A DNA stretch of 64,000 nt from a virus. The stretch is from IMG/VR virus record IMGVR_UViG_3300042888_001330, positions 1 through 64,000 of that record. One strand, given 5' to 3'. Shown piece by piece: positions 1 through 64,000 of this stretch. Made by a program: the position numbers and the translations under genes. Every line of letters begins with the position of its first letter. Within the stretch, counting starts at the first letter, position 1. Under the pieces are notes generated by a model. It made no database searches. It saw only the letters and a list, made by a program, of their open reading frames with translations, and was not told the origin of the DNA.

Positions 1-42
1 CCTTTCCTGATTAGGTAGTGAATTTCCGATAATTGATTTTTC

Positions 43-837
43 TTATATTCCGTAGAAAGGGCGAAAAAAGTCAACCCCAAACCCAATTCTAAATTGGATC
101 TCTTCTCCTGATGGGGTATTTGCTGTTTGTGTTAGGTCAATTCCTGGCTTATTGTCAGATACGTATTTTCTAAAATCTTGTGAATCTTTAATCGGCATAT
201 TCTCAATGAAATTTCTTGTGTTCATTGGGTCATTAACTCCAGCCACGGATTTAATCATACCTTCGAGTTGTTTTGTAATAATTGGAGCTATTCCATTACC
301 ATTCCAACTCTTTGCAATTTCTTTTATGTCGTTTTCTTGTTTTTGGGTTAAAAACTTAAATGTTACGTCTACTTTGGATTTATTCATAAAATATGAATAT
401 TCTCCGTTAGAATCTGCAACTAATGTAAATGGTTTAAAATCTAAACTACTTAAATCTATTTGAACCTCAAAATCTTCGTTTGTTTTTGGGTCGGTTAATG
501 TAACTTTATATTCTGAACCAAATGCGGTATTTCTTAAAAATATTAAAATAGCCTCCTTATCTTCTTCAACCAAATCTTCGGTTGATAAGTCTTTGTCTAA
601 TACTTTTCTTTTTAATAGTTCATTAACTATAGCATTTGTCTGTATTAAATTTGGGGATGCTAATATATTTTCATCCGCGGCAGTTAGGTAAGCTATTCTT
701 AGTGATTTCTTACCATTTTGATAATGGATACCTCTACTTGGTAACTCCACAACATCATATGCGATTCTTGGGTCAATTCTTAATTCTTCCATAGTACAAT
801 TTAATCTATAACTATCGTAAAGTAAAGTTTTAAACAT
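43..837 (-). CDS. T4 gp26-type baseplate hub protein
   Basis: About 264 aa. Residues 20-130 carry the pattern of the T4 baseplate hub family: VVELPSRGIHYQ, then AADENILASP, a long helix, and a segment ending in RNTAFGSEYKV. It probably belongs to the baseplate hub. It is the last gene of a minus-strand tail run after sheath and tube. An upstream ATG at 855 would add six residues, but it lies inside the terminator hairpin at 838-872, so the Met at 837 is the better start; a further Met (MEELR) lies downstream. The family call is from memory of gp26-like proteins and could equally be a gp51-like assembly factor. Confidence 0.6.
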   Translation of the reverse strand: MFKTLLYDSYRLNCTMEELRIDPRIAYDVVELPSRGIHYQNGKKSLRIAYLTAADENILASPNLIQTNAIVNELLKRKVLDKDLSTEDLVEEDKEAILIFLRNTAFGSEYKVTLTDPKTNEDFEVQIDLSSLDFKPFTLVADSNGEYSYFMNKSKVDVTFKFLTQKQENDIKEIAKSWNGNGIAPIITKQLEGMIKSVAGVNDPMNTRNFIENMPIKDSQDFRKYVSDNKPGIDLTQTANTPSGEEIQFRIGFGVDFFRPFYGI

Positions 838-872
838 AAAAAAACCGATACCCATTTCTGGTATATCGGTTT
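838..872 (-). terminator. Rho-independent terminator after tail tube gene
   Basis: AAACCGATA (842-850) pairs with TATCGGTTT (864-872). On the minus strand the hairpin is followed by a run of seven T (844-838). It lies between the tube stop and the hub gene and overlaps the first apparent codons of the hub ORF, which argues against that upstream start. Confidence 0.8.
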
Positions 873-893
873 AATATATGAAAAAGTATAATA

Positions 894-1382
894 TTAGAAT
901 ACAAGTATACATCTATCCATACGTAAAGTACATTGGATAGTTGCAATTTCATCTCTTGAATAGTCTAATTCACCAAAGTTGATGTCTTGAATAAATGTTC
1001 CTTGAAGAATCCATTTTTCAACAACAACTCCCGTTGGGTCTAACATTTCAAGTTCGATGTCTTTTTTATAACCGGCAGCATATCCCATACGACCAGTAAC
1101 TGATTCAGCGTGTAAACGGAACCACTCCATTAACGCTTGTGACGCTGATGGACCAATCGGGTCTTTAAATGTTACCCTCATAGTATCCCAACTAAATTTA
1201 CCCGCAACATATGTTGAAGTATTTAAAAAAGGAATTTCAGTCGCGTTGATTTTTGCGGATGGTCTAGCCGCTGATGTTACATACCATTCATTGATACCCA
1301 AAGAAGATGGGAATCTTACAATAAATCGGTTCTGTCTTTTCGGTTCGTAAGGAACCGGCATTTTCATTAGTAAATCTGCCAT
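894..1382 (-). CDS. Tail tube protein (T4 gp19-like)
   Basis: 162 aa, the usual length for T4 gp19 (about 163 aa). The N-terminus (YEPKRQNRFIVRFPSSLGINEWYV) and the C-terminus (ILQGTFIQDINFGELDYS followed by IATIQCTLRMDRC) fit the tube-subunit fold. It polymerises into the inner tail tube through which DNA passes. It has its own promoter region (a late box at 1420-1427, 37 nt before the ATG) and its own terminator, so it is transcribed apart from the sheath, consistent with the high copy number needed. Confidence 0.9.
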   Translation of the reverse strand: MADLLMKMPVPYEPKRQNRFIVRFPSSLGINEWYVTSAARPSAKINATEIPFLNTSTYVAGKFSWDTMRVTFKDPIGPSASQALMEWFRLHAESVTGRMGYAAGYKKDIELEMLDPTGVVVEKWILQGTFIQDINFGELDYSRDEIATIQCTLRMDRCILVF

Positions 1383-1419
1383 GTTGTATTTGTTAAGTTT
1401 TTTTGTTATTTTATACTCT

Positions 1420-1427
1420 TATAAATA
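1420..1427 (-). promoter_or_regulatory. Late promoter box, tail tube
   Basis: TATTTATA on the minus strand, 37 nt before the tube ATG, exactly the same spacing as for the sheath gene. Assigned by recurrence of the word before structural genes. Confidence 0.6.
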
Positions 1428-1524
1428 TATGTTAATTAGAAATAAATTTATTTTTAGGATCGATCTTGATTTTGTGGATTTTTTTTCGTAGTTTTTTACA
1501 AATCCTCCAGTATTCTAGACCCAG

Positions 1525-1532
1525 TATAAATA
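1525..1532 (-). promoter_or_regulatory. Second late box upstream of tube
   Basis: TATTTATA on the minus strand, overlapping one arm of the 1520/1601 inverted repeat. Possible extra late promoter or symmetric operator. Confidence 0.4.
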
Positions 1533-1563
1533 ATTAATAAATTTCTAGTTTAATAATATAACA

Positions 1564-1571
1564 TATAAATA
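1564..1571 (-). promoter_or_regulatory. Third late box upstream of tube
   Basis: TATTTATA on the minus strand, inside the loop of the long inverted repeat and abutting the ACTAG/CTAGT palindrome. Confidence 0.4.
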
Positions 1572-1652
1572 CTAGTATAACTAGTTCCAGATTATACTGG
1601 GTAAAATAAAATGATATAATTTTAATAATAATTGGTTCCATGTGGAGCATTA

Positions 1653-1682
1653 AAAAAGGGAAGCTTTTCGGCCTCCCTTTTT
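1653..1682 (-). terminator. Rho-independent terminator after sheath gene
   Basis: AAAAAGGGAAGC (1653-1664) and GCCTCCCTTTTT (1671-1682) form a 12-bp stem with one wobble and a 6-nt loop. The minus-strand transcript ends in T6 just after the sheath stop at 1705. Confidence 0.85.
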
Positions 1683-1704
1683 ATTTTTATATCCTCCTTT
1701 TAGA

Positions 1705-4563
1705 TTAGATATTCTCGAATGAAGCTCCTGTTGGAGTAATTACGAATTCCAAATCAATAAATTCAAGAGAACGAGTAGGTTTAACGTAAATTTTACCTCT
1801 CAAAGTGTTAGCGTCGATGTCTTCAACATCACTTGAAACACTTACTTTAAATTCATAAAGACCTCTTTCTTTCTTAATTGATTCTAAAATTGGGTTTACC
1901 AATCTTAAGAACTCTTGTCTTACTTGTTCGTCGTTTTGTTCGAACAACAATCTAACAGCAACTGCTGAAATTAACTTTCTTGCTCTTAACAACAATCTTC
2001 TTACGTTGATTCTATCAAGTGCAGATTCTCTAACTTGTAACGTTTTGTTACCCCAAATAATTGTACCAGTATCAGAGAACGTTGCGATTGGATTAATTCT
2101 ATTTTTGTAAAGTTCGTCTCTTTCATCAAGAGTTAACTTCTTTTTAGCTTTAATTGCATTTACCAAACCTCTTGAATAACCCGCAACTGCGAACCAAGGA
2201 TAAGATACGTTATCAGTTAACGCGATGTTCTTCAACACCTCACCTGTTGGTGGAATGTAAAGTTGAGTTGCGTTATCTGTATCTCTTACTTGAATCCAAG
2301 GCCAATATGTTGCAGAATAGTTAGAGTCAATTCCTAAATCGTCAAGGTAACCTGTAACGGTTGCCGCATCATCAACATTTGGTGATGATATGATATAAAG
2401 TGAATCGGCTCTTTCATTCTCGATAATATCTATTGCTTGACTTGTTAAAGATGAATGATCGTAGAAGTTAATACCTGCAGTAGCGAATACGTTAATATCA
2501 ATTGCCTCAGGATTTGAGTAAGTTTGAATACCTTCTAAATAAGCATAATAATCAGAGTTTCCTATGGTTGTATTGAACACACCACCATTATCGGTATTAG
2601 CTGTATTATATGTTGTTTTACCATAAATAAATTGGTCACCAAGAGTTCTTGTCTCTCTGTATATATCCCAACCATCAAATCCACCACAAACCGCTAATGT
2701 AAATTTACGGAAGTTTATGTTGGTTAATTTATTGTCGGTACCAGATTGACCTTCTAAATCATAAGGTGTTGTTTGGTATGTTGTTCCTGTTATTGATGAT
2801 GCGTTTGTTGATAAGTGGAAACCGAATGTACTTGAAGACGCCGCATTTCCTTTATATTTAAACAAGTCACTATCAAATTTAAAACCATTTTGAGATGATA
2901 AACCTAAAGAGACTTTCTTTACTTTATCTCCGTTAGATAATACTTGAGAACCATCCGATTCGTAGTAAACCACGTCACCACCATCAAAAAATTCTGTTTT
3001 GTAAAGAACACTACCTAATTTGTTACTTGAAACAAGTAAGGATGTAAATCCTTTGAATCCAGCAGGGAAAGCGTCCGTAGGTGCATTATCGGCCATATTT
3101 AACATGATAAACTTTGAACGTAATTCATATTCACCATCAGAGGTACCAACTTTTCTTGCCACATAACCTGGAAGGTCAGTATTCATTGAACATCTTGTAA
3201 ATTTCTCTAATATAATTTGATTTTCATCAGTATCGTTAAAATCACGAACCATAATATCAAATTCGGCAGTATCTAAATTAATATTTTGAATTGTAACCTT
3301 AACTTCAATATTTGCTGCGTCTCCATCAGATATTGTTAATATTGAGAATAAATCTGCAACATTACCACCACGAACTTCAGAAACAACTGTAGGTGATGAT
3401 GGAGTATCCCATGATTGTGCAAAATTATCACTTTCAACGTTTGATGATACATCTAAACTTAAACCTCTTACGTATCCATTTCTAAATGCTGATAATAATA
3501 AGTTAGAATATATTTCATTAACATATAATGGATAATCTTCTTTTACTTTATCAAAAACTTCAGTACCTAATACTTTATTTATATATTTTGTTGATGAAAT
3601 ATCTAATGAACAATTGAATGTTTTAATTCCTCCCGTAATACCTGTAACATTTAAAGCAAATTCTGCCATTGGGTTAGTTGTAACACCACCAACATCGGTT
3701 AATGTTACTGCTGTTGTTCCTGTTACTTGTAATACTAAACTTTGTGAAGCGTTATATTCACCTCTTGATCTTAAAGAAGCAACAATTACATCACTATAAT
3801 CTGTGTTAAGTGATGCGCTGTATTTAAATCTTGTTACATCAAATGAAGATGTACTTGTAGAATAAACAAAAAGATAAGAGTAAACACCATCAATTGTTGA
3901 GTCGGCTGACCCTGTTTTAGTAAAGAACGCATTATACCAATTTTTATTAGCATTTTCACCGATTGGTGATAAAAGTTTTGTACCTGTTAAACTTGAGGTA
4001 TCTGAAGTTGGTACATTACCAATAACAAACCAATCGTTATTTGCATACGCCGCACCACTCTTACCTGTTTTACTTGTTATGTATGTTGTTACAGATGAAC
4101 CATTGGTTGCCGTTTTACCTGAAAGTTCACCATAAATTGTTGAACCTGTAATAGTTGCGGTTGTTGCTGATAATGTTATTCCTGTTGTTGATGTAGGTGT
4201 AGACACTAAATCCACTGTTACACCACCTAAAGTTTTAATACTATAAGTTTTTCCTGGTTTATATCCTGTTTTACCAAGTATTCTTGTTACGAATAGTTGA
4301 TTAGACTCTTGTAAGTATGATTTAGCCATATAAGCTAACTCATATTTAGGGTTATTTGCACCGTCTTTCTCAGGTGAAGTTGGTCCGAAATACGTTTTGA
4401 ATTCGTCGAAGTCCCCAACTAAAATAGGTTCGAAAGCAGGACCTTTTAAAGCCTCACCTACTAAACCTAAAGTTGTAACCCCGACACTTTGTGCTACGAA
4501 TGTTAGATCCTTCTCAGATGTGTACACACCCGGAGAAACGAATACTCTGTTTGAATTTGCCAT
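1705..4563 (-). CDS. Contractile tail sheath protein (T4 gp18-like), enlarged
   Basis: 952 aa against 659 in T4. The N-terminal 100 residues (VFVSPGVYTSEKDL, LVGEALKGPAFEPILVGDF) and the C-terminal 250 (IYIPPTGEVLKNIALTDN, FAVAGYSRGLVNAIKAKKKL, IATFSDTGTIIWGNKTLQ) are the conserved sheath parts that form the contractile mesh. The extra length lies in the Ser/Thr- and Gly-rich middle (about residues 110-620), which probably forms surface domains on the outside of the tail. Own late box at 4601-4608 and own terminator. Confidence 0.93.
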   Translation of the reverse strand: MANSNRVFVSPGVYTSEKDLTFVAQSVGVTTLGLVGEALKGPAFEPILVGDFDEFKTYFGPTSPEKDGANNPKYELAYMAKSYLQESNQLFVTRILGKTGYKPGKTYSIKTLGGVTVDLVSTPTSTTGITLSATTATITGSTIYGELSGKTATNGSSVTTYITSKTGKSGAAYANNDWFVIGNVPTSDTSSLTGTKLLSPIGENANKNWYNAFFTKTGSADSTIDGVYSYLFVYSTSTSSFDVTRFKYSASLNTDYSDVIVASLRSRGEYNASQSLVLQVTGTTAVTLTDVGGVTTNPMAEFALNVTGITGGIKTFNCSLDISSTKYINKVLGTEVFDKVKEDYPLYVNEIYSNLLLSAFRNGYVRGLSLDVSSNVESDNFAQSWDTPSSPTVVSEVRGGNVADLFSILTISDGDAANIEVKVTIQNINLDTAEFDIMVRDFNDTDENQIILEKFTRCSMNTDLPGYVARKVGTSDGEYELRSKFIMLNMADNAPTDAFPAGFKGFTSLLVSSNKLGSVLYKTEFFDGGDVVYYESDGSQVLSNGDKVKKVSLGLSSQNGFKFDSDLFKYKGNAASSSTFGFHLSTNASSITGTTYQTTPYDLEGQSGTDNKLTNINFRKFTLAVCGGFDGWDIYRETRTLGDQFIYGKTTYNTANTDNGGVFNTTIGNSDYYAYLEGIQTYSNPEAIDINVFATAGINFYDHSSLTSQAIDIIENERADSLYIISSPNVDDAATVTGYLDDLGIDSNYSATYWPWIQVRDTDNATQLYIPPTGEVLKNIALTDNVSYPWFAVAGYSRGLVNAIKAKKKLTLDERDELYKNRINPIATFSDTGTIIWGNKTLQVRESALDRINVRRLLLRARKLISAVAVRLLFEQNDEQVRQEFLRLVNPILESIKKERGLYEFKVSVSSDVEDIDANTLRGKIYVKPTRSLEFIDLEFVITPTGASFENI

Positions 4564-4600
4564 CGATTGTTGTTTGGTTAATTATTTTTATTAGTTATTC

Positions 4601-4608
4601 TATAAATA
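4601..4608 (-). promoter_or_regulatory. Late promoter box, sheath
   Basis: TATTTATA on the minus strand, 37 nt before the sheath ATG; the leader between is A-rich and unstructured. Confidence 0.6.
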
Positions 4609-4633
4609 TCTTTGTTTTTACCAAAGATTTCCG

Positions 4634-4641
4634 TACTTTTG
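4634..4641 (+). promoter_or_regulatory. Host-type promoter for small RHH-like gene
   Basis: TACTTTTG fits the Bacteroidota -7 box TAnnTTTG, with a TTG 19 nt upstream in the -33 position. It drives the 52-codon gene at 4691. Confidence 0.5.
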
Positions 4642-4690
4642 TTTAAAAAGATAGTAAATTATCCTTTTCTATCTTAAATTATCTTTCATC

Positions 4691-4849
4691 ATGGAAAACA
4701 AACAGAAAAACGTAAAAATTAGTGAAAAACACCACGAGATGTTAAAAAACCATTGTGAAAAGAACGGATTAAAAATTTATAAGGTTTTAGAAAAATATAT
4801 TGACGAAGTTTGTAAACCAAAAAAGAAGGACATCTATGGTGACGATTAA
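4691..4849 (+). CDS. Small ribbon-helix-helix-like protein
   Basis: A 52-aa ORF beginning MENKQKNVKISEKHHEML. A short strand (VKIS) followed by two helices (HHEMLKNHCEKNG, KIYKVLEKYIDEVC) has the order seen in Arc/CopG-type DNA-binding proteins, with a Lys-rich tail. It lies alone on the plus strand between two minus-strand tail genes, overlaps the 3' end of the gp15-like gene by 4 bp, and has a host-type promoter box 50 nt upstream. It could be an early regulator; the fold call is by eye. Confidence 0.6.
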   Translation: MENKQKNVKISEKHHEMLKNHCEKNGLKIYKVLEKYIDEVCKPKKKDIYGDD

Positions 4850-6081
4850 TATAGGTAAGTCACACCAATTCTAGAACCAACAACGGGTGTACCTAATAAA
4901 ACAATATCTTGTGAACCTGAAACATCAAATCCAGAACCTTCCTCTTCTTGTAGACCATTTATATCTAAACTGACAATACTACTAATATTGTTATATGTGT
5001 GAAAAGTTAATGTACTACCATCATATTGGAAATACTCCGTAGTAACTTGTATTAATTTACCATAATTATCTATAATAACATTGTTTCTACCCTTATAGTA
5101 CGAAATAACTATAGTACTACCTTCAAAAGGTGGTTGTACAAATGATATTTTAGATGTATATGAAATGTGGAAAAAATCGGCGTTTTTCTCTTGTAATAGA
5201 CCATTAATTGTAACACTAAACAATGTACCAATACTTTCACCAACACTAAATTGAGTTTGCATCCCGTCTCCAGTAAATGACATCACGGTTATATCAATAA
5301 CCTTACTAACGTATTTTTTCCTACCTACACCCTCTTTTGCAAATTCATTCATTAAAAAGAAACGATTAATTGCGGGTTTTACCTCAAATTCATCAGAATC
5401 AATAAGGAAACCTAACATAGTAAATGTGTAGTTTTGAATGTAAAATCTCCTACCCTCCAACGTATCCATGGGAGTGTTATCTTCAATTTTATCTAATATA
5501 AGTGGAATGTAATGTCCCTTAACTTGAGTATAATCTTGTCTTGATGAAAAATTTTGTAATACTATTTTACTAAATTTATTAACATCTCTAAATTTATTAC
5601 AAACAATCGTAACGTCATATGTTATATCAACAGGTACGGGTTGTGGTATTTTATATATATCCGCACCCATAGTGGTTCCGTTCCAAGTCGGTACGGAGGA
5701 GTAGTAAAATTGATGTCTATCGGGTATTGTTCTCTGAACCGATGGATTTGTTCCCGGTTGAACGTCGGGTTTTCTTACAATTGCAACAAATGGTAATTCA
5801 ATATTTCCGTCGTCGTTTGTAAATGTCCACGTTTGTGTAAATTCACCCCACCTTTGAACTGTTAATATTTTATCAATAATTGGTATCTTATTACCATCGG
5901 ACACAATTTGAAAATTTTTAGTTACGTAATCTAAAAATCCTTTATCTAAATCATCATGTAATATAGAGTCGGGAAGATATGTGTCAGATTTAGTAATTTT
6001 ATCTAACAATTCTTGTCTTCTTTCAGTCAGTTCTTTTTCTGTGTAAACAGATATATTGTTTTTTCTTTTAGGTATTCCCAT
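4846..6081 (-). CDS. Tail terminator / sheath stabiliser (T4 gp15-like) with extra C-terminal domain
   Basis: 411 aa. The first ~250 residues follow the T4 gp15 plan: N-terminal helix, IIDKILTVQRWGEFTQTW, then PVDITYDVTIVCNKFRDVNKFSKIV with a following FYIQNYTFTMLGFLID. That fold caps the tail and joins it to the neck. T4 gp15 has 272 aa; here residues ~265-411 add two similar beta-rich units (IDITVMSFTGDGMQTQFSV, then VTTEYFQYDGSTLTFHTY, each followed by an INGL(L/Q)EE segment). Its place directly after the gp14-like gene and before the sheath supports the call. Confidence 0.65.
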   Translation of the reverse strand: MGIPKRKNNISVYTEKELTERRQELLDKITKSDTYLPDSILHDDLDKGFLDYVTKNFQIVSDGNKIPIIDKILTVQRWGEFTQTWTFTNDDGNIELPFVAIVRKPDVQPGTNPSVQRTIPDRHQFYYSSVPTWNGTTMGADIYKIPQPVPVDITYDVTIVCNKFRDVNKFSKIVLQNFSSRQDYTQVKGHYIPLILDKIEDNTPMDTLEGRRFYIQNYTFTMLGFLIDSDEFEVKPAINRFFLMNEFAKEGVGRKKYVSKVIDITVMSFTGDGMQTQFSVGESIGTLFSVTINGLLQEKNADFFHISYTSKISFVQPPFEGSTIVISYYKGRNNVIIDNYGKLIQVTTEYFQYDGSTLTFHTYNNISSIVSLDINGLQEEEGSGFDVSGSQDIVLLGTPVVGSRIGVTYLY

Positions 6082-6082
6082 T

Positions 6083-6595
6083 TTATACTCCTCTAAATTG
6101 ACTATCTTGTACTGGTGAACAAGTTATTGATTTATAATATGGTTTAAATCCAAACATATTATGTTTATTGTCCGAAGTTATTTTACCATCATTTACCACT
6201 TGATAAAATCTAACTTTTAATTCAGATTCGGGATAACCAATATAATCACCATATCTTATATCTATTTTCATTTCTTCTAAATGTTTAATATAAACAGATA
6301 AAATCATATTTCCCGGCTCAAGGTGCCTCAAAGTCCCATTTTTATATGAACTATTTTTTGGTTCCTCAATTTTAACCAATGCATTAAATTCAACAGGTGG
6401 AAAGAATTTTGTTTGGTCTATACCAACCTCAACATACACGTCATCAATTTGAGTCTTTTCTCTATCTACCCTATATAGAACTAATTTCATATTTAAATCC
6501 CCGTGAAGATATTCTTGACCCATTTGAATATTGAGGTCAAAATCATCTTGAGATAAGAATTTAGATAATCTGGTAATAGGTAACTTATTTTCCAT
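6083..6595 (-). CDS. Neck protein (T4 gp14-like)
   Basis: 170 aa. LVLYRVDREKTQIDDVYVEV resembles the gp14 opening, in which a Tyr-x-Arg segment precedes a short acidic stretch. Residues ~95-160 (IDIRYGDYIGYPESELKV, FKPYYKSITCSPV) match the later strands that read 'GDyI ... y.V.d'. gp14 joins head to tail. One nucleotide separates it from the gp15-like gene. A late box ends 5 nt before its ATG. Confidence 0.5.
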   Translation of the reverse strand: MENKLPITRLSKFLSQDDFDLNIQMGQEYLHGDLNMKLVLYRVDREKTQIDDVYVEVGIDQTKFFPPVEFNALVKIEEPKNSSYKNGTLRHLEPGNMILSVYIKHLEEMKIDIRYGDYIGYPESELKVRFYQVVNDGKITSDNKHNMFGFKPYYKSITCSPVQDSQFRGV

Positions 6596-6600
6596 ATCCT

Positions 6601-6608
6601 AATAAATA
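6601..6608 (-). promoter_or_regulatory. Late promoter box, gp14-gp15
   Basis: TATTTATT on the minus strand with only 5 nt to the ATG, implying an essentially leaderless transcript. Confidence 0.6.
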
Positions 6609-6632
6609 GTTTAATGTTACATTCTATTTACT

Positions 6633-6640
6633 TATATTTT
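6633..6640 (+). promoter_or_regulatory. Early-type promoter box, helicase
   Basis: TATATTTT ends 3 nt before the ATG at 6644. It is divergent from the late box of gp14, so the two promoter classes face away from each other in 50 bp. Confidence 0.5.
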
Positions 6641-6643
6641 AAT

Positions 6644-8395
6644 ATGGAAACTAAGATTCCCGAAATAGAGGCAAGAAACATTTTATTAACCTACGAAGGT
6701 TCAAACAACCAATTATTAGATTGGAAGAGAAAATTTGTTGAGGTAAAAAACTTCAAACTAACCCGTCCACAGGCGGAATATGTTCAAAAGTATTATAATG
6801 TGTCCCCAAAGGTAGCAAGAAAATATATTAACATCGTTAATTCTTTTGGTGAAAAGATAATGGAAGAAAGGTTATTACCTAAACCTCCTGAAAAAATATG
6901 GTGTGAAAAATTATTATGTGATTCTGAAAAAGCGTTTCATATATGGGGTAAAGTATTAGATAATGACCAATTATCTGCAATGTGGTTACCGAAAGCCGCA
7001 GTGATGCAAGAAGAGAAAAAACTTAATCGAATTATTGATTATAGTAATTACGATACAAGACCTCCCATGGAACACCAGAAGGTTGCCATTGAGAAGTTAT
7101 TAGCAAACGATAAGTTTATACTTGCCGATGATATGGGTCTTGGTAAAACGACCTCAGCGGTTATTGCATCTATGGAAAGCGGAGCTAAGAAAGTTCTTAT
7201 TGTTTGCCCCGCATCTTTAAAGATAAATTGGGATAGAGAAATTAAAAACTATTCTAACAGAAAAGTGTTAATTGTTGAGGGTCGTAAATGGGGTTCTACA
7301 TTTGACTATTATATTATAAACTATGATATTATTAAAAATTACCACTCAACAGATAAGTCTGAAGATAGTGACGACTATAAATTATTGGTTAATGCCGGTT
7401 TTGATTTGGCAATCGTAGATGAGGCACATTATATTTCAAATGCAACGGCAAATAGAACTCGTTTATTAAATGATGTACTTGAACAAATCCCAAAAGTTTG
7501 GTTACTAACGGGTACACCAATGACATCAAGACCTATTAACTATTTTAACTTATTAAAAATTGTTGAATCCCCATTGACATTAAATTGGCAATCTTATGTT
7601 CGTAGATATTGTAAAGGATATCAATTCAACGTTGGTAATCGTAAAGTGTGGAATACAAGTGGTGCAAGTAATTTAGATGAGTTAAGAGAAAGAACTAAGA
7701 ATATAGTACTTCGTAGAATGAAAACCGACATTCTTGATTTACCCGAAAAAATTGTTACTCCTGTTTTTGTTGAGTTAACAAGTAAAATGTACGATGAGGA
7801 ATTAGAAGAATTCACACGTATTAGTAATGATAAGAAAGATGATGAAACAATCACCGTTACATTAAATCGTTTAATGAGGATTAGACAACTTATTGCATAT
7901 GAAAAAATTCCTTACACTTGTGAATTAATTGATAAGTGTTTAGAACAAGGAAAGAAAGTAATTGTATTCACTAATTTTACAATGTCATTAGATATGTTAC
8001 ATGAGAAATATAAAAAGAACTCCGTAACTCTTGATGGTCGTATGAATAAAGATAAACGACAAGAAAATGTTGATAGATTTCAAAATGAAGATAAAATAAA
8101 AGTATTCATTGGTAACATTAAAGCGGCTGGAGTTGGTATTACGTTAACAGCTGCTGAGGTTGTTATTATGAACGACTTATCATTTGTACCGGCCGACCAT
8201 TCACAAGGTGAAGACCGAGCATATAGATATGGACAAAAAAATAGTGTTCTTGTTTATTACCCCGTATTTGAGAACACCGTTGAAAAAATCATCTATAATA
8301 TTCTACAAAGGAAAAAAGGAGTAATTGACCAAGTTATGGGTGATGGTGAATATTCAGAATCTTTTAGTAAAGACTTACTTAAACAACTCCTTTAA
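6644..8395 (+). CDS. SNF2-family DNA helicase
   Basis: 583 aa from the Met at 6644. Superfamily 2 motifs are clear: I DDMGLGKTT, Ia VLIVCPASL, II VDEAHYI, III LLTGTPMTS, IV VIVFTNF, V AAGVGITLTAAE, VI SQGEDRAYRYGQ. The arrangement is that of SMARCAL1/Rad54-like ATPases, which remodel or anneal forks; in T4-like phages the related role is filled by UvsW. The ATG at 6614 is rejected because the extra ten residues cover the promoter box. Likely role: replication fork processing and recombination. Confidence 0.9.
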   Translation: METKIPEIEARNILLTYEGSNNQLLDWKRKFVEVKNFKLTRPQAEYVQKYYNVSPKVARKYINIVNSFGEKIMEERLLPKPPEKIWCEKLLCDSEKAFHIWGKVLDNDQLSAMWLPKAAVMQEEKKLNRIIDYSNYDTRPPMEHQKVAIEKLLANDKFILADDMGLGKTTSAVIASMESGAKKVLIVCPASLKINWDREIKNYSNRKVLIVEGRKWGSTFDYYIINYDIIKNYHSTDKSEDSDDYKLLVNAGFDLAIVDEAHYISNATANRTRLLNDVLEQIPKVWLLTGTPMTSRPINYFNLLKIVESPLTLNWQSYVRRYCKGYQFNVGNRKVWNTSGASNLDELRERTKNIVLRRMKTDILDLPEKIVTPVFVELTSKMYDEELEEFTRISNDKKDDETITVTLNRLMRIRQLIAYEKIPYTCELIDKCLEQGKKVIVFTNFTMSLDMLHEKYKKNSVTLDGRMNKDKRQENVDRFQNEDKIKVFIGNIKAAGVGITLTAAEVVIMNDLSFVPADHSQGEDRAYRYGQKNSVLVYYPVFENTVEKIIYNILQRKKGVIDQVMGDGEYSESFSKDLLKQLL

Positions 8396-8581
8396 CTCCT
8401 CAATTTTTGAGGTTAGTAAATCGTTAAGTTCTTTATCTTCCACATTCGGAAGGTTAACCACAATTTTTTTTTCGGGTTCTACCGAATAATCGATATAATT
8501 TTTATCACCTTCTTTTTGGTATGTGAATATGAAATCATTAATACCACAAATTCTAAATAGTTCGTTTAATTTATCGTTCAT
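8375..8581 (-). CDS. Small hypothetical protein, acidic
   Basis: 68 aa, overlapping the helicase 3' end by 21 bp on the opposite strand. The sequence alternates beta (FIFTYQKEGDKNYIDYSV) with a C-terminal acidic helix (ELNDLLTSKIEELKELFK). TATATTTA lies 4 nt before its ATG, the same spacing as in other early-type genes, which is the main reason to accept it. No family recognised. Confidence 0.55.
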   Translation of the reverse strand: MNDKLNELFRICGINDFIFTYQKEGDKNYIDYSVEPEKKIVVNLPNVEDKELNDLLTSKIEELKELFK

Positions 8582-8585
8582 AACT

Positions 8586-8593
8586 TAAATATA
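8586..8593 (-). promoter_or_regulatory. Early-type promoter box, small gene
   Basis: TATATTTA on the minus strand, 4 nt before the ATG at 8581; it lies 3 bp from the divergent gp13 late box. Confidence 0.4.
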
Positions 8594-8596
8594 AAC

Positions 8597-8604
8597 TATT
8601 TATA
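8597..8604 (+). promoter_or_regulatory. Late promoter box, gp13
   Basis: TATTTATA, 15 nt before the gp13 ATG. Confidence 0.6.
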
Positions 8605-8619
8605 AGAATAAAACAAAAT

Positions 8620-9729
8620 ATGGCGACTATTATTTCACAACCCGAAAAGGACAAATTATATACTCAGGTATTTCACCTATTAGGTATGCCTGTTCGTGGT
8701 ATTGAGCTTACTGAAGAACAAATGGACACGTTCCTTGAACTTTCATTATCAGAATATGAACAATATGTATCTGATTGGTTAATAGAATCTCAATGGTCGG
8801 CATTGGCTGGATTAGACGTAGATACACAATCTTTAACTAACGCCTTTACAACTCGAAGTTTAGATTACGAAACTCAATATAGTCACTCATATTCTAAAAT
8901 TGTGGGTTTACAGGCAGGTGGTGATAGTGAACTTAAGAAAGATTTCATAACATTAACAGGTGGAACACAAATGTACGAAGTACCTGCTGGACGTGAAATA
9001 AATGAACTATTATGGTTTACAAGATCAGAAATGACGGATACAATTGTTGACCCGTTTGCTGCTGGATTTGGTGGATTAGGTGGTGTCGGGTTTGGTGGTT
9101 TTGCACAAATGGGTGCGTCAGGTGGTTCATATTTTATGATGCCGGCGTTTGATTTATTATTAAGAATGCAAGATAGAAGTCTTAAAAATAGATTAATTGG
9201 TGGTGACTTAACATACAGAATAACTGCAGGTCCTGATGGAAAAAAATATATTCATCTTTATAATGTACCTGGCGGTAGATTTGACTTTGGTGCAGTTTAT
9301 AAAAATAACTATCAAGTTTGGTATTGGTACTATGATACCATGGATAGAGACACTTGTTTAGATAAAAACAAAGACGTTATTAAGTTACCTTCAGACGTTA
9401 TGACTGAAGAATTAACGTGGGATAAATTAAATAAACCTTCTCAGAATTGGATTAGAAAATATCTAATCGGTTATTCTAAAGAAGGTTTAGGTAGAATTTG
9501 GAGTAAATTTTCTGGAGACTTACAAGTTCCAGATAGTTCGGTTAAATTAGATTATAGTTCTTTACTTACCGAAGGTAAAGATGAAAGATTAAAGTTGGTT
9601 GAAGAATTAATGGCTCGATTAGAAAGACTCCGTCCCGATAAAATTCTTGAGAGAAAAGGTGCTGAGGCTGAAAATTTAAATAAAGCACTTAAGTTCAGAC
9701 CAATGCAGTCTCCATACAATATCATTTAA
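8620..9729 (+). CDS. Neck protein (T4 gp13-like)
   Basis: 369 aa. The N-terminus (LYTQVFHLLGMPVRGIELTEEQMDTFLELSLSEYEQYVSDW) is the hallmark of T4-like neck gp13: a Leu-Gly-x-Pro turn followed by a deQ helix pair. It forms the head-completion ring on the portal. A Gly-rich loop (FAAGFGGLGGVGFGGFAQMG) near residue 150 looks like an inserted flexible arm. It converges with the DNA polymerase gene, with the two stops overlapping by 4 bp. Confidence 0.75.
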   Translation: MATIISQPEKDKLYTQVFHLLGMPVRGIELTEEQMDTFLELSLSEYEQYVSDWLIESQWSALAGLDVDTQSLTNAFTTRSLDYETQYSHSYSKIVGLQAGGDSELKKDFITLTGGTQMYEVPAGREINELLWFTRSEMTDTIVDPFAAGFGGLGGVGFGGFAQMGASGGSYFMMPAFDLLLRMQDRSLKNRLIGGDLTYRITAGPDGKKYIHLYNVPGGRFDFGAVYKNNYQVWYWYYDTMDRDTCLDKNKDVIKLPSDVMTEELTWDKLNKPSQNWIRKYLIGYSKEGLGRIWSKFSGDLQVPDSSVKLDYSSLLTEGKDERLKLVEELMARLERLRPDKILERKGAEAENLNKALKFRPMQSPYNII

Positions 9730-12623
9730 CTTTCGGTTACGTGTAAAATTAAATCACCATTATCGTTACCGATAATTTCGTCTTCATTACTTACAGTACT
9801 TGCAGCTTGTAATTGTAGAACCTTTCTGTTGTGGTCAACCCAATATTGGTCAACAAGTTCAAGACTATTTTCAACATACATAAAGAATGGGTCACGACCA
9901 ACCTTATTCCAAAATACAACCTCACTATCGGAAAGAGTCATAACCTCGTCAAATTTATCTTGACCACTTTCCTTCAATGGATAACCATTAACTAACTCAC
10001 ATTGATTTCTTGTAAAGTATTGTCTATCTTTTGGATCCTCAATTAAAATATCTTCTCTAATCTCAGGTTTAAATGCAACTAATAGAGGTTCAACACGTTT
10101 ATTAAAATTGTTTAAATAACGAGCAACATTATAATCACCTAATAAGTTTGGATTATCTGTAATTTCTTTTTCAGGAATCATATAACAACTCACCTCAATA
10201 TAACCATCAGGCATTGGGTATCCATGTTTCGCGGTAAACTCTTCTTGTTGTTTCTTTGTTGGTTTAGTTACCTTCTGTACATCACCCGATGATTTCTTAG
10301 TTCCATTATTAACATAGAAAATTGTATCACCTAAACCTGCGGGATAATCATTCTGTAAAATTAATTCCATGTGCGCTTGTCTAGACATTAGTGAACCAGA
10401 CTTTGTAGTTTTCTGAATGTGTTTTTTATAATCACTAACTGATTGTTTAACACGAGCCTTGTTTGCAATTTTAGCTAATGGAATTTCTTTATTATAAATC
10501 TTATCCACATAATTGTAGTATAGTTCTACAAAAGAATGACCATCACCATTTAACAAATACTTTAAACCTTCATCTAAGAACTCAACAACATATGTTTGTA
10601 ATTTTTTAGACTTAATAGTGTTACCCGTTAATTTAATTTTCTCTTTACCTTTCTTAATTAACTTAATGATATAATTTTTACGTGAAACATTAATACAAGC
10701 AGGTGCAGTATAATCAATATCAAGACCCATTTCATTTCTCATAAAAATATCATTAAATTCCGCAGTGTGAGCTTCAATACCTTTATATTCTTTACCTTCC
10801 TTAACAAGTTCATTAAGACCCTTACCAATATACACAGCTTCTAATGCACTATCGGGTGTTTCAAAGTTTACACCATCAGTATCCATTACAAGAGGTTTAT
10901 AACCTTTCTGCATATAGAACATAATCATCATACGAAGACATTGACGACCAATACAGGTAATCGTTTCACCTGAATCCATTTCACCCCACGGGAATACATG
11001 TGGTGCAGATAATGAACCAAAATATGCGTTAATAAAAATCTTAATCGGTAATTGTTTACGATCATACATTTCTGAAGCAACGGGATCACTATCTTTTAAT
11101 TCACCGGCAAGATGTTTATATTTGATACGAATATTTCTAAAGTATTTTAACATTGATTTTTGCACACCCATAACATCACAATCAGGGAACACATCATATA
11201 CTAATTGAATTGATGGATATAGTGATGAGTAGTCAAACTTTACAATATTCTTTGCAAACCCCACATTTAATAAACGTGATAATCCACCAGTAAATGGTCT
11301 TTTCTCATCCTTAGCGGGTATTGCTAAATTATTTTCATATGACCACGCCAACATGATAATTTTCCATAATGTGGCGGTTCCCATTGTGGCAATTCTTTCA
11401 TACGTTGTTGGTACTAATTTAGAAAGTAAAAATGTTGATTGTGAAAATGAATCATCAACAACCATTGTCTCATACAAGTCATCGTCAAGATATTGTTCTA
11501 CAATTTTTCTACCTGGCCATATTTCAAACTTACCGGGGAACCTCTCCATTAATCTATCGGTACCTGTATCACCAATCTTTTTGTAACCACCTGTCTTAGG
11601 GTTTACGTAATAACTTTCATTATCTAAATAAATTTTAGATATTTGATTACCCTCAACATACACACGATTCGGTTTTTCTTTCTCCAAATATGTTGTGATA
11701 TATTTCAATCCCCACGATTTAATTTCGGAGTTAATCGCCTGAGCTCTACGAACAGAGTGTGCAATATCAATAATATTAAAACCCCAAATAACGTGCTGAG
11801 TGTAATCCTCAATTTCATTTGCAAGTTTTAACATTCCCTTTTTTTCTTTCATTCCTGTACTTGTGAATATTTGAGTTAACCCATTAATATCAACACCAAG
11901 AATTTGTGCACGTTTTAAAATAAACGGCCAGTCAAAGAAAGCGGAGTTATAACCAGCAACAATCGTTGGTTTTAAATCTTTAATATATTGTAAAAATCTC
12001 TCAATACATTTCTTTTCACCATCTTCACCAAATGCGGGAATTGTTTCTTGTAGACCACGATTATCCTTAACCCCAATCAAAATGATTTTACAAGTTTCAG
12101 GATCTAAACCCGTGGTCTCAATATCAAATACAAATCGATAAACATCACCATAATCTTCTATTCCCTTAAACAATCGTTTTCTTGTTTGAACAAGATATTG
12201 TTCAACAGGAGATAAAATGGTAAAATGTTTTCTTACTTCTTCTCCCCATGGGTCAAGTCCACCAGTTTTAAAAAAATTGATTAAATCGGTGTAACTCTTA
12301 ATACTTTTAACTAAGAATTTCATACCACCCTCCAAACGACTATTACCATGAGTTTCTAACTTTTCAATGATAATCCCGTACTTACCCATCATTTGTTTTT
12401 GAGTTGATTTGGAGTTACCATAAAAATTAAGATTAGATAAGTCTCCGACCCATAAAAATGGTACGAACGAATCTGTTTTAACAATTTTACCCTTTATTGG
12501 GTCCTGAATAATTTTGGATATTGAGTTGGAGGGATAGTCATATTCGACACCTACGATGTATTTCTCATCGTCTCCCCCATTTAGAAAGTTTTCGATAACT
12601 TCCTGAGAGATAACTTCTTTCAT
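9726..12623 (-). CDS. Family B DNA polymerase (T4 gp43-like)
   Basis: 965 aa (T4 gp43 has 898). The 3'-5' exonuclease motifs are FDIETTG (Exo I, about residue 168) and VAGYNSAFFDWPF (Exo II). Polymerase motifs are A FDYSSLYPSI, B IFINAYFGSLSAP and C VMDTDGVNFE, so both catalytic centres look intact. It replicates the phage genome. A host-type TATATTTG box lies upstream with a small palindrome between it and the ATG, fitting early expression rather than the late regulon. Confidence 0.95.
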   Translation of the reverse strand: MKEVISQEVIENFLNGGDDEKYIVGVEYDYPSNSISKIIQDPIKGKIVKTDSFVPFLWVGDLSNLNFYGNSKSTQKQMMGKYGIIIEKLETHGNSRLEGGMKFLVKSIKSYTDLINFFKTGGLDPWGEEVRKHFTILSPVEQYLVQTRKRLFKGIEDYGDVYRFVFDIETTGLDPETCKIILIGVKDNRGLQETIPAFGEDGEKKCIERFLQYIKDLKPTIVAGYNSAFFDWPFILKRAQILGVDINGLTQIFTSTGMKEKKGMLKLANEIEDYTQHVIWGFNIIDIAHSVRRAQAINSEIKSWGLKYITTYLEKEKPNRVYVEGNQISKIYLDNESYYVNPKTGGYKKIGDTGTDRLMERFPGKFEIWPGRKIVEQYLDDDLYETMVVDDSFSQSTFLLSKLVPTTYERIATMGTATLWKIIMLAWSYENNLAIPAKDEKRPFTGGLSRLLNVGFAKNIVKFDYSSLYPSIQLVYDVFPDCDVMGVQKSMLKYFRNIRIKYKHLAGELKDSDPVASEMYDRKQLPIKIFINAYFGSLSAPHVFPWGEMDSGETITCIGRQCLRMMIMFYMQKGYKPLVMDTDGVNFETPDSALEAVYIGKGLNELVKEGKEYKGIEAHTAEFNDIFMRNEMGLDIDYTAPACINVSRKNYIIKLIKKGKEKIKLTGNTIKSKKLQTYVVEFLDEGLKYLLNGDGHSFVELYYNYVDKIYNKEIPLAKIANKARVKQSVSDYKKHIQKTTKSGSLMSRQAHMELILQNDYPAGLGDTIFYVNNGTKKSSGDVQKVTKPTKKQQEEFTAKHGYPMPDGYIEVSCYMIPEKEITDNPNLLGDYNVARYLNNFNKRVEPLLVAFKPEIREDILIEDPKDRQYFTRNQCELVNGYPLKESGQDKFDEVMTLSDSEVVFWNKVGRDPFFMYVENSLELVDQYWVDHNRKVLQLQAASTVSNEDEIIGNDNGDLILHVTES

Positions 12624-12655
12624 GTTTTATATTTTTTAAATGTGACGTATTAGCT

Positions 12656-12670
12656 TACCATTAAATGGTA
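12656..12670 (-). promoter_or_regulatory. Small palindrome in the DNA polymerase leader
   Basis: TACCATT-A-AATGGTA, 33-47 nt before the polymerase ATG and downstream of its promoter box. In RNA it would form a 5-bp hairpin with a 5-nt loop, or in DNA a symmetric operator. T4 gp43 represses its own translation through a leader hairpin; whether this is an equivalent cannot be told. Confidence 0.3.
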
Positions 12671-12686
12671 GTTTGTCTTAACATTA

Positions 12687-12694
12687 CAAATATA
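12687..12694 (-). promoter_or_regulatory. Host-type promoter box, DNA polymerase
   Basis: TATATTTG on the minus strand, a full match to the Bacteroidota -7 box, 63 nt before the ATG. Confidence 0.5.
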
Positions 12695-12710
12695 AACAAA
12701 AAGTCTTAAT

Positions 12711-13079
12711 TTAAGAAATATTAATAAATAATTTCTCTTTTACAGGTAAAATGAGTTTGTTTGTTGGGTTTCCGTCAGTATCCTTGAATTGAACTATGAC
12801 CTTTCCTTCGTATTTACCTGAATTTAACGTATGTTCTTCTGTGAACCTATGTGTTATATAATATTCGTCTGTGGTTTGGTTATATAATTTTATTCTTGTG
12901 GTAACGTAACATGTGGAATCTAAAATGATTGGAGTATCTGTTTTAATGTCAGACATCTCAAATGTAATATCTGCATTTTCTAATAAATCATTAAATGAGG
13001 ATTTATCGTTTTTACCATCATCAATCAGTCTCATTTTTAATATTGGGTCAGACGCCCCTTGTCTTATAAAGAATTCCAT
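12711..13079 (-). CDS. BppU-N-like Ig-type baseplate periphery domain
   Basis: 122 aa, a single domain. The order FFIRQGASDPILKMRLIDDG, DITFEMSD, YVTTRIKLYN, then NSGKYEGKVIVQFKDTDG and LPVKEKLFINI follows the beta-sandwich found at the N-terminus of phage BppU/receptor-binding attachment proteins ('G-x-Y' strand, then a Pro before the final strand). It may link fibres to the baseplate. The late box ends 4 nt before the ATG. The neighbouring adhesin-like gene follows directly. Confidence 0.45.
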   Translation of the reverse strand: MEFFIRQGASDPILKMRLIDDGKNDKSSFNDLLENADITFEMSDIKTDTPIILDSTCYVTTRIKLYNQTTDEYYITHRFTEEHTLNSGKYEGKVIVQFKDTDGNPTNKLILPVKEKLFINIS

Positions 13080-13083
13080 ATGT

Positions 13084-13091
13084 TATAAATA
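13084..13091 (-). promoter_or_regulatory. Late promoter box
   Basis: TATTTATA on the minus strand, 4 nt before the ATG at 13079. Confidence 0.6.
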
Positions 13092-13128
13092 GTTTTATAA
13101 TTCGAATATATTAATTGTATCTCTCATA

Positions 13129-15036
13129 CTACGGTGTTGGGCAAATATATATTTCATTTATTTGTCCAGAAACATAACCATTAACCGGAGGACTATATGT
13201 ACTGGTGAATTTAAATGACCTTATCGCCGGAACACCTAAAGTATCGGATAAATAAATATAATTTCCACCAGATGGCCAACCCAAAGTATATGTTGATGAT
13301 CCAATTGATTTTTCATATACATAATCACCAAGGTTAGGTAGTGTACCACTTCCCAAGAAATATAATTCACTATTATTCATATATTCTATTGTTGTGTTTC
13401 CACAATAAGCATCTTGAGGGGAGCTGTTAATATTATATGCCGCATATACTCTTTTATATGTTGGTACCGGTGTACTAGTTGGACTACTTGTAGGAGTGGG
13501 TGTTGGGGTTGAAGTAGATGTACTAGTTGGTATAGGTGTTGATGTTGGTGGTAATGGAGTACTAGTATTTGTAGGTGTTGATGTTGGTGGTAATGGAGTA
13601 CTAGTATTTGTAGGTGTTGGGGTTGGAGTGGATGACCCCGTAGGTGTTGGAGTAGGTAGTGCAGATAAACTATCCACACACTTAACCCCACACTCAACGA
13701 TTTCAAAATTTGGTTTTATCTCAGTTAGATAGTGATGTCTAACTCTTGGGAAATTTAATGGCTCCTCAAAATATTTAATTGATTTGATATTAAAACATGA
13801 AACACCTGAATGAATTCCACTCATTAATCCAGTTCCACCACCCCAAGATTGAATAAACGGTTGAGTTCCTCTCTTTGAAGGTATAATTTCCTCCCAATTT
13901 TCTAACTTATATATTGGTCTACCGTTTAAGTATATCTTCAAAGTCCCCAACCTCCTTTGTCTTTCATTCGCCCATTTCTTATTTAAAACTTCAGAATTAT
14001 TTAAAAGAGCTAATTGTGTTGATGTTACTGCAGTCACTTCTATGTTTTGATACGGACTCACAATAAATTCTGGAATTAAATCATTCTGTCCCCCGTCATT
14101 TTCAAGATCACAATCCGTATAATGTTTATATCTATCAAAAACAATTGTAACATTAAAATTATTAGTTAACCCCGTAGTACACAATGTTGGAGTTTGTCCA
14201 CTTGAAATATAAAAAGATTCTCCATATGCCAAATCATTAACACATGCACCAGAATAATGTCTTGATATCCACTTAATTCTAGCATCTGATGTAAATTGAA
14301 AAGATAGGTTATTATCGGCGTAGTCGGTTAAATCATCGTCCCCTCTAACACCTAAATAATAAAAAACACTTCCCGATGACCACGGTAAAGAATTTCTATT
14401 AAATATGAAATCTAAAGTCCACCCATTTTCAGGTCTTCTTTTTAATTTAGGAGTACAATAATCAGTACCTAATCCCTCATTAAAATCAAATGCCCATGGT
14501 TTTACATTTGTTTTTGGGGATTGAGCCGAGCATGCATTAAAATTTATAATATTTCTCCTACTTTTGTAGATGTCTGAAGTAAACCCCGAAATAAGGGCTG
14601 ATTCTGTATAACCCGTTAAAATGTTAGATGTATATCCCGTTTGATTATATCCTAAAATTTTAAAATAATGAGTTCTTCCACTAATAAGTGTGAATTTAAA
14701 TCTATTGCTATCTAAAATAGTATGTGTAAACCCTGTCCCAAAATATGATACAAAATTACTATACGGTAAAGTCATTGATAATCCAGAATAGGTATAAGAA
14801 CTTAATAAGTCACTTATATTATCCTCCTCAAGGGTGATTCTATCTTTTGTGCAATCTAAATTATTTAAGTTATCATCTATTTTTAATGAATCGTAGACTA
14901 TGAGTGTACTCAAATCTAACGCATCTGCATCATAATCACCTTGGGTTTTACTCAACTCAAAATCATATAATTCGGAAGAATCTAATTTTAATTCCAATCT
15001 TGACCCATAAAAATTTAAAATATTCTGTCTATTCAT
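13129..15036 (-). CDS. Putative fibre/adhesin with LamG-like region and Thr-Pro linker
   Basis: 635 aa from the Met at 15036. An upstream ATG (15057) is unlikely because its first codons are the late box itself. Residues ~205-430 (GWTLDFIFNRNSLPW, KIYLNGRPIYKLENWEE, FNIKSIKYFEEPL) look like a concanavalin/LamG sandwich. A Pro/Thr/Ser linker of about 75 residues follows, containing two copies of NTSTPLPPTSTPT, then a ~90-residue Cys-containing C-terminal domain. The layout suggests a virion protein that presents a terminal binding domain on a stalk. No close family recognised. Confidence 0.55.
   Translation of the reverse strand: MNRQNILNFYGSRLELKLDSSELYDFELSKTQGDYDADALDLSTLIVYDSLKIDDNLNNLDCTKDRITLEEDNISDLLSSYTYSGLSMTLPYSNFVSYFGTGFTHTILDSNRFKFTLISGRTHYFKILGYNQTGYTSNILTGYTESALISGFTSDIYKSRRNIINFNACSAQSPKTNVKPWAFDFNEGLGTDYCTPKLKRRPENGWTLDFIFNRNSLPWSSGSVFYYLGVRGDDDLTDYADNNLSFQFTSDARIKWISRHYSGACVNDLAYGESFYISSGQTPTLCTTGLTNNFNVTIVFDRYKHYTDCDLENDGGQNDLIPEFIVSPYQNIEVTAVTSTQLALLNNSEVLNKKWANERQRRLGTLKIYLNGRPIYKLENWEEIIPSKRGTQPFIQSWGGGTGLMSGIHSGVSCFNIKSIKYFEEPLNFPRVRHHYLTEIKPNFEIVECGVKCVDSLSALPTPTPTGSSTPTPTPTNTSTPLPPTSTPTNTSTPLPPTSTPIPTSTSTSTPTPTPTSSPTSTPVPTYKRVYAAYNINSSPQDAYCGNTTIEYMNNSELYFLGSGTLPNLGDYVYEKSIGSSTYTLGWPSGGNYIYLSDTLGVPAIRSFKFTSTYSPPVNGYVSGQINEIYICPTP
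13541..13618. repeat. 39-bp tandem repeat in the Thr-Pro linker
   Basis: Two in-frame copies of a 39-bp unit (starting about 13541 and 13580) encode the 13-residue unit NTSTPLPPTSTPT. The flanks carry shorter, less regular TP repeats. Unit gain or loss would change stalk length without a frameshift. Confidence 0.75.
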
Positions 15037-15041
15037 GTTTC

Positions 15042-15049
15042 TATAAATA
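15042..15049 (-). promoter_or_regulatory. Late promoter box, fibre gene
   Basis: TATTTATA on the minus strand, 5 nt before the ATG at 15036; this fixes the start of the fibre gene. Confidence 0.6.
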
Positions 15050-15066
15050 TCTTTCATAAGATTTGA

Positions 15067-15074
15067 TATTTATA
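15067..15074 (+). promoter_or_regulatory. Late promoter box, 15-17 kb operon
   Basis: TATTTATA, 15 nt before the ATG at 15090, divergent from the fibre-gene box 18 bp away. Confidence 0.6.
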
Positions 15075-15089
15075 ATAAAACCGATTTAG

Positions 15090-15842
15090 ATGAATAATTT
15101 TATAAAACAGGTAATCGAAGAGAAATTTGCATCAAAAGCGCAACAAAGATACTTTTTTGCTAAGGAGAACGAAAAGGGTGCATCAAAGAAAGAAAAGTCG
15201 AAATGGGGTAAAATGGCCAAAGAATTTTCAGATAAAACAAAATATGACGAAATACCAGATAAAGCGGGAGAAAAAGAAGTAGACGAGATTGTAGATAAAA
15301 ATGGTAACGTTGCTAGAGGTAAGAAACCAACAAATTTTAACACAAAAGGAATAACACAAAATAAAACAACTGATGAAGTTGTTAAAAGTGCTAGTGGTCA
15401 AACATCACTATCACCTAGTCTTGGTTTTGGGTATAGAAGATATTGGGCAGAATCCGATATGAGTAAATCTTTAGGGTATGATGATACTTTAGGTCAAGAT
15501 GCTGATTATGATGACGCAAAGGACCATTTTGAGGATGATTTAGGTTTAACAGATGATGAGGCCGAAGAAAGGTTGGCTAAAATGGGATATGATGAAAAAC
15601 TAAAAAATACCGATAAAGTTAGATTAGTTGAAAATCCTAAAAAGTTCATGGAGGAATACATTGAAAGTATCTTAGCTAAGAAATCTAAAGATAGTGAGAT
15701 TGTTTCTAACGATGGTGACCAAATGGAAGAAAAGGAAATAAATCCAATTGTTGCAAAACAATTAAAATCTCTTAAAAATAGTTTAAAAAGTCATAATTTA
15801 TCAATTAATGATATTATGAAACATTTAAAAGACAATGAATAA
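15090..15842 (+). CDS. Hypothetical virion-type protein with capsid-targeting-like N-terminus
   Basis: 250 aa, highly charged. It starts MNNFIKQVIEE|KFASKAQQRYFFAKENEKG: an amphipathic start ending in an IxE site, then the basic 'SkaQQRyF' motif often seen near the N-terminus of small phage proteins. The middle is acidic (QDADYDDAKDHFEDDLGLTD) and the end helical. First gene of a late-box-driven operon. Function unknown; an internal head protein is one possibility. Confidence 0.6.
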   Translation: MNNFIKQVIEEKFASKAQQRYFFAKENEKGASKKEKSKWGKMAKEFSDKTKYDEIPDKAGEKEVDEIVDKNGNVARGKKPTNFNTKGITQNKTTDEVVKSASGQTSLSPSLGFGYRRYWAESDMSKSLGYDDTLGQDADYDDAKDHFEDDLGLTDDEAEERLAKMGYDEKLKNTDKVRLVENPKKFMEEYIESILAKKSKDSEIVSNDGDQMEEKEINPIVAKQLKSLKNSLKSHNLSINDIMKHLKDNE

Positions 15843-16332
15843 CGATTTAAAAGATAGGGTATTTAACATTCCACAAAACATACTGCATAAAATCAGTCAA
15901 ACTGTTATGCATTTAAATGGGCAACACGCTGACGGGAAAGAAAGGGCAGAAAAGTTACTTAAAGACGGAACAGTAAAGTATGGTCAATTAAAGAAAATTA
16001 TCCACGAATTAACATATATGGATAAAGTTAAAGATAAATTGAAATTTGAATTAGCGGGTGGGGACCTAATGAATAATTGGTCAAAAACGCATTTACAAGG
16101 TGAAAGAGATATGGTGAGTAATAAAAAAGATTCAAGAAAAAGAGCAGATGAAATAGGTGCAATTAGTGGTGAGCGTTCAAATAGTCACCTTAAAACACAC
16201 TCAAAAAAATCAAGTACATTTCCGTCATTGAATATGATGAAAAGTAATTCACATAAAAACACAATAAGTCCAATTGTTTCTTTGGGTTTATTTGAACAAA
16301 TTGAAAAATTTAAAAAATTAATACGTTATTAA
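15835..16332 (+). CDS. Hypothetical protein
   Basis: 165 aa, overlapping the previous gene by 8 bp. The first half is helical and begins DLKDRVFNIPQNILHKISQT, with basic surfaces (YGQLKKIIHELTYMDKVKDK). The C-terminus LFEQIEKFKKLIRY resembles the C-terminal LKRIKRLMFY of the gene at 16715. Probably a virion or assembly protein by context; no family recognised. Confidence 0.55.
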   Translation: MNNDLKDRVFNIPQNILHKISQTVMHLNGQHADGKERAEKLLKDGTVKYGQLKKIIHELTYMDKVKDKLKFELAGGDLMNNWSKTHLQGERDMVSNKKDSRKRADEIGAISGERSNSHLKTHSKKSSTFPSLNMMKSNSHKNTISPIVSLGLFEQIEKFKKLIRY

Positions 16333-16333
16333 T

Positions 16334-16711
16334 ATGGCAACACAATTAGAAATCTTAGCACAGAAGTTTAGAACTGAAATTTTAGGACCGAACATCTATA
16401 ACGAACAAAAATTCTATTCTTCCACAAATAAAAATGCGTTATCTGATGGTGACGTTAAAGGTAAGGGTGAACTAGATAATTCAATAGGGTCATCTGTTGA
16501 TGTCCAAAATAGAATTGATAATGTTGGGAGAAACAGATTTAATAAAGAAAATAATTACTCTTCAATAAACAAAGATGCACTATCTGATGGTGACGAAAAG
16601 GGTAAGGGTGAATTAGATGGTAAAGTTGGTTCATTGACAGATATTAAATCAAGAACTGATGTTGTTGCAAGAAACAAATACAATCCATCAAAAGGATACC
16701 CCGATTTTTAA
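16334..16711 (+). CDS. Small protein of two ~45-residue repeats
   Basis: 125 aa. Two repeats cover nearly the whole chain: YSSTNKNALSDGDVKGKGEL and YSSINKDALSDGDEKGKGEL, each followed by a polar stretch ending in GRNRFN or ARNKYN. The repeats also match at DNA level (16430s and 16560s). The conserved xLSDGDxKGKGEL core may bind a ligand or another protein. Translationally close to both neighbours in a late operon, so likely a virion component. Confidence 0.55.
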   Translation: MATQLEILAQKFRTEILGPNIYNEQKFYSSTNKNALSDGDVKGKGELDNSIGSSVDVQNRIDNVGRNRFNKENNYSSINKDALSDGDEKGKGELDGKVGSLTDIKSRTDVVARNKYNPSKGYPDF

Positions 16712-16714
16712 TTT

Positions 16715-17560
16715 ATGAACATAAATAAAATATTCTTCAATGTAATTGAAGAACAAAACATATTAAAGACAACAAAAACCAAACCTATAGTTGATGCAAT
16801 CAAAAATAGGAATATGATTACATTTTACTATTCGGGTCCTCAAAAACCTAAAAAAGATAGTGTAAAAAATGGTTACAGAGTAAAGGCTGAGGCGGTTGCT
16901 TTGGGTCTTTCTAAAAAGGGTAATTTAATTGTTAGAGCTTGGGTACAACCTCCTTCCGTTTCTAAAAAAGGATTTGCGAAACACGGGTGGAGAACTTTTA
17001 TTATTGGTAGAATGAGTAATGTTGAAATTACTGATGAAGTTTTTAACGGAAAGAGACCAGAGTATAAAGAAGGTTCCGATAATTCAATGACAACAACATA
17101 TGTCACAACAAATTGGGGTACAACTTCGGATACTAAAAAAATGGAAAAACCATCACCAACGGTTACTAAACCTGAACCAACAAAACCTCCCGTTAGTAAG
17201 GTTTCCGATAAACCAACCGAAGTCACTCCAACAGAACCTGTTAAACCCGAAGAATTACCTCAACCAAAACCTGAGGAAAAACCAAGTGAACTACCACAAG
17301 GCGGTGATAATCAGGATTATGAAGTTAAACAAAAAGAATTATATAAAACTAAACAGACCGATTGGATTAACAAACAAAAAGAAATTGGCGGCAATATAAA
17401 GCCTGGTCAAGGTACGAGAGAAAGGTTTAAAAAAGAAGTAGAAAAGGAATTACCTCAACCAGAAACAGAAAAGAAACCAGAAGTTAACCCTGAAGAAGAT
17501 GTAGAAGGAAAAAATCTACAGGAAAGTTTAAAAAGAATTAAACGTTTAATGTTTTATTAA
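16715..17560 (+). CDS. WYL-like domain protein with Pro/Glu-rich tail
   Basis: 281 aa. Residues 20-110 (PIVDAIKNRNMITFYYSG, YRVKAEAVALGLSKKGNLIV, RAWVQ, GWRTFIIGRMSNVEIT) have the strand order of WYL ligand-sensing domains: an Ai..r..i.F.Y start, a carrier strand with Arg, and a final R.f...rI..v. No HTH is present. A Pro/Lys/Glu linker (165-200) and a helical tail ending LKRIKRLMFY follow. The N-terminus (MNINKIFFNVIEE) again ends in IxE. Role unknown; late operon context. Confidence 0.5.
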   Translation: MNINKIFFNVIEEQNILKTTKTKPIVDAIKNRNMITFYYSGPQKPKKDSVKNGYRVKAEAVALGLSKKGNLIVRAWVQPPSVSKKGFAKHGWRTFIIGRMSNVEITDEVFNGKRPEYKEGSDNSMTTTYVTTNWGTTSDTKKMEKPSPTVTKPEPTKPPVSKVSDKPTEVTPTEPVKPEELPQPKPEEKPSELPQGGDNQDYEVKQKELYKTKQTDWINKQKEIGGNIKPGQGTRERFKKEVEKELPQPETEKKPEVNPEEDVEGKNLQESLKRIKRLMFY

Positions 17561-17587
17561 AAAAGGTTATTATTTAAAATATAAAAA

Positions 17588-17595
17588 TATTTATT
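17588..17595 (+). promoter_or_regulatory. Late promoter box
   Basis: TATTTATT, 3 nt before the ATG at 17599. Confidence 0.6.
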
Positions 17596-17598
17596 AGT

Positions 17599-18174
17599 AT
17601 GTCACAACAAGGAGTAATATCACAAAATGATTTGATGCATAAATTGGTTCAAGCTAAAAAAGTTATGAACAAGGTAGATGGTGGTAACTATCAGAGAGGT
17701 CAAATAGATGAGAGTATCTTAAGGTCCGCACCGGAAGATGTGATGAACAATACACAAATGCAATCAAATCCATCTACACAAAGACAAACAGGAACCCCTA
17801 ACATTAGTCAAATTCAAAATTCTAAATTACCTGAAGCAATTAAAAGAGCAATGATTGAGAATCCAATCCCTCAAATATCTTTAAATGATACGTTGGACAT
17901 GGATTTTGTTAAAGGAGCAAAACGTTTAATGGAACAAGAGGGTGTTAGTACAAAACCTTCACAATCAAAACAAACGACCAATAACAACGGAGGTAGTATC
18001 GATATGAATGCTATTGCGGTTCTTATTGAAAACACCGTTCGTAAAGTTATGGATGAAAAATTAAATCAAATTCTCACTGCCTCACAAACCTCAACTATTA
18101 ATGAAAATTTAGTCCTAAAGGTTGGAGATTCAATATTCAAAGGAAAAATTACTGGCGTAAATAAGGCTAAGTAA
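17599..18174 (+). CDS. Hypothetical virion-type protein
   Basis: 191 aa, Gln/Asn-rich in the first half (VMNNTQMQSNPSTQRQTG). A mid region reads AIKRAMIENPIPQISLNDT with FVKGAKRLMEQ. A C-terminal coiled segment (IAVLIENTVRKVMDEKLNQIL) precedes a small beta unit (ENLVLKVGDSIFKGKI). A late box 3 nt from the ATG places it with structural genes. No family recognised. Confidence 0.55.
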   Translation: MSQQGVISQNDLMHKLVQAKKVMNKVDGGNYQRGQIDESILRSAPEDVMNNTQMQSNPSTQRQTGTPNISQIQNSKLPEAIKRAMIENPIPQISLNDTLDMDFVKGAKRLMEQEGVSTKPSQSKQTTNNNGGSIDMNAIAVLIENTVRKVMDEKLNQILTASQTSTINENLVLKVGDSIFKGKITGVNKAK

Positions 18175-18197
18175 TTTGTTTTTTCATTTTTTTTTCG

Positions 18198-18205
18198 TAT
18201 ATTTT
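18198..18205 (+). promoter_or_regulatory. Early-type promoter box, glycosyltransferase
   Basis: TATATTTT after a T-rich stretch, 19 nt before the ATG at 18225. Confidence 0.4.
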
Positions 18206-18224
18206 AGACATATAAAGTAATATA

Positions 18225-19451
18225 ATGTCAAAAATTAAAATTTTAGTAGTACCTCCCGATAGATACGGGGTCGGTAAATTTAGAATGTTAGACCCATTTA
18301 AATACATCGGGGAGAATCATTCAGAAGATGTCCACGTCGATTTAGTTTTCAATTTAGAAAATAGAGACGAATTATTCGATGGGTACGATATCGTTATTTT
18401 CCATTCATTTATACATCAAACAACACATAAAGAAAATGTAGATCGTATTAATTGGTTAAAATCAAAAGGAGTCAAGGTTATTATGGACATTGACGATATG
18501 TGGTTTGTTGACCAACGACACCCAATGTACTACCAAATTAAACAAAGTGGTATGGGTGAAATGAAAATTGAAATGTTAAAGTTAGTTGATTATGTTTCAA
18601 CAACGACACCAATTTTCGCAAATACAATTAAAGAAAGATTAAGAGTAAAAAATGTTGAAGTATTTCCAAACGCAGTTAACGATGAGGAAATACAATTTCA
18701 ATCAAATACGAATAAATCAGATAAAGTTAGGTTTGGATGGTTGGGTGGGTCATCCCATTTACACGATTTAGAATTACTAACTAATGGTATATCAACAACA
18801 TTTAATTCATTTAAAGACAAAGTACAATTTGTATTGTGTGGATTCGATTTAAGGGGTAATGTTACTGAAGTTGATATGAAAACAGGGGAAAAAAGAGAAA
18901 GACCAATTGAACCATTTGAAACAGTTTGGTATAAGTATGAAAAAATATTTACAGATAATTTTAAAGTATTAAATCCAGAATATAAATCATTTTTAAGTAC
19001 ATTTACCCAAGGTGATTATAACGACATTAATGAACCATATAGAAGAAGATGGACACAAGACGTTTCAAAATATGCTTTGAATTACAATACTTTTGACGTA
19101 TCTTTAGCTCCGTTATTTGAGTCGGTGTTTAACGCAAATAAATCACAATTAAAGGTTATCGAAGCGGGATTCCATAAAAAGGCATTAATTGCTAGTGAGA
19201 CTAATCCATATACTTTGGATTTAATCTCCGCAGTTGATAATGGAGTTATAAACAATAAAGGAAATGCTTTATTAGTAAACCCTAAAAGAAACCATAAAGA
19301 TTGGGCTAAACATATGAAACGATTAGTTGAGAATCCAAACTTAATTGAAGATTTAGGTAATCGTTTATATGAAACAGTAAAAGATACATATTCATTAAGA
19401 AAAGTATGTAAAGATAGAGTAGAGTTTTTCAAATCAATTATAAACAAATAA
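18225..19451 (+). CDS. Glycosyltransferase, GT-B type
   Basis: 408 aa. The first 20 residues (IKILVVPPDRYGVGKFRML) form a Rossmann strand and Gly-rich turn. IMDIDDMW and VFPNAVNDEEI mark the domain link of GT4-like enzymes, and VRFGWLGGSSHLHDL opens the second Rossmann domain. LKVIEAGFHKKALIAS is the conserved Glu-containing donor-binding region. It would transfer a sugar from a nucleotide donor to an unknown acceptor (virion protein, phage DNA or host surface). First of three glycosyltransferases in 6 kb. Confidence 0.8.
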   Translation: MSKIKILVVPPDRYGVGKFRMLDPFKYIGENHSEDVHVDLVFNLENRDELFDGYDIVIFHSFIHQTTHKENVDRINWLKSKGVKVIMDIDDMWFVDQRHPMYYQIKQSGMGEMKIEMLKLVDYVSTTTPIFANTIKERLRVKNVEVFPNAVNDEEIQFQSNTNKSDKVRFGWLGGSSHLHDLELLTNGISTTFNSFKDKVQFVLCGFDLRGNVTEVDMKTGEKRERPIEPFETVWYKYEKIFTDNFKVLNPEYKSFLSTFTQGDYNDINEPYRRRWTQDVSKYALNYNTFDVSLAPLFESVFNANKSQLKVIEAGFHKKALIASETNPYTLDLISAVDNGVINNKGNALLVNPKRNHKDWAKHMKRLVENPNLIEDLGNRLYETVKDTYSLRKVCKDRVEFFKSIINK

Positions 19452-19462
19452 AAAAAACAATT

Positions 19463-19693
19463 ATGCATTACACAGTAACAGTAGGATATGAATCCGAACA
19501 ATTAGACAGAGAGGGTAACCCACGTTTAACAAAATCAACAATTATTGTCCAAGCCGAATCAAACGCAGAAGCAAATATTACAGCTTCTAAATTTTTAGCT
19601 GGAGATATTCGTACAAGTCAAATTATCGATGTTAAGAAATTAAAGATCGATTGCGTCATTGACGAAAAGAACACACCTGAGTATTATAGATAA
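19463..19693 (+). CDS. Small hypothetical protein (DUF4494-like pattern)
   Basis: 76 aa. A beta strand (HYTVTVGYESEQLDREGN), then STIIVQAESNAEANITASKFL, recalls small Bacteroidota proteins in which a 'YlVdA.s..eAe' segment follows an N-terminal strand. A weak, memory-based resemblance. No recognised role; 11 nt after the glycosyltransferase, so co-transcribed. Confidence 0.5.
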   Translation: MHYTVTVGYESEQLDREGNPRLTKSTIIVQAESNAEANITASKFLAGDIRTSQIIDVKKLKIDCVIDEKNTPEYYR

Positions 19694-19715
19694 TAACAAT
19701 TAAACACCAACTGAA

Positions 19716-19937
19716 ATGGATTTCTACGGAAGAGATATACAAATTATGCGTCAATCGCAAAGTAAAATGGCTTTAGAATACCTAAATTCAGTTGGTGTTC
19801 AAGTTACATTTGAAGAACTACAAAGGGTAACTGACGTGTTTGTTGAGTGTTGTTTACGACCTCAAGATAACGACTTAAAGGAAAGAGTTAAGAAGTTAGA
19901 TAAATGGATTATAGACAAAAAAGAAAAAAATGGATAA
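19716..19937 (+). CDS. Small helical hypothetical protein
   Basis: 73 aa, all helical by appearance (MALEYLNSVGVQVTFEELQRVTDVFVECCL), with a Lys-rich tail that overlaps the dUTPase start by 8 bp. The overlap suggests translational coupling. No family recognised. Confidence 0.5.
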   Translation: MDFYGRDIQIMRQSQSKMALEYLNSVGVQVTFEELQRVTDVFVECCLRPQDNDLKERVKKLDKWIIDKKEKNG

Positions 19938-20529
19938 AGATAGTCTTGAAGAATATTTAAAAAAATTAAAAGAATTTGAATCTGACTTAAGTTCAGATGA
20001 TGAAGTTGACGATGAATTTTTTACCCAAATAAACAAAGTTTTAGGTAATTTAATGGACGATGTATCAAAAGATAAAATTGTACCAAATCCATCTTCATTT
20101 GAAATTCCTGTAAAGGTAAAAAAACTACATGAGAGCGCAGTGATACCATCATACTCAAAAGATGGTGATGCGGGAATGGATTTAACAATAACAAGAGAAA
20201 TTGAAAATACTACCTTTAGTGTATCGTATGGTTTTGGACTTGCGTTTGAAATACCAAAAGGATACGTCGGTTTAGTGTTTCCTCGTTCATCTATTCGTAA
20301 TCAAGAGTTACTATTGTCAAACTCTGTTGGGGTTATAGATAGTGGTTATAGGGGTGAAATACAAGCTACTTTTGTAAAAACAAACGGATTAGATTCTATT
20401 AAATATAAGGTAGGTGAAAGGGGTGCTCAAATGATAATTATTCCTTTTCCTAAAGTAACAATCTTTGAAAGTGACGAACTATCCAATACCGAAAGGGGTG
20501 GTGGTGGTTTCGGAAGTACAGGTAAATAG
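19930..20529 (+). CDS. dut: dUTPase (trimeric type)
   Basis: 199 aa. All five dUTPase motifs are present: I DAGMDL, II PRSSIRNQ, III GVIDSGYRGE, IV RGAQMIIIPF, V RGGGGFGSTG. It hydrolyses dUTP to dUMP, keeping uracil out of phage DNA and feeding dTMP synthesis together with the dCMP deaminase at 32.7 kb. The N-terminal ~60 acidic residues precede the catalytic core and are not part of the usual ~150-aa enzyme. Confidence 0.92.
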   Translation: MDKDSLEEYLKKLKEFESDLSSDDEVDDEFFTQINKVLGNLMDDVSKDKIVPNPSSFEIPVKVKKLHESAVIPSYSKDGDAGMDLTITREIENTTFSVSYGFGLAFEIPKGYVGLVFPRSSIRNQELLLSNSVGVIDSGYRGEIQATFVKTNGLDSIKYKVGERGAQMIIIPFPKVTIFESDELSNTERGGGGFGSTGK

Positions 20530-20532
20530 AGA

Positions 20533-20540
20533 TATTTATT
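20533..20540 (+). promoter_or_regulatory. Late-type promoter box, phoH
   Basis: TATTTATT, 30 nt before the TTG start of the PhoH-like gene. Confidence 0.45.
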
Positions 20541-20570
20541 AAAAATAAAGAACAATTAAAAACATATATT

Positions 20571-21299
20571 TTGGCAGTAAAACCTAGAACCAGTAGAACC
20601 CAACCACCTGTATTAGTGGAAGATAGAAAAATCATACATAAGGATAGAATTAGACAAATCATAAAAAAACCAAAAGAAAAGTTCTTAACTAAAAATCAAG
20701 AAACATATTGGAACATATTGGGAGATAATCAAATTACCCTTTGTTTTGGGCCAGCAGGTGTTGGTAAATCATATATCGCAATGAAAAGAGCAGTAGATTT
20801 GTTACATGACGATTCCAATAAATATGAGAAAATAATCATTGTTAGACCGGCAGTTGAGGCAGAAGAAAAATTAGGTTCATTACCAGGTGGTTTAGAAGAA
20901 AAGTTGGACCCATACATTTACCCGTCTTATTATCTATTAAATAAAATTATAGGTAAAGAGGCAAGAGAACAACTTAAAGACGAAGGTTACATTGAAGTTG
21001 CGGCACTTGCATATATGAGAGGATGGAATGTTGATAATACGATATTAGTATTTGAAGAGGCTCAAAATGCAACTCCCGCACAAGTAAAATTATTACTAAC
21101 TCGTATTGGTTATAATTCTAAATTTTTCCTATCAGGAGATTTAGAACAATCAGATAAATTTAAAGATAAAACTAAATCTGGTTTATATGATGCGAAGAAA
21201 AGATTAGGTGATGTAAAAGGAATCGGTGTTTTTGAATTTGGAATGGAGGATATTGTTAGAAACCCAATTATATCTGAAATTCTTAACAGATACGATTAA
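20571..21299 (+). CDS. phoH: PhoH-like P-loop ATPase
   Basis: 242 aa. Walker A is FGPAGVGKSYIA and Walker B is LVFEEAQNA, followed by LLLTRIGYNSKFFLSGDLEQSD. The PhoH-specific RPAVEAEEKLGSLPGGLEEKLDPY block lies between them. PhoH is a common phage gene of uncertain role, possibly in RNA metabolism. No ATG exists near the expected N-terminus, so the start is taken as TTG at 20571 (MAVKPRTSRT). A strong terminator follows. Confidence 0.88.
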   Translation: MAVKPRTSRTQPPVLVEDRKIIHKDRIRQIIKKPKEKFLTKNQETYWNILGDNQITLCFGPAGVGKSYIAMKRAVDLLHDDSNKYEKIIIVRPAVEAEEKLGSLPGGLEEKLDPYIYPSYYLLNKIIGKEAREQLKDEGYIEVAALAYMRGWNVDNTILVFEEAQNATPAQVKLLLTRIGYNSKFFLSGDLEQSDKFKDKTKSGLYDAKKRLGDVKGIGVFEFGMEDIVRNPIISEILNRYD

Positions 21300-21319
21300 C
21301 AATAAATGTAATTTTGCAC

Positions 21320-21362
21320 AATAAACCCACATCGTTTATCATAATGGTGTGGGTTTATTATT
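21320..21362. terminator. Bidirectional terminator after phoH
   Basis: AATAAACCCACA (21320-21331) and TGTGGGTTTATT (21348-21359) form a perfect 12-bp stem. It separates phoH from the next promoter. Confidence 0.8.
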
Positions 21363-21383
21363 TACTTATAACATATTTGATGG

Positions 21384-21391
21384 TATATTTA
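21384..21391 (+). promoter_or_regulatory. Early-type promoter box
   Basis: TATATTTA, 4 nt before the ATG at 21396. Confidence 0.45.
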
Positions 21392-21395
21392 CCCA

Positions 21396-22049
21396 ATGGA
21401 AGTATACATTAGTATTGATGGTGTTTTAAGAAACACAATACAAAAATTTGAATATCATTACAACGAATCATTTTTAGTGGATGATGTTGTGATTGAAGAT
21501 AATACATTTGACTATGGTGTAACTGAGCCAATAGAAAACGATAATTTAATGAACTCGTACAGATTCCAATCAAAGGAAGAGTATGAGTTTTTTACATTTA
21601 TGGAATACCCAATTGAAATATTTGGACATGCTGGATTAAGTTACTCAACAACATTTACAGATTTACATAAAATGATTTATGATAATCAAGAACACAATTT
21701 TACATTAATTGGGTTGGATGAATTAGGTAAATCAAAACCAGCAACATTATTCTTCCTATCAAAAAACGGATTTTTAGGTAATAACATAAAATTCGACAAA
21801 AGTGATAACATTAAAGAGCTGTGGAACAAATGTGATATTTGGATTACAGATAAAAAACTTGTGTTAGATGAATGTCCAGAAGATAAAGTTGCCATCAAAT
21901 TTAATACCAAATATAATGGACACTTTACTTATAAAAAAGAAATAACTAAATTAACTGAAATACAAGAACCATGGTTGAACTATTCGGAAAAAACTACTAC
22001 ATTGATATCGATGGAATCACAGACAAATGTAGAACAAACAAAACAGTAG
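21396..22049 (+). CDS. HAD-like protein, possibly inactive
   Basis: 217 aa. The start MEVYISIDGVLRNTIQKF resembles HAD phosphatase motif I (DxDGVLRN), but the nucleophile Asp is replaced by Ser (SIDG). LIGLDELGKSKPATLFFLSK and CDIWITDKKLV have the order of motifs II-IV, yet the acidic pair is not clear. It may be a degenerate nucleotidase/kinase-fold protein acting in binding only. It starts a plus-strand operon that continues into two glycosyltransferases. Confidence 0.5.
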   Translation: MEVYISIDGVLRNTIQKFEYHYNESFLVDDVVIEDNTFDYGVTEPIENDNLMNSYRFQSKEEYEFFTFMEYPIEIFGHAGLSYSTTFTDLHKMIYDNQEHNFTLIGLDELGKSKPATLFFLSKNGFLGNNIKFDKSDNIKELWNKCDIWITDKKLVLDECPEDKVAIKFNTKYNGHFTYKKEITKLTEIQEPWLNYSEKTTTLISMESQTNVEQTKQ

Positions 22050-22264
22050 AAGATGATGAAGATGAAGGTGCTACCGAAATCAACATTTTCAAATACGAAA
22101 TAATAAAAATGTGTTTAGAAAGAGTGTTAGGTGAAATTGACGATGTTGACGAAGAAATGGGAATGTTCGCAAAAAACACCACAACCACATCTTTTAAAAT
22201 AGCATTTAACACCTTAATAAAATATAAAATCTTAATTGAAGAATTAAACGAAGACGATGAGTAA
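21971..22264 (+). CDS. Small hypothetical protein, out-of-frame overlap with the HAD-like gene
   Basis: 97 aa in a different frame, overlapping the previous gene by 79 bp and the next by 8 bp. MVELFGKNYYIDIDGITDKC is followed by an acidic stretch (VEDDEDEGATE) and an all-helical C-terminal half. The double overlap suggests translational coupling of the three genes. No family recognised. Confidence 0.6.
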   Translation: MVELFGKNYYIDIDGITDKCRTNKTVEDDEDEGATEINIFKYEIIKMCLERVLGEIDDVDEEMGMFAKNTTTTSFKIAFNTLIKYKILIEELNEDDE

Positions 22265-23318
22265 ACAAGAAAACATAGAAAAATTAGAAGAAGCGTTAGG
22301 TAGGTTACATTCAAAAGAAAATAACATTTATTTTCTAACTTATGACACAAGAAATAACGCAAGAGCGTCCATAAAACACATTTATGATATGGCGTTGACT
22401 TTAAAACAAAATGGTCATAAATCAAATATTTTAGTGGAGGACAAAACATACACAGGAGTCGAATCTTGGTTAGGTGATACGTACAAAGAACTACCAGTCG
22501 TGTCCATCAAAGAAGATAAGATTGAATTAAAAATTGATGATGTTTTAGTTGTTCCTGAATATTTTTCAAACGCTCTTGAGCAATTAACTAATATCAAGTG
22601 TATTAAAGTAATGTTAGTACAACAAAAAGATTTTATGTTTGAAACACTATCAATTGGTAGTAGATGGTCGGACTATGGATTTGATAGAATCATCACCACA
22701 ACAGAAAGTGCAAAAAAATACATTTCAGATATTTTTCCTGAAAGTTTAGTCTTTGTAATCCCTCCAATTATTGGTGATAATTTTAAACCTATTGAACTAC
22801 CATTAAAACCATATGTTGCGATTAGTTGTAGAGATAGAGTTGTACATAGAAGATTAATTTCACAATTTTATTTAAAGTTTCCTCAGTTACGTTGGATTAC
22901 TTTTAAAGATATGGTTCAGATGAGTTACGATGAATTTGCAACTAATTTAAAAGAATGTATGGTTTCTGTTTGGGTTGATAATGAATCAACATTTGGTACA
23001 TTTCCTTTAGAGTCTATGAAATGTGGTGTTCCCGTTATTGGTAAGATTCCTGAAACAGAACCTGATTGGTTGGATGAGAATGGAATGTGGACCTATGACA
23101 CAAATAAAGTTGTTGAAATTTTAGGTTCATATATCTTAGCATGGATTGAGGGAGTTGAGTTACAAGAAGAGGTGACTACTAAAATGAAAGATACTTTATT
23201 ACCATATGAAACATCAATTACTCAAAATAGTATCAATTCAATTTTCGGGTCATTAATTAATAAAAGAATCGAATCTATCGAGAACGCATTAGAAAAATTA
23301 AAACAAGAACAAGAATAA
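22257..23318 (+). CDS. Glycosyltransferase, GT-B type
   Basis: 353 aa. NIYFLTYDTRNNARASIKHI and LALTLKQNGH-like segments form the N-terminal Rossmann domain. DRIITTTESAKKYI and VIPPIIGDNFKPI mark the interdomain switch. FGTFPLESMKCGVPVIGKIPE is the donor-binding Glu region of GT4-like enzymes. The C-terminus is a Lys/Glu coiled coil. Likely works with the GT2 gene 5 nt downstream on the same unknown acceptor. Confidence 0.75.
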   Translation: MSKQENIEKLEEALGRLHSKENNIYFLTYDTRNNARASIKHIYDMALTLKQNGHKSNILVEDKTYTGVESWLGDTYKELPVVSIKEDKIELKIDDVLVVPEYFSNALEQLTNIKCIKVMLVQQKDFMFETLSIGSRWSDYGFDRIITTTESAKKYISDIFPESLVFVIPPIIGDNFKPIELPLKPYVAISCRDRVVHRRLISQFYLKFPQLRWITFKDMVQMSYDEFATNLKECMVSVWVDNESTFGTFPLESMKCGVPVIGKIPETEPDWLDENGMWTYDTNKVVEILGSYILAWIEGVELQEEVTTKMKDTLLPYETSITQNSINSIFGSLINKRIESIENALEKLKQEQE

Positions 23319-23323
23319 TCAAT

Positions 23324-24103
23324 ATGAAAAATATAACAGTATTAATACCTATTCACAAAATTAGTGAAGATTATAAGGAAATGTTAAATAAAGCTTTAGA
23401 GTCTGTTGAAGATTTTCACAACGACGTAAAAGTATCGTTGGTATGTCCCGCGGAAGTAAAAAAAGAGTTAACTAACTTATCTGATAAATTAGAAATTAAT
23501 TTCGTAGTTAATAATGGTAAAACTGACTTTTGCTCCCAAGTAAATTTAGGTATCGAGAAATGTGACACAGAATGGTTTACTATTTTAGAAGTTGATGACC
23601 AATTTAAATCAATTTGGTTAAAATCAATTAACGATTATAGAAAAATTTATAGTGATGTTGATGTATTCTTACCAATAGTAAAAGATATAAACTCAGAGGG
23701 AACCTTTGTTAGTTTTACTAACGAATCCGCTTGGGCTTATGGATTTACTGATATGCAGGGATTTATTGATAATGAGGTATTATTAGAATATCAAAACTAT
23801 CAAATTAGTGGTGGACTTTATCGCACACAAAAAATTAAAGATAATGGTTTATTAAAAGAAAACATTAAATTGACTTTTGGATACGAGTTTTTATTAAGAT
23901 TAACTCACAATGGAGTTAGGGTGATGATAGTACCGAGAGTTGGTTACCAACACGTTAATCTTAGAGAGGATTCATTATTCTGGTTATACAAAAACGATGA
24001 GAATAGTTTATTATCCGAAAAAGAAGTTAAATTTTGGTTAGACTCAGCAAAAAAAGAATTTTTCTTTAAAAATAAACGAGATGTAAATTATATAGAAGCT
24101 TAA
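23324..24103 (+). CDS. Glycosyltransferase, GT-A (family 2-like)
   Basis: 259 aa. KNITVLIPIHKISEDYKEML is the GT2 opening. TEWFTILEVDDQFKSIWL carries the metal-binding DxD equivalent (EVDD), followed by a YGFTDMQGFI region and GGLYRTQKI, typical of GT2 acceptor loops. It uses a nucleotide-sugar donor. It shares one base with the next gene (TAATG). Confidence 0.75.
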   Translation: MKNITVLIPIHKISEDYKEMLNKALESVEDFHNDVKVSLVCPAEVKKELTNLSDKLEINFVVNNGKTDFCSQVNLGIEKCDTEWFTILEVDDQFKSIWLKSINDYRKIYSDVDVFLPIVKDINSEGTFVSFTNESAWAYGFTDMQGFIDNEVLLEYQNYQISGGLYRTQKIKDNGLLKENIKLTFGYEFLLRLTHNGVRVMIVPRVGYQHVNLREDSLFWLYKNDENSLLSEKEVKFWLDSAKKEFFFKNKRDVNYIEA

Positions 24104-24801
24104 TGCCAAGACCAAGAACCCAAAAAATTTATTTTGGGGAGGATCAAGAGAAGGCGGTAGTTAGTTACTTAGAAAGCACTGACGAAGCAGAAAGAAATAA
24201 GATATTCAACGAATATTTACGTGAACCCCTAATTATAATGGTCGAATCAATTATTCGACGTTATAAACTTTACAGAAAAGATATGGAATTTGAAGAAATT
24301 CATACAGACACAATGTCCTTTCTTATTACCAAGATTAATAAATTTGACCACACAAAAAATACCAAAGCGTATTCTTACTTTGGTACAATCTGTAAAAACT
24401 ACCTTATGGGAGCAATACAGAAGGATACAAAGGAACAAAATAGACAAGTATCATATGACGACATATCATCAGATATTGAGGGTAGATCTGACCTATCATA
24501 TGTGATAGATGAACATATTATAGACTATAGAGATATCATTATAAAAATGAGTATAGACTTAGAACTTTTTGTTGAAAATGAAGATTTAACCGAAAATGAA
24601 CAAAAATTAGGGTATGCGTTACTAGAGATTTTTAACAATTTTGATATGATATTTCAAGTTGGAGATGGTAACAAATTCAATAAAAACCTTATATTACTCT
24701 CTTTAAGAGAAATGACTTCATTGTCAACCAAAGAAATTAGAATATCCCTCAAAAGATTTAAAAAGTTGTATGATGGAATTTTAGGTGGATTTTTAGAATA
24801 A
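24103..24801 (+). CDS. Late-transcription sigma factor (T4 gp55-like)
   Basis: 232 aa (T4 gp55 has 185). Residues 40-130 look like sigma region 2: LIIMVESIIRRYKLYR, FEEIHTDTMSFLITKINKFD, then KAYSYFGTICKNYLMGAIQK with QNRQVSYDD. The 'aySYfgTIcrNyl' segment is characteristic of gp55 relatives in T4-like phages. It would direct host RNA polymerase to late promoters, most plausibly the TATTTAT(A/T) word found before structural genes here. Immediately downstream lies a late-box-controlled gene. Confidence 0.8.
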   Translation: MPRPRTQKIYFGEDQEKAVVSYLESTDEAERNKIFNEYLREPLIIMVESIIRRYKLYRKDMEFEEIHTDTMSFLITKINKFDHTKNTKAYSYFGTICKNYLMGAIQKDTKEQNRQVSYDDISSDIEGRSDLSYVIDEHIIDYRDIIIKMSIDLELFVENEDLTENEQKLGYALLEIFNNFDMIFQVGDGNKFNKNLILLSLREMTSLSTKEIRISLKRFKKLYDGILGGFLE

Positions 24802-24804
24802 ACC

Positions 24805-24812
24805 TATTTATT
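24805..24812 (+). promoter_or_regulatory. Late promoter box
   Basis: TATTTATT, 3 nt before the ATG at 24816. Confidence 0.6.
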
Positions 24813-24815
24813 GGT

Positions 24816-25196
24816 ATGAGAACACAAAGAAATTTAATCTCCTTAGAGGTTGATTCTGCATTAGCTTTAATGCAGGAAATCTACAATGACATTGTGGAAC
24901 AAAAGAATACAGCATCAATGATAACAAAGAAAATGTTAACATTTATGAAAGATGCTGAGGACATGAGTGTAATAGGTCCCGTCATCAAAGAACAACAAAA
25001 AATCCTAAACGATTGTACTGAGAAAAAAATCTCCTTAGTTAAACTACAAGGTGTTTTATTAAAACAAACACAATCTACAGGTAAGGCCGGTGGACCTATG
25101 GGTAAATTAACCTTATCTGATGAAGATAGAGAAATATTGGACAAATTAATGGAAACTGGTTCTGATAATAAAGGTAAGTCAAACTACACACTATAA
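24816..25196 (+). CDS. Helical hypothetical protein at head of the baseplate operon
   Basis: 126 aa, helical (EVDSALALMQEIYNDIVEQK, VIKEQQKILNDCTEKKISLV) with a Gly-rich hinge (GKAGGPMGKLTLSDEDREIL). It shares a TAATG junction with the next gene, a large structural protein, so it may be a dedicated assembly chaperone. Position after gp55 would suit a gp33-like coactivator, but the sequence does not support that. Confidence 0.55.
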   Translation: MRTQRNLISLEVDSALALMQEIYNDIVEQKNTASMITKKMLTFMKDAEDMSVIGPVIKEQQKILNDCTEKKISLVKLQGVLLKQTQSTGKAGGPMGKLTLSDEDREILDKLMETGSDNKGKSNYTL

Positions 25197-27109
25197 TGTC
25201 CAACAAAATAAAAGAAACAAGAAAAAAGATTAGGCAAAAAATTGATGCCATTAAAAGGGCAAAAGATAATGCTAAGGATAAGGCTAACAAATTTGTTGAT
25301 GGTTATGAAAACAAAGCATTAAAAGGTGCCGATGACCTATCAAAAACTCTATCAGATTTTTCCGCAAAAAAACTAAAAAAGTTAGAGGGTGGGATAAATC
25401 GAGCTAGTGACGTATTCTCTGATTTATTAGAAACGGTAGAAAAATTTGTAAGTGCGAAAAATATAAAAGTTGAATCTTCGGATAAGTTATTCTCAAAACA
25501 AAGGTTAAGACAACTTACAAACGAATCGGCTATCGAAACTTTAAAATCGTCACAACAAATTATTTTAGAAGCGGTACAAAAAATATTATTTGCAGGAGAC
25601 GGTATATGTGGTTCCAACAAAACATTTGGTTCAACTGACACTGTAACATTAAAACCACAAGAATTTGATTTTATGAACGTATTAACCGTTGACCCAACAT
25701 CAAACGTTGGTCAAATTGTTTATGAAAAAGAATCTCCAGATTTAGGTAAACGTAAAATGAATAGAAATTTATATAATGCTTTTAATAGTCCATATACTTT
25801 TACATCTCTAAATGGTAATAATTTATTTTCATTATCGTGGGACACATCGAACCAAAGATATGATGTTGCAGGTTTACAAGGTAAAAATATAAAAACATTT
25901 TTTACTGATTATTATTCAAGTATTGAACCCGTAGATTTTAGTGGAGTTACTAAAACCGCAATATACATGACATTACATGGTGATGGTAGTGAACCTCCTT
26001 TATTTGATAAGGGGTTTAATGATTTAAATAGATTATTGGCGAAACTATGTGCAATGTGTGGAAACCCCAAAAATGGTAAAATTCCTAACGCAACCACAGA
26101 ATTTAACGAAAATGACGAAGACATCCAATCTTATTTTGACTTTGATGATGTAGAGGGAGTTGACTTAGATGATGAAAAAGATAGGTTAGATAAAGTACTA
26201 AAGTTTAGAGATTGTAATAATTTTAAAATACCCATAAACCCAACACATTTCGAAGATTTTGTTTATGATGACGGTAATTTAAATGATTCAGTAAATGATG
26301 CTTTATTTAATGCTGCGTCCGATGCTCATAATCAGTCTGAAGGTTCAATACCTCCAGATAATTTTCATTTGTCAATTTTAAATACTTTCATACTTAGTTT
26401 ACCCAAGGCACTTATCGGTTCTTTATTAACCCCAAAATATTTTTTACCATTCATAATAGTTTATAAAGTTTTAGTTACAGGTGTTGGTGGGGTAATAAAA
26501 ACCGCTAAACAAATGATGAAAATTTTATATAAATTATTTAATGAAATTATTACAAAATTATTATGGAAATTTATTAATGAATTTTGGAGAAGAGTTAAAA
26601 AAGATTTATTGGTATTTTTAGTTGACATTGCTGCAACAATATTAAAAAAGAAAGGTAAAAGATATCGATTAATTTTATTATCATTAATTGCAATTTTAAC
26701 AAAAATACTTGAAAGTGGTTTTGATACTTGTAAAGACTTATATGGTTTAATAAATAAAGCAATTGATTTAGCTTTATCAGGTTTTGGTGGTGGGTTCGCA
26801 ACTGCCGGAATTAGTACCTTTTTATTACCATTTTTCTTACAAAAACCTGGATATAGTGAAGATGGTGCGGTGATTCGTGCAATTGAAAAATTGGAAGAAT
26901 CTGGTGTTTCAACCTCACCCATATTTGGTGAGGATAATAAAATAATTGATTTAGTAAAATCAGTAATAAGTGGTCACGTGGAAGAACAAGATACAAATGG
27001 ATTCATAGCCGCAAGTAATACTTCGGTTATTATACCACACCCAAGTCCATTCGTTGGTGCGGTATTTATTCCACCGGGATTATTAACAGTAGGAGGAGGT
27101 ACATTTTAA
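25196..27109 (+). CDS. Large tail/baseplate structural protein with hydrophobic helices (tape-measure candidate)
   Basis: 637 aa. The N-terminal 110 residues are Lys-rich coiled coil. The middle is beta-rich and acidic (FDFDDVEGVDLDDEKDRLDK). Residues ~400-560 hold several hydrophobic helices (LPKALIGSLLTPKYFLPFIIV, LIALSLI-like and FATAGISTFLLPFFLQ). The end is Gly/Pro-rich (FVGAVFIPPGLLTVGGG). Such hydrophobic stretches are usual in tape-measure proteins, and T4 gp29 (590 aa) is of similar length; a baseplate protein is equally possible. The genes after it encode hub-type proteins. Confidence 0.5.
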   Translation: MSNKIKETRKKIRQKIDAIKRAKDNAKDKANKFVDGYENKALKGADDLSKTLSDFSAKKLKKLEGGINRASDVFSDLLETVEKFVSAKNIKVESSDKLFSKQRLRQLTNESAIETLKSSQQIILEAVQKILFAGDGICGSNKTFGSTDTVTLKPQEFDFMNVLTVDPTSNVGQIVYEKESPDLGKRKMNRNLYNAFNSPYTFTSLNGNNLFSLSWDTSNQRYDVAGLQGKNIKTFFTDYYSSIEPVDFSGVTKTAIYMTLHGDGSEPPLFDKGFNDLNRLLAKLCAMCGNPKNGKIPNATTEFNENDEDIQSYFDFDDVEGVDLDDEKDRLDKVLKFRDCNNFKIPINPTHFEDFVYDDGNLNDSVNDALFNAASDAHNQSEGSIPPDNFHLSILNTFILSLPKALIGSLLTPKYFLPFIIVYKVLVTGVGGVIKTAKQMMKILYKLFNEIITKLLWKFINEFWRRVKKDLLVFLVDIAATILKKKGKRYRLILLSLIAILTKILESGFDTCKDLYGLINKAIDLALSGFGGGFATAGISTFLLPFFLQKPGYSEDGAVIRAIEKLEESGVSTSPIFGEDNKIIDLVKSVISGHVEEQDTNGFIAASNTSVIIPHPSPFVGAVFIPPGLLTVGGGTF

Positions 27110-27110
27110 T

Positions 27111-27311
27111 ATGGATAAAGAAAAAATTATTGAAGTTATTAGCGATGTTAAAAATAAATCAAATAAAGATTTATTTCTTGCAATAAATGAATTGAATGAT
27201 GAATTTGAAAAAACAAAAACATTAATCATTGATTTAACAAGACATCTTGATAGTGTTGAAGAATTGTTCAATGAAATAAACGATGAAATAGAAAAAAGAA
27301 TTAAGAAATGA
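27111..27311 (+). CDS. Small coiled-coil protein
   Basis: 66 aa, almost all charged helix (KDLFLAINELNDEFEKTKTL, HLDSVEELFNEINDEIEKR). It lies 1 nt after the structural gene and overlaps the gp5-like gene by ATGA. Likely an assembly partner of one of these. Confidence 0.55.
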   Translation: MDKEKIIEVISDVKNKSNKDLFLAINELNDEFEKTKTLIIDLTRHLDSVEELFNEINDEIEKRIKK

Positions 27312-28867
27312 GTGATGTGAGCACTAGAATTATTGAACTGGGTCTATGTTCAGATAATAGAGACCCGTTGGGGTTAGGTAGAATACGTATCCAAACATTT
27401 GGTAACGGTTCTGGACCTTCTGCTGGTGCTTTAAAATATGAACCATGGGACGACAAAGACCCTTTTATTGCTATTCCATTTTTACCCGCTAATATAAACT
27501 ATGTACCCTTAATCGGACAATCAATTAAAATCATCAATTATGACCCGATTAAAGACACAGTAAATAGAGAATATATTTCTGGACCATTTACCACAACACA
27601 TGATTTTAACACACAAGTATATGCGTCCCAAGTTAAAAACACAACATACGGAGGTGCCGATTCAGAATTACCCAAAATCGTTAATCAAAAAGATGGCCAA
27701 ATTATTGATACCTTTGCAAAATCGTCAATTGCAAAATATGAAGATTATGCCGTATATGGTAAAAATGGTTCAGACGTTTTGTTTACAGAAAACGGACTAT
27801 CTTTAAGAGGAGGTAAGTTTGTACCAAAAACGATGGTTGCTCAAGAACCAAACATGTTTAATAAGCCATACATGTCAAATAAAATGGCAACACTTCACCT
27901 TAAAAAATATACTAATAAATTAGAATATTATGATGAGACCACAACTGAACTTATTACTGAGTCTAAAAATTTAAAATCTATAATAGAATATAGTATTGAT
28001 AAATTTGATGGTAGTAACGCAATTATTAGTTTCTATGTATATCTAATTAAAGATTTTGATAATGCTAAACAGACAGTCTATGGTAACATATATAACACAA
28101 ATAATCCAAAATTAGAAAATTCACCAATTATTACGGGTAGTACTCAATTAATAACAACGGGAACAACAGAACCAACATTTACTGTATTCGTATCGGATAT
28201 TTTGTCTAATGGAGTAAATGGTATCTATAAAAAAATTAGACATACCTTAAAGAAAATACACAATAAAACAAGTCTTTTTCATATAGATCCAACACTACCA
28301 TTTTCAAGTGTTGATTTACATCCATTTTATTTTAGACCAACATTATCTTGTGTAAATTCTATATTGACAACTCAAGATGAAATAAACAACAGGGTAATCA
28401 TATTCAATAATATTATTTTAGCGTCTGGAATTGGTCCTAAAAGTGGGTTAGTTTATGATAAAACAAAAATGTCACCAGCAACCAAACCTATAACTAAAAC
28501 TGTTACAAAATTAAGAGACACACCAAGTTCCGAACAAACTTTCTCATCTTTGAAATCGGATAAAATATTTTTGTTATCTCCAGAGTCTAATCCCCCTGAA
28601 AAACAAATTGCGATAGATTTTTCTAAATTGGAAAAATATGAATTAAGTCAGGAAAATTACATGAATGACATTTTACCTCACACATATTCGTCAGTTAGAG
28701 GTGAAACCCTTATTAGACTTATTGAGTCCATAATTAATTTAATATTCAGTCACCAACACAATTTAGTCGGTCCTCCAGTACCGAGTGACCCAAATTATAT
28801 TAATTTAATGAAGTTAATGGAAACAATGAAACAAGATATTTTAAATAATTCAATTAGAATCAACTAA
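27308..28867 (+). CDS. Baseplate hub OB-fold protein (gp5-like, without lysozyme)
   Basis: 519 aa. Residues 10-95 (LGLCSDNRDPLGLGRIRIQTFG, KDPFIAIPFLPANINYVPLIGQSIKIINYDP) are a gp5-type OB fold: a DPxGLGRIR opening and a final 'P..G..V.i' strand. T4 gp5 continues with lysozyme and a beta-helix; neither is visible. Instead there is a beta-rich region and a C-terminal HSIINLIFSHQHNLVG-like helix. It likely forms the central hub around the tube tip. Peptidoglycan digestion must come from another protein. Confidence 0.65.
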   Translation: MSDVSTRIIELGLCSDNRDPLGLGRIRIQTFGNGSGPSAGALKYEPWDDKDPFIAIPFLPANINYVPLIGQSIKIINYDPIKDTVNREYISGPFTTTHDFNTQVYASQVKNTTYGGADSELPKIVNQKDGQIIDTFAKSSIAKYEDYAVYGKNGSDVLFTENGLSLRGGKFVPKTMVAQEPNMFNKPYMSNKMATLHLKKYTNKLEYYDETTTELITESKNLKSIIEYSIDKFDGSNAIISFYVYLIKDFDNAKQTVYGNIYNTNNPKLENSPIITGSTQLITTGTTEPTFTVFVSDILSNGVNGIYKKIRHTLKKIHNKTSLFHIDPTLPFSSVDLHPFYFRPTLSCVNSILTTQDEINNRVIIFNNIILASGIGPKSGLVYDKTKMSPATKPITKTVTKLRDTPSSEQTFSSLKSDKIFLLSPESNPPEKQIAIDFSKLEKYELSQENYMNDILPHTYSSVRGETLIRLIESIINLIFSHQHNLVGPPVPSDPNYINLMKLMETMKQDILNNSIRIN

Positions 28868-28872
28868 TTTGA

Positions 28873-28880
28873 TATTTATT
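28873..28880 (+). promoter_or_regulatory. Late promoter box
   Basis: TATTTATT, 10 nt before the ATG at 28891. Confidence 0.6.
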
Positions 28881-28890
28881 AATAAAGAAG

Positions 28891-30264
28891 ATGTCATATT
28901 TCCGTTCATATTTTGAAAAAAACAACACGATAATCAAGAATTCTCAGGTAAACACGGCTAAAAACCCAACTACTGAGATTTTCTATGGTTCAGGATTTTC
29001 TAAATTTTTATTTAAAGTTAATCTTACAGATTTACAAGGTAAAATAAATAATGGTGATTTGGTTATTGACCAAAATACTAAACATTATTTAAAAATGACC
29101 AATACCATATTTGGTGACGAGGGATTAAAGGGTCAGAATAGAACCACTGGTAGAAATCGTGCAACTTCATTTAATCTAATAGTTTTTAAAATAAGTGAGT
29201 TTTGGGACGAAGGTTTAGGTTTTGATTACCAAGATAGTGAATATGACTTTACTGCAGGTAATAGTACATTTGATGAGAGACCATCTAACTGGTTTAATAA
29301 AACCACATTGAATCAATGGTCAAGTCAGGGTGTTTATAGTACCGACCCTGTTATTGTTACCACCGCCCATTTTGATAATGGTAATGAAAATTTAGATGTT
29401 GATATTACAAGTTATATAAATGGTATAATTTTATCGGGGAATACAAATCACGGGTTAGGAATTGCTTTTGAAGTAATATATCAAAATATCACACCTGAAA
29501 TTGACCAATCTGTGGCGTTTTTTACAAAATACACACAAACATTCTTTGAACCGTTTGTTGAATCTGTGTTTCAAGATAGAATAGAAGATAATAGACATAA
29601 TTTTATTGAAAAACAAACACAGAATTTATACCTACATGTTACAAAGGGAACTAATTACTATGATTTAGATTCATTACCAACAGTTGACATTACTGATAAT
29701 AGTGGAACACCAATTAGTGGATTAACAGGACTTACAACAAATAAAATACGAAAAGGAATATATAAGGTTACATTTGGTTTACAAGGTGTCTTGTGTGACG
29801 GAAAAAGGTTCTATATTGATAAATGGAAAGGACTACTCCTTAATGGGGTGTCAATAAGTAACGTTAGTCAAAAATTTGTACCAAAACCTTATACTGCCGG
29901 ATTTACAATTGGTGAAAATCAAACAGAATTACAAAGATACGTTATTCAATTTTTCGGATTGAAACAAAATGAAAAAATATTAAGGGGAGAAAAAAGAAAA
30001 GTGGTTGTTACATTTAGGTCAATAAATGAACCAAAATCAGTTTTATTTGATGAAGTATTCTATAGAATTTTCATTAAAGAAGGTAGAACCGATGTTGTTG
30101 TTTACGACTGGACACAACTTGATGTAACAAACGAAAACTCATTTGTGTTTGACACTTCATTTATGATACCGAGAGAATATATGGTCGAAATAAAGGGAAA
30201 AACTCATACAGAGGAGATATTCTATAACGAAACAATAAAATTTGAGATAGTATCTGAAAAATAA
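28891..30264 (+). CDS. Virion structural protein, probably baseplate or fibre
   Basis: 457 aa, beta-rich. Residues 40-210 (FLFKVNLTDLQGKINNG, FNLIVFKISEFWDEGLGFDY, ENLDVDITSYINGIIL) resemble a jelly-roll of the kind used in DNRLRE-type surface proteins. The second half holds three Ig-like strands sets (GIYKVTFGLQGVLCDG; KRKVVVTFRSINEP; PREYMVEIKGKTHTEE). It has its own late box. No named family recognised; context next to the OB-fold hub gene suggests tail periphery. Confidence 0.55.
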   Translation: MSYFRSYFEKNNTIIKNSQVNTAKNPTTEIFYGSGFSKFLFKVNLTDLQGKINNGDLVIDQNTKHYLKMTNTIFGDEGLKGQNRTTGRNRATSFNLIVFKISEFWDEGLGFDYQDSEYDFTAGNSTFDERPSNWFNKTTLNQWSSQGVYSTDPVIVTTAHFDNGNENLDVDITSYINGIILSGNTNHGLGIAFEVIYQNITPEIDQSVAFFTKYTQTFFEPFVESVFQDRIEDNRHNFIEKQTQNLYLHVTKGTNYYDLDSLPTVDITDNSGTPISGLTGLTTNKIRKGIYKVTFGLQGVLCDGKRFYIDKWKGLLLNGVSISNVSQKFVPKPYTAGFTIGENQTELQRYVIQFFGLKQNEKILRGEKRKVVVTFRSINEPKSVLFDEVFYRIFIKEGRTDVVVYDWTQLDVTNENSFVFDTSFMIPREYMVEIKGKTHTEEIFYNETIKFEIVSEK

Positions 30265-30267
30265 AAC

Positions 30268-30275
30268 TATTTATT
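30268..30275 (+). promoter_or_regulatory. Late promoter box
   Basis: TATTTATT, 3 nt before the ATG at 30279. Confidence 0.6.
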
Positions 30276-30278
30276 ATT

Positions 30279-30734
30279 ATGAATATAACTGAATTAATTA
30301 AGAAACATTTAAAAAAAGTGGTAAAGGAACAAGAATCACACATATCTGAAGACGGAACTTACATGGTTTTATCCAACTTAGTTCAAATTAAGAATGATAT
30401 CGAAAAGATATTGTCCTATAAACACCAATCTGATTTTCCAAAATTAGTTACGGGTGAACACGCGTGGGCGGGTGACCATATAACTACATCTAAAGATGAT
30501 ATTGAAGAAGTGGCTAACTTTATTGATGGTTACTTTGAACAAAAGAATTTGTCAGAAGCGGAAAAAAAGAGTAATAAACTTTGTTCAAGAGGTTTATCTG
30601 CTGCAAAATCTAAATTTAAAGTTTATCCATCGGCATATGCGAATGGTTATGCTGTACAAGTTTGTAAAGGTAAAATAAAAGGATTAGATGGTAAAAAAAA
30701 ATGTTCGGGTTCATATTGTAGCGGTAAAAAGTAA
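30279..30734 (+). CDS. Small Lys/Cys-rich phage protein with capsid-targeting-like start
   Basis: 151 aa. The basic helical N-terminus (MNITELIKKHLKKVVKEQ) leads to an ISE site. The C-terminal third (KLCSRGLSAAKSKFKVYPSAYANGYAVQV, then CKGKIKGLDGKKKCSG) is a short basic module seen repeatedly in T4-like phages of aquatic bacteria, function unknown. The paired Cys could bind a metal. First of four genes in a late operon (30.3-32.7 kb). Confidence 0.6.
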   Translation: MNITELIKKHLKKVVKEQESHISEDGTYMVLSNLVQIKNDIEKILSYKHQSDFPKLVTGEHAWAGDHITTSKDDIEEVANFIDGYFEQKNLSEAEKKSNKLCSRGLSAAKSKFKVYPSAYANGYAVQVCKGKIKGLDGKKKCSGSYCSGKK

Positions 30735-30737
30735 ATC

Positions 30738-31619
30738 ATGAAAATACACATAAACGAAGAAGATCTACAATACATTAAATTATCCATCAATAATGGTGAG
30801 GTATTACAAGAAGATTTAGGTAGGTGGTTTAAAGAAAAATGGGTAGATGTAAGTAAAAAAGTTAATGGTAAACATCCACCTTGTGGACGTAGTGATGCTG
30901 ATGGTGAAAAAGGAAGGAAAGGATATCCAAAATGTAGACCATCAAAAAAAGTGTCAAAAGATACTCCTAAAGTTGCCTCTTCATATGATAAAAAGGAAAA
31001 GAAGGCGATGACATCTCAAAAAAGAAGTGCAGAAAGAAAGGACCCTAAAATTGGAAAAGGTAATAAACCAACAATGACAAAATTTGACGAACAACAAAAT
31101 GTTGATGAAAGAAGTAGAAGTTTTGCGTTTACAAGAAAAAAAAGATTGTTTAGTCAACCAGAAAGAATGTCTAATCCTTTTAGATATAAAGAATTTGATA
31201 GATTATCTGAAGGTGTAGAAAAAAGAACAATTATTCAAATATCTGAAGAACAATTTCAAAGACTTTTTGAATATAACGAAGATACGCCAGTTTTAATTTA
31301 TGAAGATGAATCGGGTTCCGTTCAAAACACAAATTTTGAGTCGACCAATATGTTAAATGAGGCTGAATATCAAGGACGTAAAGTTCAACTTGGAAAAATC
31401 ATGCAAGGTGATATTAAAAAGTTTAAAGTGTATGTCAAGAACGACAAGGGTAAGGTTGTTAAGGTAAATTTCGGTTTTGGTGGTAAATCCGCTAAAGGTA
31501 AACGAATGGTTATCAAAAAGAATAACCCCGCAAGACGTAAGTCATTTAGAGCTCGTATGAATTGTGATAATCCAGGTCCTCGTTGGAAACCAAGATATTG
31601 GGCTTGTCGTACTTGGTAA
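30738..31619 (+). CDS. Basic head-associated-type protein (DUF5872/DUF5754-like ends)
   Basis: 293 aa. Residues 28-80 (GRWFKEKWVDVSKKVNGKHPPCGR, RKGYPKCRPSKKVSKDTP) match a small phage module I know as DUF5872. The C-terminus (GDIKKFKVYVKNDKGKVVKVNFGFGG, ARRKSFRARMNCDNPGPRWKPRYWACRTW) matches another ubiquitous phage module (DUF5754-like). Strongly basic, which suits DNA binding in the capsid. The N-terminus ends in an LQE site. Family names are from memory. Confidence 0.6.
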   Translation: MKIHINEEDLQYIKLSINNGEVLQEDLGRWFKEKWVDVSKKVNGKHPPCGRSDADGEKGRKGYPKCRPSKKVSKDTPKVASSYDKKEKKAMTSQKRSAERKDPKIGKGNKPTMTKFDEQQNVDERSRSFAFTRKKRLFSQPERMSNPFRYKEFDRLSEGVEKRTIIQISEEQFQRLFEYNEDTPVLIYEDESGSVQNTNFESTNMLNEAEYQGRKVQLGKIMQGDIKKFKVYVKNDKGKVVKVNFGFGGKSAKGKRMVIKKNNPARRKSFRARMNCDNPGPRWKPRYWACRTW

Positions 31620-31630
31620 AATTTTAACTT

Positions 31631-31906
31631 ATGAAATACATTATAACCGAGGAACAGAAAAGAACGATTATAAATAAAAGTGATTGGAAAGAGGGTAATA
31701 ATAAACTTACCAAAACATATCACTTCAAAAACTACAAAGAAGTTATACCATTTGTTAATTCAGTTATGAAAATCGCAGATAAACAAAATCATCATCCTGA
31801 TATAATCGTTCATTACGATAATGTGAAATTATCTATTACTGACCACGATAAAGGTGGTGTATCTGAAAAATGTCATAAATTCACAGGTGCCGTAGATAAA
31901 ATATAA
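31631..31906 (+). CDS. Pterin-4a-carbinolamine dehydratase-like protein
   Basis: 91 aa, close to the usual ~100. The signature is clear: MKIADKQNHHPDIIVHYDNV, then LSITDHDKGGVSEKCHKF. The two catalytic His (HH) and the later H are present. Bacterial enzymes recycle pterin cofactors of aromatic amino acid hydroxylases, and the family also includes a protein (DCoH) that binds transcription factors. No hydroxylase is seen in the window, so the role in infection is unknown. It is placed between head-type proteins. Confidence 0.8.
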   Translation: MKYIITEEQKRTIINKSDWKEGNNKLTKTYHFKNYKEVIPFVNSVMKIADKQNHHPDIIVHYDNVKLSITDHDKGGVSEKCHKFTGAVDKI

Positions 31907-31913
31907 AATTTTA

Positions 31914-32687
31914 ATGAACTTACAAGAGAACATACAAAGGATTAGAGAAATGATGATTTCGGAAGAGATGGTACAATCTGATGCTTGGAAATCTTTAAAG
32001 AAAACATTGGATGTTCTTAAAAATAAGAAAAAAGTTTTACTATTAAGTTGTTCTAATAGACATAATTGGGACAAAAATAATATTGATATACCAAAATCTA
32101 AAATGATTGCAATGTATCTTAATGATGAATTGGGTGATAAGTCAACATTAATAGACGTACCTGAACTTAAGATATTTCCATGTGAAGGTAACGTATCAAG
32201 AAAAGACGGAGATTCATGTGGAGTATTAAAATCCAAACTTGAAGACAAGGATAAAAATCCTTCAGGTCATCACAGATGTTGGGCGAGTATCAATAACAAA
32301 TCAGATGAACTTTGGAAAATATCCAAAGAACTATTTGAATCAGATTCGGTTATATTTTTTAGTTCAATAAGGTGGGGACAAACAAATATGTATTATCAAA
32401 ATCTAATTGAAAGACTTAATTGGGTTGAAAATAGACATACGGTACATAATGAGTCTAACATAGTAAAAGATATCGAATCTGGATACATTTGTACTGGACA
32501 TAATTGGAATGGAAGTAACGTTGTTGATTTACAAAAACAAGTTCATTCATTTTATGGTTTCAAACCAAACGATGATATATATTGGAACTGGCAGTATACT
32601 AAAGATATTAACGATGAAAGTCAAAAATCATATAAAGATTCTTACAAAAAATTTATAAAGGATACTAAAATACCTGATTCTCAATAA
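31914..32687 (+). CDS. Flavodoxin-like NAD(P)H-dependent FMN reductase
   Basis: 257 aa. After a 17-residue leader ending MMISE, the chain reads KKVLLLSCSNR (first strand and phosphate loop of flavodoxin-like reductases), SKMIAMYLNDELGDKSTLIDVP, SVIFFSSIRWGQTNMYYQNLIERLNW (FMN-binding segment; the usual P-Y-N is changed to S-I-R-W-G). A Cys-containing insertion (FPCEGNVSRKDGDSCGVL) sits where iron-sulfur flavoproteins have extra cysteines. Probable redox enzyme, substrate unknown. Its 3' end overlaps the convergent dCMP deaminase by 7 bp. Confidence 0.65.
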   Translation: MNLQENIQRIREMMISEEMVQSDAWKSLKKTLDVLKNKKKVLLLSCSNRHNWDKNNIDIPKSKMIAMYLNDELGDKSTLIDVPELKIFPCEGNVSRKDGDSCGVLKSKLEDKDKNPSGHHRCWASINNKSDELWKISKELFESDSVIFFSSIRWGQTNMYYQNLIERLNWVENRHTVHNESNIVKDIESGYICTGHNWNGSNVVDLQKQVHSFYGFKPNDDIYWNWQYTKDINDESQKSYKDSYKKFIKDTKIPDSQ

Positions 32688-33121
32688 TAAATAAGATTAA
32701 CCCCACACTCATTTAAAAGTTGTTTAGCCTTACTTTGGGATTCATCCCACTTTTCTTTATTTTTAGTAGTACAGACTTCCTTACAATATACCGTCTTTAT
32801 ACCGGAATTAACAATTCCTCTGGCACAATCCATACAAGGTAATCCCGATGTTAAGTAGATTGTTGAGTTTTTCAACGATACACCTTCTAATGCCGCATTA
32901 TAAATTGCATTACGTTCGGCATGTTCCATCCAGAAGTATTTTTCGGGTCTTTCCTGACGTTCTTGTAATGAATCGTCTAAACCCCTTGGGAATGAATTAT
33001 AACCCGTAGAAAGGACGTTATTACCCTCACCGACTACAACGGCACCTATCTGTGTAGATTGGTCCTTAGATTTGAGTTTTACCACCTCAGCAATCTGTAA
33101 AAAATACTCTATCCAATTCAT
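32681..33121 (-). CDS. Deoxycytidylate (dCMP) deaminase
   Basis: 146 aa. Zinc motif HAERNAIYNAA with catalytic Glu, and PCMDCARGIVNSG with the two Cys ligands. The N-terminus (WIEYFLQIAEVVKLKSKDQSTQIGAVVV) is typical of the ComEB/dCMP deaminase family. It converts dCMP to dUMP, supplying dTMP synthesis together with the dUTPase. It follows the SAP-like gene by 1 nt. Confidence 0.92.
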   Translation of the reverse strand: MNWIEYFLQIAEVVKLKSKDQSTQIGAVVVGEGNNVLSTGYNSFPRGLDDSLQERQERPEKYFWMEHAERNAIYNAALEGVSLKNSTIYLTSGLPCMDCARGIVNSGIKTVYCKEVCTTKNKEKWDESQSKAKQLLNECGVNLIYY

Positions 33122-33122
33122 A

Positions 33123-33437
33123 TTAAATTAATTTTTGTTTCACCCAATAATATAACATACCGGTTGCGTACCTGTGTAAGTTTTTTGCTTCTTTCTTTAA
33201 AATTAAGTTCCCAAGTTGTATTAAATGTGAACGATTATATAAATCTACACTAACAATAAACCCTCCATCGGATTTTTCATACGTTGTCTCTTTCATTGGT
33301 GGAATATACTTTCCCTCATCGTCGAGTTTCAACGTCCTAATCATTTCGGTCTTATTCATCTTACATTCTATACCTCTAGAATGTATCATTTTTTCTAAGA
33401 CATCTAACCTTAATTTAGTGTAGTCCACTTCACTCAT
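33123..33437 (-). CDS. Small protein with SAP-like helix pair
   Basis: 104 aa from the Met at 33437. Residues 5-40 (YTKLRLDVLEKMIHSRGIECKMNKTEMIRTLK) resemble a SAP/HeH DNA-binding motif (L-x-x-L-K-x-x-hinge-G, then K-x-E-L/M-I). The longer ORF from 33515 is rejected because its first codons are the capsid gene terminator (33478-33507). A full host-type TATATTTG box ends 4 nt before the chosen start. Possibly DNA-binding, early. Confidence 0.6.
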   Translation of the reverse strand: MSEVDYTKLRLDVLEKMIHSRGIECKMNKTEMIRTLKLDDEGKYIPPMKETTYEKSDGGFIVSVDLYNRSHLIQLGNLILKKEAKNLHRYATGMLYYWVKQKLI

Positions 33438-33441
33438 AATG

Positions 33442-33449
33442 CAAATATA
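33442..33449 (-). promoter_or_regulatory. Host-type promoter box, SAP-like and dCMP deaminase genes
   Basis: TATATTTG on the minus strand, with TTG 20 nt upstream (33470-33472). Only 4 nt separate it from the ATG. Confidence 0.5.
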
Positions 33450-33477
33450 ACTAATTTTTTGGAATATTCCAATAACA

Positions 33478-33507
33478 AAAAACCCCCGAATTTCTTCGAG
33501 GGTTTTT
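33478..33507 (-). terminator. Rho-independent terminator after major capsid gene
   Basis: AAAAACCCCCGAA (33478-33490) and TTCGAGGGTTTTT (33495-33507) give a 13-bp stem with a single wobble and a tetraloop; T-run on the minus strand. Confidence 0.88.
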
Positions 33508-33526
33508 ATATTCAATCCTATTAAGA

Positions 33527-35257
33527 TTATCTTAATGTATCCAAAGAGAATGTAGTGATACCTTTCACGTCGATTACACCAAAGTAACGGTTGTTTACCA
33601 TTTTCTTTGCGTAACGTGTCATGATTCCTTTGATAGGAGTCATTGTGAACGGATTGTACATTGTTGGAGTTAATTGTAAAGGTACATATGGAGCGTAGAT
33701 GTAACCAGCGTCCAATAGTGATTTACCTTTGTGACCAATTAAGATCTTGCTAGCTGGGAAGTAAGGATCACGATATACTTGATATCTTCCAGCAAGAGAA
33801 CCGATTTTCTCGATACCCATGTTGTATGAATCTTGCTCAGGAGCTGCGTTAGATACGTGGAAATATTCTAAATCATCGAATACTGCAGAAACTTCTGAAG
33901 AAACAACGATCCAGTTAGCACCACCTCTTAATGTAGTCTTATGGATTTGAGCTGAAATTTGGTTAACCTTAGTTACCAAAGTTTGGTTCCAATCTTTTTG
34001 AGTGTAACCTTGTAATGTAGCACCTGATGCTCCACCGTATTTCCACTCATTGTAATCCCACTTAGCTTTCCAAGCTGCACCTTTACGTAAATCACGTAAA
34101 ATTTCACGGTCAACTTCTGCTGCAATTTGCTCAGATAATAAAGCTGTTAATTCAGCTTCAGCATCGATGTTGTGGAATGCACTAACGTCTTGAGCCAATT
34201 CAGGAGACCATGTAGCTCTTAATTTTCTTTCAGTTACAGAAACTGTTACTGATTGTAAATCGAAAGAAACTTCACCAATTTGATCTTCAAATTCTAAAGT
34301 ATCATAAGTTCTGAAAGTTAATGTGAAATCACCGATAGTTGTACCTGTAGGTAATGTGATGTTAGAGAAACCAGATGTTGCACTGTAGTTCTGCATATCA
34401 ACACTTACGTAGATAACTCCATCAGCATCACAGATATCATTGTAGTTACCTGAAGGGTAGTTAGTAGAAGATGCAGTTGAACCATATTCAACAATACCTT
34501 TACCATACTTCTGAGTAACAACGTTGAAGTTCTTAGAGTCAGTTAAGTATTTAACTTCAGCTGATGCTAAAAATTCTTCAGTATCCATTGCGTTACCATT
34601 TGGTCCGATTAATTTACCTTGACCATCTTTTGCAAATCCTGTAAATTTCAAGATTAAAGATGATTGTGCGTTTGATGAACCAGTAACACCAGAAACTGCA
34701 ATTGCAGAAACTGAACCATTACTGAAAGTAACAGCAGAAACAGCGGTTAAAGTTACAGCTGAATATTGACCTTTTGAGTAATCAAAAAGACCTGTATCAG
34801 GACTGTTACCATCACCTGCTTCGTAGAATCTGTCATATAAGTTACCACCTGTGTAACCAGTTGCGGCGCTTCCACCAGCACCTGGCATACCATATGGAGA
34901 ATAGTGACCTGCTCCGTTTCTTTCCTGAATTTTAGGAATGAAGAAGAATAATTTACCAATTGGTAAGTTCATAGCTTGTACTGACACGATGTCGTTAGCT
35001 AATAATTTAGAGAATACACGACGAATGATTGGGAAAACCACAGTCTCGAATGAACCAGACGCATCAGCTACTGCTGCTTCGTTGATTAAATAAGACGCTT
35101 GGTTTTCATATAATTGCGCGATGTTATCTTTTTGGTGACCGTCAAGACCTTCTAAAAAGCCTAAGTCATCCCATTTTCTGATGGTATCTTCTTTGATAAC
35201 ACGAAGGTGCTTAAGACCGATGTTACCTACCATACCTGATTCTAATAATGCTCCCAT
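33527..35257 (-). CDS. Major capsid protein (T4 gp23-like)
   Basis: 576 aa (T4 gp23 has 521). The N-terminal arm (LGFLEGLDGHQKDNIAQLYENQ) and PIIRRVFSKLLANDIVSVQAMNLPIGKLFF are the gp23 signature. LRATWSPELAQDVSAFHNIDAEAELTALLS is the conserved core helix, and the C-terminus (YGVIDVKGITTF-like) is typical. A candidate gp21 cleavage site LINE|AAV falls after Glu60, close to T4's Glu65. It has a strong terminator. Residues ~120-310 hold a Gly/Ser-rich insertion, perhaps a surface domain. Confidence 0.95.
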   Translation of the reverse strand: MGALLESGMVGNIGLKHLRVIKEDTIRKWDDLGFLEGLDGHQKDNIAQLYENQASYLINEAAVADASGSFETVVFPIIRRVFSKLLANDIVSVQAMNLPIGKLFFFIPKIQERNGAGHYSPYGMPGAGGSAATGYTGGNLYDRFYEAGDGNSPDTGLFDYSKGQYSAVTLTAVSAVTFSNGSVSAIAVSGVTGSSNAQSSLILKFTGFAKDGQGKLIGPNGNAMDTEEFLASAEVKYLTDSKNFNVVTQKYGKGIVEYGSTASSTNYPSGNYNDICDADGVIYVSVDMQNYSATSGFSNITLPTGTTIGDFTLTFRTYDTLEFEDQIGEVSFDLQSVTVSVTERKLRATWSPELAQDVSAFHNIDAEAELTALLSEQIAAEVDREILRDLRKGAAWKAKWDYNEWKYGGASGATLQGYTQKDWNQTLVTKVNQISAQIHKTTLRGGANWIVVSSEVSAVFDDLEYFHVSNAAPEQDSYNMGIEKIGSLAGRYQVYRDPYFPASKILIGHKGKSLLDAGYIYAPYVPLQLTPTMYNPFTMTPIKGIMTRYAKKMVNNRYFGVIDVKGITTFSLDTLR

Positions 35258-35288
35258 TTTGTATGTTTTTGTTTTTTTGTTTAATTTA

Positions 35289-36464
35289 TTATTTTATTTT
35301 TCCCATTAAATCTTTCATTCTTCTGAATTGTGGATTCTCATAAGCTTTAGCTTCTGATAACACTTCTTGAGATGATGATGTAGATGGGGTGTTAGAGATT
35401 TTTCCAACTACTGACTCGGTAACTGTTGTTTTTGTACCTAATTCAGATTTGATTGTGTTGAATAAACCTTTAGATTCATTCATCGTTGAAACTGAATCAA
35501 ATCTCTTTAATATGTTCAATTTCTCTTGTTTAGTAGTAGAGTGTTCAGTAAATAAACGTGTAGCGTAAGCTAAGTTTGCATTAAACACAGCAACTTCGTT
35601 AAGTTTGTCTTTGAATAAAACTAAAGCCTTCTTGTATTCAGAATTTTGTTTCTTTAACTTTTCAACTTCTTCGTTCATTTCGTGACGACCAGTCTTGTAT
35701 TTTGTTTTTTGAGATGGTCCCCTAACTCCCGTTCCAAATGTTCTTGCTGCTTCAGTAGCTTCGATTTCCATCTCATCACCTTCAGCAACTTCTTCTTCAT
35801 CTTCTTCTTCATCAATCTCAATTTCGTAAATTGTTTCTTCCTCATCAGTTTCCATATCATCACCCATCATATCCATTTCTGAAAATTCATCTTCTTCAGT
35901 ACCGAATTCGGGTTCAGCATTAAACTCAGAGTCAGATTCCATTTCATCATCAAGTTTGATAATATAATCGTCTTCTCCGTCACCAAACTCAATGTTATTT
36001 CCGTCTTTCTTAACTACAATACCATCTTCTGGTTTCATCGCTTTGAAAACTTTTAATACTTCATCATCTGAAGCACCGGTCATATCCATTACGTCCTCAT
36101 CTTCAGAACCTTCTTCTGCTGGTGGTAAAGCGAGATCTTCATCTCCTTCTTCATCATCTTCAGAATCTAATCCTTCAATGTCTTTGTTTGGTTCGTTATC
36201 GAGGTCTGTATCATTTTCAGAGTCGTCTGCTGTTGCATCGTCATCTGACATATCGTCTTCCTCTTCTTCAGGATCAACTTCATCCTCAGGTTGTTCACCC
36301 ATCGGCATTTTAGTTTCATCCTCTTCTTCCAATGATTCTTTAAGCAAGTCATTCAGTTCTTGTTTCATGGTTGAAGCAAGTATACCCTTTGCATTTTGCT
36401 TTACTGCTTCTTCAAGTGTTTGTACTTGAAGTAACGCTTGTTCTAAAATTGATTTTTCAGTCAT
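35289..36464 (-). CDS. Prohead scaffold/core protein (T4 gp22-like)
   Basis: 391 aa with an extremely acidic middle (residues ~45-250). The C-terminal third matches gp22 best: KLKKQNSEYKKALVLFKDKLNEVAVFNANLAYATRLF, then KLNILKRFDSVSTMNESKGL. It builds the core around which the capsid forms and is then degraded by the gp21 protease. Order protease-scaffold-capsid is that of T4. The acidic insert makes it longer than T4's 269 aa. Confidence 0.82.
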   Translation of the reverse strand: MTEKSILEQALLQVQTLEEAVKQNAKGILASTMKQELNDLLKESLEEEDETKMPMGEQPEDEVDPEEEEDDMSDDDATADDSENDTDLDNEPNKDIEGLDSEDDEEGDEDLALPPAEEGSEDEDVMDMTGASDDEVLKVFKAMKPEDGIVVKKDGNNIEFGDGEDDYIIKLDDEMESDSEFNAEPEFGTEEDEFSEMDMMGDDMETDEEETIYEIEIDEEEDEEEVAEGDEMEIEATEAARTFGTGVRGPSQKTKYKTGRHEMNEEVEKLKKQNSEYKKALVLFKDKLNEVAVFNANLAYATRLFTEHSTTKQEKLNILKRFDSVSTMNESKGLFNTIKSELGTKTTVTESVVGKISNTPSTSSSQEVLSEAKAYENPQFRRMKDLMGKIK

Positions 36465-36487
36465 TGTGAAATTTTGTTTTATTATCT

Positions 36488-36495
36488 AATAAATA
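36488..36495 (-). promoter_or_regulatory. Late promoter box, scaffold-capsid
   Basis: TATTTATT on the minus strand, 23 nt before the gp22-like ATG. No separate box is seen before the capsid gene. Confidence 0.55.
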
Positions 36496-36549
36496 GTACG
36501 ACTTTAATAAAAAGTCTTATTTTTAATATTTGTATCCCTATAAAATTGG

Positions 36550-37233
36550 TTATTTACTCAAAAAAGTATCTAATTTTCCCATAAGTTTGGACATTCTATC
36601 ATCAACCGCGGGTTTTTTAATTTCTGATTCTTGATATTGGTCCCTATCTGAGGGGTCACTAAAAATGTATGCACCTGGAGTTGATGGGGATGACACTAAA
36701 TCAAAACATACCAATTCAAAGTCATCCTGAACAATGTTTTGACCTTTAATGTTTTTTAAGGAACCAACACCACGAGAGGATATACCCAAAGTAGCTCCGT
36801 TCATAATTAACATAGCCGCTTGGTCACCCTTAGTGGATACAATACCCATCTTCTTCCATCCTGGCGAAGTGAATAATTTTATTTTACCCATAAGGATTTT
36901 TCCGTCCCAATAAGTTTCAAGAATTGAATGAGAAACTCTATCTAAATCGATAAGAGATGATGAAGGGTGATTAAGTTCGTTTAATGCTCCTCCCTTCTTA
37001 ATAAGTGATTGGTATTTTTCGTTTTCTCTTTTAAGTAACATCTCAGGATAAATCCTTCCGTTCTTATTTGGAGTGTCGTATTTTTGTAAAACGGCATAAA
37101 GGATAAGGTCTTGTGAAAAGTCCATATCCCTCATTTCCGAAATAATTTTCTTGTTTTGTTCGGGAGAAACATGACCTGCGTCATATTCTATTAAAATTCC
37201 TCTACCCGTTTCGTTTGGTCCTAATATCTTCAT
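36550..37233 (-). CDS. Prohead core protease (T4 gp21-like)
   Basis: 227 aa (T4 gp21 has 212). GGALNELNHPSSS carries the catalytic His, LGISSRGVGSL the catalytic Ser, and DFELVCFDLVSSPSTPGAYI the third conserved block. It cleaves scaffold, capsid and internal proteins after (I/L)xE, which makes the IxE-ending N-termini of other proteins in this window of interest. Own late box 16 nt upstream. Confidence 0.92.
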   Translation of the reverse strand: MKILGPNETGRGILIEYDAGHVSPEQNKKIISEMRDMDFSQDLILYAVLQKYDTPNKNGRIYPEMLLKRENEKYQSLIKKGGALNELNHPSSSLIDLDRVSHSILETYWDGKILMGKIKLFTSPGWKKMGIVSTKGDQAAMLIMNGATLGISSRGVGSLKNIKGQNIVQDDFELVCFDLVSSPSTPGAYIFSDPSDRDQYQESEIKKPAVDDRMSKLMGKLDTFLSK

Positions 37234-37249
37234 TTATAGATTTTATTAC

Positions 37250-37257
37250 TATAAATA
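37250..37257 (-). promoter_or_regulatory. Late promoter box, protease
   Basis: TATTTATA on the minus strand, 16 nt before the gp21-like ATG. Confidence 0.6.
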
Positions 37258-37271
37258 CATCAATACCAAGG

Positions 37272-37697
37272 TTATTTCTTGCTTTTGTAAAAATTGAATA
37301 GTTTTTTATCAATTAAACCATCCTCAACAACGGATTCGGTCAAATCTGTGATAAATGTTTTTATTTCCTTTGATCTAATATCGAATTGCTTTTCAACATA
37401 TAAAGTTATTTCTAAATTCATAAAAGACTTTTTTTCAATCTTAATTCCTTTGGTTCTTATATCTAAATCAACAATTGATTGTTGTTTAAAACTTGAATTG
37501 TTTAAATTATAAATTAATTCTTTTATTTTTCTTCTTGATTTTGAAATTAGATAGTCATAATCGTCAGTTTCATTTTCTGGTTGCAACCAAGAATTTAATT
37601 TTACATAAATAGTTTTAAGATTTTTAAAGTCTACTGTACCATAACCATACTTTACATTGTTGTAAGTCCCTAATGGGATATACTTACCTGTTTTCAT
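37272..37697 (-). CDS. Hypothetical protein in the head module
   Basis: 141 aa. Alternating beta and helix: GYGTVDFKNLKTIYVKLNSW, KSRRKIKELIYNLN, then a beta hairpin and a C-terminal helix. The ferredoxin-like order is speculative. It lies between protease and bS21; no promoter box of either class is evident just upstream. No family recognised. Confidence 0.5.
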   Translation of the reverse strand: MKTGKYIPLGTYNNVKYGYGTVDFKNLKTIYVKLNSWLQPENETDDYDYLISKSRRKIKELIYNLNNSSFKQQSIVDLDIRTKGIKIEKKSFMNLEITLYVEKQFDIRSKEIKTFITDLTESVVEDGLIDKKLFNFYKSKK

Positions 37698-37773
37698 TAA
37701 TTTTATTCATTATCTTTATTTTATGGTGTTATTAAAATATATGAAAAAAATGTTGTAAATCCAAAATATTTTA

Positions 37774-37781
37774 TATATTTG
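37774..37781 (+). promoter_or_regulatory. Host-type promoter, bS21 gene
   Basis: TATATTTG with TTG at 37753-37755 (18-nt spacing), an almost ideal Bacteroidota housekeeping promoter. The ATG lies 17 nt downstream; no Shine-Dalgarno. Confidence 0.65.
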
Positions 37782-37798
37782 TGGTATAATTATATATT

Positions 37799-37990
37799 AT
37801 GATAATAATTGACGTAACAAAAGAACGTAGTATCGAAACAGCATTAAGAACCTATAAGAATAGAGTTCAAAAAACTAAGCAAATTCAAAAATTGAGGGAA
37901 AGGAAGGAATTTGTTAAACCTTCAGTCACTAAAAGGAAGGAAGTTTTAAAAGCGGTATATGTTCAACAAATAAAAAATGGTCTTAATTAA
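37799..37990 (+). CDS. rpsU: Ribosomal protein bS21
   Basis: 63 aa, the usual length in Bacteroidota. MIIIDVTKERSIETALRTYKNR and KLRERKEFVKPSVTKRKEVL are the bS21 signature (an N-terminal strand, an 'AL+.yK+k' helix, then 'R.r..f.KPS..+R'). It would join the host 30S subunit near the 3' end of 16S rRNA. It is the only plus-strand gene inside the minus-strand head module and has a host-type, probably early, promoter. Its stop lies in a perfect palindrome shared with the convergent gene. Confidence 0.9.
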   Translation: MIIIDVTKERSIETALRTYKNRVQKTKQIQKLRERKEFVKPSVTKRKEVLKAVYVQQIKNGLN

Positions 37991-38002
37991 GACCATTTTT
38001 TA
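37971..38002. terminator. 32-bp perfect palindrome: shared stop codons and bidirectional terminator
   Basis: The sequence is its own reverse complement from 37971 to 38002 (centre AATT at 37985-37988), with A6/T6 tails. It encodes KNGLN-stop in frame on both strands and would terminate both convergent transcripts. Confidence 0.85.
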
Positions 38003-38729
38003 ATTCTGTTAATCTGTAGTAGTTGTACTTAGATGTTGTCATTTGACTAACTTCATCTTTTACTTTATTTAGTTTAGTGGTTAAATCGGGGTCGTTCGAT
38101 TCACTTAAAAGTGTAGATACCTGATTAATGATTGATTCTTGTAATTCATTGCTCTTAGTAATTAAATCATCATAAGAAATTGATAAAATATTTTTTAATT
38201 CTTCTTTTTGTGATTCTGATAATGTGTTAGAATATAATACGTTAAAATTGTTTGCTAATACCGCTTGTAGTAATGTTTCGTTAGGAACAACAGTCGAATC
38301 TTTAGATTCTTTAATTTCCTTTTTAGTTGTTAAATGTTCTACTAATTTCTTTTTTGCAATAACTTTCTTTTCAATATTTGATAATGAATCTTTTTCTGAT
38401 AACATATCTAAAGATTCATATAATTCTTTAGTTTCGATTTCAACCTCACCTAATTTAGTATTTAAAGATTCACAAAACATATTTAAACTATCCCAATTAC
38501 CTATTGGTTGACCAAAATATGTATTTAATCCCTCAACATATAATTTTGCTGTTTCTTTATCCTCAATATATTTGTTTTCAATTTCTTCGTAAAACAAGTA
38601 CATTTCTTTAAAGTCTTTGTTTTCTTTGATTGTGGCTAATATATTCTTAATTTCTGTCTTATTTTCATTTGCATAAGATTCAGTCAATTTGTTTAATAAT
38701 TTAGATTTAAGTGCCCCAAATTTGTTCAT
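37983..38729 (-). CDS. Helical prohead core-type protein
   Basis: 248 aa, almost entirely charged helix. It starts MNKFGALKSKLLNKLTE|SYAN, an LxE-ending amphipathic start. It sits between portal (2 nt away) and protease, where T4 places the small core proteins gp67 and gp68. An assembly-core role is inferred from position and composition only. Its C-terminus KNGLN is identical to that of bS21 because of the shared palindrome. Confidence 0.55.
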   Translation of the reverse strand: MNKFGALKSKLLNKLTESYANENKTEIKNILATIKENKDFKEMYLFYEEIENKYIEDKETAKLYVEGLNTYFGQPIGNWDSLNMFCESLNTKLGEVEIETKELYESLDMLSEKDSLSNIEKKVIAKKKLVEHLTTKKEIKESKDSTVVPNETLLQAVLANNFNVLYSNTLSESQKEELKNILSISYDDLITKSNELQESIINQVSTLLSESNDPDLTTKLNKVKDEVSQMTTSKYNYYRLTELKNGLN

Positions 38730-38731
38730 TT

Positions 38732-40543
38732 TTAGTCGTTTAAAATATCGTTCAATTTATTTTCTATTTCATAAATATTCTGTTGTGCCTTTTCCATGTC
38801 AAACAAAACATTAAAATCTTCTTTTTCTTCACCTAACATACCTAATATTTTTGATTTTTTAGATGTTGCTTCACTTAAAGGAGCTTCTCCTCCTCCACCC
38901 GCCGCTGGAGGTGGTGGTATTCCTCCCATGTCTCCACCAGCACCCTCACCTCCGGATGCTGCTGCTTCTGCTGCCGCTCTCTCCTCTTCAGGAATTCCAT
39001 ATTTCTTATCAACCTCATCAAATACACCAGAACGTTTAATAATAAGTTGACTATTTTGTAATTCAAAACCTACCGCTCTTTCTAAACGTTGTTGTTGTAA
39101 ATCAAGTAATACCTCACTATCACTCATACCTAAGATATTTTTCTTAGCCCATGTATGTGATACTGGTAAGATACCTACTTGAGATTGATCAGATGTCGCA
39201 TCTTTGTAAAGAGTAATCTTTTCCTTCCATGTTTCAATCTTTAATAAATCTGATTGCTGTGATGGGTTAGTTAACGATAATGAAAAACTATTTAAATCAT
39301 CTTCTAATCCTAATAAATAAAGATGCATTAATGCAATTTTATTTAATTCTTGAATTAACGATTTTTGTATTTTATTGATTGTTCTTGCAAAACGAATATC
39401 CATCAATGCAAGATTCTTACCATCACCAACAACTTCTTCAAAACCTAAGAAAGCTTTAGGGATACGTAAAGCCGCCAATAATTTCTTTTGAATATATTCA
39501 ATATCTGCAATTTCGCCCAAGTTCTGAGCTCCTGGTAATGTTTCGATTGGATTTGTTTGTGACGGGTCACGAACAGGTATGAAATAATCTTGGTCTACAG
39601 CCATTTGATTGTATCTCATATCCACGTTACCATTACGTGGGTCTTGTATTTGGTCTCTTTTAAATTTATTGGCAACACGTTGTACATATGGTTCAATATC
39701 TTTATCGTCCATATTACCAACAAACACCTTGAACACACGTCTTTCAGGTGCTCTTGATGTTCTATAAATTAACATTGCATCTTCAGCAAGTAAAAGTTGT
39801 TTCCAAATTCTTCTAATCTTATCTAACATAGAAGTACCATATGGTAACTTTCTATCGTCACCCAATAATCTAAAGTGAGCAACTTCCCAAGCTTGGAATT
39901 CCATATCTTTGTTCTTCCAAGTAAATCTTAATTCTCTTGTTGGTAGTTTTAAATCAGAACTTTGATTTGGACTTTTTCCTGTTGCACCCTCTAACCTCTC
40001 TATTTCAATATTCGGTAATTGTTGGCAACCAATAATACCCTTTTCTGGATCAATTTTTAAATAAACAAAATCGTCACCATACTTACAAAGACCTCTTGCC
40101 CACATTTGTAAATTGGTATTTATATCTAACTTATTATTAAATAAGTCCACTAAAATACTTTTAACTCTATCTGATTCTGAATATATGGTTAATATTTCAC
40201 CCTTTTCGGACATTGTTGTAGATTCTTCAGCGTATATGTCTAACGACGCTGAAATTTCAGGAGTAAACTCCATAGACTCGTAGTCATAATATGCTGCCAA
40301 TCTATTTGGTTCGTAATAAACAGATTGATTATAAACCGATTGGTCTAACTTGGTCCATTTATCTGCAATGTATTGCGATTGTTGTGCTTGCAACATCGCC
40401 TTTTCGTAGTCTTCTCTACTATCTGTTTTTAATAACTCATCTTTGTTAAAATTAAAAGATGGTGTTTTATCCTTAATCGATTGACCCGGATAACCAAACA
40501 TTCTTGTTAGTTTCTGAAAGACGGTGTAATTCTGTTCTGCCAT
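38732..40543 (-). CDS. Portal protein (T4 gp20-like)
   Basis: 603 aa (T4 gp20 has 524). ISASLDIYAEESTT, LQMWARGLCKYGDDFVYLKID, WEVAHFRLLGDDRKLPYGTSML and RRVFKVFVGNMDDKDIEPYVQ are the conserved portal blocks. GFEEVVGDGKNLALMDIRFARTINKIQ is the conserved crown-proximal helix region. A Gly/Pro-rich insert (GGEGAGGDMGGIPPPPAAGGG) lies near the C-terminus. It forms the DNA-packaging vertex. The late box ends 3 nt before its ATG. Confidence 0.95.
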   Translation of the reverse strand: MAEQNYTVFQKLTRMFGYPGQSIKDKTPSFNFNKDELLKTDSREDYEKAMLQAQQSQYIADKWTKLDQSVYNQSVYYEPNRLAAYYDYESMEFTPEISASLDIYAEESTTMSEKGEILTIYSESDRVKSILVDLFNNKLDINTNLQMWARGLCKYGDDFVYLKIDPEKGIIGCQQLPNIEIERLEGATGKSPNQSSDLKLPTRELRFTWKNKDMEFQAWEVAHFRLLGDDRKLPYGTSMLDKIRRIWKQLLLAEDAMLIYRTSRAPERRVFKVFVGNMDDKDIEPYVQRVANKFKRDQIQDPRNGNVDMRYNQMAVDQDYFIPVRDPSQTNPIETLPGAQNLGEIADIEYIQKKLLAALRIPKAFLGFEEVVGDGKNLALMDIRFARTINKIQKSLIQELNKIALMHLYLLGLEDDLNSFSLSLTNPSQQSDLLKIETWKEKITLYKDATSDQSQVGILPVSHTWAKKNILGMSDSEVLLDLQQQRLERAVGFELQNSQLIIKRSGVFDEVDKKYGIPEEERAAAEAAASGGEGAGGDMGGIPPPPAAGGGGEAPLSEATSKKSKILGMLGEEKEDFNVLFDMEKAQQNIYEIENKLNDILND

Positions 40544-40546
40544 ATC

Positions 40547-40554
40547 TATAAATA
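40547..40554 (-). promoter_or_regulatory. Late promoter box, portal
   Basis: TATTTATA on the minus strand, 3 nt before the ATG. Confidence 0.6.
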
Positions 40555-40596
40555 CTTTTCTTTATAATATAAACTAAATTATTAGTAATTGGAACA

Positions 40597-42372
40597 TTAT
40601 TTTGATCTTCCAAATAACCAATTATATTCTTGATATTGGTTCTTACCGGGTACGTTACGTATATCTTTAAATGCTGGATTATCGTCAAACCCCATTGATC
40701 CTATTTGGTCGAAAGCGGTCCCATATGAGTAAAAAGACTTATTTGGTTCGTATGTACGTTCACTCATTGTCCAAGAATCTAACATTGCTTTGTTAGCATT
40801 TTCATTCTTTTGTAATAAGTTAAAAGATACGTCTGCAGCGTATAATGCCATTGACATACCCATAATGGCATCATCGTGTGAACCTTTCATATGGTCAGGT
40901 CTTCCATTCATGTAAACAAACGTATTGAGTTCGTTTAATAATCTTGCAGATCTAACAATAAATCCCTTCCTAAGTTGCTCTTCAAATGCGGCAACAATTT
41001 GAGTTCTTTTATTATTGAAGTTAAGTCCTGGTATTTTCTCCATCGCTTTGGCGTTATAGTCCCAAATGTTTTGAGTATTAACTCCTTCAATGTAAACATT
41101 CTTATAGTTTAACTCAGTTAATTTTCTTGATGTGGCAACACCCATACCACCTGTAATATCCGTAACAATAAACGCATTACCATATAAAATAGCCCATTTA
41201 TATGCAACGGCAGCTAAATCATCAGGAGGTATTTTACCAATATATTCCGCAACCTGTTCTCTATCATCAAAATCAATAATTGATATTGCTGAAAAATCCT
41301 CACTATCTCCTCTACTCACATCCACCCCCATAATATAACGATGACCGATGATTGGTTCTTTCCATTGCCAAAATGTGGCTTGCATGTATTTTTCAATTGG
41401 TTCTCTTATCATGTTCTTAGCAATATTCTCTTGAATATCGCCAGGAATAACACCATCTCCCGAACCTAAGAAATCACATTCCAACTCCTGAGCTATCTTA
41501 CGTCTATCATATTTAAATTTCTTAGACATTGACTCAAACCAAGATGAAAATGGTTTATAACCGTCTTCTAAAAGTTTTAGATATTCTTTCATGTCAAAAT
41601 CATGTAGAACAACTTCATCATCATTATATTGTTCTCTATTTAACATGTAATGACAGATGTCTTGACATTTTATCCAACGTAAATCTTTGGTGTAACGAGG
41701 GTCTTTAAACCATCTTAAATCGGTTATATGGAAATCATTGATTCCACGTAATGCTTGGTCGTAAACACCATAATAGATGGGGTCGTAACCATTTGGAGTT
41801 GAGATAAGAATAATCTTACCACCCGTTGATAGGGACGCCATAGAGGCCGCCCAAAAATCATCTCCCGCTTCAATGTATGCCGCCTCATCAAATACAAGTA
41901 TGGTAGGTGTGTAACCACGAAGGGCATCCGCTGATGTTGCAACCGCCTTAACCTCACATCCATTGTTTAATCTAAATCTACTTTCTGAGTTTTTATCGGG
42001 TGAGAACCCAACATTAATCCATTCAGGCCATTGTTCTAAGAAATGTCTAACCTTATTAGCCATCTCCACCGCAGTATCACGTTTGTTTGCAATAAGTAGA
42101 ACTCTCTCAGGATTATCTGGTTTTGCTAATTGTAATTTTTTTGATAACCAAGCAGCCGTTACTGTTGTAACACCGGCTTGTCTATATTTTCTTGTAATAT
42201 TTTCGTTGTAATCTTCGTAGTCCTGTATTAGTTGAATTTGGTCTTCAAATAAGTCCATTGGGACATATTTCTTCTGTGTATTATCAAATGTCTGTAAATA
42301 CGTTCTAAGTGCATATGGGGTATCTTTTATAATCTTAGCATACTCCATTAATTGTTCTGCTCTACTATTCAT
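40597..42372 (-). CDS. Terminase large subunit (T4 gp17-like)
   Basis: 591 aa (T4 gp17 has 610). The ATPase domain has a Walker A-like YRQAGVTTVTA, Walker B TILVFDEAAYIE and coupling motif LISTPNG. The nuclease domain starts at YIMGVDVSRGDSEDFS, with VTDITGGMG and HDDAIMGMSMALYA carrying further acidic residues. It cuts and pumps DNA into the prohead. No intein or truncation is seen. The gene follows a terminator and has a late box 3 nt before the ATG. Confidence 0.95.
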   Translation of the reverse strand: MNSRAEQLMEYAKIIKDTPYALRTYLQTFDNTQKKYVPMDLFEDQIQLIQDYEDYNENITRKYRQAGVTTVTAAWLSKKLQLAKPDNPERVLLIANKRDTAVEMANKVRHFLEQWPEWINVGFSPDKNSESRFRLNNGCEVKAVATSADALRGYTPTILVFDEAAYIEAGDDFWAASMASLSTGGKIILISTPNGYDPIYYGVYDQALRGINDFHITDLRWFKDPRYTKDLRWIKCQDICHYMLNREQYNDDEVVLHDFDMKEYLKLLEDGYKPFSSWFESMSKKFKYDRRKIAQELECDFLGSGDGVIPGDIQENIAKNMIREPIEKYMQATFWQWKEPIIGHRYIMGVDVSRGDSEDFSAISIIDFDDREQVAEYIGKIPPDDLAAVAYKWAILYGNAFIVTDITGGMGVATSRKLTELNYKNVYIEGVNTQNIWDYNAKAMEKIPGLNFNNKRTQIVAAFEEQLRKGFIVRSARLLNELNTFVYMNGRPDHMKGSHDDAIMGMSMALYAADVSFNLLQKNENANKAMLDSWTMSERTYEPNKSFYSYGTAFDQIGSMGFDDNPAFKDIRNVPGKNQYQEYNWLFGRSK

Positions 42373-42375
42373 ATA

Positions 42376-42383
42376 TATAAATA
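42376..42383 (-). promoter_or_regulatory. Late promoter box, terminase
   Basis: TATTTATA on the minus strand, 3 nt before the ATG, abutting the upstream terminator. Confidence 0.6.
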
Positions 42384-42387
42384 CAAA

Positions 42388-42411
42388 AAAAGGTGGTTAA
42401 AACCACCTTTT
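42388..42411 (-). terminator. Terminator between the 42.4-kb gene and terminase
   Basis: AAAAGGTGGTT and AACCACCTTTT form an 11-bp stem with a 2-nt gap, followed by T's on the minus strand. Confidence 0.8.
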
Positions 42412-42414
42412 CAA

Positions 42415-43611
42415 TTATTCATCGTCATCGTCATATGTTGACATACTATCATCGTAGTAATTTTTATTAATATCTTTCCTAATGGAATCATAATAATCTT
42501 TAATCATTTTTTCACCTTTTGAAGTCTTTCCTATTACTTCTTTCATCATTGTTAAAAACTCTTTAGCTTCTAATGTGTAAAGGCTAGATAAAAAATATGA
42601 TTGTAAACCTTCTTCATTTTCATCAATAACAACTTCATCGGGTAACATACCTCTTACTCTATTCCATATTGATGGTCCTAATCTTAAATCCCACATTTCT
42701 TTGTCCATAGTGTCTTCATAACCTGAAACCTTATTCCATAACTCCTCATCAAAATCACCATTTTCATCTCTTGGTCTTCCGTGTACTGCAAGTAATTCTA
42801 AATAACCTTTTATACATTCATGAACGGCAACAGGAAAATTCTGTGCTCGTACTTTAATGATTGGTGGTTCCCCTTGTTCAATTTCTTCGGTGCCAGCAAC
42901 TTGTCCCGATTTACCCATTTGTGACAAAAATATATCAGGAAATTGCCAATAAGTCGTGTCATTTATTGACATCATAACACCATATAAATCTAAAATAGTT
43001 TCACTTTTAGTTATATCTAAAATCTCCTCACTAACCAAATGATACGAATAATGACCTTTTTTAGATGCTCCCTGACTAATTGCATTAATTAATCTTCGTT
43101 TAGCTCTTTCTAAATTTAATCTTTCAAAATCACCATCAATCTCATTATCTAAATCAACCTGAGGTATTTGGATAGTTTCTTCATCATCCATATTAAAATT
43201 ATCCGTAGATATACTGCTACCATCAACAATTTTTACATCCCATTGAATTGAATCTTTTGGTATATGAAATTCATTCATAACTAATTTGATTGCTAATTGT
43301 TCCAGTTCGGGTCTAACATTCCTTTCAATTCTAATAATCTCAAAGTGAGATCTCATCATAAATGAGGAGAATTCACTATATTGTGATTTGTTATTTAAAT
43401 TTATTTTATTTGGATAATGTGGACCTAAATAATGATTAACATTAGATATAACTTCTTGATATCTTTCTGATGCCAATAACTCTTGAAAGTTTTGTTCTTG
43501 TGAATTTTCACAAATTGGCATAGGTATTTTAGTTAATGAAGTGTCTTCATTTTTTAATTTATGTTGTAAACCTCTATCGGGTCTATCAACACTTGAGAAA
43601 TTCATTGCCAT
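42415..43611 (-). CDS. Hypothetical head/packaging-module protein
   Basis: 398 aa, acidic, mixed helix and strand. FMMRSHFEIIRIERNVRPELEQLAIKL and a C-terminal acidic tail (STYDDDDE) stand out. AVHECIKGYLELLAVHG has an HExxK arrangement that resembles, but does not match, a metalloprotease HExxH. Genes of this kind sit next to terminase in related phages as far as I recall, with no known role. Own terminator. Confidence 0.55.
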   Translation of the reverse strand: MAMNFSSVDRPDRGLQHKLKNEDTSLTKIPMPICENSQEQNFQELLASERYQEVISNVNHYLGPHYPNKINLNNKSQYSEFSSFMMRSHFEIIRIERNVRPELEQLAIKLVMNEFHIPKDSIQWDVKIVDGSSISTDNFNMDDEETIQIPQVDLDNEIDGDFERLNLERAKRRLINAISQGASKKGHYSYHLVSEEILDITKSETILDLYGVMMSINDTTYWQFPDIFLSQMGKSGQVAGTEEIEQGEPPIIKVRAQNFPVAVHECIKGYLELLAVHGRPRDENGDFDEELWNKVSGYEDTMDKEMWDLRLGPSIWNRVRGMLPDEVVIDENEEGLQSYFLSSLYTLEAKEFLTMMKEVIGKTSKGEKMIKDYYDSIRKDINKNYYDDSMSTYDDDDE

Positions 43612-43664
43612 ACGTTTAAATTATATTAAGGCTAATATAAGATTTATTTCTTATAATACCTAAT

Positions 43665-44267
43665 TTAAACCTTACTTTTCTCAGCTTTTGGTTTTGGTTT
43701 TGTAAATGGACCCGGTTGATTTGGGTTATGAGGTTTCGGTTTTGTACCTGGCGTAACCTTTGGTTTAGATGGTTTTGTCTCAACATCACCATCTGATGAA
43801 GATTCATAGGTCATAAATTCAGGAACATCGTTATGTCCAATATTAACGTTTGGACCCGCCTCTTGTAATTTAAATTGTATCATTTCCATAATTTCATTTT
43901 TAGATGTGAAACTATGATAGTTATTTTCCGCTAAAGATTCAACCCATTCTTTAACTTCTTTGTCTTTTGTATCTGTTTTAACTGATTTTTTTTTCTTTTG
44001 ACCCTTTAATATTTTAAAATCTTGTCCATCAATTTTACCATTGTGGTTCTTGTCTAATTTCTTTTGATTACCTTTTAAGTCCTCTTTTACCTCAACTTCA
44101 ATATTTGGGTCGTTCGCAATTGCTTGTAATTTGGGATCTCTTAATTTCTCAGCATCAATAACCATTCTTTCATGTAAATCAGAAAGTTGTTTATCGCTGA
44201 AATTAACTAACGTTTTTTCAGACATACCCTCACTTATTAACATCTTAACTAATTCTGACCTTTTCAT
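43665..44267 (-). CDS. Protein with a single EF-hand loop and capsid-targeting-like start
   Basis: 200 aa. The N-terminus MKRSELVKMLISE|GMSEK ends in an ISE site. KKLDKNHNGKIDGQDFKIL is a canonical Ca2+-binding EF-hand loop (D-x-N-x-N-G-x-I-D-x-x-D). The C-terminal 50 residues are Pro/Lys-rich (PKVTPGTKPKPHNPNQPG). It overlaps the upstream gene by 4 bp. Virion or core protein is a guess from context. Confidence 0.55.
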   Translation of the reverse strand: MKRSELVKMLISEGMSEKTLVNFSDKQLSDLHERMVIDAEKLRDPKLQAIANDPNIEVEVKEDLKGNQKKLDKNHNGKIDGQDFKILKGQKKKKSVKTDTKDKEVKEWVESLAENNYHSFTSKNEIMEMIQFKLQEAGPNVNIGHNDVPEFMTYESSSDGDVETKPSKPKVTPGTKPKPHNPNQPGPFTKPKPKAEKSKV

Positions 44268-44665
44268 GATTCTTTAATTTTTAATTCTTCTTTTATTAAA
44301 AGATATTCTCTTTGTTTTAATTTTTTTGTTACACTTTCTAATGATTCACCAAATTTAAATGATATTCTCTCAAATTCGGAATCAAAATTAAATTTTTCCC
44401 ATCCCAACGCAACTACACCATCTACTGCATCAATAACTCCGAAATAATCGGAGTCTTGAATTAATTCTAAATGTAAATCGGTATCTTTTAATAATCCAAC
44501 TAAATCAACGTATTCCACCTCAGGTGATTTTGGTTGAGATGTTGAGGAGGATGGGATAACAAACCATTCATCCATATCTATTTCTGTACTCTCACTAAAA
44601 ATGAATTCGTATTGTTTTTGACCTTTATAGTCTGAACCAATTTCATTTATATAGATTAACTTCAT
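44264..44665 (-). CDS. Hypothetical protein
   Basis: 133 aa. Beta-rich N-terminal half (KLIYINEIGSDYKGQKQYEFIFSES) with a Ser-rich loop, then an acidic region and a C-terminal basic helix (SVTKKLKQREYLLIKEELKI). The YEFIFSES/FGVIDAVDGVV pattern suggests a small beta domain. Overlaps both neighbours by 1-4 bp, so translationally coupled. No family recognised. Confidence 0.55.
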   Translation of the reverse strand: MKLIYINEIGSDYKGQKQYEFIFSESTEIDMDEWFVIPSSSTSQPKSPEVEYVDLVGLLKDTDLHLELIQDSDYFGVIDAVDGVVALGWEKFNFDSEFERISFKFGESLESVTKKLKQREYLLIKEELKIKES

Positions 44666-45729
44666 TATTTGAAATATTTTCCTAATGTTGTTTGAATACT
44701 ATTGTTAATCTCCTTTTTCATTTCTTCCAAATCTAACTCAACTTCCTCATCCATAGGTTCTTCTATTGGATGACTATCTTCACCAAAGTCTACTCGAACA
44801 TTTTCAGAAAAGTCTACATTAACATCTTCCTCCATTTCTAAATCAGCATAATCCGCTAAACTAGTCTCTTCAGTATCAAAATCCGACGAAGAGTTTATAA
44901 AATTTTCTAACGCATCCATTGTTGTGTCATATCCTTCACCAATTTCAGAATCTACAGGTTCTTCCGCAGATACCTCATCTTCAGGTGACGGCTCTTCAGA
45001 AGGAACTTCTTCGCCATCTTGTTTTTCGTCACGTTCAAATTTCTTAGCAATATCTTCAATATCATCATCTTCTAACTTATCTAAATTAACAGCAGAAATA
45101 ATCATATTAAGAACATATTTTATATCATCACTTTCCATTGATTCGTGTTGGTCTCTTAATTCTTGACCTAACTTACCTGCAAATTTTTGTACTTCCGCCA
45201 TGTAACTTGATCTTTTTCCTGATGCATCGTCTTCACCATCTACAGGTGCTTCCGGTGCTGGTTCTTCAGCTGGTACTTCAGGTGATGGTTCTTCAGATGG
45301 TACTTCAGGTGCCGGTTCTTCAGCTGGCGTAGGTATAGGAGCGTTTGCTGCCGGATCACTCATAGGAGATTCACTTTTAGGTGAACTTGGTTTTAAAACG
45401 TATTTCGTTGCCTCTTGTAATTCTTCCTGTCCTTTTAATAGGTCTAATCTTTTAAACGCTTCAGAGTATGATGAAAATTTGTTTTTGTTTTTCATGAACA
45501 TACCACCAATATAATCAAGTGATGATTCATTTAATCCTCTTTTAACGTAGTATCCGTCTTTTTCTTTAACGATACCAAAAAATCCACCCGTTGTGGATTC
45601 CTTTACTAATTCTGGTTTTACAGAAGAAGACTTTTTATTATTTTGATTAAAGTAAGTTAATTCGAGAATTCTTTTTAATTTCTCGTCGCCATTAAGCTTC
45701 TCACTTCCTAGAGGTTTGATGTCTGCCAT
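44665..45729 (-). CDS. Acidic Pro/Glu-repeat protein in the packaging module
   Basis: 354 aa. A structured N-terminal 100 residues (TTGGFFGIVKEKDGYYVKRGL, SYSEAFKRLDLLKGQEEL) precede a Pro/Glu/Ala repeat (PAEEPAPEVPSEEPSPEVP) at about 130-160, then a helical domain (EVQKFAGKLGQELRDQHESM) and a very acidic end. The acidic, low-complexity layout is like that of the scaffold protein. Possibly another core component. A late box lies 33 nt upstream. Confidence 0.5.
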   Translation of the reverse strand: MADIKPLGSEKLNGDEKLKRILELTYFNQNNKKSSSVKPELVKESTTGGFFGIVKEKDGYYVKRGLNESSLDYIGGMFMKNKNKFSSYSEAFKRLDLLKGQEELQEATKYVLKPSSPKSESPMSDPAANAPIPTPAEEPAPEVPSEEPSPEVPAEEPAPEAPVDGEDDASGKRSSYMAEVQKFAGKLGQELRDQHESMESDDIKYVLNMIISAVNLDKLEDDDIEDIAKKFERDEKQDGEEVPSEEPSPEDEVSAEEPVDSEIGEGYDTTMDALENFINSSSDFDTEETSLADYADLEMEEDVNVDFSENVRVDFGEDSHPIEEPMDEEVELDLEEMKKEINNSIQTTLGKYFK

Positions 45730-45762
45730 TGTTTTTATATTAAGATAAACTTATTCTTATCC

Positions 45763-45770
45763 TATAAATA
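45763..45770 (-). promoter_or_regulatory. Late promoter box
   Basis: TATTTATA on the minus strand, 33 nt before the ATG at 45729. Confidence 0.55.
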
Positions 45771-45799
45771 CATAGATATAGGGAAAAAAATAAGGTTCT

Positions 45800-46573
45800 T
45801 TATTGTGTTATGGACAATTTTTTGTTTGAAATGTCCGTTTTTAGTTTTAAAAGTTTCTCTATATATCCGTTTCTTCGAAGTAATTTGAAGGTTAAGTTCT
45901 CATATGAGTACTCTCCTCCTGATTCAAGACCACTTTGTCTAAACTCTTTAATTTTACTTCTTAGTGTTTCAATATCTGAAGTTACGTCTTTTTTACTACC
46001 TAATTTAATAAGTCTATCTATTTTTTTTGCGTACTCTTCACCCTTTTCTAATATTTTTCTATCGTCAATATTAGCCTGTTCCTTTTTAGGTTCAATAACC
46101 CATTCGTTATTTAAAATAGAATAAACACCAGATGAAATGTGTTCCTCATTAACATCTTGTACGTATATTTCAACATCATACCCCTTTATTTTGATGTCGT
46201 ATTTTTCGTTCCATACGTTTTTCTTAGCATCAAAAAATTCTTTCAATATTGCATGAAAAGACGATGAGTTTTTATCTTTATTGATACTATCAAAATCTAT
46301 AAGAATGTGTAAATCAACGTCAGAATATTGTGACCAATTATAGTTAGAAAGTGACCCCGTTAATACGATATCATGTATAAACACATCAACATTCAAAGAG
46401 TCCACGAAATCATTTGTTATTACTAGTAATCTTTTTCTTATATCGTCTCGCATAGAAAAAGATTTACCACTAACCTCAAATATTTGGTCAGATAGTGAAT
46501 CTTTAGGTTTAAAAGAACCTACGATTTTTTCGTCCTCACCCCTATCTTCAATTAATTCTTCAAATAAACTCAT
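45800..46573 (-). CDS. Nucleotidyltransferase-fold protein
   Basis: 257 aa. VLTGSLSNYNWSQYSDVDLHIL is the GSx10DxD motif of the polymerase-beta-like nucleotidyltransferase fold, and GYDVEIYVQD supplies the third acidic residue. The C-terminal 90 residues are helical. It could transfer a nucleotide to RNA, protein or an antibiotic-like substrate; nothing shows which. Such genes are frequent in T4-like phages of aquatic bacteria. Overlaps the KTSC gene by 4 bp. Confidence 0.72.
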   Translation of the reverse strand: MSLFEELIEDRGEDEKIVGSFKPKDSLSDQIFEVSGKSFSMRDDIRKRLLVITNDFVDSLNVDVFIHDIVLTGSLSNYNWSQYSDVDLHILIDFDSINKDKNSSSFHAILKEFFDAKKNVWNEKYDIKIKGYDVEIYVQDVNEEHISSGVYSILNNEWVIEPKKEQANIDDRKILEKGEEYAKKIDRLIKLGSKKDVTSDIETLRSKIKEFRQSGLESGGEYSYENLTFKLLRRNGYIEKLLKLKTDISNKKLSITQ

Positions 46574-46815
46574 CCTTTCTTTATGTACTTATGACTTCTG
46601 GCGATATTCTCGTTGAAGTATTTTCCTTGTGATTCAGCAAGTCTAAACTTAGTGAACTTATTCCAAGGAACTTTATTATACTCATAAATAGCACCATTGT
46701 TAAAAGTTACCGTTAAGTCTTCCGTTTCGGTATTGAAAGATGCTGTCTTTAAATTAGATGAATTGATTATAACATCAATTACCTTTCCATTAATTGTTTC
46801 TGATATAATTGCCAT
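46570..46815 (-). CDS. KTSC-domain small protein
   Basis: 81 aa from the Met at 46815. The chain follows the KTSC pattern: SSNLKTASFNTETEDLTVTFNNGAIYEYNKVPWNKFTKFRLAESQGKYFNENI (shown here only as family comparison across residues 20-72). KTSC domains occur alone or fused to ligases and Lys-tRNA synthetase-like proteins; role unknown. Longer starts at 46857 or 46845 would overlap the late box or terminator, so a shorter start is preferred, though 46845 cannot be excluded. Confidence 0.7.
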   Translation of the reverse strand: MAIISETINGKVIDVIINSSNLKTASFNTETEDLTVTFNNGAIYEYNKVPWNKFTKFRLAESQGKYFNENIARSHKYIKKG

Positions 46816-46845
46816 ATTTGATATTTTTAATGTTATAATATACAT

Positions 46846-46853
46846 AATAAATA
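46846..46853 (-). promoter_or_regulatory. Late promoter box, KTSC and nucleotidyltransferase
   Basis: TATTTATT on the minus strand, 30 nt before the Met at 46815 and directly before the alternative Met at 46845. Confidence 0.5.
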
Positions 46854-46857
46854 TCAA

Positions 46858-46885
46858 ATAAAAAACCCTCGATAAATCGAGGGTT
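46858..46885 (-). terminator. Terminator after Hsp20 gene
   Basis: AACCCTCGAT (46864-46873) and ATCGAGGGTT (46876-46885), with a T-run on the minus strand. Confidence 0.85.
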
Positions 46886-46890
46886 CAATG

Positions 46891-47259
46891 TTAGTTAAGT
46901 GAAATCAACCTTTCAACTGATTTCTTTTTACTTTTAGGTAGAATAATTTCAATTACTCCATTTTCCACACCACCTACAATATTTTTCTCATCAACATCAT
47001 CAGGTACGTTGTATGATTTTTTAAATGAATTAGTAAATGTGAATTCATCACCCTCTTTTTCATGTGATATGGTTAATTTACTTTCCTTTAATGATATTTT
47101 AACATCATCTTTAGAAAGTCCTGGAACCGATAATAGGACCTTATAACCATCTTCTGTTGTGGTAATGTTAGAGTTAATTCTGTTATCCACCTTCAAGTAG
47201 GCTTCATCAAACACTTTATCAAAAGTGTTAAAAAACGGGTCTTTAAATAATGTAATCAT
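46891..47259 (-). CDS. Small heat-shock protein (Hsp20/alpha-crystallin)
   Basis: 122 aa, a short member of the family (usually ~140-150). The alpha-crystallin domain is clear: GYKVLLSVPGLSKDDVKISL, LTISHEKEGDEFTF, FKKSYNVPDDVD, and VENGVIEIILPK (the conserved A/V-x-N-G-V-L strand). It would hold unfolding proteins in soluble form. Divergently arranged with the Clp ATPase across a 170-bp region with repeated GACATT words, so the two may be co-regulated. Confidence 0.9.
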   Translation of the reverse strand: MITLFKDPFFNTFDKVFDEAYLKVDNRINSNITTTEDGYKVLLSVPGLSKDDVKISLKESKLTISHEKEGDEFTFTNSFKKSYNVPDDVDEKNIVGGVENGVIEIILPKSKKKSVERLISLN

Positions 47260-47320
47260 AGTTTTGTTTTTTTTATTTTACATATTATTAATTTTTCATT
47301 TTACAAATTGCAAACCAAAC

Positions 47321-47375
47321 GTCTAAAACTGACATTTAGACATTCGTTAGACATTTTTTTAGACATTTTGACATT
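47321..47375. repeat. Five GACATT repeats between hsp20 and clp
   Basis: GACATT begins at 47331, 47339, 47350, 47362 and 47370 (spacings 8, 11, 12, 8), most preceded by TTA. A GTCTAAA at 47321 is the complement of TTTAGAC. They lie just upstream of the clp -33 position, as expected for an operator or activator array. Confidence 0.6.
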
Positions 47376-47401
47376 TATTTGTTTTTTAGAATGAAATGTG
47401 T

Positions 47402-47409
47402 TATGTTTG
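47402..47409 (+). promoter_or_regulatory. Host-type promoter, clp
   Basis: TATGTTTG with TTG at 47379-47381 (20-nt spacing), 23 nt before the ATG at 47433. Confidence 0.5.
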
Positions 47410-47432
47410 TAGAAACTAAACGTAAAAATAGT

Positions 47433-49451
47433 ATGGCAGTAGATTTTTTTGAAGACGGACCAACGACAAACCCTAAAAGGGGACGTAAAGGTTCAACCAC
47501 CCCAATCTTAGATAATTTTTCTCGCGATTTAATTAAACTCGCGGAAGAAGGAAAGATTGACCCTGTAGTGGGAAGGGATAAAGAAGTGAGAAGAATCGCA
47601 CAAATTCTTTCTCGTAAAAAGAAAAATAATGCAGTTGTTGTTGGAGAGGCTGGTGTTGGTAAATCAGCATTAGTTGAAAAACTCGCATTAATGATTGTAA
47701 AAGGAGATTGTCCCACAAATCTACTTGACAAAAGAATTGTCTCTTTAGATTTAACCTCTTTAGTTGCGGGAACAAAATATCGAGGACAATTTGAAGAGAG
47801 GATTAAAGCAATCTTAAATGAATTACAAGAGGCACACAATGTTATTGTATTCATCGATGAGTTACACACAATGGTAGGTGCAGGAAATGCCAGTGGAGCA
47901 ATGGATGCGGCTAATATTATGAAACCCGCATTAGCTAGAGGAGAGATTCAATGTATCGGTGCAACCACATTCGATGAATTTAAGAAACACATTGAAAAAG
48001 ATTCTGCTTTAGTTAGAAGATTTCAAAAAGTAATTTTAAAAGAACCAACTCAATCGGAAACCATTGAAATTTTAAATAACCTCAAAACTTCATATGAAGA
48101 TTTCCATAAAGTACAATATGAGGATGGTGTGATTGACACGATTGTTAAATTATCGGGTCGTTATATTACTGATAGACAATTTCCCGATAAGGCTATTGAT
48201 GTTATTGACGAGTTAGGATCTGAAAAAAGGATTTCATTACGTGCTCCCGATACAATTGAAAAATTAAAAGGTCAAGCTGATGAGATTAAAGAAAAAAAGA
48301 TTCTTGTTGTTAAAAATCAGAATTACGAACAAGCGGCAAAACTTAGAGATGAAGAAAGAAAAATTTTAGATAAACTTGAGGTTGAGAAGTCCAAGTGGAT
48401 GGAAAAACAAAAGGATAATAAAATTCCTGTTTCTATTGATGATGTTTATACTATTGTATCTGAAATGACGGGTGTACCAATCACTAAATTAGATTCTAAC
48501 GAAACTAAAAAGTTATTAAAGATGGAAACCCTATTATCAGAAAAGGTTATTGGTCAAGATGAAGCAATATTAAGCATCTCAAAAGCAATTAGACGTAATC
48601 GTGTGGGAATTAAAGATGCCAACAAACCAATCGGTTCATTTATTTTCTTAGGTTCCACAGGTGTCGGTAAAACACATTTAGCTAAGTCCCTTGCGAATTT
48701 ATTATTTGGTGATCCCGATAAAATCATTCGTGTTGATATGAGTGAATTTATGGATAGACACAATGTATCCAAATTAATCGGTTCTCCTCCGGGTTATGTT
48801 GGTTATGATGAAGGAGGTCAATTAACTGAAAAGGTTAAGAATAATCCTTTCTCCGTTATCTTATTTGATGAAATTGAAAAGGCACATAAAGATATCTTCA
48901 ATTTATTATTACAAATTTTAGATGAAGGTCATTTAACCGATTCATTTGGTAGAAAAGTTAATTTTACTAATTGTTTGATTATCATGACATCTAATATCGG
49001 TGCTAAAAAAGTATCTGAGTTTGGTGGTGGTGTTGGTTTCAGTACTTCATCAAGTGAAACACAAAAATATGAAGTGAAGAAAACTATGATTCAAAAATCA
49101 TTGAAGCAACAATTTAATCCCGAATTTTTAAATCGTATTGATGATATTGTCTTGTTTAACTCGTTAAATGAAGAATCACTAAAGAAAATTATTGATATTG
49201 AAATTGGTAAGTTAAATTCCCGTTTAGTAGATAAAAATTACATTGTTACGTTTGATAAAACTGTTATCGATAAAATTTTTGAATTAAACACTCAAGAAGA
49301 ATACGGAGCGAGACCTTTGAAACGTATCATTCAAAATTTATGTGAAGATTTCTTAAGTGAGGAAATCTTAAAGGGTAATATTATTGAGAATTTACCGATT
49401 ATTTTAAAATATAAAAACGAAAAATTAACAATTGTGAAAAAAATGTTATAA
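47433..49451 (+). CDS. ClpC/ClpA-type AAA+ unfoldase lacking the N-domain
   Basis: 672 aa from the Met at 47433 (bacterial ClpC has ~810-850). Two AAA+ modules: NBD1 with GEAGVGKSAL and VFIDELHTMVGAG, NBD2 with GSTGVGKTHLA and VILFDEIEKAH. A UVR-like coiled middle region (NYEQAAKLRDEERKILDKLE) lies between them. The Clp N-terminal repeat domain (~150 aa) is absent, replaced by 20 polar residues. GGGVGFSTSSS in NBD2 matches the position of the ClpP-binding (I/L/V)GF loop. Starts at 47379 are rejected because they cover the promoter. Confidence 0.9.
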   Translation: MAVDFFEDGPTTNPKRGRKGSTTPILDNFSRDLIKLAEEGKIDPVVGRDKEVRRIAQILSRKKKNNAVVVGEAGVGKSALVEKLALMIVKGDCPTNLLDKRIVSLDLTSLVAGTKYRGQFEERIKAILNELQEAHNVIVFIDELHTMVGAGNASGAMDAANIMKPALARGEIQCIGATTFDEFKKHIEKDSALVRRFQKVILKEPTQSETIEILNNLKTSYEDFHKVQYEDGVIDTIVKLSGRYITDRQFPDKAIDVIDELGSEKRISLRAPDTIEKLKGQADEIKEKKILVVKNQNYEQAAKLRDEERKILDKLEVEKSKWMEKQKDNKIPVSIDDVYTIVSEMTGVPITKLDSNETKKLLKMETLLSEKVIGQDEAILSISKAIRRNRVGIKDANKPIGSFIFLGSTGVGKTHLAKSLANLLFGDPDKIIRVDMSEFMDRHNVSKLIGSPPGYVGYDEGGQLTEKVKNNPFSVILFDEIEKAHKDIFNLLLQILDEGHLTDSFGRKVNFTNCLIIMTSNIGAKKVSEFGGGVGFSTSSSETQKYEVKKTMIQKSLKQQFNPEFLNRIDDIVLFNSLNEESLKKIIDIEIGKLNSRLVDKNYIVTFDKTVIDKIFELNTQEEYGARPLKRIIQNLCEDFLSEEILKGNIIENLPIILKYKNEKLTIVKKML

Positions 49452-49479
49452 ATACTTTACTTTTACTCAAAGTTATATA

Positions 49480-49487
49480 TATTTATA
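49480..49487 (+). promoter_or_regulatory. Late promoter box before short transcript
   Basis: TATTTATA, 3 nt before the ATG of a 14-codon ORF, the same spacing as in real genes. Confidence 0.5.
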
Positions 49488-49593
49488 TCAATGAAGGTTC
49501 TCTTTGTCGATTACCTTTTCGTTTTTTATAAGTAAGTGGGGTTGAACCCACCGAAAGACCTTAAACCCCAACAACTCGTTGGGGTTTTTTTTA
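49488..49593 (+). ncRNA. Candidate short structured transcript with 14-codon ORF
   Basis: Begins after a late box and ends at a strong terminator about 100 nt on. An ORF MKVLFVDYLFVFYK (49491-49535) opens it. After the stop, GTGGG-GTTGAA-CCCAC forms a hairpin, and its GGGGTT could instead pair with the terminator's AACCCC arm, giving two alternative folds. It could be a small RNA, a microprotein mRNA or an attenuator for the lipoprotein gene. Not a tRNA. Confidence 0.35.
49564..49592 (+). terminator. Rho-independent terminator
   Basis: AACCCCAAC (49564-49572) and GTTGGGGTT (49578-49586) with T8. Confidence 0.88.
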
Positions 49594-49622
49594 TTAAATT
49601 TTGCGTTACCAAATGTTTTTCG

Positions 49623-49630
49623 TATATTTA
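49623..49630 (+). promoter_or_regulatory. Early-type promoter box, lipoprotein
   Basis: TATATTTA after TTTTTCG, 6 nt before the ATG at 49637; the same TTTTTCG-TATATTT string precedes the glycosyltransferase at 18225. Confidence 0.45.
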
Positions 49631-49636
49631 CATTAT

Positions 49637-49816
49637 ATGAAAAAAGTAACATTTATTTTAGCTCTTGGTGTTGTATTAACACTATCAGCATGTGGTTCAG
49701 GGTCAACCTCAAAAGAAACAACTGACTCAACGGCAACTCAAGTAGATTCTACTTCAATTACCGCAACAGATTCAACAACTGCACAAATTCCAGCAGACAG
49801 TTCAGCTGTAAAATAA
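49637..49816 (+). CDS. Small Ser/Thr-rich lipoprotein
   Basis: 59 aa from the Met at 49637. MKKVTFILALGVVLTLSACGSG is a lipoprotein signal peptide with lipobox LSAC; the ~40-residue mature chain is nearly all Ser, Thr, Asp and Ala. It would be anchored in the host envelope, side unknown; no acidic surface-export signal follows the Cys. Superinfection exclusion lipoproteins of other phages are similarly small, but there is no direct evidence. Followed by its own terminator. Confidence 0.75.
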   Translation: MKKVTFILALGVVLTLSACGSGSTSKETTDSTATQVDSTSITATDSTTAQIPADSSAVK

Positions 49817-49822
49817 GAATTA

Positions 49823-49860
49823 GGGGTCGGATTAATCTTCGACCCCCATTTTTAATTTTT
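49823..49860 (+). terminator. Terminator after lipoprotein gene
   Basis: GGGGTCG (49823-49829) and CGACCCC (49840-49846), followed by T-rich sequence. Confidence 0.8.
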
Positions 49861-49876
49861 TTTAAATCTCTCTCCA

Positions 49877-50305
49877 ATGGATACAAATACAGAAAAACAA
49901 GGTGATTTAATACTTCTTAGAGGTGTTCCGGGTTCGGGTAAAACAACATTCGCTAATGTTATATTACAACAACCAAATAACAACCCACAAGAAATATTGT
50001 CTGCGGATGATTTTTTTGAGGGTGAAAATGGTGAATATAATTTTGACCCAACAAAATTAAAAGAAGCTCACAACTATTGTCAATTTAGGTGTTCCGAAAG
50101 AATGAGACAACAAAAGGTGAGAATTGTGGTTGCAAATACATTTACACAAGAATGGGAAATGGATGAATATTTTAAAATGGCCGAAAGGTACAATTATAGA
50201 GTTCATACAATAATTGTAGAGAATAGACATGGTAATGAAAATATTCACGGAGTTCCAAAAGATAAACTTCAACAAATGAAGAATAGGTTTGAAATTAAAT
50301 TATAG
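49877..50305 (+). CDS. P-loop kinase (polynucleotide kinase-like, N4BP2 type)
   Basis: 142 aa. DLILLRGVPGSGKTTFANVI is Walker A; ILSADDFFEGENGEYNFD and VANTFTQEWEMDEYF follow the N4BP2/PNK kinase pattern, with the substrate-lid Arg region (RCSERMRQQ) between. The family phosphorylates 5'-OH ends of RNA or DNA. It stands directly before an RNA ligase and a cyclic-phosphate-processing receiver domain, which points to RNA 5' end healing. Confidence 0.78.
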   Translation: MDTNTEKQGDLILLRGVPGSGKTTFANVILQQPNNNPQEILSADDFFEGENGEYNFDPTKLKEAHNYCQFRCSERMRQQKVRIVVANTFTQEWEMDEYFKMAERYNYRVHTIIVENRHGNENIHGVPKDKLQQMKNRFEIKL

Positions 50306-50372
50306 ATGAGTCAATTTATTGAATCTTTTACTAAGTCAATAAACCCACCACAAAAAACACCAATCAAAAATT

Positions 50373-51578
50373 GTGCTAACTACATTAGAAAAATATTACG
50401 AAAATGGTTTGTTACACAAACAAACCCACCCAAATCTTGACTTAACTATTTGGAATTATTCCCCAAAAGTTCAGTACGAAAGATTATGGGATGAGATTAC
50501 TTTGCAATGTCGTGGATTGGTAACCAACTCAAAAGGTGATATTGTTGCAAGACCATTTAAGAAATTTTTTAACTACGAGGAACATAAACCAGAAGATATC
50601 CCTAATGAAGATTATGTTGTCTATGAAAAAATGGATGGTTCGTTAGGTATTCTCTTTTATTACAAATATGAATTAAGTGAAGAGAGAAGATATAATATAT
50701 GGTTTAATAACAATTATGAAACAGGTATGGAAAGGTTCTTTGACCCTAACAATTTACCTGATTACGATAATCCATATTATGACCCAACACCAAAAACAAA
50801 AGGTGAATGGATATTAGCAACTCGAGGTTCGTTTACATCACCACAAGCAATTAAAGGAAAAGAAATACTTGACAGACACGATATTAGTGCGTGGAGAAAA
50901 GACAACACATATTTGTTTGAGATTATTTATCCTGAAAATAGAATTGTGGTTGATTATAAAGGAGAAGAAAAATTAGTTGTCCTTGGAGCTATTCATACTG
51001 AAACTGGTGAAGAAATACCCGATAGTAGTTTGTTTTGGACACAGGACTCGGGTTTTGAAGTTGTGATGACATATAAAACTTGGGGTGAAACATACGACTT
51101 ATTAAAAGAAGAAATATCTAAAGATAAAGAAGGTTACGTAATAAAATTCAAGAATGGTTTCCGAATGAAAATAAAAGGAGATGAATATGTTAGACTTCAC
51201 AAAATTCTAACTAACATATCTAATCGTGACATATGGGAATATCTAAAAGATAATAAACCATTTGATGAGTTACTTGAAAAGGTTCCAGATGAATTTAATG
51301 ATTGGGTTAAAACCACAATCAGAGATTTAAAATACGCATGTTATCAATTAAGAGAACGAGCGGGTAAATTACATGATGGTTTTAGATATGGGAAATTTGG
51401 TGACAGAGACCCTGAACCATCTAAAAAAGAATTTGCTGAATTTGTAAATAAACAACAAAAAGTTTTACATGCAATTATGTTCGCAATGTGGAATGGAAAT
51501 AATCAAAAAGTTGACGACATAATTTGGAAAATAGTTAAACCGGAATATTCAAAACCATTTAAGAAAGATGAAAACTGA
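50373..51578 (+). CDS. RNA ligase (T4 Rnl1-like)
   Basis: 401 aa from a GTG start at 50373; an in-frame stop at 50340 rules out a longer form. Motif I VYEKMDGSLG holds the adenylated Lys (about residue 87). Motif III is YLFEIIYPENRIV, IV is KEGYVIKF, V is FRMKIKGDEYVRLHK. The upstream LTIWNYSPKVQYERLWDE and CRGLVTNSKGDIVARPF blocks are conserved in Rnl1 relatives. It joins 5'-phosphate and 3'-OH RNA ends, as T4 Rnl1 does when repairing tRNA. It overlaps the next gene by 11 bp. Confidence 0.9.
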   Translation: MLTTLEKYYENGLLHKQTHPNLDLTIWNYSPKVQYERLWDEITLQCRGLVTNSKGDIVARPFKKFFNYEEHKPEDIPNEDYVVYEKMDGSLGILFYYKYELSEERRYNIWFNNNYETGMERFFDPNNLPDYDNPYYDPTPKTKGEWILATRGSFTSPQAIKGKEILDRHDISAWRKDNTYLFEIIYPENRIVVDYKGEEKLVVLGAIHTETGEEIPDSSLFWTQDSGFEVVMTYKTWGETYDLLKEEISKDKEGYVIKFKNGFRMKIKGDEYVRLHKILTNISNRDIWEYLKDNKPFDELLEKVPDEFNDWVKTTIRDLKYACYQLRERAGKLHDGFRYGKFGDRDPEPSKKEFAEFVNKQQKVLHAIMFAMWNGNNQKVDDIIWKIVKPEYSKPFKKDEN

Positions 51579-52053
51579 GAAAAAAAGATTATACTTAGAC
51601 GATGTTAGAACACCAATTGGAACTGATTGGGTTATTGTAAGAAATTATGAACATTTTGTTTCTACCATTAGGCTATATGGATTAGAAAATTTTGATGTTA
51701 TTTCGTTAGACCATGATTTAGGTGATGAGTCTATGGTTGAATACTATACAAATGTAAAAAATAATTATGTGTTAAATTATGACAATATAGTTGGTGAGAA
51801 AACGGGATATGATTGTTGTAAGTTTTTAGTGGCGGAAAGTATGAGTAAAAAAATACCTTTACCCCAAATTTATGTTCACTCCGCTAATCCAATTGGTAGT
51901 GCTAATATGATGGGTTATATTAATAATTATTTAATGAATTGTAGTTTACCTCAAACCTGTATTAGAGTTAAAATTGAACACACAATTGATACACCAATGG
52001 TACTCTCTCCCGAAGCTAGAAAAGCAAAATGGGATAGAAGTAACAAAAAATAA
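51568..52053 (+). CDS. Receiver-like domain for cyclic-phosphate processing (cpRec)
   Basis: 161 aa. RLYLDDVRTPIGTDWVIVRN, FDVISLDHDLGDE and GYDCCKFLVAESM, with IYVHSANPIGSANM, follow a receiver-like domain with a DD pair and a conserved DHDLG. This type has been predicted by comparative genomics to process 2',3'-cyclic phosphates in RNA-repair operons. The gene order here (kinase, ligase, this gene) fits: 5' end, 3' end and sealing would all be covered. Confidence 0.75.
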   Translation: MKTEKKRLYLDDVRTPIGTDWVIVRNYEHFVSTIRLYGLENFDVISLDHDLGDESMVEYYTNVKNNYVLNYDNIVGEKTGYDCCKFLVAESMSKKIPLPQIYVHSANPIGSANMMGYINNYLMNCSLPQTCIRVKIEHTIDTPMVLSPEARKAKWDRSNKK

Positions 52054-52072
52054 TTTTTTTATTCCGAATTAT

Positions 52073-52080
52073 TATTTATC
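52073..52080 (+). promoter_or_regulatory. Late-type promoter box (variant)
   Basis: TATTTATC, 24 nt before the ATG at 52105; one mismatch in the last base. Confidence 0.35.
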
Positions 52081-52104
52081 TTTATAACCTTAAACAAAAT
52101 AATC

Positions 52105-52455
52105 ATGTCATACACATCAAAAACAAAAACACCCTACAAAACAATGCACATTAAAGGTAAGTATACCGATTTTAATGACTTTTATGACATTAATAAGCAA
52201 TCGATATATGAAAACATTGTCGAGGTCTTTAAAGGGTTTAAAGAAACCAAAAAACGTGTTCTGTCCCTATATGTTCAGGCTATCATTCAAGGTTTAGAAT
52301 GGGACACAGAATTTAAGTTTAATAGAAACGAAACAATCGTATTATCTAGAGATGTTATTCCTTTTTTTGAGAGCATCGAAGATTACGAAAAATGTGCTGA
52401 AATAAAAAATTTATACGAAGACTTGACTAATGAAAAAATATTAGTTACAATTTAA
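52105..52455 (+). CDS. Hypothetical protein
   Basis: 116 aa. Basic N-terminus (SYTSKTKTPYKTMHIKGKYT), then a helical core (IYENIVEVFKGFKETKKRVLSL) and an acidic C-terminal helix (FFESIEDYEKCAEIKNLYEDL). It follows the RNA-repair genes but has its own promoter box and terminator, so it is likely a separate unit. No family recognised. Confidence 0.6.
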   Translation: MSYTSKTKTPYKTMHIKGKYTDFNDFYDINKQSIYENIVEVFKGFKETKKRVLSLYVQAIIQGLEWDTEFKFNRNETIVLSRDVIPFFESIEDYEKCAEIKNLYEDLTNEKILVTI

Positions 52456-52525
52456 ATGTATCAGGAGAGAGGTACATTTATTTTTGTCATGTCCCCGTTG
52501 GTTTTTATCAATGGGGATTTTTTTA
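52454..52525 (+). terminator. Hairpin pair and terminator after the 52.1-kb gene
   Basis: AAATGTA/TACATTT (52454-52460, 52473-52479) precedes a terminator TCCCCGTTG/CAATGGGGA (52492-52500, 52509-52517) with T7. The stop codon of the convergent gene lies in the T-run. Confidence 0.78.
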
Positions 52526-54079
52526 TAACATCATTCTTGACCCAATAAGAAAATTACTTAAGAATGGGGAACCTGGTTTGGTATTACCTCCCAATTTATA
52601 ATTGAAACTAAATCCAAAACGTTTAGTTATTTTATAATCAAATGATGACCCCAATAAAAATCCCATATGTCTATTAACTGTCGTTTCTCCGTTTGTACTA
52701 TTCCAAGCTATTGGTGAAAACATAGTAAACACCTGCGGTGATACTGTAAGTTTTTTTGAATAAACATATGGCTTCGTCCAAAATGCGATTGCTGAAGATG
52801 CTACATTATAATCATATCCTTTTCCATTATTAAGGAATAAATTAATGATACCAACATTATAACCAAATGTTCCTTTTTTAGGTGTTGGCTTAATCCAAGT
52901 ATAACCTAACAAATTCATATAGTTACCAGCAAGATAAGCAAATGCTGTTCCATATGAATGTATCGCATCTAAATTACCATCTTTTTTCATTGCCATTTTA
53001 GTGTAACCACCCGTTAATACTATTTGACTTAAATCACTATTCACCACCATACCTGAACTATAACTTTCATCACCCGCCATAGATGATTTACTTACACCCA
53101 TTGATATCGATACCAAATATCTATTATCGGGCATTTGAGATGTTGTTAAGTCAGAAGACATTAATAGTGGATTTGTTACCTCATCTTTCTTCTTCTTTTC
53201 TTCCTCTTTCTTCTTCTTTTCTTCTTCTTTCTTTTTCTCCTCCTCTTTTTTGGTTTCTTCTTTCTTTTCTTCCGATTTCTTTTCCTCGGTTTTAGACTCC
53301 TCTTTTTTCTCTTCAGTTTTAGTTTCTGTTTTCTTTTCTTCTGTTTTACTTTCAGTTTTAGTTTCAGTTTTAGTTTCTTCTGTTTTAGTCTCGGTTTTAG
53401 TCTCGGTTTTAGTTTCTGACGATGATGAACCACCACTACTTGAAGATGATGAACCGCTACTTGATGAAGAACTACTTGCTGGTGGAGGTGATGAAGAACT
53501 ACTTGCCGGTGGTGGAGTACTTACTGGTGGGGGCGTTGAAGCACTACTTGCGGCAGATGATGCCGCACCACTTGCTGCACCACTTGCAGATGAACTTGCG
53601 GCTGACGATGCTGCAGAACTCGCAGCTGACGATGCTGCTCCACTTGCAGATGAACTTGCGGCTGACGCAGCACTAGCCGCCGCAGCATCTGATGCAGCTT
53701 TAGCCGCCGCAGCCGCCGCAGCATCTGATGCAGCTTTAGCCGCCGCAGCCGCCGCAGCATCTGCCGCCGCCCTTGCCGCAGCATCAGCCGCAGCCCTTGC
53801 TGCCGCTTGTTGAGCTAAGAAAATTGCATCGTCTTGTGTTGAACATGGTGTTGCAAATATACTATTAACCCATGTTTGAAACGCACCACTACTGATATCT
53901 GCTAATGTTACAATTTTAGATTTACCTCTAATAACAGCAACGGTTGAGTTTTGTCCGAATGGAATAATAACCACATATACCTTTTGATCACACGGATCAA
54001 TATATGTTTGTGTTATGGTTTGACCAAACGACTCACTACAAAAAAATAATATTAGGAGAGAGATAATATATTTTTTCAT
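52523..54079 (-). CDS. Exported outer-membrane barrel with long low-complexity stalk
   Basis: 518 aa. Signal peptide MKKYIISLLILFFCSESFG|Q. Residues 20-90 form a small domain (YIDPCDQKVYVVIIPFGQNST). An Ala-rich stretch (~90-180) follows, then Ser/Pro-rich (~180-235) and Lys/Glu/Thr-rich (~235-310). The last ~200 residues alternate aromatic strands (YLVSISMGVSKSS, FGYNVGIINLFLNNG, FWTKPYVYSKKLTVSPQVF), ending in a typical beta-barrel terminus. The barrel resembles the one encoded at 58642. Expected in the host outer membrane; role unknown. Confidence 0.7.
   Translation of the reverse strand: MKKYIISLLILFFCSESFGQTITQTYIDPCDQKVYVVIIPFGQNSTVAVIRGKSKIVTLADISSGAFQTWVNSIFATPCSTQDDAIFLAQQAAARAAADAAARAAADAAAAAAAKAASDAAAAAAAKAASDAAAASAASAASSSASGAASSAASSAASSAASSSASGAASGAASSAASSASTPPPVSTPPPASSSSSPPPASSSSSSSGSSSSSSGGSSSSETKTETKTETKTEETKTETKTESKTEEKKTETKTEEKKEESKTEEKKSEEKKEETKKEEEKKKEEEKKKKEEEKKKKDEVTNPLLMSSDLTTSQMPDNRYLVSISMGVSKSSMAGDESYSSGMVVNSDLSQIVLTGGYTKMAMKKDGNLDAIHSYGTAFAYLAGNYMNLLGYTWIKPTPKKGTFGYNVGIINLFLNNGKGYDYNVASSAIAFWTKPYVYSKKLTVSPQVFTMFSPIAWNSTNGETTVNRHMGFLLGSSFDYKITKRFGFSFNYKLGGNTKPGSPFLSNFLIGSRMML
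53678..53756. repeat. 36-bp Ala-codon tandem repeat
   Basis: Two near-identical 36-bp units (the GCATCT anchor at 53685 and 53721) encode AAAAAAAKAASD-type 12-residue units; the flanks continue with shorter GCN repeats. GC content is far above the surrounding DNA. Confidence 0.7.
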
Positions 54080-54080
54080 T

Positions 54081-54920
54081 TTAAAAATTAATACCTAAAC
54101 CAAAAGTACCATTACTAATAATTGGGTCGTAATCCATTTTTATTGTAAAATTTTTATAATCATGTAAAGCCCCTATTTTTATTGTTGTAAAACGATTTGA
54201 ATATTTTGGGAATGTTATGTAACCATCATCATCTTTTCCACGATATCTTACAATCTCGTTAACGTTACCCACCATAAAATGAACTCCCGTTCTTTTAACT
54301 CTTTTCCCAAAACCAACATAAAATGAGTTTAATTTAACTAAATCATCAACAAGTGGAAAATCAACGAGGTCTAATCTTCCATGTGGATAAAAAGTTGACC
54401 TATCATGTGTGAAATTATATTCTGTTATGAAATATCCTTTGTTACCAATTGTAAAGAATCCACCAATTTGTCTATCTGTTGTTTTTTGAATACCAAAACT
54501 TATGATAGGTTTTTTTCCTCTAATAGTATCTCTATTACCATTATCATAAACATAAATTCTTGCAGGTTGTCTGTAACCCCAATCGTTCCAATATGGCATT
54601 GGAGACCAATAATTCCACCCAAAATTAGGTGCTCCCCACATGTCCCATCTATTCCATCCCCAATTGTTCCACCCCTGTCCATAGTTATTCCAATATGGGT
54701 CTCTGATTACTATATTTGAACCTCGTCTTGGTTGTGGTTGTGATTCTTGTGGTGGATTGTTTCTCCAACTACTCACATTGTTTTGTTGTGGTATGGATGG
54801 TTGAACTCTTGTTTGAGTTGATTGTGTCTGTGATTGTGTAGGTGGGTTACTTCTCCAAGTTGATATTTGACCAAATAGAAGTGTTGGTATGAATGTTAAA
54901 AATACTAATAGAGTCTTCAT
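54081..54920 (-). CDS. Exported Trp-rich outer-membrane protein
   Basis: 279 aa. Signal peptide MKTLLVFLTFIPTLLFG|Q. Two STWRSNPP/SSWRNNPP repeats flank a Gln/Pro linker. Next comes a Trp/Asn/Gly segment (NNYGQGWNNWGWNRWDMWG) with about a dozen Trp in 50 residues. The last 140 residues alternate strands (ISFGIQKTTDRQIGGFFTIG, LNSFYVGFGKRVKRTGVHFM) and end TFGLGINF, as in small outer-membrane barrels. A late box lies 13 nt upstream, directly after a terminator, so this exported protein is under phage late control. Confidence 0.68.
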   Translation of the reverse strand: MKTLLVFLTFIPTLLFGQISTWRSNPPTQSQTQSTQTRVQPSIPQQNNVSSWRNNPPQESQPQPRRGSNIVIRDPYWNNYGQGWNNWGWNRWDMWGAPNFGWNYWSPMPYWNDWGYRQPARIYVYDNGNRDTIRGKKPIISFGIQKTTDRQIGGFFTIGNKGYFITEYNFTHDRSTFYPHGRLDLVDFPLVDDLVKLNSFYVGFGKRVKRTGVHFMVGNVNEIVRYRGKDDDGYITFPKYSNRFTTIKIGALHDYKNFTIKMDYDPIISNGTFGLGINF

Positions 54921-54933
54921 AAGTTTGTTTTTA

Positions 54934-54941
54934 TATAAATA
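54934..54941 (-). promoter_or_regulatory. Late promoter box, envelope genes
   Basis: TATTTATA on the minus strand, 13 nt before the ATG at 54920. Confidence 0.6.
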
Positions 54942-54942
54942 T

Positions 54943-54973
54943 AAAAAAAGGGGGTATTACACCCCCTTTTTTT
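54943..54973 (-). terminator. Terminator after CsgG-like gene
   Basis: AAAAAAAGGGGGT (54943-54955) and ACCCCCTTTTTTT (54961-54973): 13-bp perfect stem, 5-nt loop, symmetric A/T tails. Confidence 0.9.
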
Positions 54974-54996
54974 TATCTTAACTCATTAAAATATGT

Positions 54997-55719
54997 TTAT
55001 TTTGTAAAAATTCCCTTTTTAATCATTCTATCAAGAATGTTAGCACAAGCAATATCTAAAGCTTTTTTGGTTGCAGTACTAATTGTTGATTGGTTGAATT
55101 TAATTGGGTCAATCGTTGCGTCAGACAAAAGAGTTAATTCTCTTTTTGTTGTTGCCTCACCTAAACCCGATCCACCAAATACAACACCAGTTTCCGCGTT
55201 TGTAAATCTAACTTGAAGACCAATACGAGTTACCATATTATCTTGTACACCATTTTTAAGGTTCACAGTTTCATCTTCAGATACCGAGTAGTCATAACAC
55301 TCAATGGTTACAAAATACTCAGCCAAATTGATTTTACCACGTCCGTCTAACTTATTCTCAGAAATTCCGGATTGAGATGCTTGAAATTGTTTTACCATAC
55401 GATTCTTAATTTCTGTCTTGTCTTCAGTAAATTTGAATCTGTTTAAGTTTTCAAGATATTCCATAGATATATTTGCAACACCCAAACCAACACGTTTTTC
55501 TTTTAATTCAGGATACATCTCATACATCTCATCAGAAATGCCCGCCTTTAATATTTGAATTGGAATTTGAGGACCATCGTAGTCCATGTAAGCACTTATA
55601 TCTCTTTTCTTTTCGAAGTCCGCCTTATAGTCTTCCGTTTTAGTTTTACCTATTGTTTGTCCGTTAACGACAACAGCGCTTAGTAAAAAAACACTTAATA
55701 ATGTTAATAATTTTTTCAT
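54997..55719 (-). CDS. CsgG-like exported protein
   Basis: 240 aa. Signal peptide MKKLLTLLSVFLLSAVVVNG|Q (no lipobox, unlike E. coli CsgG). KRVGLGVANISMEYLENLNR, INLAEYFVTIECYDYSVSED, RIGLQVRFTNAETGVVFGGSG and TATKKALDIACANILDRM follow the order of the CsgG/FlgO periplasmic alpha-beta fold. CsgG forms an outer-membrane export pore for curli; the barrel-forming hairpins are not clearly identifiable here. It ends the long envelope operon. Confidence 0.5.
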   Translation of the reverse strand: MKKLLTLLSVFLLSAVVVNGQTIGKTKTEDYKADFEKKRDISAYMDYDGPQIPIQILKAGISDEMYEMYPELKEKRVGLGVANISMEYLENLNRFKFTEDKTEIKNRMVKQFQASQSGISENKLDGRGKINLAEYFVTIECYDYSVSEDETVNLKNGVQDNMVTRIGLQVRFTNAETGVVFGGSGLGEATTKRELTLLSDATIDPIKFNQSTISTATKKALDIACANILDRMIKKGIFTK

Positions 55720-55732
55720 ACATCTTATTTTA

Positions 55733-55984
55733 TTAACCTTCTAATTCTTCTTCTTTCTTTTTGTGAGAGAATTTATCCAAAGTATCGGCACCCATTCCAA
55801 TTCCCGTTATTAACATCACTGCATTTACCAATTCAGGTGATGGAGCAAAATCCGCGTGAGAGAACGAATTTAATACCATTGTAACACATAGGAACATTGC
55901 ACCTACCATTGCTATTACCGGCTTAACCGATATTGATCCCCTTTCATCTTTGAAAAGTTCGATAACCCATTCTTTAAATTTCAT
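55733..55984 (-). CDS. Holin-like two-helix membrane protein
   Basis: 83 aa from the ATG at 55984 (a TTG three codons earlier is possible). KFKEWVIELFKDERGSISVK leads into two hydrophobic helices (PVIAMVGAMFLCVTMVLNSF and LVNAVMLITGIGMGAD), with a charged tail (DKFSHKKKEEELEG). The DERGSISVKP-TM-TM plan is common in phages of Bacteroidota. Probable holin or membrane accessory. Confidence 0.6.
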   Translation of the reverse strand: MKFKEWVIELFKDERGSISVKPVIAMVGAMFLCVTMVLNSFSHADFAPSPELVNAVMLITGIGMGADTLDKFSHKKKEEELEG

Positions 55985-56012
55985 TTTTGTCAATTTTTAA
56001 TTTATATTTATT

Positions 56013-56642
56013 TTATCCTTCCATGTGCATTTCTGCATTTTCATCTTTTATTTTACCACACTTTAAACATTCCTCAATCCCATCTCCGTCTAAGTCACCC
56101 CAAACGTGATCACATTGTCTATGTGCAAAATACATATCAATTTTGCCATCCCCGTCGAAATCTATACCATCCATTATACCATCACCATCTTCATCAACTT
56201 CAATACCTGTTCTTGGTTGAACGGTTGGTACTTGTTCAAACGTATCATTTACCTTTTCGGTTTTTGAATTCTCAATAGCTGTTTGAAACGATTCTGGAAT
56301 TAGTGGAGTATTGTTTGGTGGAGTTACAGGTAAATCGGCGGTATTGCTTAACGCCGTACCATCTTCCTCATCCATTTTCTGAACTAACATCTTATCCTTA
56401 TCCGTATCACTAAACCAATAGTCAATAATTTTACCATAAGAACCAATAAAGGCTCCCAATAATAATAGAAGAAGTTCTTTCCATTCTCCTTCTATTGCCG
56501 ATTTATTTAATATAGCGAAGAACATTCCTCCTATAATAAACATAAATCCACCCAATACTAATGCGGTGATGTACCATCTTCTGGCCATCATATTACTTAA
56601 TAAATCTTTAAATCCACTTGGTGTTTCTTTATTTTCCGCCAT
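56013..56642 (-). CDS. Holin-like protein with Ca2+-loop and Cys-motif tail
   Basis: 209 aa. Two membrane helices (WYITALVLGGFMFIIGGMFF, ELLLLLLGAFIGSYGKIIDYW) followed by a short charged turn, as in phage holins. The tail has a disordered linker and then DEDGDGIMDGIDFDGDGKIDMYF and GDLDGDGIEE, three TSP3/EF-like Ca2+ loops. A CDHVWG...ECLKCGK set of Cys/His could bind zinc. A holin that senses divalent cations is one reading; family unknown to me. Confidence 0.6.
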   Translation of the reverse strand: MAENKETPSGFKDLLSNMMARRWYITALVLGGFMFIIGGMFFAILNKSAIEGEWKELLLLLLGAFIGSYGKIIDYWFSDTDKDKMLVQKMDEEDGTALSNTADLPVTPPNNTPLIPESFQTAIENSKTEKVNDTFEQVPTVQPRTGIEVDEDGDGIMDGIDFDGDGKIDMYFAHRQCDHVWGDLDGDGIEECLKCGKIKDENAEMHMEG

Positions 56643-56662
56643 ATTACTTATTTTTTTTTAAT

Positions 56663-56821
56663 TTATGGTCTATTCCAAGACCATCCTTTTTTTCTACCTC
56701 TTATTACTAAATAACTACAACCCCCAATAAAAAATGTTAAAAACATCAATGGAGAATTAAATACAAACATAGCTATCATGCATAATACAATTACTGCTAT
56801 AAAACTTAATCCTTGTTCCAT
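56663..56821 (-). CDS. Small two-helix membrane protein
   Basis: 52 aa: MEQGLSFIAVIVLCMIAMFV begins the first hydrophobic helix, and LMFLTFFIGGCSYLVIRG forms the second, followed by a basic tail RKKGWSWNRP. It fills the space between two membrane-protein genes on the same strand, with 9 nt to the upstream gene. Possibly part of the lysis set. Confidence 0.55.
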   Translation of the reverse strand: MEQGLSFIAVIVLCMIAMFVFNSPLMFLTFFIGGCSYLVIRGRKKGWSWNRP

Positions 56822-56830
56822 TTTAATTTT

Positions 56831-57142
56831 TTACCACTTAGGAGCCTCTTCCTTAAACTCATCACCTTCTTTTTTCTTAACCGGTTTTGCGGGTTCTTTA
56901 ACGGTTTCTTTTTCTTTAATAATAACCGTCTTACCACCACCCGCTGATTGTTGTTGAGTTTGTGAATTTGTAATGTTTATTACTGGTGCCGCTTGTACTG
57001 GTGCTGGTTCTGATTTGTCACCACCACCTAAAAGTGAGGCTGCCCATACACCACCTGCGGTTACTATGGTACCCACAGCACCGATAAGTGTTTTCTTTAA
57101 ACCACTCATTGTTCCTTCTTGTTCTTGTGTTTCTTCTGACAT
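56831..57142 (-). CDS. Single-pass membrane protein with Lys/Glu-rich tail
   Basis: 103 aa. A short acidic N-terminus, one Gly/Ala-rich hydrophobic segment (GLKKTLIGAVGTIVTAGGVW), then a Pro/Ala linker (SEPAPVQAAPVI) and a charged tail (VIIKEKETVKEPAKPVKKKE). No signal peptidase site is obvious. It sits within a run of small membrane proteins, so a lysis accessory (spanin- or antiholin-like) role is possible but unproven. Confidence 0.5.
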   Translation of the reverse strand: MSEETQEQEGTMSGLKKTLIGAVGTIVTAGGVWAASLLGGGDKSEPAPVQAAPVINITNSQTQQQSAGGGKTVIIKEKETVKEPAKPVKKKEGDEFKEEAPKW

Positions 57143-57172
57143 TGTATTTGTTTTTAGTTTATTTTATTAATA

Positions 57173-57892
57173 TTATGCACCAAACGCTTTAGTAAATCCT
57201 TCAGGACAAGTTTTTGTACATATCAAATCTGCAATAACTGGTGCAAATGCTGCTCCAATTGCAATACCAACTCCAGCTGGTGTTGCCCATAACTCTGCGG
57301 AATCTAAACTTTTACCTAAACAATTTGAAATTATATTTTTTAATAGTGTGTGGTCAATACTATCACTAACGTATGGTATTGCTAAAAATCCTTCTGTTAT
57401 AATTTCTGTCATTGCCATTACTACCACCACTTTAGCCGCTTTATCTGCAACATAAAGAACAGGTGTTGCCATAAGTGATAGAGTGGTTGATGTCGCTGCG
57501 CCCGCTGGTTGTTCTGGTGCAAATGCCGCAACACAACCCAAACCAATTGCTGCGGTTACTCCTATATTACAAGCATTTTTATCAGCCCATTGATATGCAT
57601 CAATTACCCCTTCTTTTACTTCTTCGTAACCTTCTTTAATTACAGACTCTATTTCATTTCCAATATTAATGAGTACTGGTACTACTTCTTCTTCCCACTC
57701 TCTACCAGTTACATCTTCAATTCTATGATTTGTTTCAGGATGGTCGTGTATGTACCTTATTGCTCTATCGGTAAGTCCCCATGATTCACATGTTGAACAA
57801 GGGCCGTCACCACCAAATCCATACCATCTTACATTGTTATCTCCGCAATCTGAGCGATGATAAACTATTCCGTCTCCGTTTCTGTCTGCCAT
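57173..57892 (-). CDS. Cys-rich N-terminal module plus hydrophobic C-terminal domain, unknown
   Basis: 239 aa, no signal peptide. The start MADRNGDGIVYHRSDCGDNN has an EF-like DRNGDGI loop, then CSTCESWG; four Cys in the first 35 residues could bind metal. Residues 85-110 are helical (EEVKEGVIDAYQWADKNACN). The last 130 residues hold three hydrophobic segments (IGVTAAIGLGCVAAFAPE, LSLMATPVLYVADKAAKVVV, GVGIAIGAAFAPVIADLIC). The layout recalls pore-forming toxins, but no family is recognised. Confidence 0.5.
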   Translation of the reverse strand: MADRNGDGIVYHRSDCGDNNVRWYGFGGDGPCSTCESWGLTDRAIRYIHDHPETNHRIEDVTGREWEEEVVPVLINIGNEIESVIKEGYEEVKEGVIDAYQWADKNACNIGVTAAIGLGCVAAFAPEQPAGAATSTTLSLMATPVLYVADKAAKVVVVMAMTEIITEGFLAIPYVSDSIDHTLLKNIISNCLGKSLDSAELWATPAGVGIAIGAAFAPVIADLICTKTCPEGFTKAFGA

Positions 57893-57912
57893 AATTTTTA
57901 TTTTTTAATTTT

Positions 57913-58293
57913 TTAGTTTATTTTATTGAAATCTGTTATTCCTAATTGTTTATTATTAGAATCGAATAACCCTATTCTGTATGCTGATGATGGTAATGCG
58001 TTAGTGTATACCTTTAAAAGGTTATCACCCGCAATTACGTTCATTGTTTCTTTAGATACCACCCTATTGGAAATGTCAAATATTTTAATCGTTACCGGAC
58101 CTGCGGTTTCAATTTTAACGTTCATCGCCACTTCTGAAGTGACAAATGATGATTGTAATTTAATACCAATAGAACTTGTCATTTTCAGGTCTTCTGATAT
58201 TGATTGAGGTGTAGGTAAGATATCGTCCTTATAACATCCTGTTAAAATTGTGGATACCAATACTAATAAGAGAATCTTTTTCATTTTTGTCAT
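57913..58293 (-). CDS. Surface lipoprotein with T9SS-tail-like domain
   Basis: 126 aa (a start three codons later is possible). Lipobox LTGC followed by YKDD, which fits the K(D/E)2 lipoprotein surface-export signal of Bacteroidota. The C-terminal half (PVTIKIFDISNRVVSKETM, GDNLLKVYTNALPSSAYRIGLFDSNN) has the strand order of the type IX secretion C-terminal domain. Here it seems to be used as a lipid-anchored surface domain rather than as a removable tail. Pairs with the next gene. Confidence 0.65.
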   Translation of the reverse strand: MTKMKKILLLVLVSTILTGCYKDDILPTPQSISEDLKMTSSIGIKLQSSFVTSEVAMNVKIETAGPVTIKIFDISNRVVSKETMNVIAGDNLLKVYTNALPSSAYRIGLFDSNNKQLGITDFNKIN

Positions 58294-58296
58294 TTT

Positions 58297-58638
58297 TTAA
58301 TTTACTATTATTGTTGTCTTTTTTAATTCTTTTTTATCCACATCCTCAAGTACTAAATATAAATATCCCTTGGGTAATGAATTGGTATAAATCTTTTTTT
58401 CATTTTTACCTATTTGACCAATAAACTTTTCTCGACTTATTACTTGTCCACTATTTTTATCGATTAAAATTAAATAATGAACAGTATTAGAGGTTAAATC
58501 AAAAAAAATTGATTGACCATTTGTTACACTACTTTCACCCACATTGAATATTTTTTCAACAGGAGGAGTTGGGGTTGGGATATCCATCTTAGTACAACCC
58601 CATAGTAAAATCACAAATATGAATAGTATTTTTTTCAT
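58297..58638 (-). CDS. Lipoprotein with T9SS-tail-like domain (paralog)
   Basis: 113 aa. Signal peptide with lipobox LWGC, then TKMDIPTPTPPVEK. The domain VHYLILIDKNSGQVISREKF, EKKIYTNSLPKGYLYLVLED is a diverged copy of that in the gene at 57913 (both have KxYTN(A/S)LP). The +2 residues lack the acidic export signal, so its final side of the membrane is less certain. Four nt separate it from the barrel gene. Confidence 0.62.
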   Translation of the reverse strand: MKKILFIFVILLWGCTKMDIPTPTPPVEKIFNVGESSVTNGQSIFFDLTSNTVHYLILIDKNSGQVISREKFIGQIGKNEKKIYTNSLPKGYLYLVLEDVDKKELKKTTIIVN

Positions 58639-58641
58639 ATG

Positions 58642-59535
58642 TTAAAATTGAAAGTTTGTTCCTATCATAAACATTATTGGATTACTCTTTTTATACCCAA
58701 CCGATTCGCTCAATTTGTCAAAAGTTGTGTTATATCTAATATTAGTATTCAAAATGAACCTTTTAGTTATTTTCCAATCAAACGATGTTCCATAATATAA
58801 ATCTAAATTAAAATCATCAAAATATGATAAATCCGATGTCGTACCATCTTTAAATACTTTATAGACATCACTCATTGCAAATATTTGCGGTGATATGTTT
58901 ACCCTTTTTGTTTTCAATGTATATGTGTACATTACCATACCTCTATAACTTATTTCACTTGATGCCGGCACCATTGGATATATTAAATCTTTAAAATCAC
59001 CATTTTCATCTACCGTATATTTTCCTTCCCATTGACCTTCATATGTTCCCCAAAAAGATTTTGATGCAATTAAACTATATCCAAATGTTCCAAACTTTTT
59101 AGTTCTGAATACATCTATGAATGATAGTGTAATATCTTTTTGGAAATCAAAATCGGTTGAATAAAATGATTGTAATGTAGTAGTTCTCTTATCTGTATTT
59201 CTAGTGAAACCATATCCTACTCCATAATATTTCCATATAGGGTTTATTGACGCTGCGAATGTGTGTCCCCATTGACCATTCATAGATGATTTATTGTAAC
59301 CCAAATTAAGAGTAGTTGATACTTGTCTACCAATTATACCAACTGAAAGATTTGATGATGATAGAACATCTTTTGAAAAATTAACATAGGATTGTAATAT
59401 ACCCACATCGTTCCAATCATCACTTTCCCCAAATAATTCCTTTGGTGATAGTTGTAATGTATCGGGTTTTTGTATTTGTGCGTTTGTCACAAATGTTGTC
59501 GAAATTAGTGACAGAATTATTATTAGTTTTTTCAT
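58642..59535 (-). CDS. Outer-membrane beta-barrel protein
   Basis: 297 aa. Signal peptide MKKLIIILSLISTTFVTNA|Q. A short periplasmic lead (LSPKELFGESDDW), then about twelve amphipathic strands (SVGIIGRQVSTTLNLGYN, YYGVGYGFTRNTDKRTTTL, MVMYTYTLKTKRVNISPQIF, LYYGTSFDWKITKRFIL), with a terminal aromatic (NFQF). Paralogous to the barrel ending the gene at 52523, including the SPQ(I/V)FxM strand and SFD(W/Y)KITKRF. Likely anchors or displays the secreted proteins encoded just upstream. Confidence 0.7.
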   Translation of the reverse strand: MKKLIIILSLISTTFVTNAQIQKPDTLQLSPKELFGESDDWNDVGILQSYVNFSKDVLSSSNLSVGIIGRQVSTTLNLGYNKSSMNGQWGHTFAASINPIWKYYGVGYGFTRNTDKRTTTLQSFYSTDFDFQKDITLSFIDVFRTKKFGTFGYSLIASKSFWGTYEGQWEGKYTVDENGDFKDLIYPMVPASSEISYRGMVMYTYTLKTKRVNISPQIFAMSDVYKVFKDGTTSDLSYFDDFNLDLYYGTSFDWKITKRFILNTNIRYNTTFDKLSESVGYKKSNPIMFMIGTNFQF

Positions 59536-61829
59536 TAGTTCATTTTTACTTTTAATTGTATTCCATTCTTATTGACGGCATCGGTTGTTGATATTGAAGT
59601 TAAACCCAAAGTACCACTCAATCCTATTAATGGTAAAAATGTTATTTTATATTCTGTTGTTTTATCCAATAATGTTGAACCATCAGTAATCAATGAACCT
59701 AATGTTATTGATGAACCTCTATTAGTTCCAAAATTGGTAGGAGTTCCATTTGTGGTGAATTCTACCTTTTCAAACTTTAATGCTGTATTATCGTAGTTTA
59801 AATTGAATTGAGTACCAACCAACTCTTGTTGTAAAGGGTCTACCGAAATCGTTACTACTAATTTACCACCAATGTTTTCACCCATTAGATATGCGTTGAT
59901 TTGATTGGAAACTGAATTAGTACCCAAACTCATAGTTCTAATAGAATTACTAGCAACACCACTTGTACTTTGTTGTGCTGAATGAGATAGGTTTACATCA
60001 CCAAGCCAAGTAACATTAACATTGTATGTGTTATTAAGTGTACCCGTATTTAAACTAAACGGATATAAACTTCTTGTTGAATTAAATTTGGTATTCCAAT
60101 TAGATTTAGTAATCCCATCATAATCTGATTTACTATAAAGTTTCATCAGAAAAGTTAATAGTGGATTTTGTGTAAGTGGTTGAACTCCTGTTAAATGTTG
60201 TAATAGTTTATATGTATCTGCTTCGTTGAATATACCATTACCATCAACGTCCGCATTAATAAATTGAATACCGTTTGTAAATTCATTTCCACTTTCATTT
60301 CCAAATATTCCACCATTTGATAATTCTTTGAAGGCAATAAAGACATCCGATACGGTCACAATACTATTGTATAAAGTGTTTAAATCCGTTTGATTGGTGT
60401 ATGTTAACTCAATCCCATGTTGTTTATATGACATTATTGGTGAGAAAGTAAATTCTGCTCTTGTTCCATACCAACCATCTTGTAATCTTAATTGTGCCTG
60501 AAATGTGGATGATGTTATCTTAGTTGTCAAATTACCGGGCATTATATAAGTTTTCCAAAACCCACTTACACTATGAATACTAACCGGTCCATCGTATATA
60601 TCAAATAATTTAACTGATGTTATATCACTTGGAGATACTCCTGTCCCATCAAATTCCCTTTCGTCTATTAATAATTGATGCCCACCTAAATTTGCATCAT
60701 ACGGATTTATTATTGCCCATTCAACTTGTCCTGCAGTTGTTGACGCTTTAGTACCAATACCACTTACCTTTGCAGTATCTAAATCATTTGTAATGTCAAC
60801 CTTACCCAATCCACTTATTGCTCGTGATGTGTTGGTTGTTGTACTCCATAGATTATTTACATATCTATTTGCCTTTGTTGAGAATTTAGTTTCATCTATA
60901 TTACTCCCAAAATCAAAATTAAATTTAGCGGTTAAAACTTCACCATTTGAATGAGATACACTATTGGTATAAAATTCAGTAAATGTTGCATCATCGGGAT
61001 TAGACCAAGTTCCATATTCAATTATGTATGGATTAGTCCAATTATTTGATAAATCATTCCAAGTTGATGCACCACCCCAATTTGTTACCGCATAATCCTC
61101 ACTATGATTATATCCATTAGGTTCACCACCTGCCCAGTTGTTATACACACCAGGTCTATTTCCTGCCGTCTGTCCATTTGATGTTTTCATAACAGTTCCT
61201 TTTTCAGGTCCCGCATCAATTACCCAAGTTCCATCTATAACCTCATCTGTTGCTGCAAACCATATATTAGCTTGTGGTACGTTAGAAAATATAAAAGCAT
61301 TTTCAGATGCCGATGTTATTGTTACTAAATAACCTGTCTGTCCTTTGAATGTTGTTAATAACGATGCCGATCTAGCACCAGTATAAGTTGTACCTGCCGT
61401 TACGGGTTTATAAAAATGACCATTTACACCATTGTAATAAAATCCTGTTGGATTGATTGTTGCAGCAACCGATAATTTTACATTACCAACTACCGAACCT
61501 GTGTTTATTTTTAGGGATGTCAATGCCGTATTGATACTTGCCATTGTACCCGTTATTACTAAACGAGTTTTATTACCACTTAAAGTAAATCCACTTGCAG
61601 CAGTTAGACCCGTTGTTGTGTTCAATACGAATGTTGTACCTGTTGGAAATTCTACTAAACTAATTGATGCTAATAAAGTTGACGTTGAACTAAACCCACT
61701 TAAAACAAAACCACTAGCATCTTGTGCACTAGTGGATTGTAAAAAAGACTTAGAGTCCGGAGCAGATACACTCTGTCCGAACCCTAAGAATGATGTAAAT
61801 AAAAATAATATTAAAAATAATTTCTTCAT
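59535..61829 (-). CDS. Secreted C-type lectin / dockerin / cohesin-like protein
   Basis: 764 aa. Signal peptide MKKLFLILFLFTSFLGFG|Q. Residues ~120-280 are a C-type lectin-like domain: TSASENAFIFS, IWFAATDEVIDGTW, NNWAGGEPNGYNHSEDYAV, STWNDL, with the EPN mannose-type Ca2+ motif and no Cys. A dockerin-type loop (NADVDGNGIFNEADTYKLLQHLTG) lies near residue 530. A cohesin-like sandwich (VGTQFNLNYDNTALKFEKVEF) ends the chain. Probably displayed on the host surface for carbohydrate binding. Confidence 0.7.
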   Translation of the reverse strand: MKKLFLILFLFTSFLGFGQSVSAPDSKSFLQSTSAQDASGFVLSGFSSTSTLLASISLVEFPTGTTFVLNTTTGLTAASGFTLSGNKTRLVITGTMASINTALTSLKINTGSVVGNVKLSVAATINPTGFYYNGVNGHFYKPVTAGTTYTGARSASLLTTFKGQTGYLVTITSASENAFIFSNVPQANIWFAATDEVIDGTWVIDAGPEKGTVMKTSNGQTAGNRPGVYNNWAGGEPNGYNHSEDYAVTNWGGASTWNDLSNNWTNPYIIEYGTWSNPDDATFTEFYTNSVSHSNGEVLTAKFNFDFGSNIDETKFSTKANRYVNNLWSTTTNTSRAISGLGKVDITNDLDTAKVSGIGTKASTTAGQVEWAIINPYDANLGGHQLLIDEREFDGTGVSPSDITSVKLFDIYDGPVSIHSVSGFWKTYIMPGNLTTKITSSTFQAQLRLQDGWYGTRAEFTFSPIMSYKQHGIELTYTNQTDLNTLYNSIVTVSDVFIAFKELSNGGIFGNESGNEFTNGIQFINADVDGNGIFNEADTYKLLQHLTGVQPLTQNPLLTFLMKLYSKSDYDGITKSNWNTKFNSTRSLYPFSLNTGTLNNTYNVNVTWLGDVNLSHSAQQSTSGVASNSIRTMSLGTNSVSNQINAYLMGENIGGKLVVTISVDPLQQELVGTQFNLNYDNTALKFEKVEFTTNGTPTNFGTNRGSSITLGSLITDGSTLLDKTTEYKITFLPLIGLSGTLGLTSISTTDAVNKNGIQLKVKMN

Positions 61830-61832
61830 AAA

Positions 61833-63488
61833 TTACTCCACTGTCAAATTTATCTTGTTTCCGTTTCCGTCAACAGCATCAGATAAAACTGTATAGAATA
61901 AACCCGCAGTGTTTGTTATGGTTTCTTTTGGTGTAAATGTTAATTTATATGGTGTACCTGTTTTAATTCTTGCGGTTTTTGTTTGATCCATAGAACCAAA
62001 TGTTAATCTACCATCTCCGTTTGTTGAGAAGTTAGTTACGATTGGTCCCGCGTCAAATGAAATATTATCAAAAGTTAATTTAGAATTATCATATTGTAAT
62101 ATAACCTCCAAACCAGCTAAACCTTCTTTTGTTAAATTACCTGTCAATACAACCTTACCGTTAACTATTGTAGAGGTTAAACTTAATTTAGCGGTTTCAA
62201 ATACTTGATTATATGACATTGATTGAACTGACATTGATTTATTATTATCATTGACGGAATTAACAAAATTACCACTTGCAACTCTACTTGCAATTTCGGT
62301 TGCGGATGATGAATGAGACCAATCTAAATCACCTCCCCATGCAAATACCATATCTACTACTTTAATAGGAGTATCGATTATAACTTTATTTTTTATAACA
62401 CCATTTAACCAATTTTGATTTAATAAACCACTATACCATCTTACATTTTCAGATGTGGTGGTTGATTTTGGAATTTTTGCACTAGAAGATACATCTATTC
62501 CCATTACATGTGCGAATGTATAATATGAATCCGATTCACTAAACGCACTATTGGCGTTTGTAACTCTTGCAATCATTTTTTCTAAATTAGGATATACAAA
62601 GTATGTTTGTGTACCTGAAATATCTACTTGTGAAATACCTAAGAATGATTTATATGCGTCCGATACGGTTATAATATTATTCATAAATGTTTTAGTCCCC
62701 GTTGGTTGGACGTATACACCAAAAGTATCTCCCACCTTAACTTCAGTTGTGAATATTGCTTCACCAGTTGCATCCAATACCTTTTGAGCTATTGGTTGTT
62801 TAGTCCAATCTATATCACCACTAGCATCAGTTTTAAGTGGCATCAATTGTATATTATGACTAGTTATACTATATCCTGTTGGAAATAAAACTCTAACTTT
62901 GAATTGAGAAGTATTACCCGATACATTTGATAAAGATATTGTGCCCGGATTAGTTGTGATTGGAGTAATATACTCACTCGTAGCATTGATGGAATATGAT
63001 AAATCTAATTTATGAATATTTGTATAATCAACTAAATCTTTGATTACATATTTTTGAGTTGCAATATCACCATTGATTGACGCATCGGTTCTTTGTACTG
63101 TCAATTGTCCGGCGTTCCAATCTGCGTTAGCCACATATCCCCACGGAGTTGCTAAATATTGTGCATATAAACTTGTAGCAGTAATACCATTTGCTGTACT
63201 TGGTGTAAATTTATACCCTGACCAACCAGTATAAAATGTTTGTACTGATGAACCTTGTGAGAATACAGTAGAAACATATGATAATGCTTTATTGTTGAAT
63301 TGGTATCTTAACCAAAAATAACGAGGGGTAGTCGTACCTCTATCAATTGTATACTTCACCGAAAGAGTATCACCAACTTTTAAGTTTGAAGTGGGTGAAA
63401 ACGATTGGTTAATTGTCAATTGAGCAAATGATGTAAACGTAATTAGGGATAGGGTTAGTATCACTATGAGTGTTAATAGTTTTTTCAT
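61833..63488 (-). CDS. Secreted cohesin-like protein, paralog without lectin domain
   Basis: 551 aa. Signal peptide MKKLLTLIVILTLSLITFTSFA|Q. An N-terminal sandwich (LKVGDTLSVKYTIDRGTTTPRYFWLRYQFNNKAL) precedes a central part shared with the previous protein (ITVSDAYKSFLG; NSAFSESDSYYTFAHVMGI, a degraded dockerin loop; GGDLDWSHS). A C-terminal cohesin-like domain (AGLEVILQYDNSKLTFDNIS) follows. The two are paralogs; only the lectin-bearing copy keeps the Ca2+ ligands in its loop. Confidence 0.68.
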   Translation of the reverse strand: MKKLLTLIVILTLSLITFTSFAQLTINQSFSPTSNLKVGDTLSVKYTIDRGTTTPRYFWLRYQFNNKALSYVSTVFSQGSSVQTFYTGWSGYKFTPSTANGITATSLYAQYLATPWGYVANADWNAGQLTVQRTDASINGDIATQKYVIKDLVDYTNIHKLDLSYSINATSEYITPITTNPGTISLSNVSGNTSQFKVRVLFPTGYSITSHNIQLMPLKTDASGDIDWTKQPIAQKVLDATGEAIFTTEVKVGDTFGVYVQPTGTKTFMNNIITVSDAYKSFLGISQVDISGTQTYFVYPNLEKMIARVTNANSAFSESDSYYTFAHVMGIDVSSSAKIPKSTTTSENVRWYSGLLNQNWLNGVIKNKVIIDTPIKVVDMVFAWGGDLDWSHSSSATEIASRVASGNFVNSVNDNNKSMSVQSMSYNQVFETAKLSLTSTIVNGKVVLTGNLTKEGLAGLEVILQYDNSKLTFDNISFDAGPIVTNFSTNGDGRLTFGSMDQTKTARIKTGTPYKLTFTPKETITNTAGLFYTVLSDAVDGNGNKINLTVE

Positions 63489-63493
63489 TTTTA

Positions 63494-64000
63494 TTATTTT
63501 TTATCCATTAATTTATTTATTAGTTTTTCACTAGCCTTTTTGAGAGCATTACTTAAAGATGTCTGATTAAATGAACCTCCTTCGTCAACAATAAGTGTTG
63601 ACATAGAAACTTCAGATGATGACTCCTCAACAATAAGTTCTTTTTCTTTTTTACCGTCTTTTGTTAATGTTCCTTTCAATCTAATAACCACTTCTTCCTC
63701 ACCAGAATGGAAAACCGATATGTTCTTCTTTGTTGTAAGAACGTCTAAATAAACAATTTGTACTTTTAATTTGTATGGAGATGATGCCGATAAATCGTAA
63801 CCCTTTTCTTGTAAAAACTCTTCTAATATGTTTTTAACCCCAAATGCTAAATTTCTATTACCTGCTAGTTTACCAATTTTAACCTCATTGGTTACACTTT
63901 CGACCCAAATGTGGTCGTCGGCATCGTACCAAATATTTTCAGGGGAGTTTTTGAATGTACCATCGATTCTCCATTCAATCCAATTTATTACGTTTCTCTG
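63494..64000 (-). CDS. Partial CDS, CsgG/YajG-like periplasmic protein
   Basis: 168 codons in the window, open at the right edge. The visible part (WIEWRIDGTFKNSPENIWYD, KIGKLAGNRNLAFGVKNILEEF, SPYKLKVQIVYLDVLTTKKN, EEEVVIRLKGTL, TSLSNALKKASEKLINKLMD) alternates strands and helices with a final helix like that of the CsgG-like protein at 54997. A YajG- or LPP20-like envelope protein is likely. The GTG at 63691 is internal. It heads the envelope operon, with 5 nt to the next gene. Confidence 0.55.
   Translation of the reverse strand, partial: QRNVINWIEWRIDGTFKNSPENIWYDADDHIWVESVTNEVKIGKLAGNRNLAFGVKNILEEFLQEKGYDLSASSPYKLKVQIVYLDVLTTKKNISVFHSGEEEVVIRLKGTLTKDGKKEKELIVEESSSEVSMSTLIVDEGGSFNQTSLSNALKKASEKLINKLMDKK

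Follow-up and report, generated by a model that had tools for sequence, protein, structure and literature searches.

Three genes packed tightly on one strand (+) of the window, by which we mean the whole stretch of 64,000 nucleotides analysed here, encode a small polynucleotide kinase-like protein, a T4 Rnl1-type RNA ligase and a cREC protein, short for cyclic-phosphate-processing receiver (Table 1). The three open reading frames were confirmed and their profile matches lie far above chance, which bears out the positions and families proposed in an earlier, sequence-only reading of this DNA. The window comes from a record (G000) of 78,728 bases of an uncultured virus. Since records with the same genes as this cassette reach 217, 251 and 336 kb, the record probably represents part of a jumbo phage genome, and since the nearest cultured cREC found (59% identity) belongs to Flavobacterium phage immuto_3-5A, we infer that the host is probably a member of the Bacteroidota.

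Table 1. Features of the cassette, its surroundings and the downstream part of the same record (G000; coordinates in locus L093 in brackets)
Feature	Position	Strand	Basis and remarks
Nucleotidyltransferase-like protein	45800-46573	opposite	phrog_36119; NTP_transf_2 just under cut-off; conserved near the cassette in relatives
ClpA/ClpB-type AAA+ unfoldase	47379..49451	+	phrog_4871 2.2e-242; ClpB/ClpA models; conserved upstream neighbour
5'-OH polynucleotide kinase-like protein, 142 aa	49877..50305	+	P-loop GxPGSGKT; no phosphatase domain
Small-ORF remnant	50306..50440	+	starts with the ATG at 50306, in a frame other than that of the ligase, whose start it overlaps
T4 Rnl1-type RNA ligase, 401 aa	about 50373..51578	+	GTG start at 50373; PF09511, phrog_562
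cREC protein, 161 aa, predicted phosphoesterase	51568..52053	+	PF20274 3.1e-22
116-aa protein, function not assigned by family	52105..52455	+	Synteny; no Pfam match above cut-off
tRNA island	64531-68948 (531-4948)		ARAGORN predicts 12 genes, Rfam 14; ~12 to 17 kb downstream of the cassette
GOLLD RNA	70005-70409 (6005-6409)		316 bits; directly upstream of the MPPED-type gene; G016 (L134) alike
MPPED2-like metallophosphoesterase, 250 aa	70545-71297 (6545-7297)		MPPED2 3rl4; outside the window, 18.5 kb downstream of the cassette
tmRNA, then directly SmpB gene	72398-73306 (8398-9306)		ARAGORN tag ATSNVEVA; SmpB PF01668 2.1e-53

The order Clp-type unfoldase, kinase, ligase, cREC and 116-aa protein was kept in most of the 80 related phage loci, the last of these usually being the next gene whether cREC is present or absent. 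Insertions were observed at the joints of the cassette, namely a GIY-YIG-like gene (L020 and L028) and an oxygenase-like gene (L055), both named by eye, as well as a calcineurin-like phosphoesterase placed between kinase and ligase in L053. A short ATG-led reading frame, which the earlier reading had overlooked, starts immediately after the end of the kinase gene. It is whole (~80 aa) in many relatives (loci compared: L007 (5756-5998), L011, L013, L017, L019 and L034), where it occupies the 0.2-kb gap between kinase and ligase, and just its first part is left in the window; the full-length product gave no Pfam or PHROG match. Because the ATG of cREC overlaps the stop codon of the ligase (51576-51578), these two genes are probably translationally coupled.

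The kinase matches AAA_33 (6.9e-16), phrog_2071 (2.8e-41) and the PNK family phrog_505 (1.6e-9), the kinase part of the NCBIfam model bacter_Pnkp (2.9e-5) and, weakly, the kinase of C. thermocellum Pnkp in the PDB (4gp7, 0.0018). It has the P-loop and the later conserved Asp that mark Pnkp-type polynucleotide 5'-kinases, and G16, G19, G21, K22 and D44 are invariant among 60 relatives. Unlike T4 Pnkp, it carries no fused HAD phosphatase domain: its 142 residues form a single P-loop domain, as the sequence-only reading had recognised.

The ligase matches RNA_lig_T4_1 (PF09511; 4.4e-17) and the Rnl1 family phrog_562 (5e-70), and its nearest solved structure is T4 Rnl1 (2c5u, 4.6e-11). The nucleotidyltransferase motif set (KxDG, FE, EGYV, KxK) is intact, with the nucleotidyl-transfer lysine K86 in KMDGS followed by FEIIYPENRIV, EGYVIKF and MKIKGDEY; K86, D88, G89, S90 and the later motifs are invariant among 60 relatives. 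The C-terminal domain beyond the nucleotidyltransferase core is also present (best stretch with phrog_562: residues 137-398 against profile positions 114-370 of 377). We use the term Rnl1-type, and not RnlA equivalog, because the score against TIGR02308 (the T4 RnlA equivalog) falls below the curated cut-off (72.5 versus 242.25 bits; E 3.4e-20). Judged by their families and intact motifs, kinase and ligase make a credible RNA-repair pair, in agreement with the earlier reading, and it is very probable that the two repair RNA.

The third protein scores 79.5 bits against cREC_REC (PF20274), for which the gathering cut-off is 27. Its AlphaFold2 model (pLDDT 89.8) was compared with known structures by VIA-align, and all 50 matches listed were receiver domains (best Z 10.4, rmsd 3.0 over 101 residues); Foldseek gave no match to the model at E < 0.001 and searching PDB sequences with the cREC profile produced no meaningful hit, so that the receiver fold rests on VIA-align. 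As modelled, cREC has a receiver-like fold which keeps the acid pocket. By our own mapping from strand ends, D11 and D12 would be the two acidic residues, D48 the phosphoacceptor Asp and S105 the Ser/Thr position. Across 70 sequences D11, D12 and D48 are conserved, S105 is kept, and R14, D50, H104 and N107 are invariant, the invariance at some of these stretches being partly a result of selection, as the loci were fetched with patterns including DD-x-R and LDHDLG. The cREC proteins of phages Mydo and magaca, which were reached by way of the kinase, retain D-D, D-x-D, H and N, with Asn replacing H49. No conserved Lys was seen at the end of strand 5, where receivers have one, with about 30 of the 70 rows gapped there, partly from rows cut at match ends.

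The near-invariance of the acid pocket suggests catalysis, and we hypothesise that the D-x-D located where strand 3 ends resembles the nucleophile and acid/base pair of HAD phosphatases. The site was called metal-independent in PMC9503650, but given the retained acid pocket a metal-dependent site seems at least as likely. The domain was named in PMC7824862, where processing of 2',3'-cyclic ends or of cADPr was predicted and a linkage to RNA ligases reported; the idea that cREC is a 2',3'-cyclic-phosphate enzyme acting beside RNA ligases was put forward in 2021-22. PMC9503650 describes it as experimentally uncharacterised, and our literature search found no enzyme assay of cREC, the cREC papers found after 2021 being genomic surveys (PMC7824862, PMC9503650).

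Judged by Pfam matches in records that are fragments, cREC is present in 33 of 50 related records and absent from the other 17, which retain kinase and ligase; the 251-kb record G017 is one example. In the tree of the Clp-type unfoldase, which served as lineage tree, one change, fully supported locally, accounts for where cREC occurs, and the ligase tree forces at least 7 changes (both trees were built quickly, from 66 and 58 rows). The most economical interpretation is an exchange of ligase genes between a cREC-bearing lineage and a cREC-free sister lineage; the ligases would accordingly not depend on cREC, whose presence would be a lineage trait crossed by the ligase gene. This distribution, together with the MPPED2-type enzyme of the same record, speaks against the earlier claim that cREC alone fills the gap left by the missing phosphatase.

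The MPPED2-like gene is unlinked to the cassette in our record. Its product matches MPPED2 (3rl4) at 6.2e-54 over residues 2-241, and the alignment shows the metal-site motifs DTH, GD, GNHD and GHIH. Characterised MPPED enzymes favour 2',3'-cAMP, yield 2'- and 3'-AMP and leave monoesters uncut (PMC10547211). If this holds for the phage protein, there is an enzyme dedicated to opening the ring, and removal of the phosphate still calls for a monoesterase. The MPPED2-type phosphodiesterase is the better candidate, compared with cREC, for opening 2',3'-cyclic phosphates, and cREC, where present, would be the natural candidate for the missing monoesterase. MPPED was confirmed in cREC-bearing (G000, G001, G006 and G010) as well as cREC-free records (G008, G009, G014, G015 and G017), and G016 has MPPED too; a role as the cREC substitute was therefore rejected. 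Among 27 viral cREC loci without a linked ligase, 8, which lack a linked kinase too, have an MPPED gene touching or overlapping cREC, and a further 3 have one no more than 1 kb away; in L226 a 281-aa protein (4148-4990) with no Pfam or PHROG match stands between the two genes. The MPPED2-like protein also matches the PADLOC phage-defence candidate PDC-S10 (4.5e-72), and its bacterial relatives may for this reason be defence genes.

Other candidates for the missing healer were tried and rejected, mainly in 18 related records, the absences being provisional since these records are fragments. A 2H phosphoesterase (PF13563) was matched in none of the 18, which also hold no full two-domain T4-type Pnkp, just phosphatase-less kinases and one HAD-like match. 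The latter, a single case, concerns the cREC-free record G030, where a HAD-like gene weakly matching the PNKP phosphatase domain lies ~0.5 kb from the MPPED gene. A Swiss-army-knife HAD phosphatase (HAD_SAK_2) occurs in three of the 18, all of them with cREC, and G000 is not among them. In the cREC-free record G017 (L117:7194-8105) a cyclic phosphodiesterase domain of the fungal tRNA ligase type (PF08302) is fused to a HAD_SAK_1-like phosphatase (just under the cut-off); as a general replacement of cREC this fusion was discarded, as it was found in no other of 37 records and has a relative in the cREC-bearing locus L218.

A kinase-ligase-cREC grouping is already known from other phages, and here it occurs without a sirtuin. 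The V5/Mydo cluster has been described as a T4-like ligase, cREC, a nucleotide kinase and occasional calcineurin-like phosphoesterases (PMC9503650). This Vequintavirinae-type neighbourhood (Proteus phage Mydo, Escherichia phages V5 and magaca) likewise holds the small phosphatase-less kinase close to ligase and cREC, but its gene order is different and it includes a sirtuin (SIR2). Mydo has ligase, cREC, kinase, small ORF and SIR2 in succession; in magaca, ligase, cREC and two SIR2 genes run on the strand opposite to that of the adjoining kinase. SIR2 was found in none of 16 records of our lineage including G000, which are fragmentary with cassette and flanks complete. The cREC-RNA ligase linkages of jumbo phages (PMC7824862) share with our cassette the domain and the predicted clearing of cyclic 2',3' ends for ATP-grasp ligases; that survey covered 224 known jumbo phages, whereas our lineage is uncultured and encodes an MPPED2-type partner away from the cassette. 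In Pakpunavirus JG004 and Vibrio phage Brizo, too, an Rnl1-type ligase adjoins the same small kinase and a metallophosphoesterase is close by, but no cREC is annotated in the stretches compared.

Kinase and ligase were found within the flank in 50 of 79 viral cREC loci, mostly near relatives of the query and counted regardless of kinship. Kinase and cREC are adjacent in L202 and L231, and in records G067 and G069 a small kinase and an Rnl2-type ligase lie within ~5 to 7 kb of MPPED and cREC, all four genes falling inside ~5.2 kb in G067. cREC thus recurs with kinases of this kind across unrelated phages, where the genes may be ordered differently and the nearby ligase may belong to a second family, Rnl2; neither Rnl1 nor Rnl2 was found in several large phage records that bear cREC. 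With the T4 pair Pnkp and Rnl1 our cassette shares a kinase and an Rnl1-type ligase for 5' phosphorylation and sealing. The division of labour distinct from the two-domain T4 Pnkp, to which the earlier reading drew attention, is real as a split, but it is not peculiar to this phage: a separation of kinase and phosphatase is widespread, being seen in Mydo, Vequintavirus, Pakpunavirus and Demerecviridae.

We propose, at a probability of about 0.5 for the scheme as a whole, that the cassette is a phage RNA-repair operon which reverses host cuts in tRNA or other structured RNA. Genes, families, intact motifs, linkage and conservation are properties of the sequence itself; built on them, the catalytic steps, their substrates and the end they serve, presumably evasion of an anticodon nuclease or a comparable defence, would be as follows. 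The 142-aa kinase would phosphorylate the 5'-OH, cREC and the MPPED2-type metallophosphoesterase would jointly restore the 3' end to OH, and the Rnl1-type ligase would seal the break. That cREC acts on the RNA 3' end we consider an even bet. The split that we favour, with low confidence, is one in which the MPPED2-type diesterase opens the 2',3'-cyclic phosphate and cREC, as a receiver-fold enzyme with an Asp nucleophile and a HAD-like Asp-x-Asp motif, afterwards removes the remaining monophosphate, but the roles may be reversed or shared.

Several observations count against the scheme, namely the 17 records that lack cREC, the repeated changes on the ligase tree, the bacterial cREC loci, the large cREC-bearing records with neither ligase family, the distance of the MPPED gene from the cassette and the receiver lysine, for which no conserved counterpart was seen. 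The authors who named cREC offered cADPr as an alternative substrate (PMC7824862), and cREC might not be an RNA-end enzyme but destroy a host immune signal (cyclic ADP-ribose, a cyclic nucleotide or an ADP-ribose phosphate), adjoining the repair genes as a fellow counter-defence. Bacterial cREC fits this reading: among the genes beside it on the same strand are SIR2 in four cases and Macro and ADP-ribosylglycohydrolase in one case each, and none of the 79 checkable loci (of 80) has such a kinase or an Rnl1-type ligase within 6 kb. The persistence of kinase and ligase where cREC is absent fits it as well. Against it stand the lack of SIR2 in the 16 relatives and the recurrence of cREC beside the kinase and ligases of two families in unrelated phages, and we regard destruction of a signal as possible, though doubtful.

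Distinctly less probable, in our view, is that the MPPED2-type enzyme heals the 3' end, alone or with another phage or host phosphatase, and that cREC is a non-enzymatic or regulatory partner. MPPED is confirmed on both sides of the cREC divide, and JG004, Brizo and L053 have a metallophosphoesterase in the vicinity of kinase and ligase. Moreover, the kinase domain of bacterial (Clostridium-type) Pnkp is among the closest characterised relatives of our kinase, and it is natively joined to a metallophosphatase domain and a ligase domain; in our cassette, by comparison, the proteins are separate, the ligase is of the Rnl1 type and cREC is added. However, characterised MPPED enzymes leave a 2'- or 3'-monophosphate, for which a monoesterase is still needed, and the nearly invariant acid pocket of cREC points to catalysis. 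The last alternative places the ligase in another process, e.g. attachment of tail fibres, which is the second role of T4 gp63, so that the three genes would not form one pathway. The family phrog_562 does bear a tail-fibre attachment name, but no tail genes were recognised beside the ligase, and it is closely linked to a kinase in almost every relative and also in several groups of unrelated phages, which makes this explanation very improbable.

Should healing of the 3' end by two proteins, as in our preferred scheme, prove true, cREC would represent a novel type of RNA 3'-phosphatase that arose from a signalling domain, and the MPPED genes of phages would gain a purpose. cREC is widespread in phages with an activity that is predicted, and the lineage described here offers small proteins with a named partner, MPPED, as well as a natural set of otherwise similar genomes with and without cREC. 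Were such an activity confirmed, what is now a guess from genomes would become a known enzyme, with the receiver fold reused on RNA ends.

The same record also carries translation genes. There are no tRNA genes within the 64-kb window itself; the tRNA island, the tmRNA and SmpB all lie downstream, in the remainder of the record (64001-78728; Table 1). A tmRNA with the tag ATSTVAVA was found in G016 and none in G017, and tmRNA with SmpB is known from huge phages (PMC7162821). The set of tRNAs, tmRNA and SmpB is consistent with a phage that is attacked at translation, and its presence in the same record lends support to the view, fairly inferred in the earlier reading, that the host cuts tRNA or rRNA. 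Phages of this lineage seem to protect translation on several fronts simultaneously.
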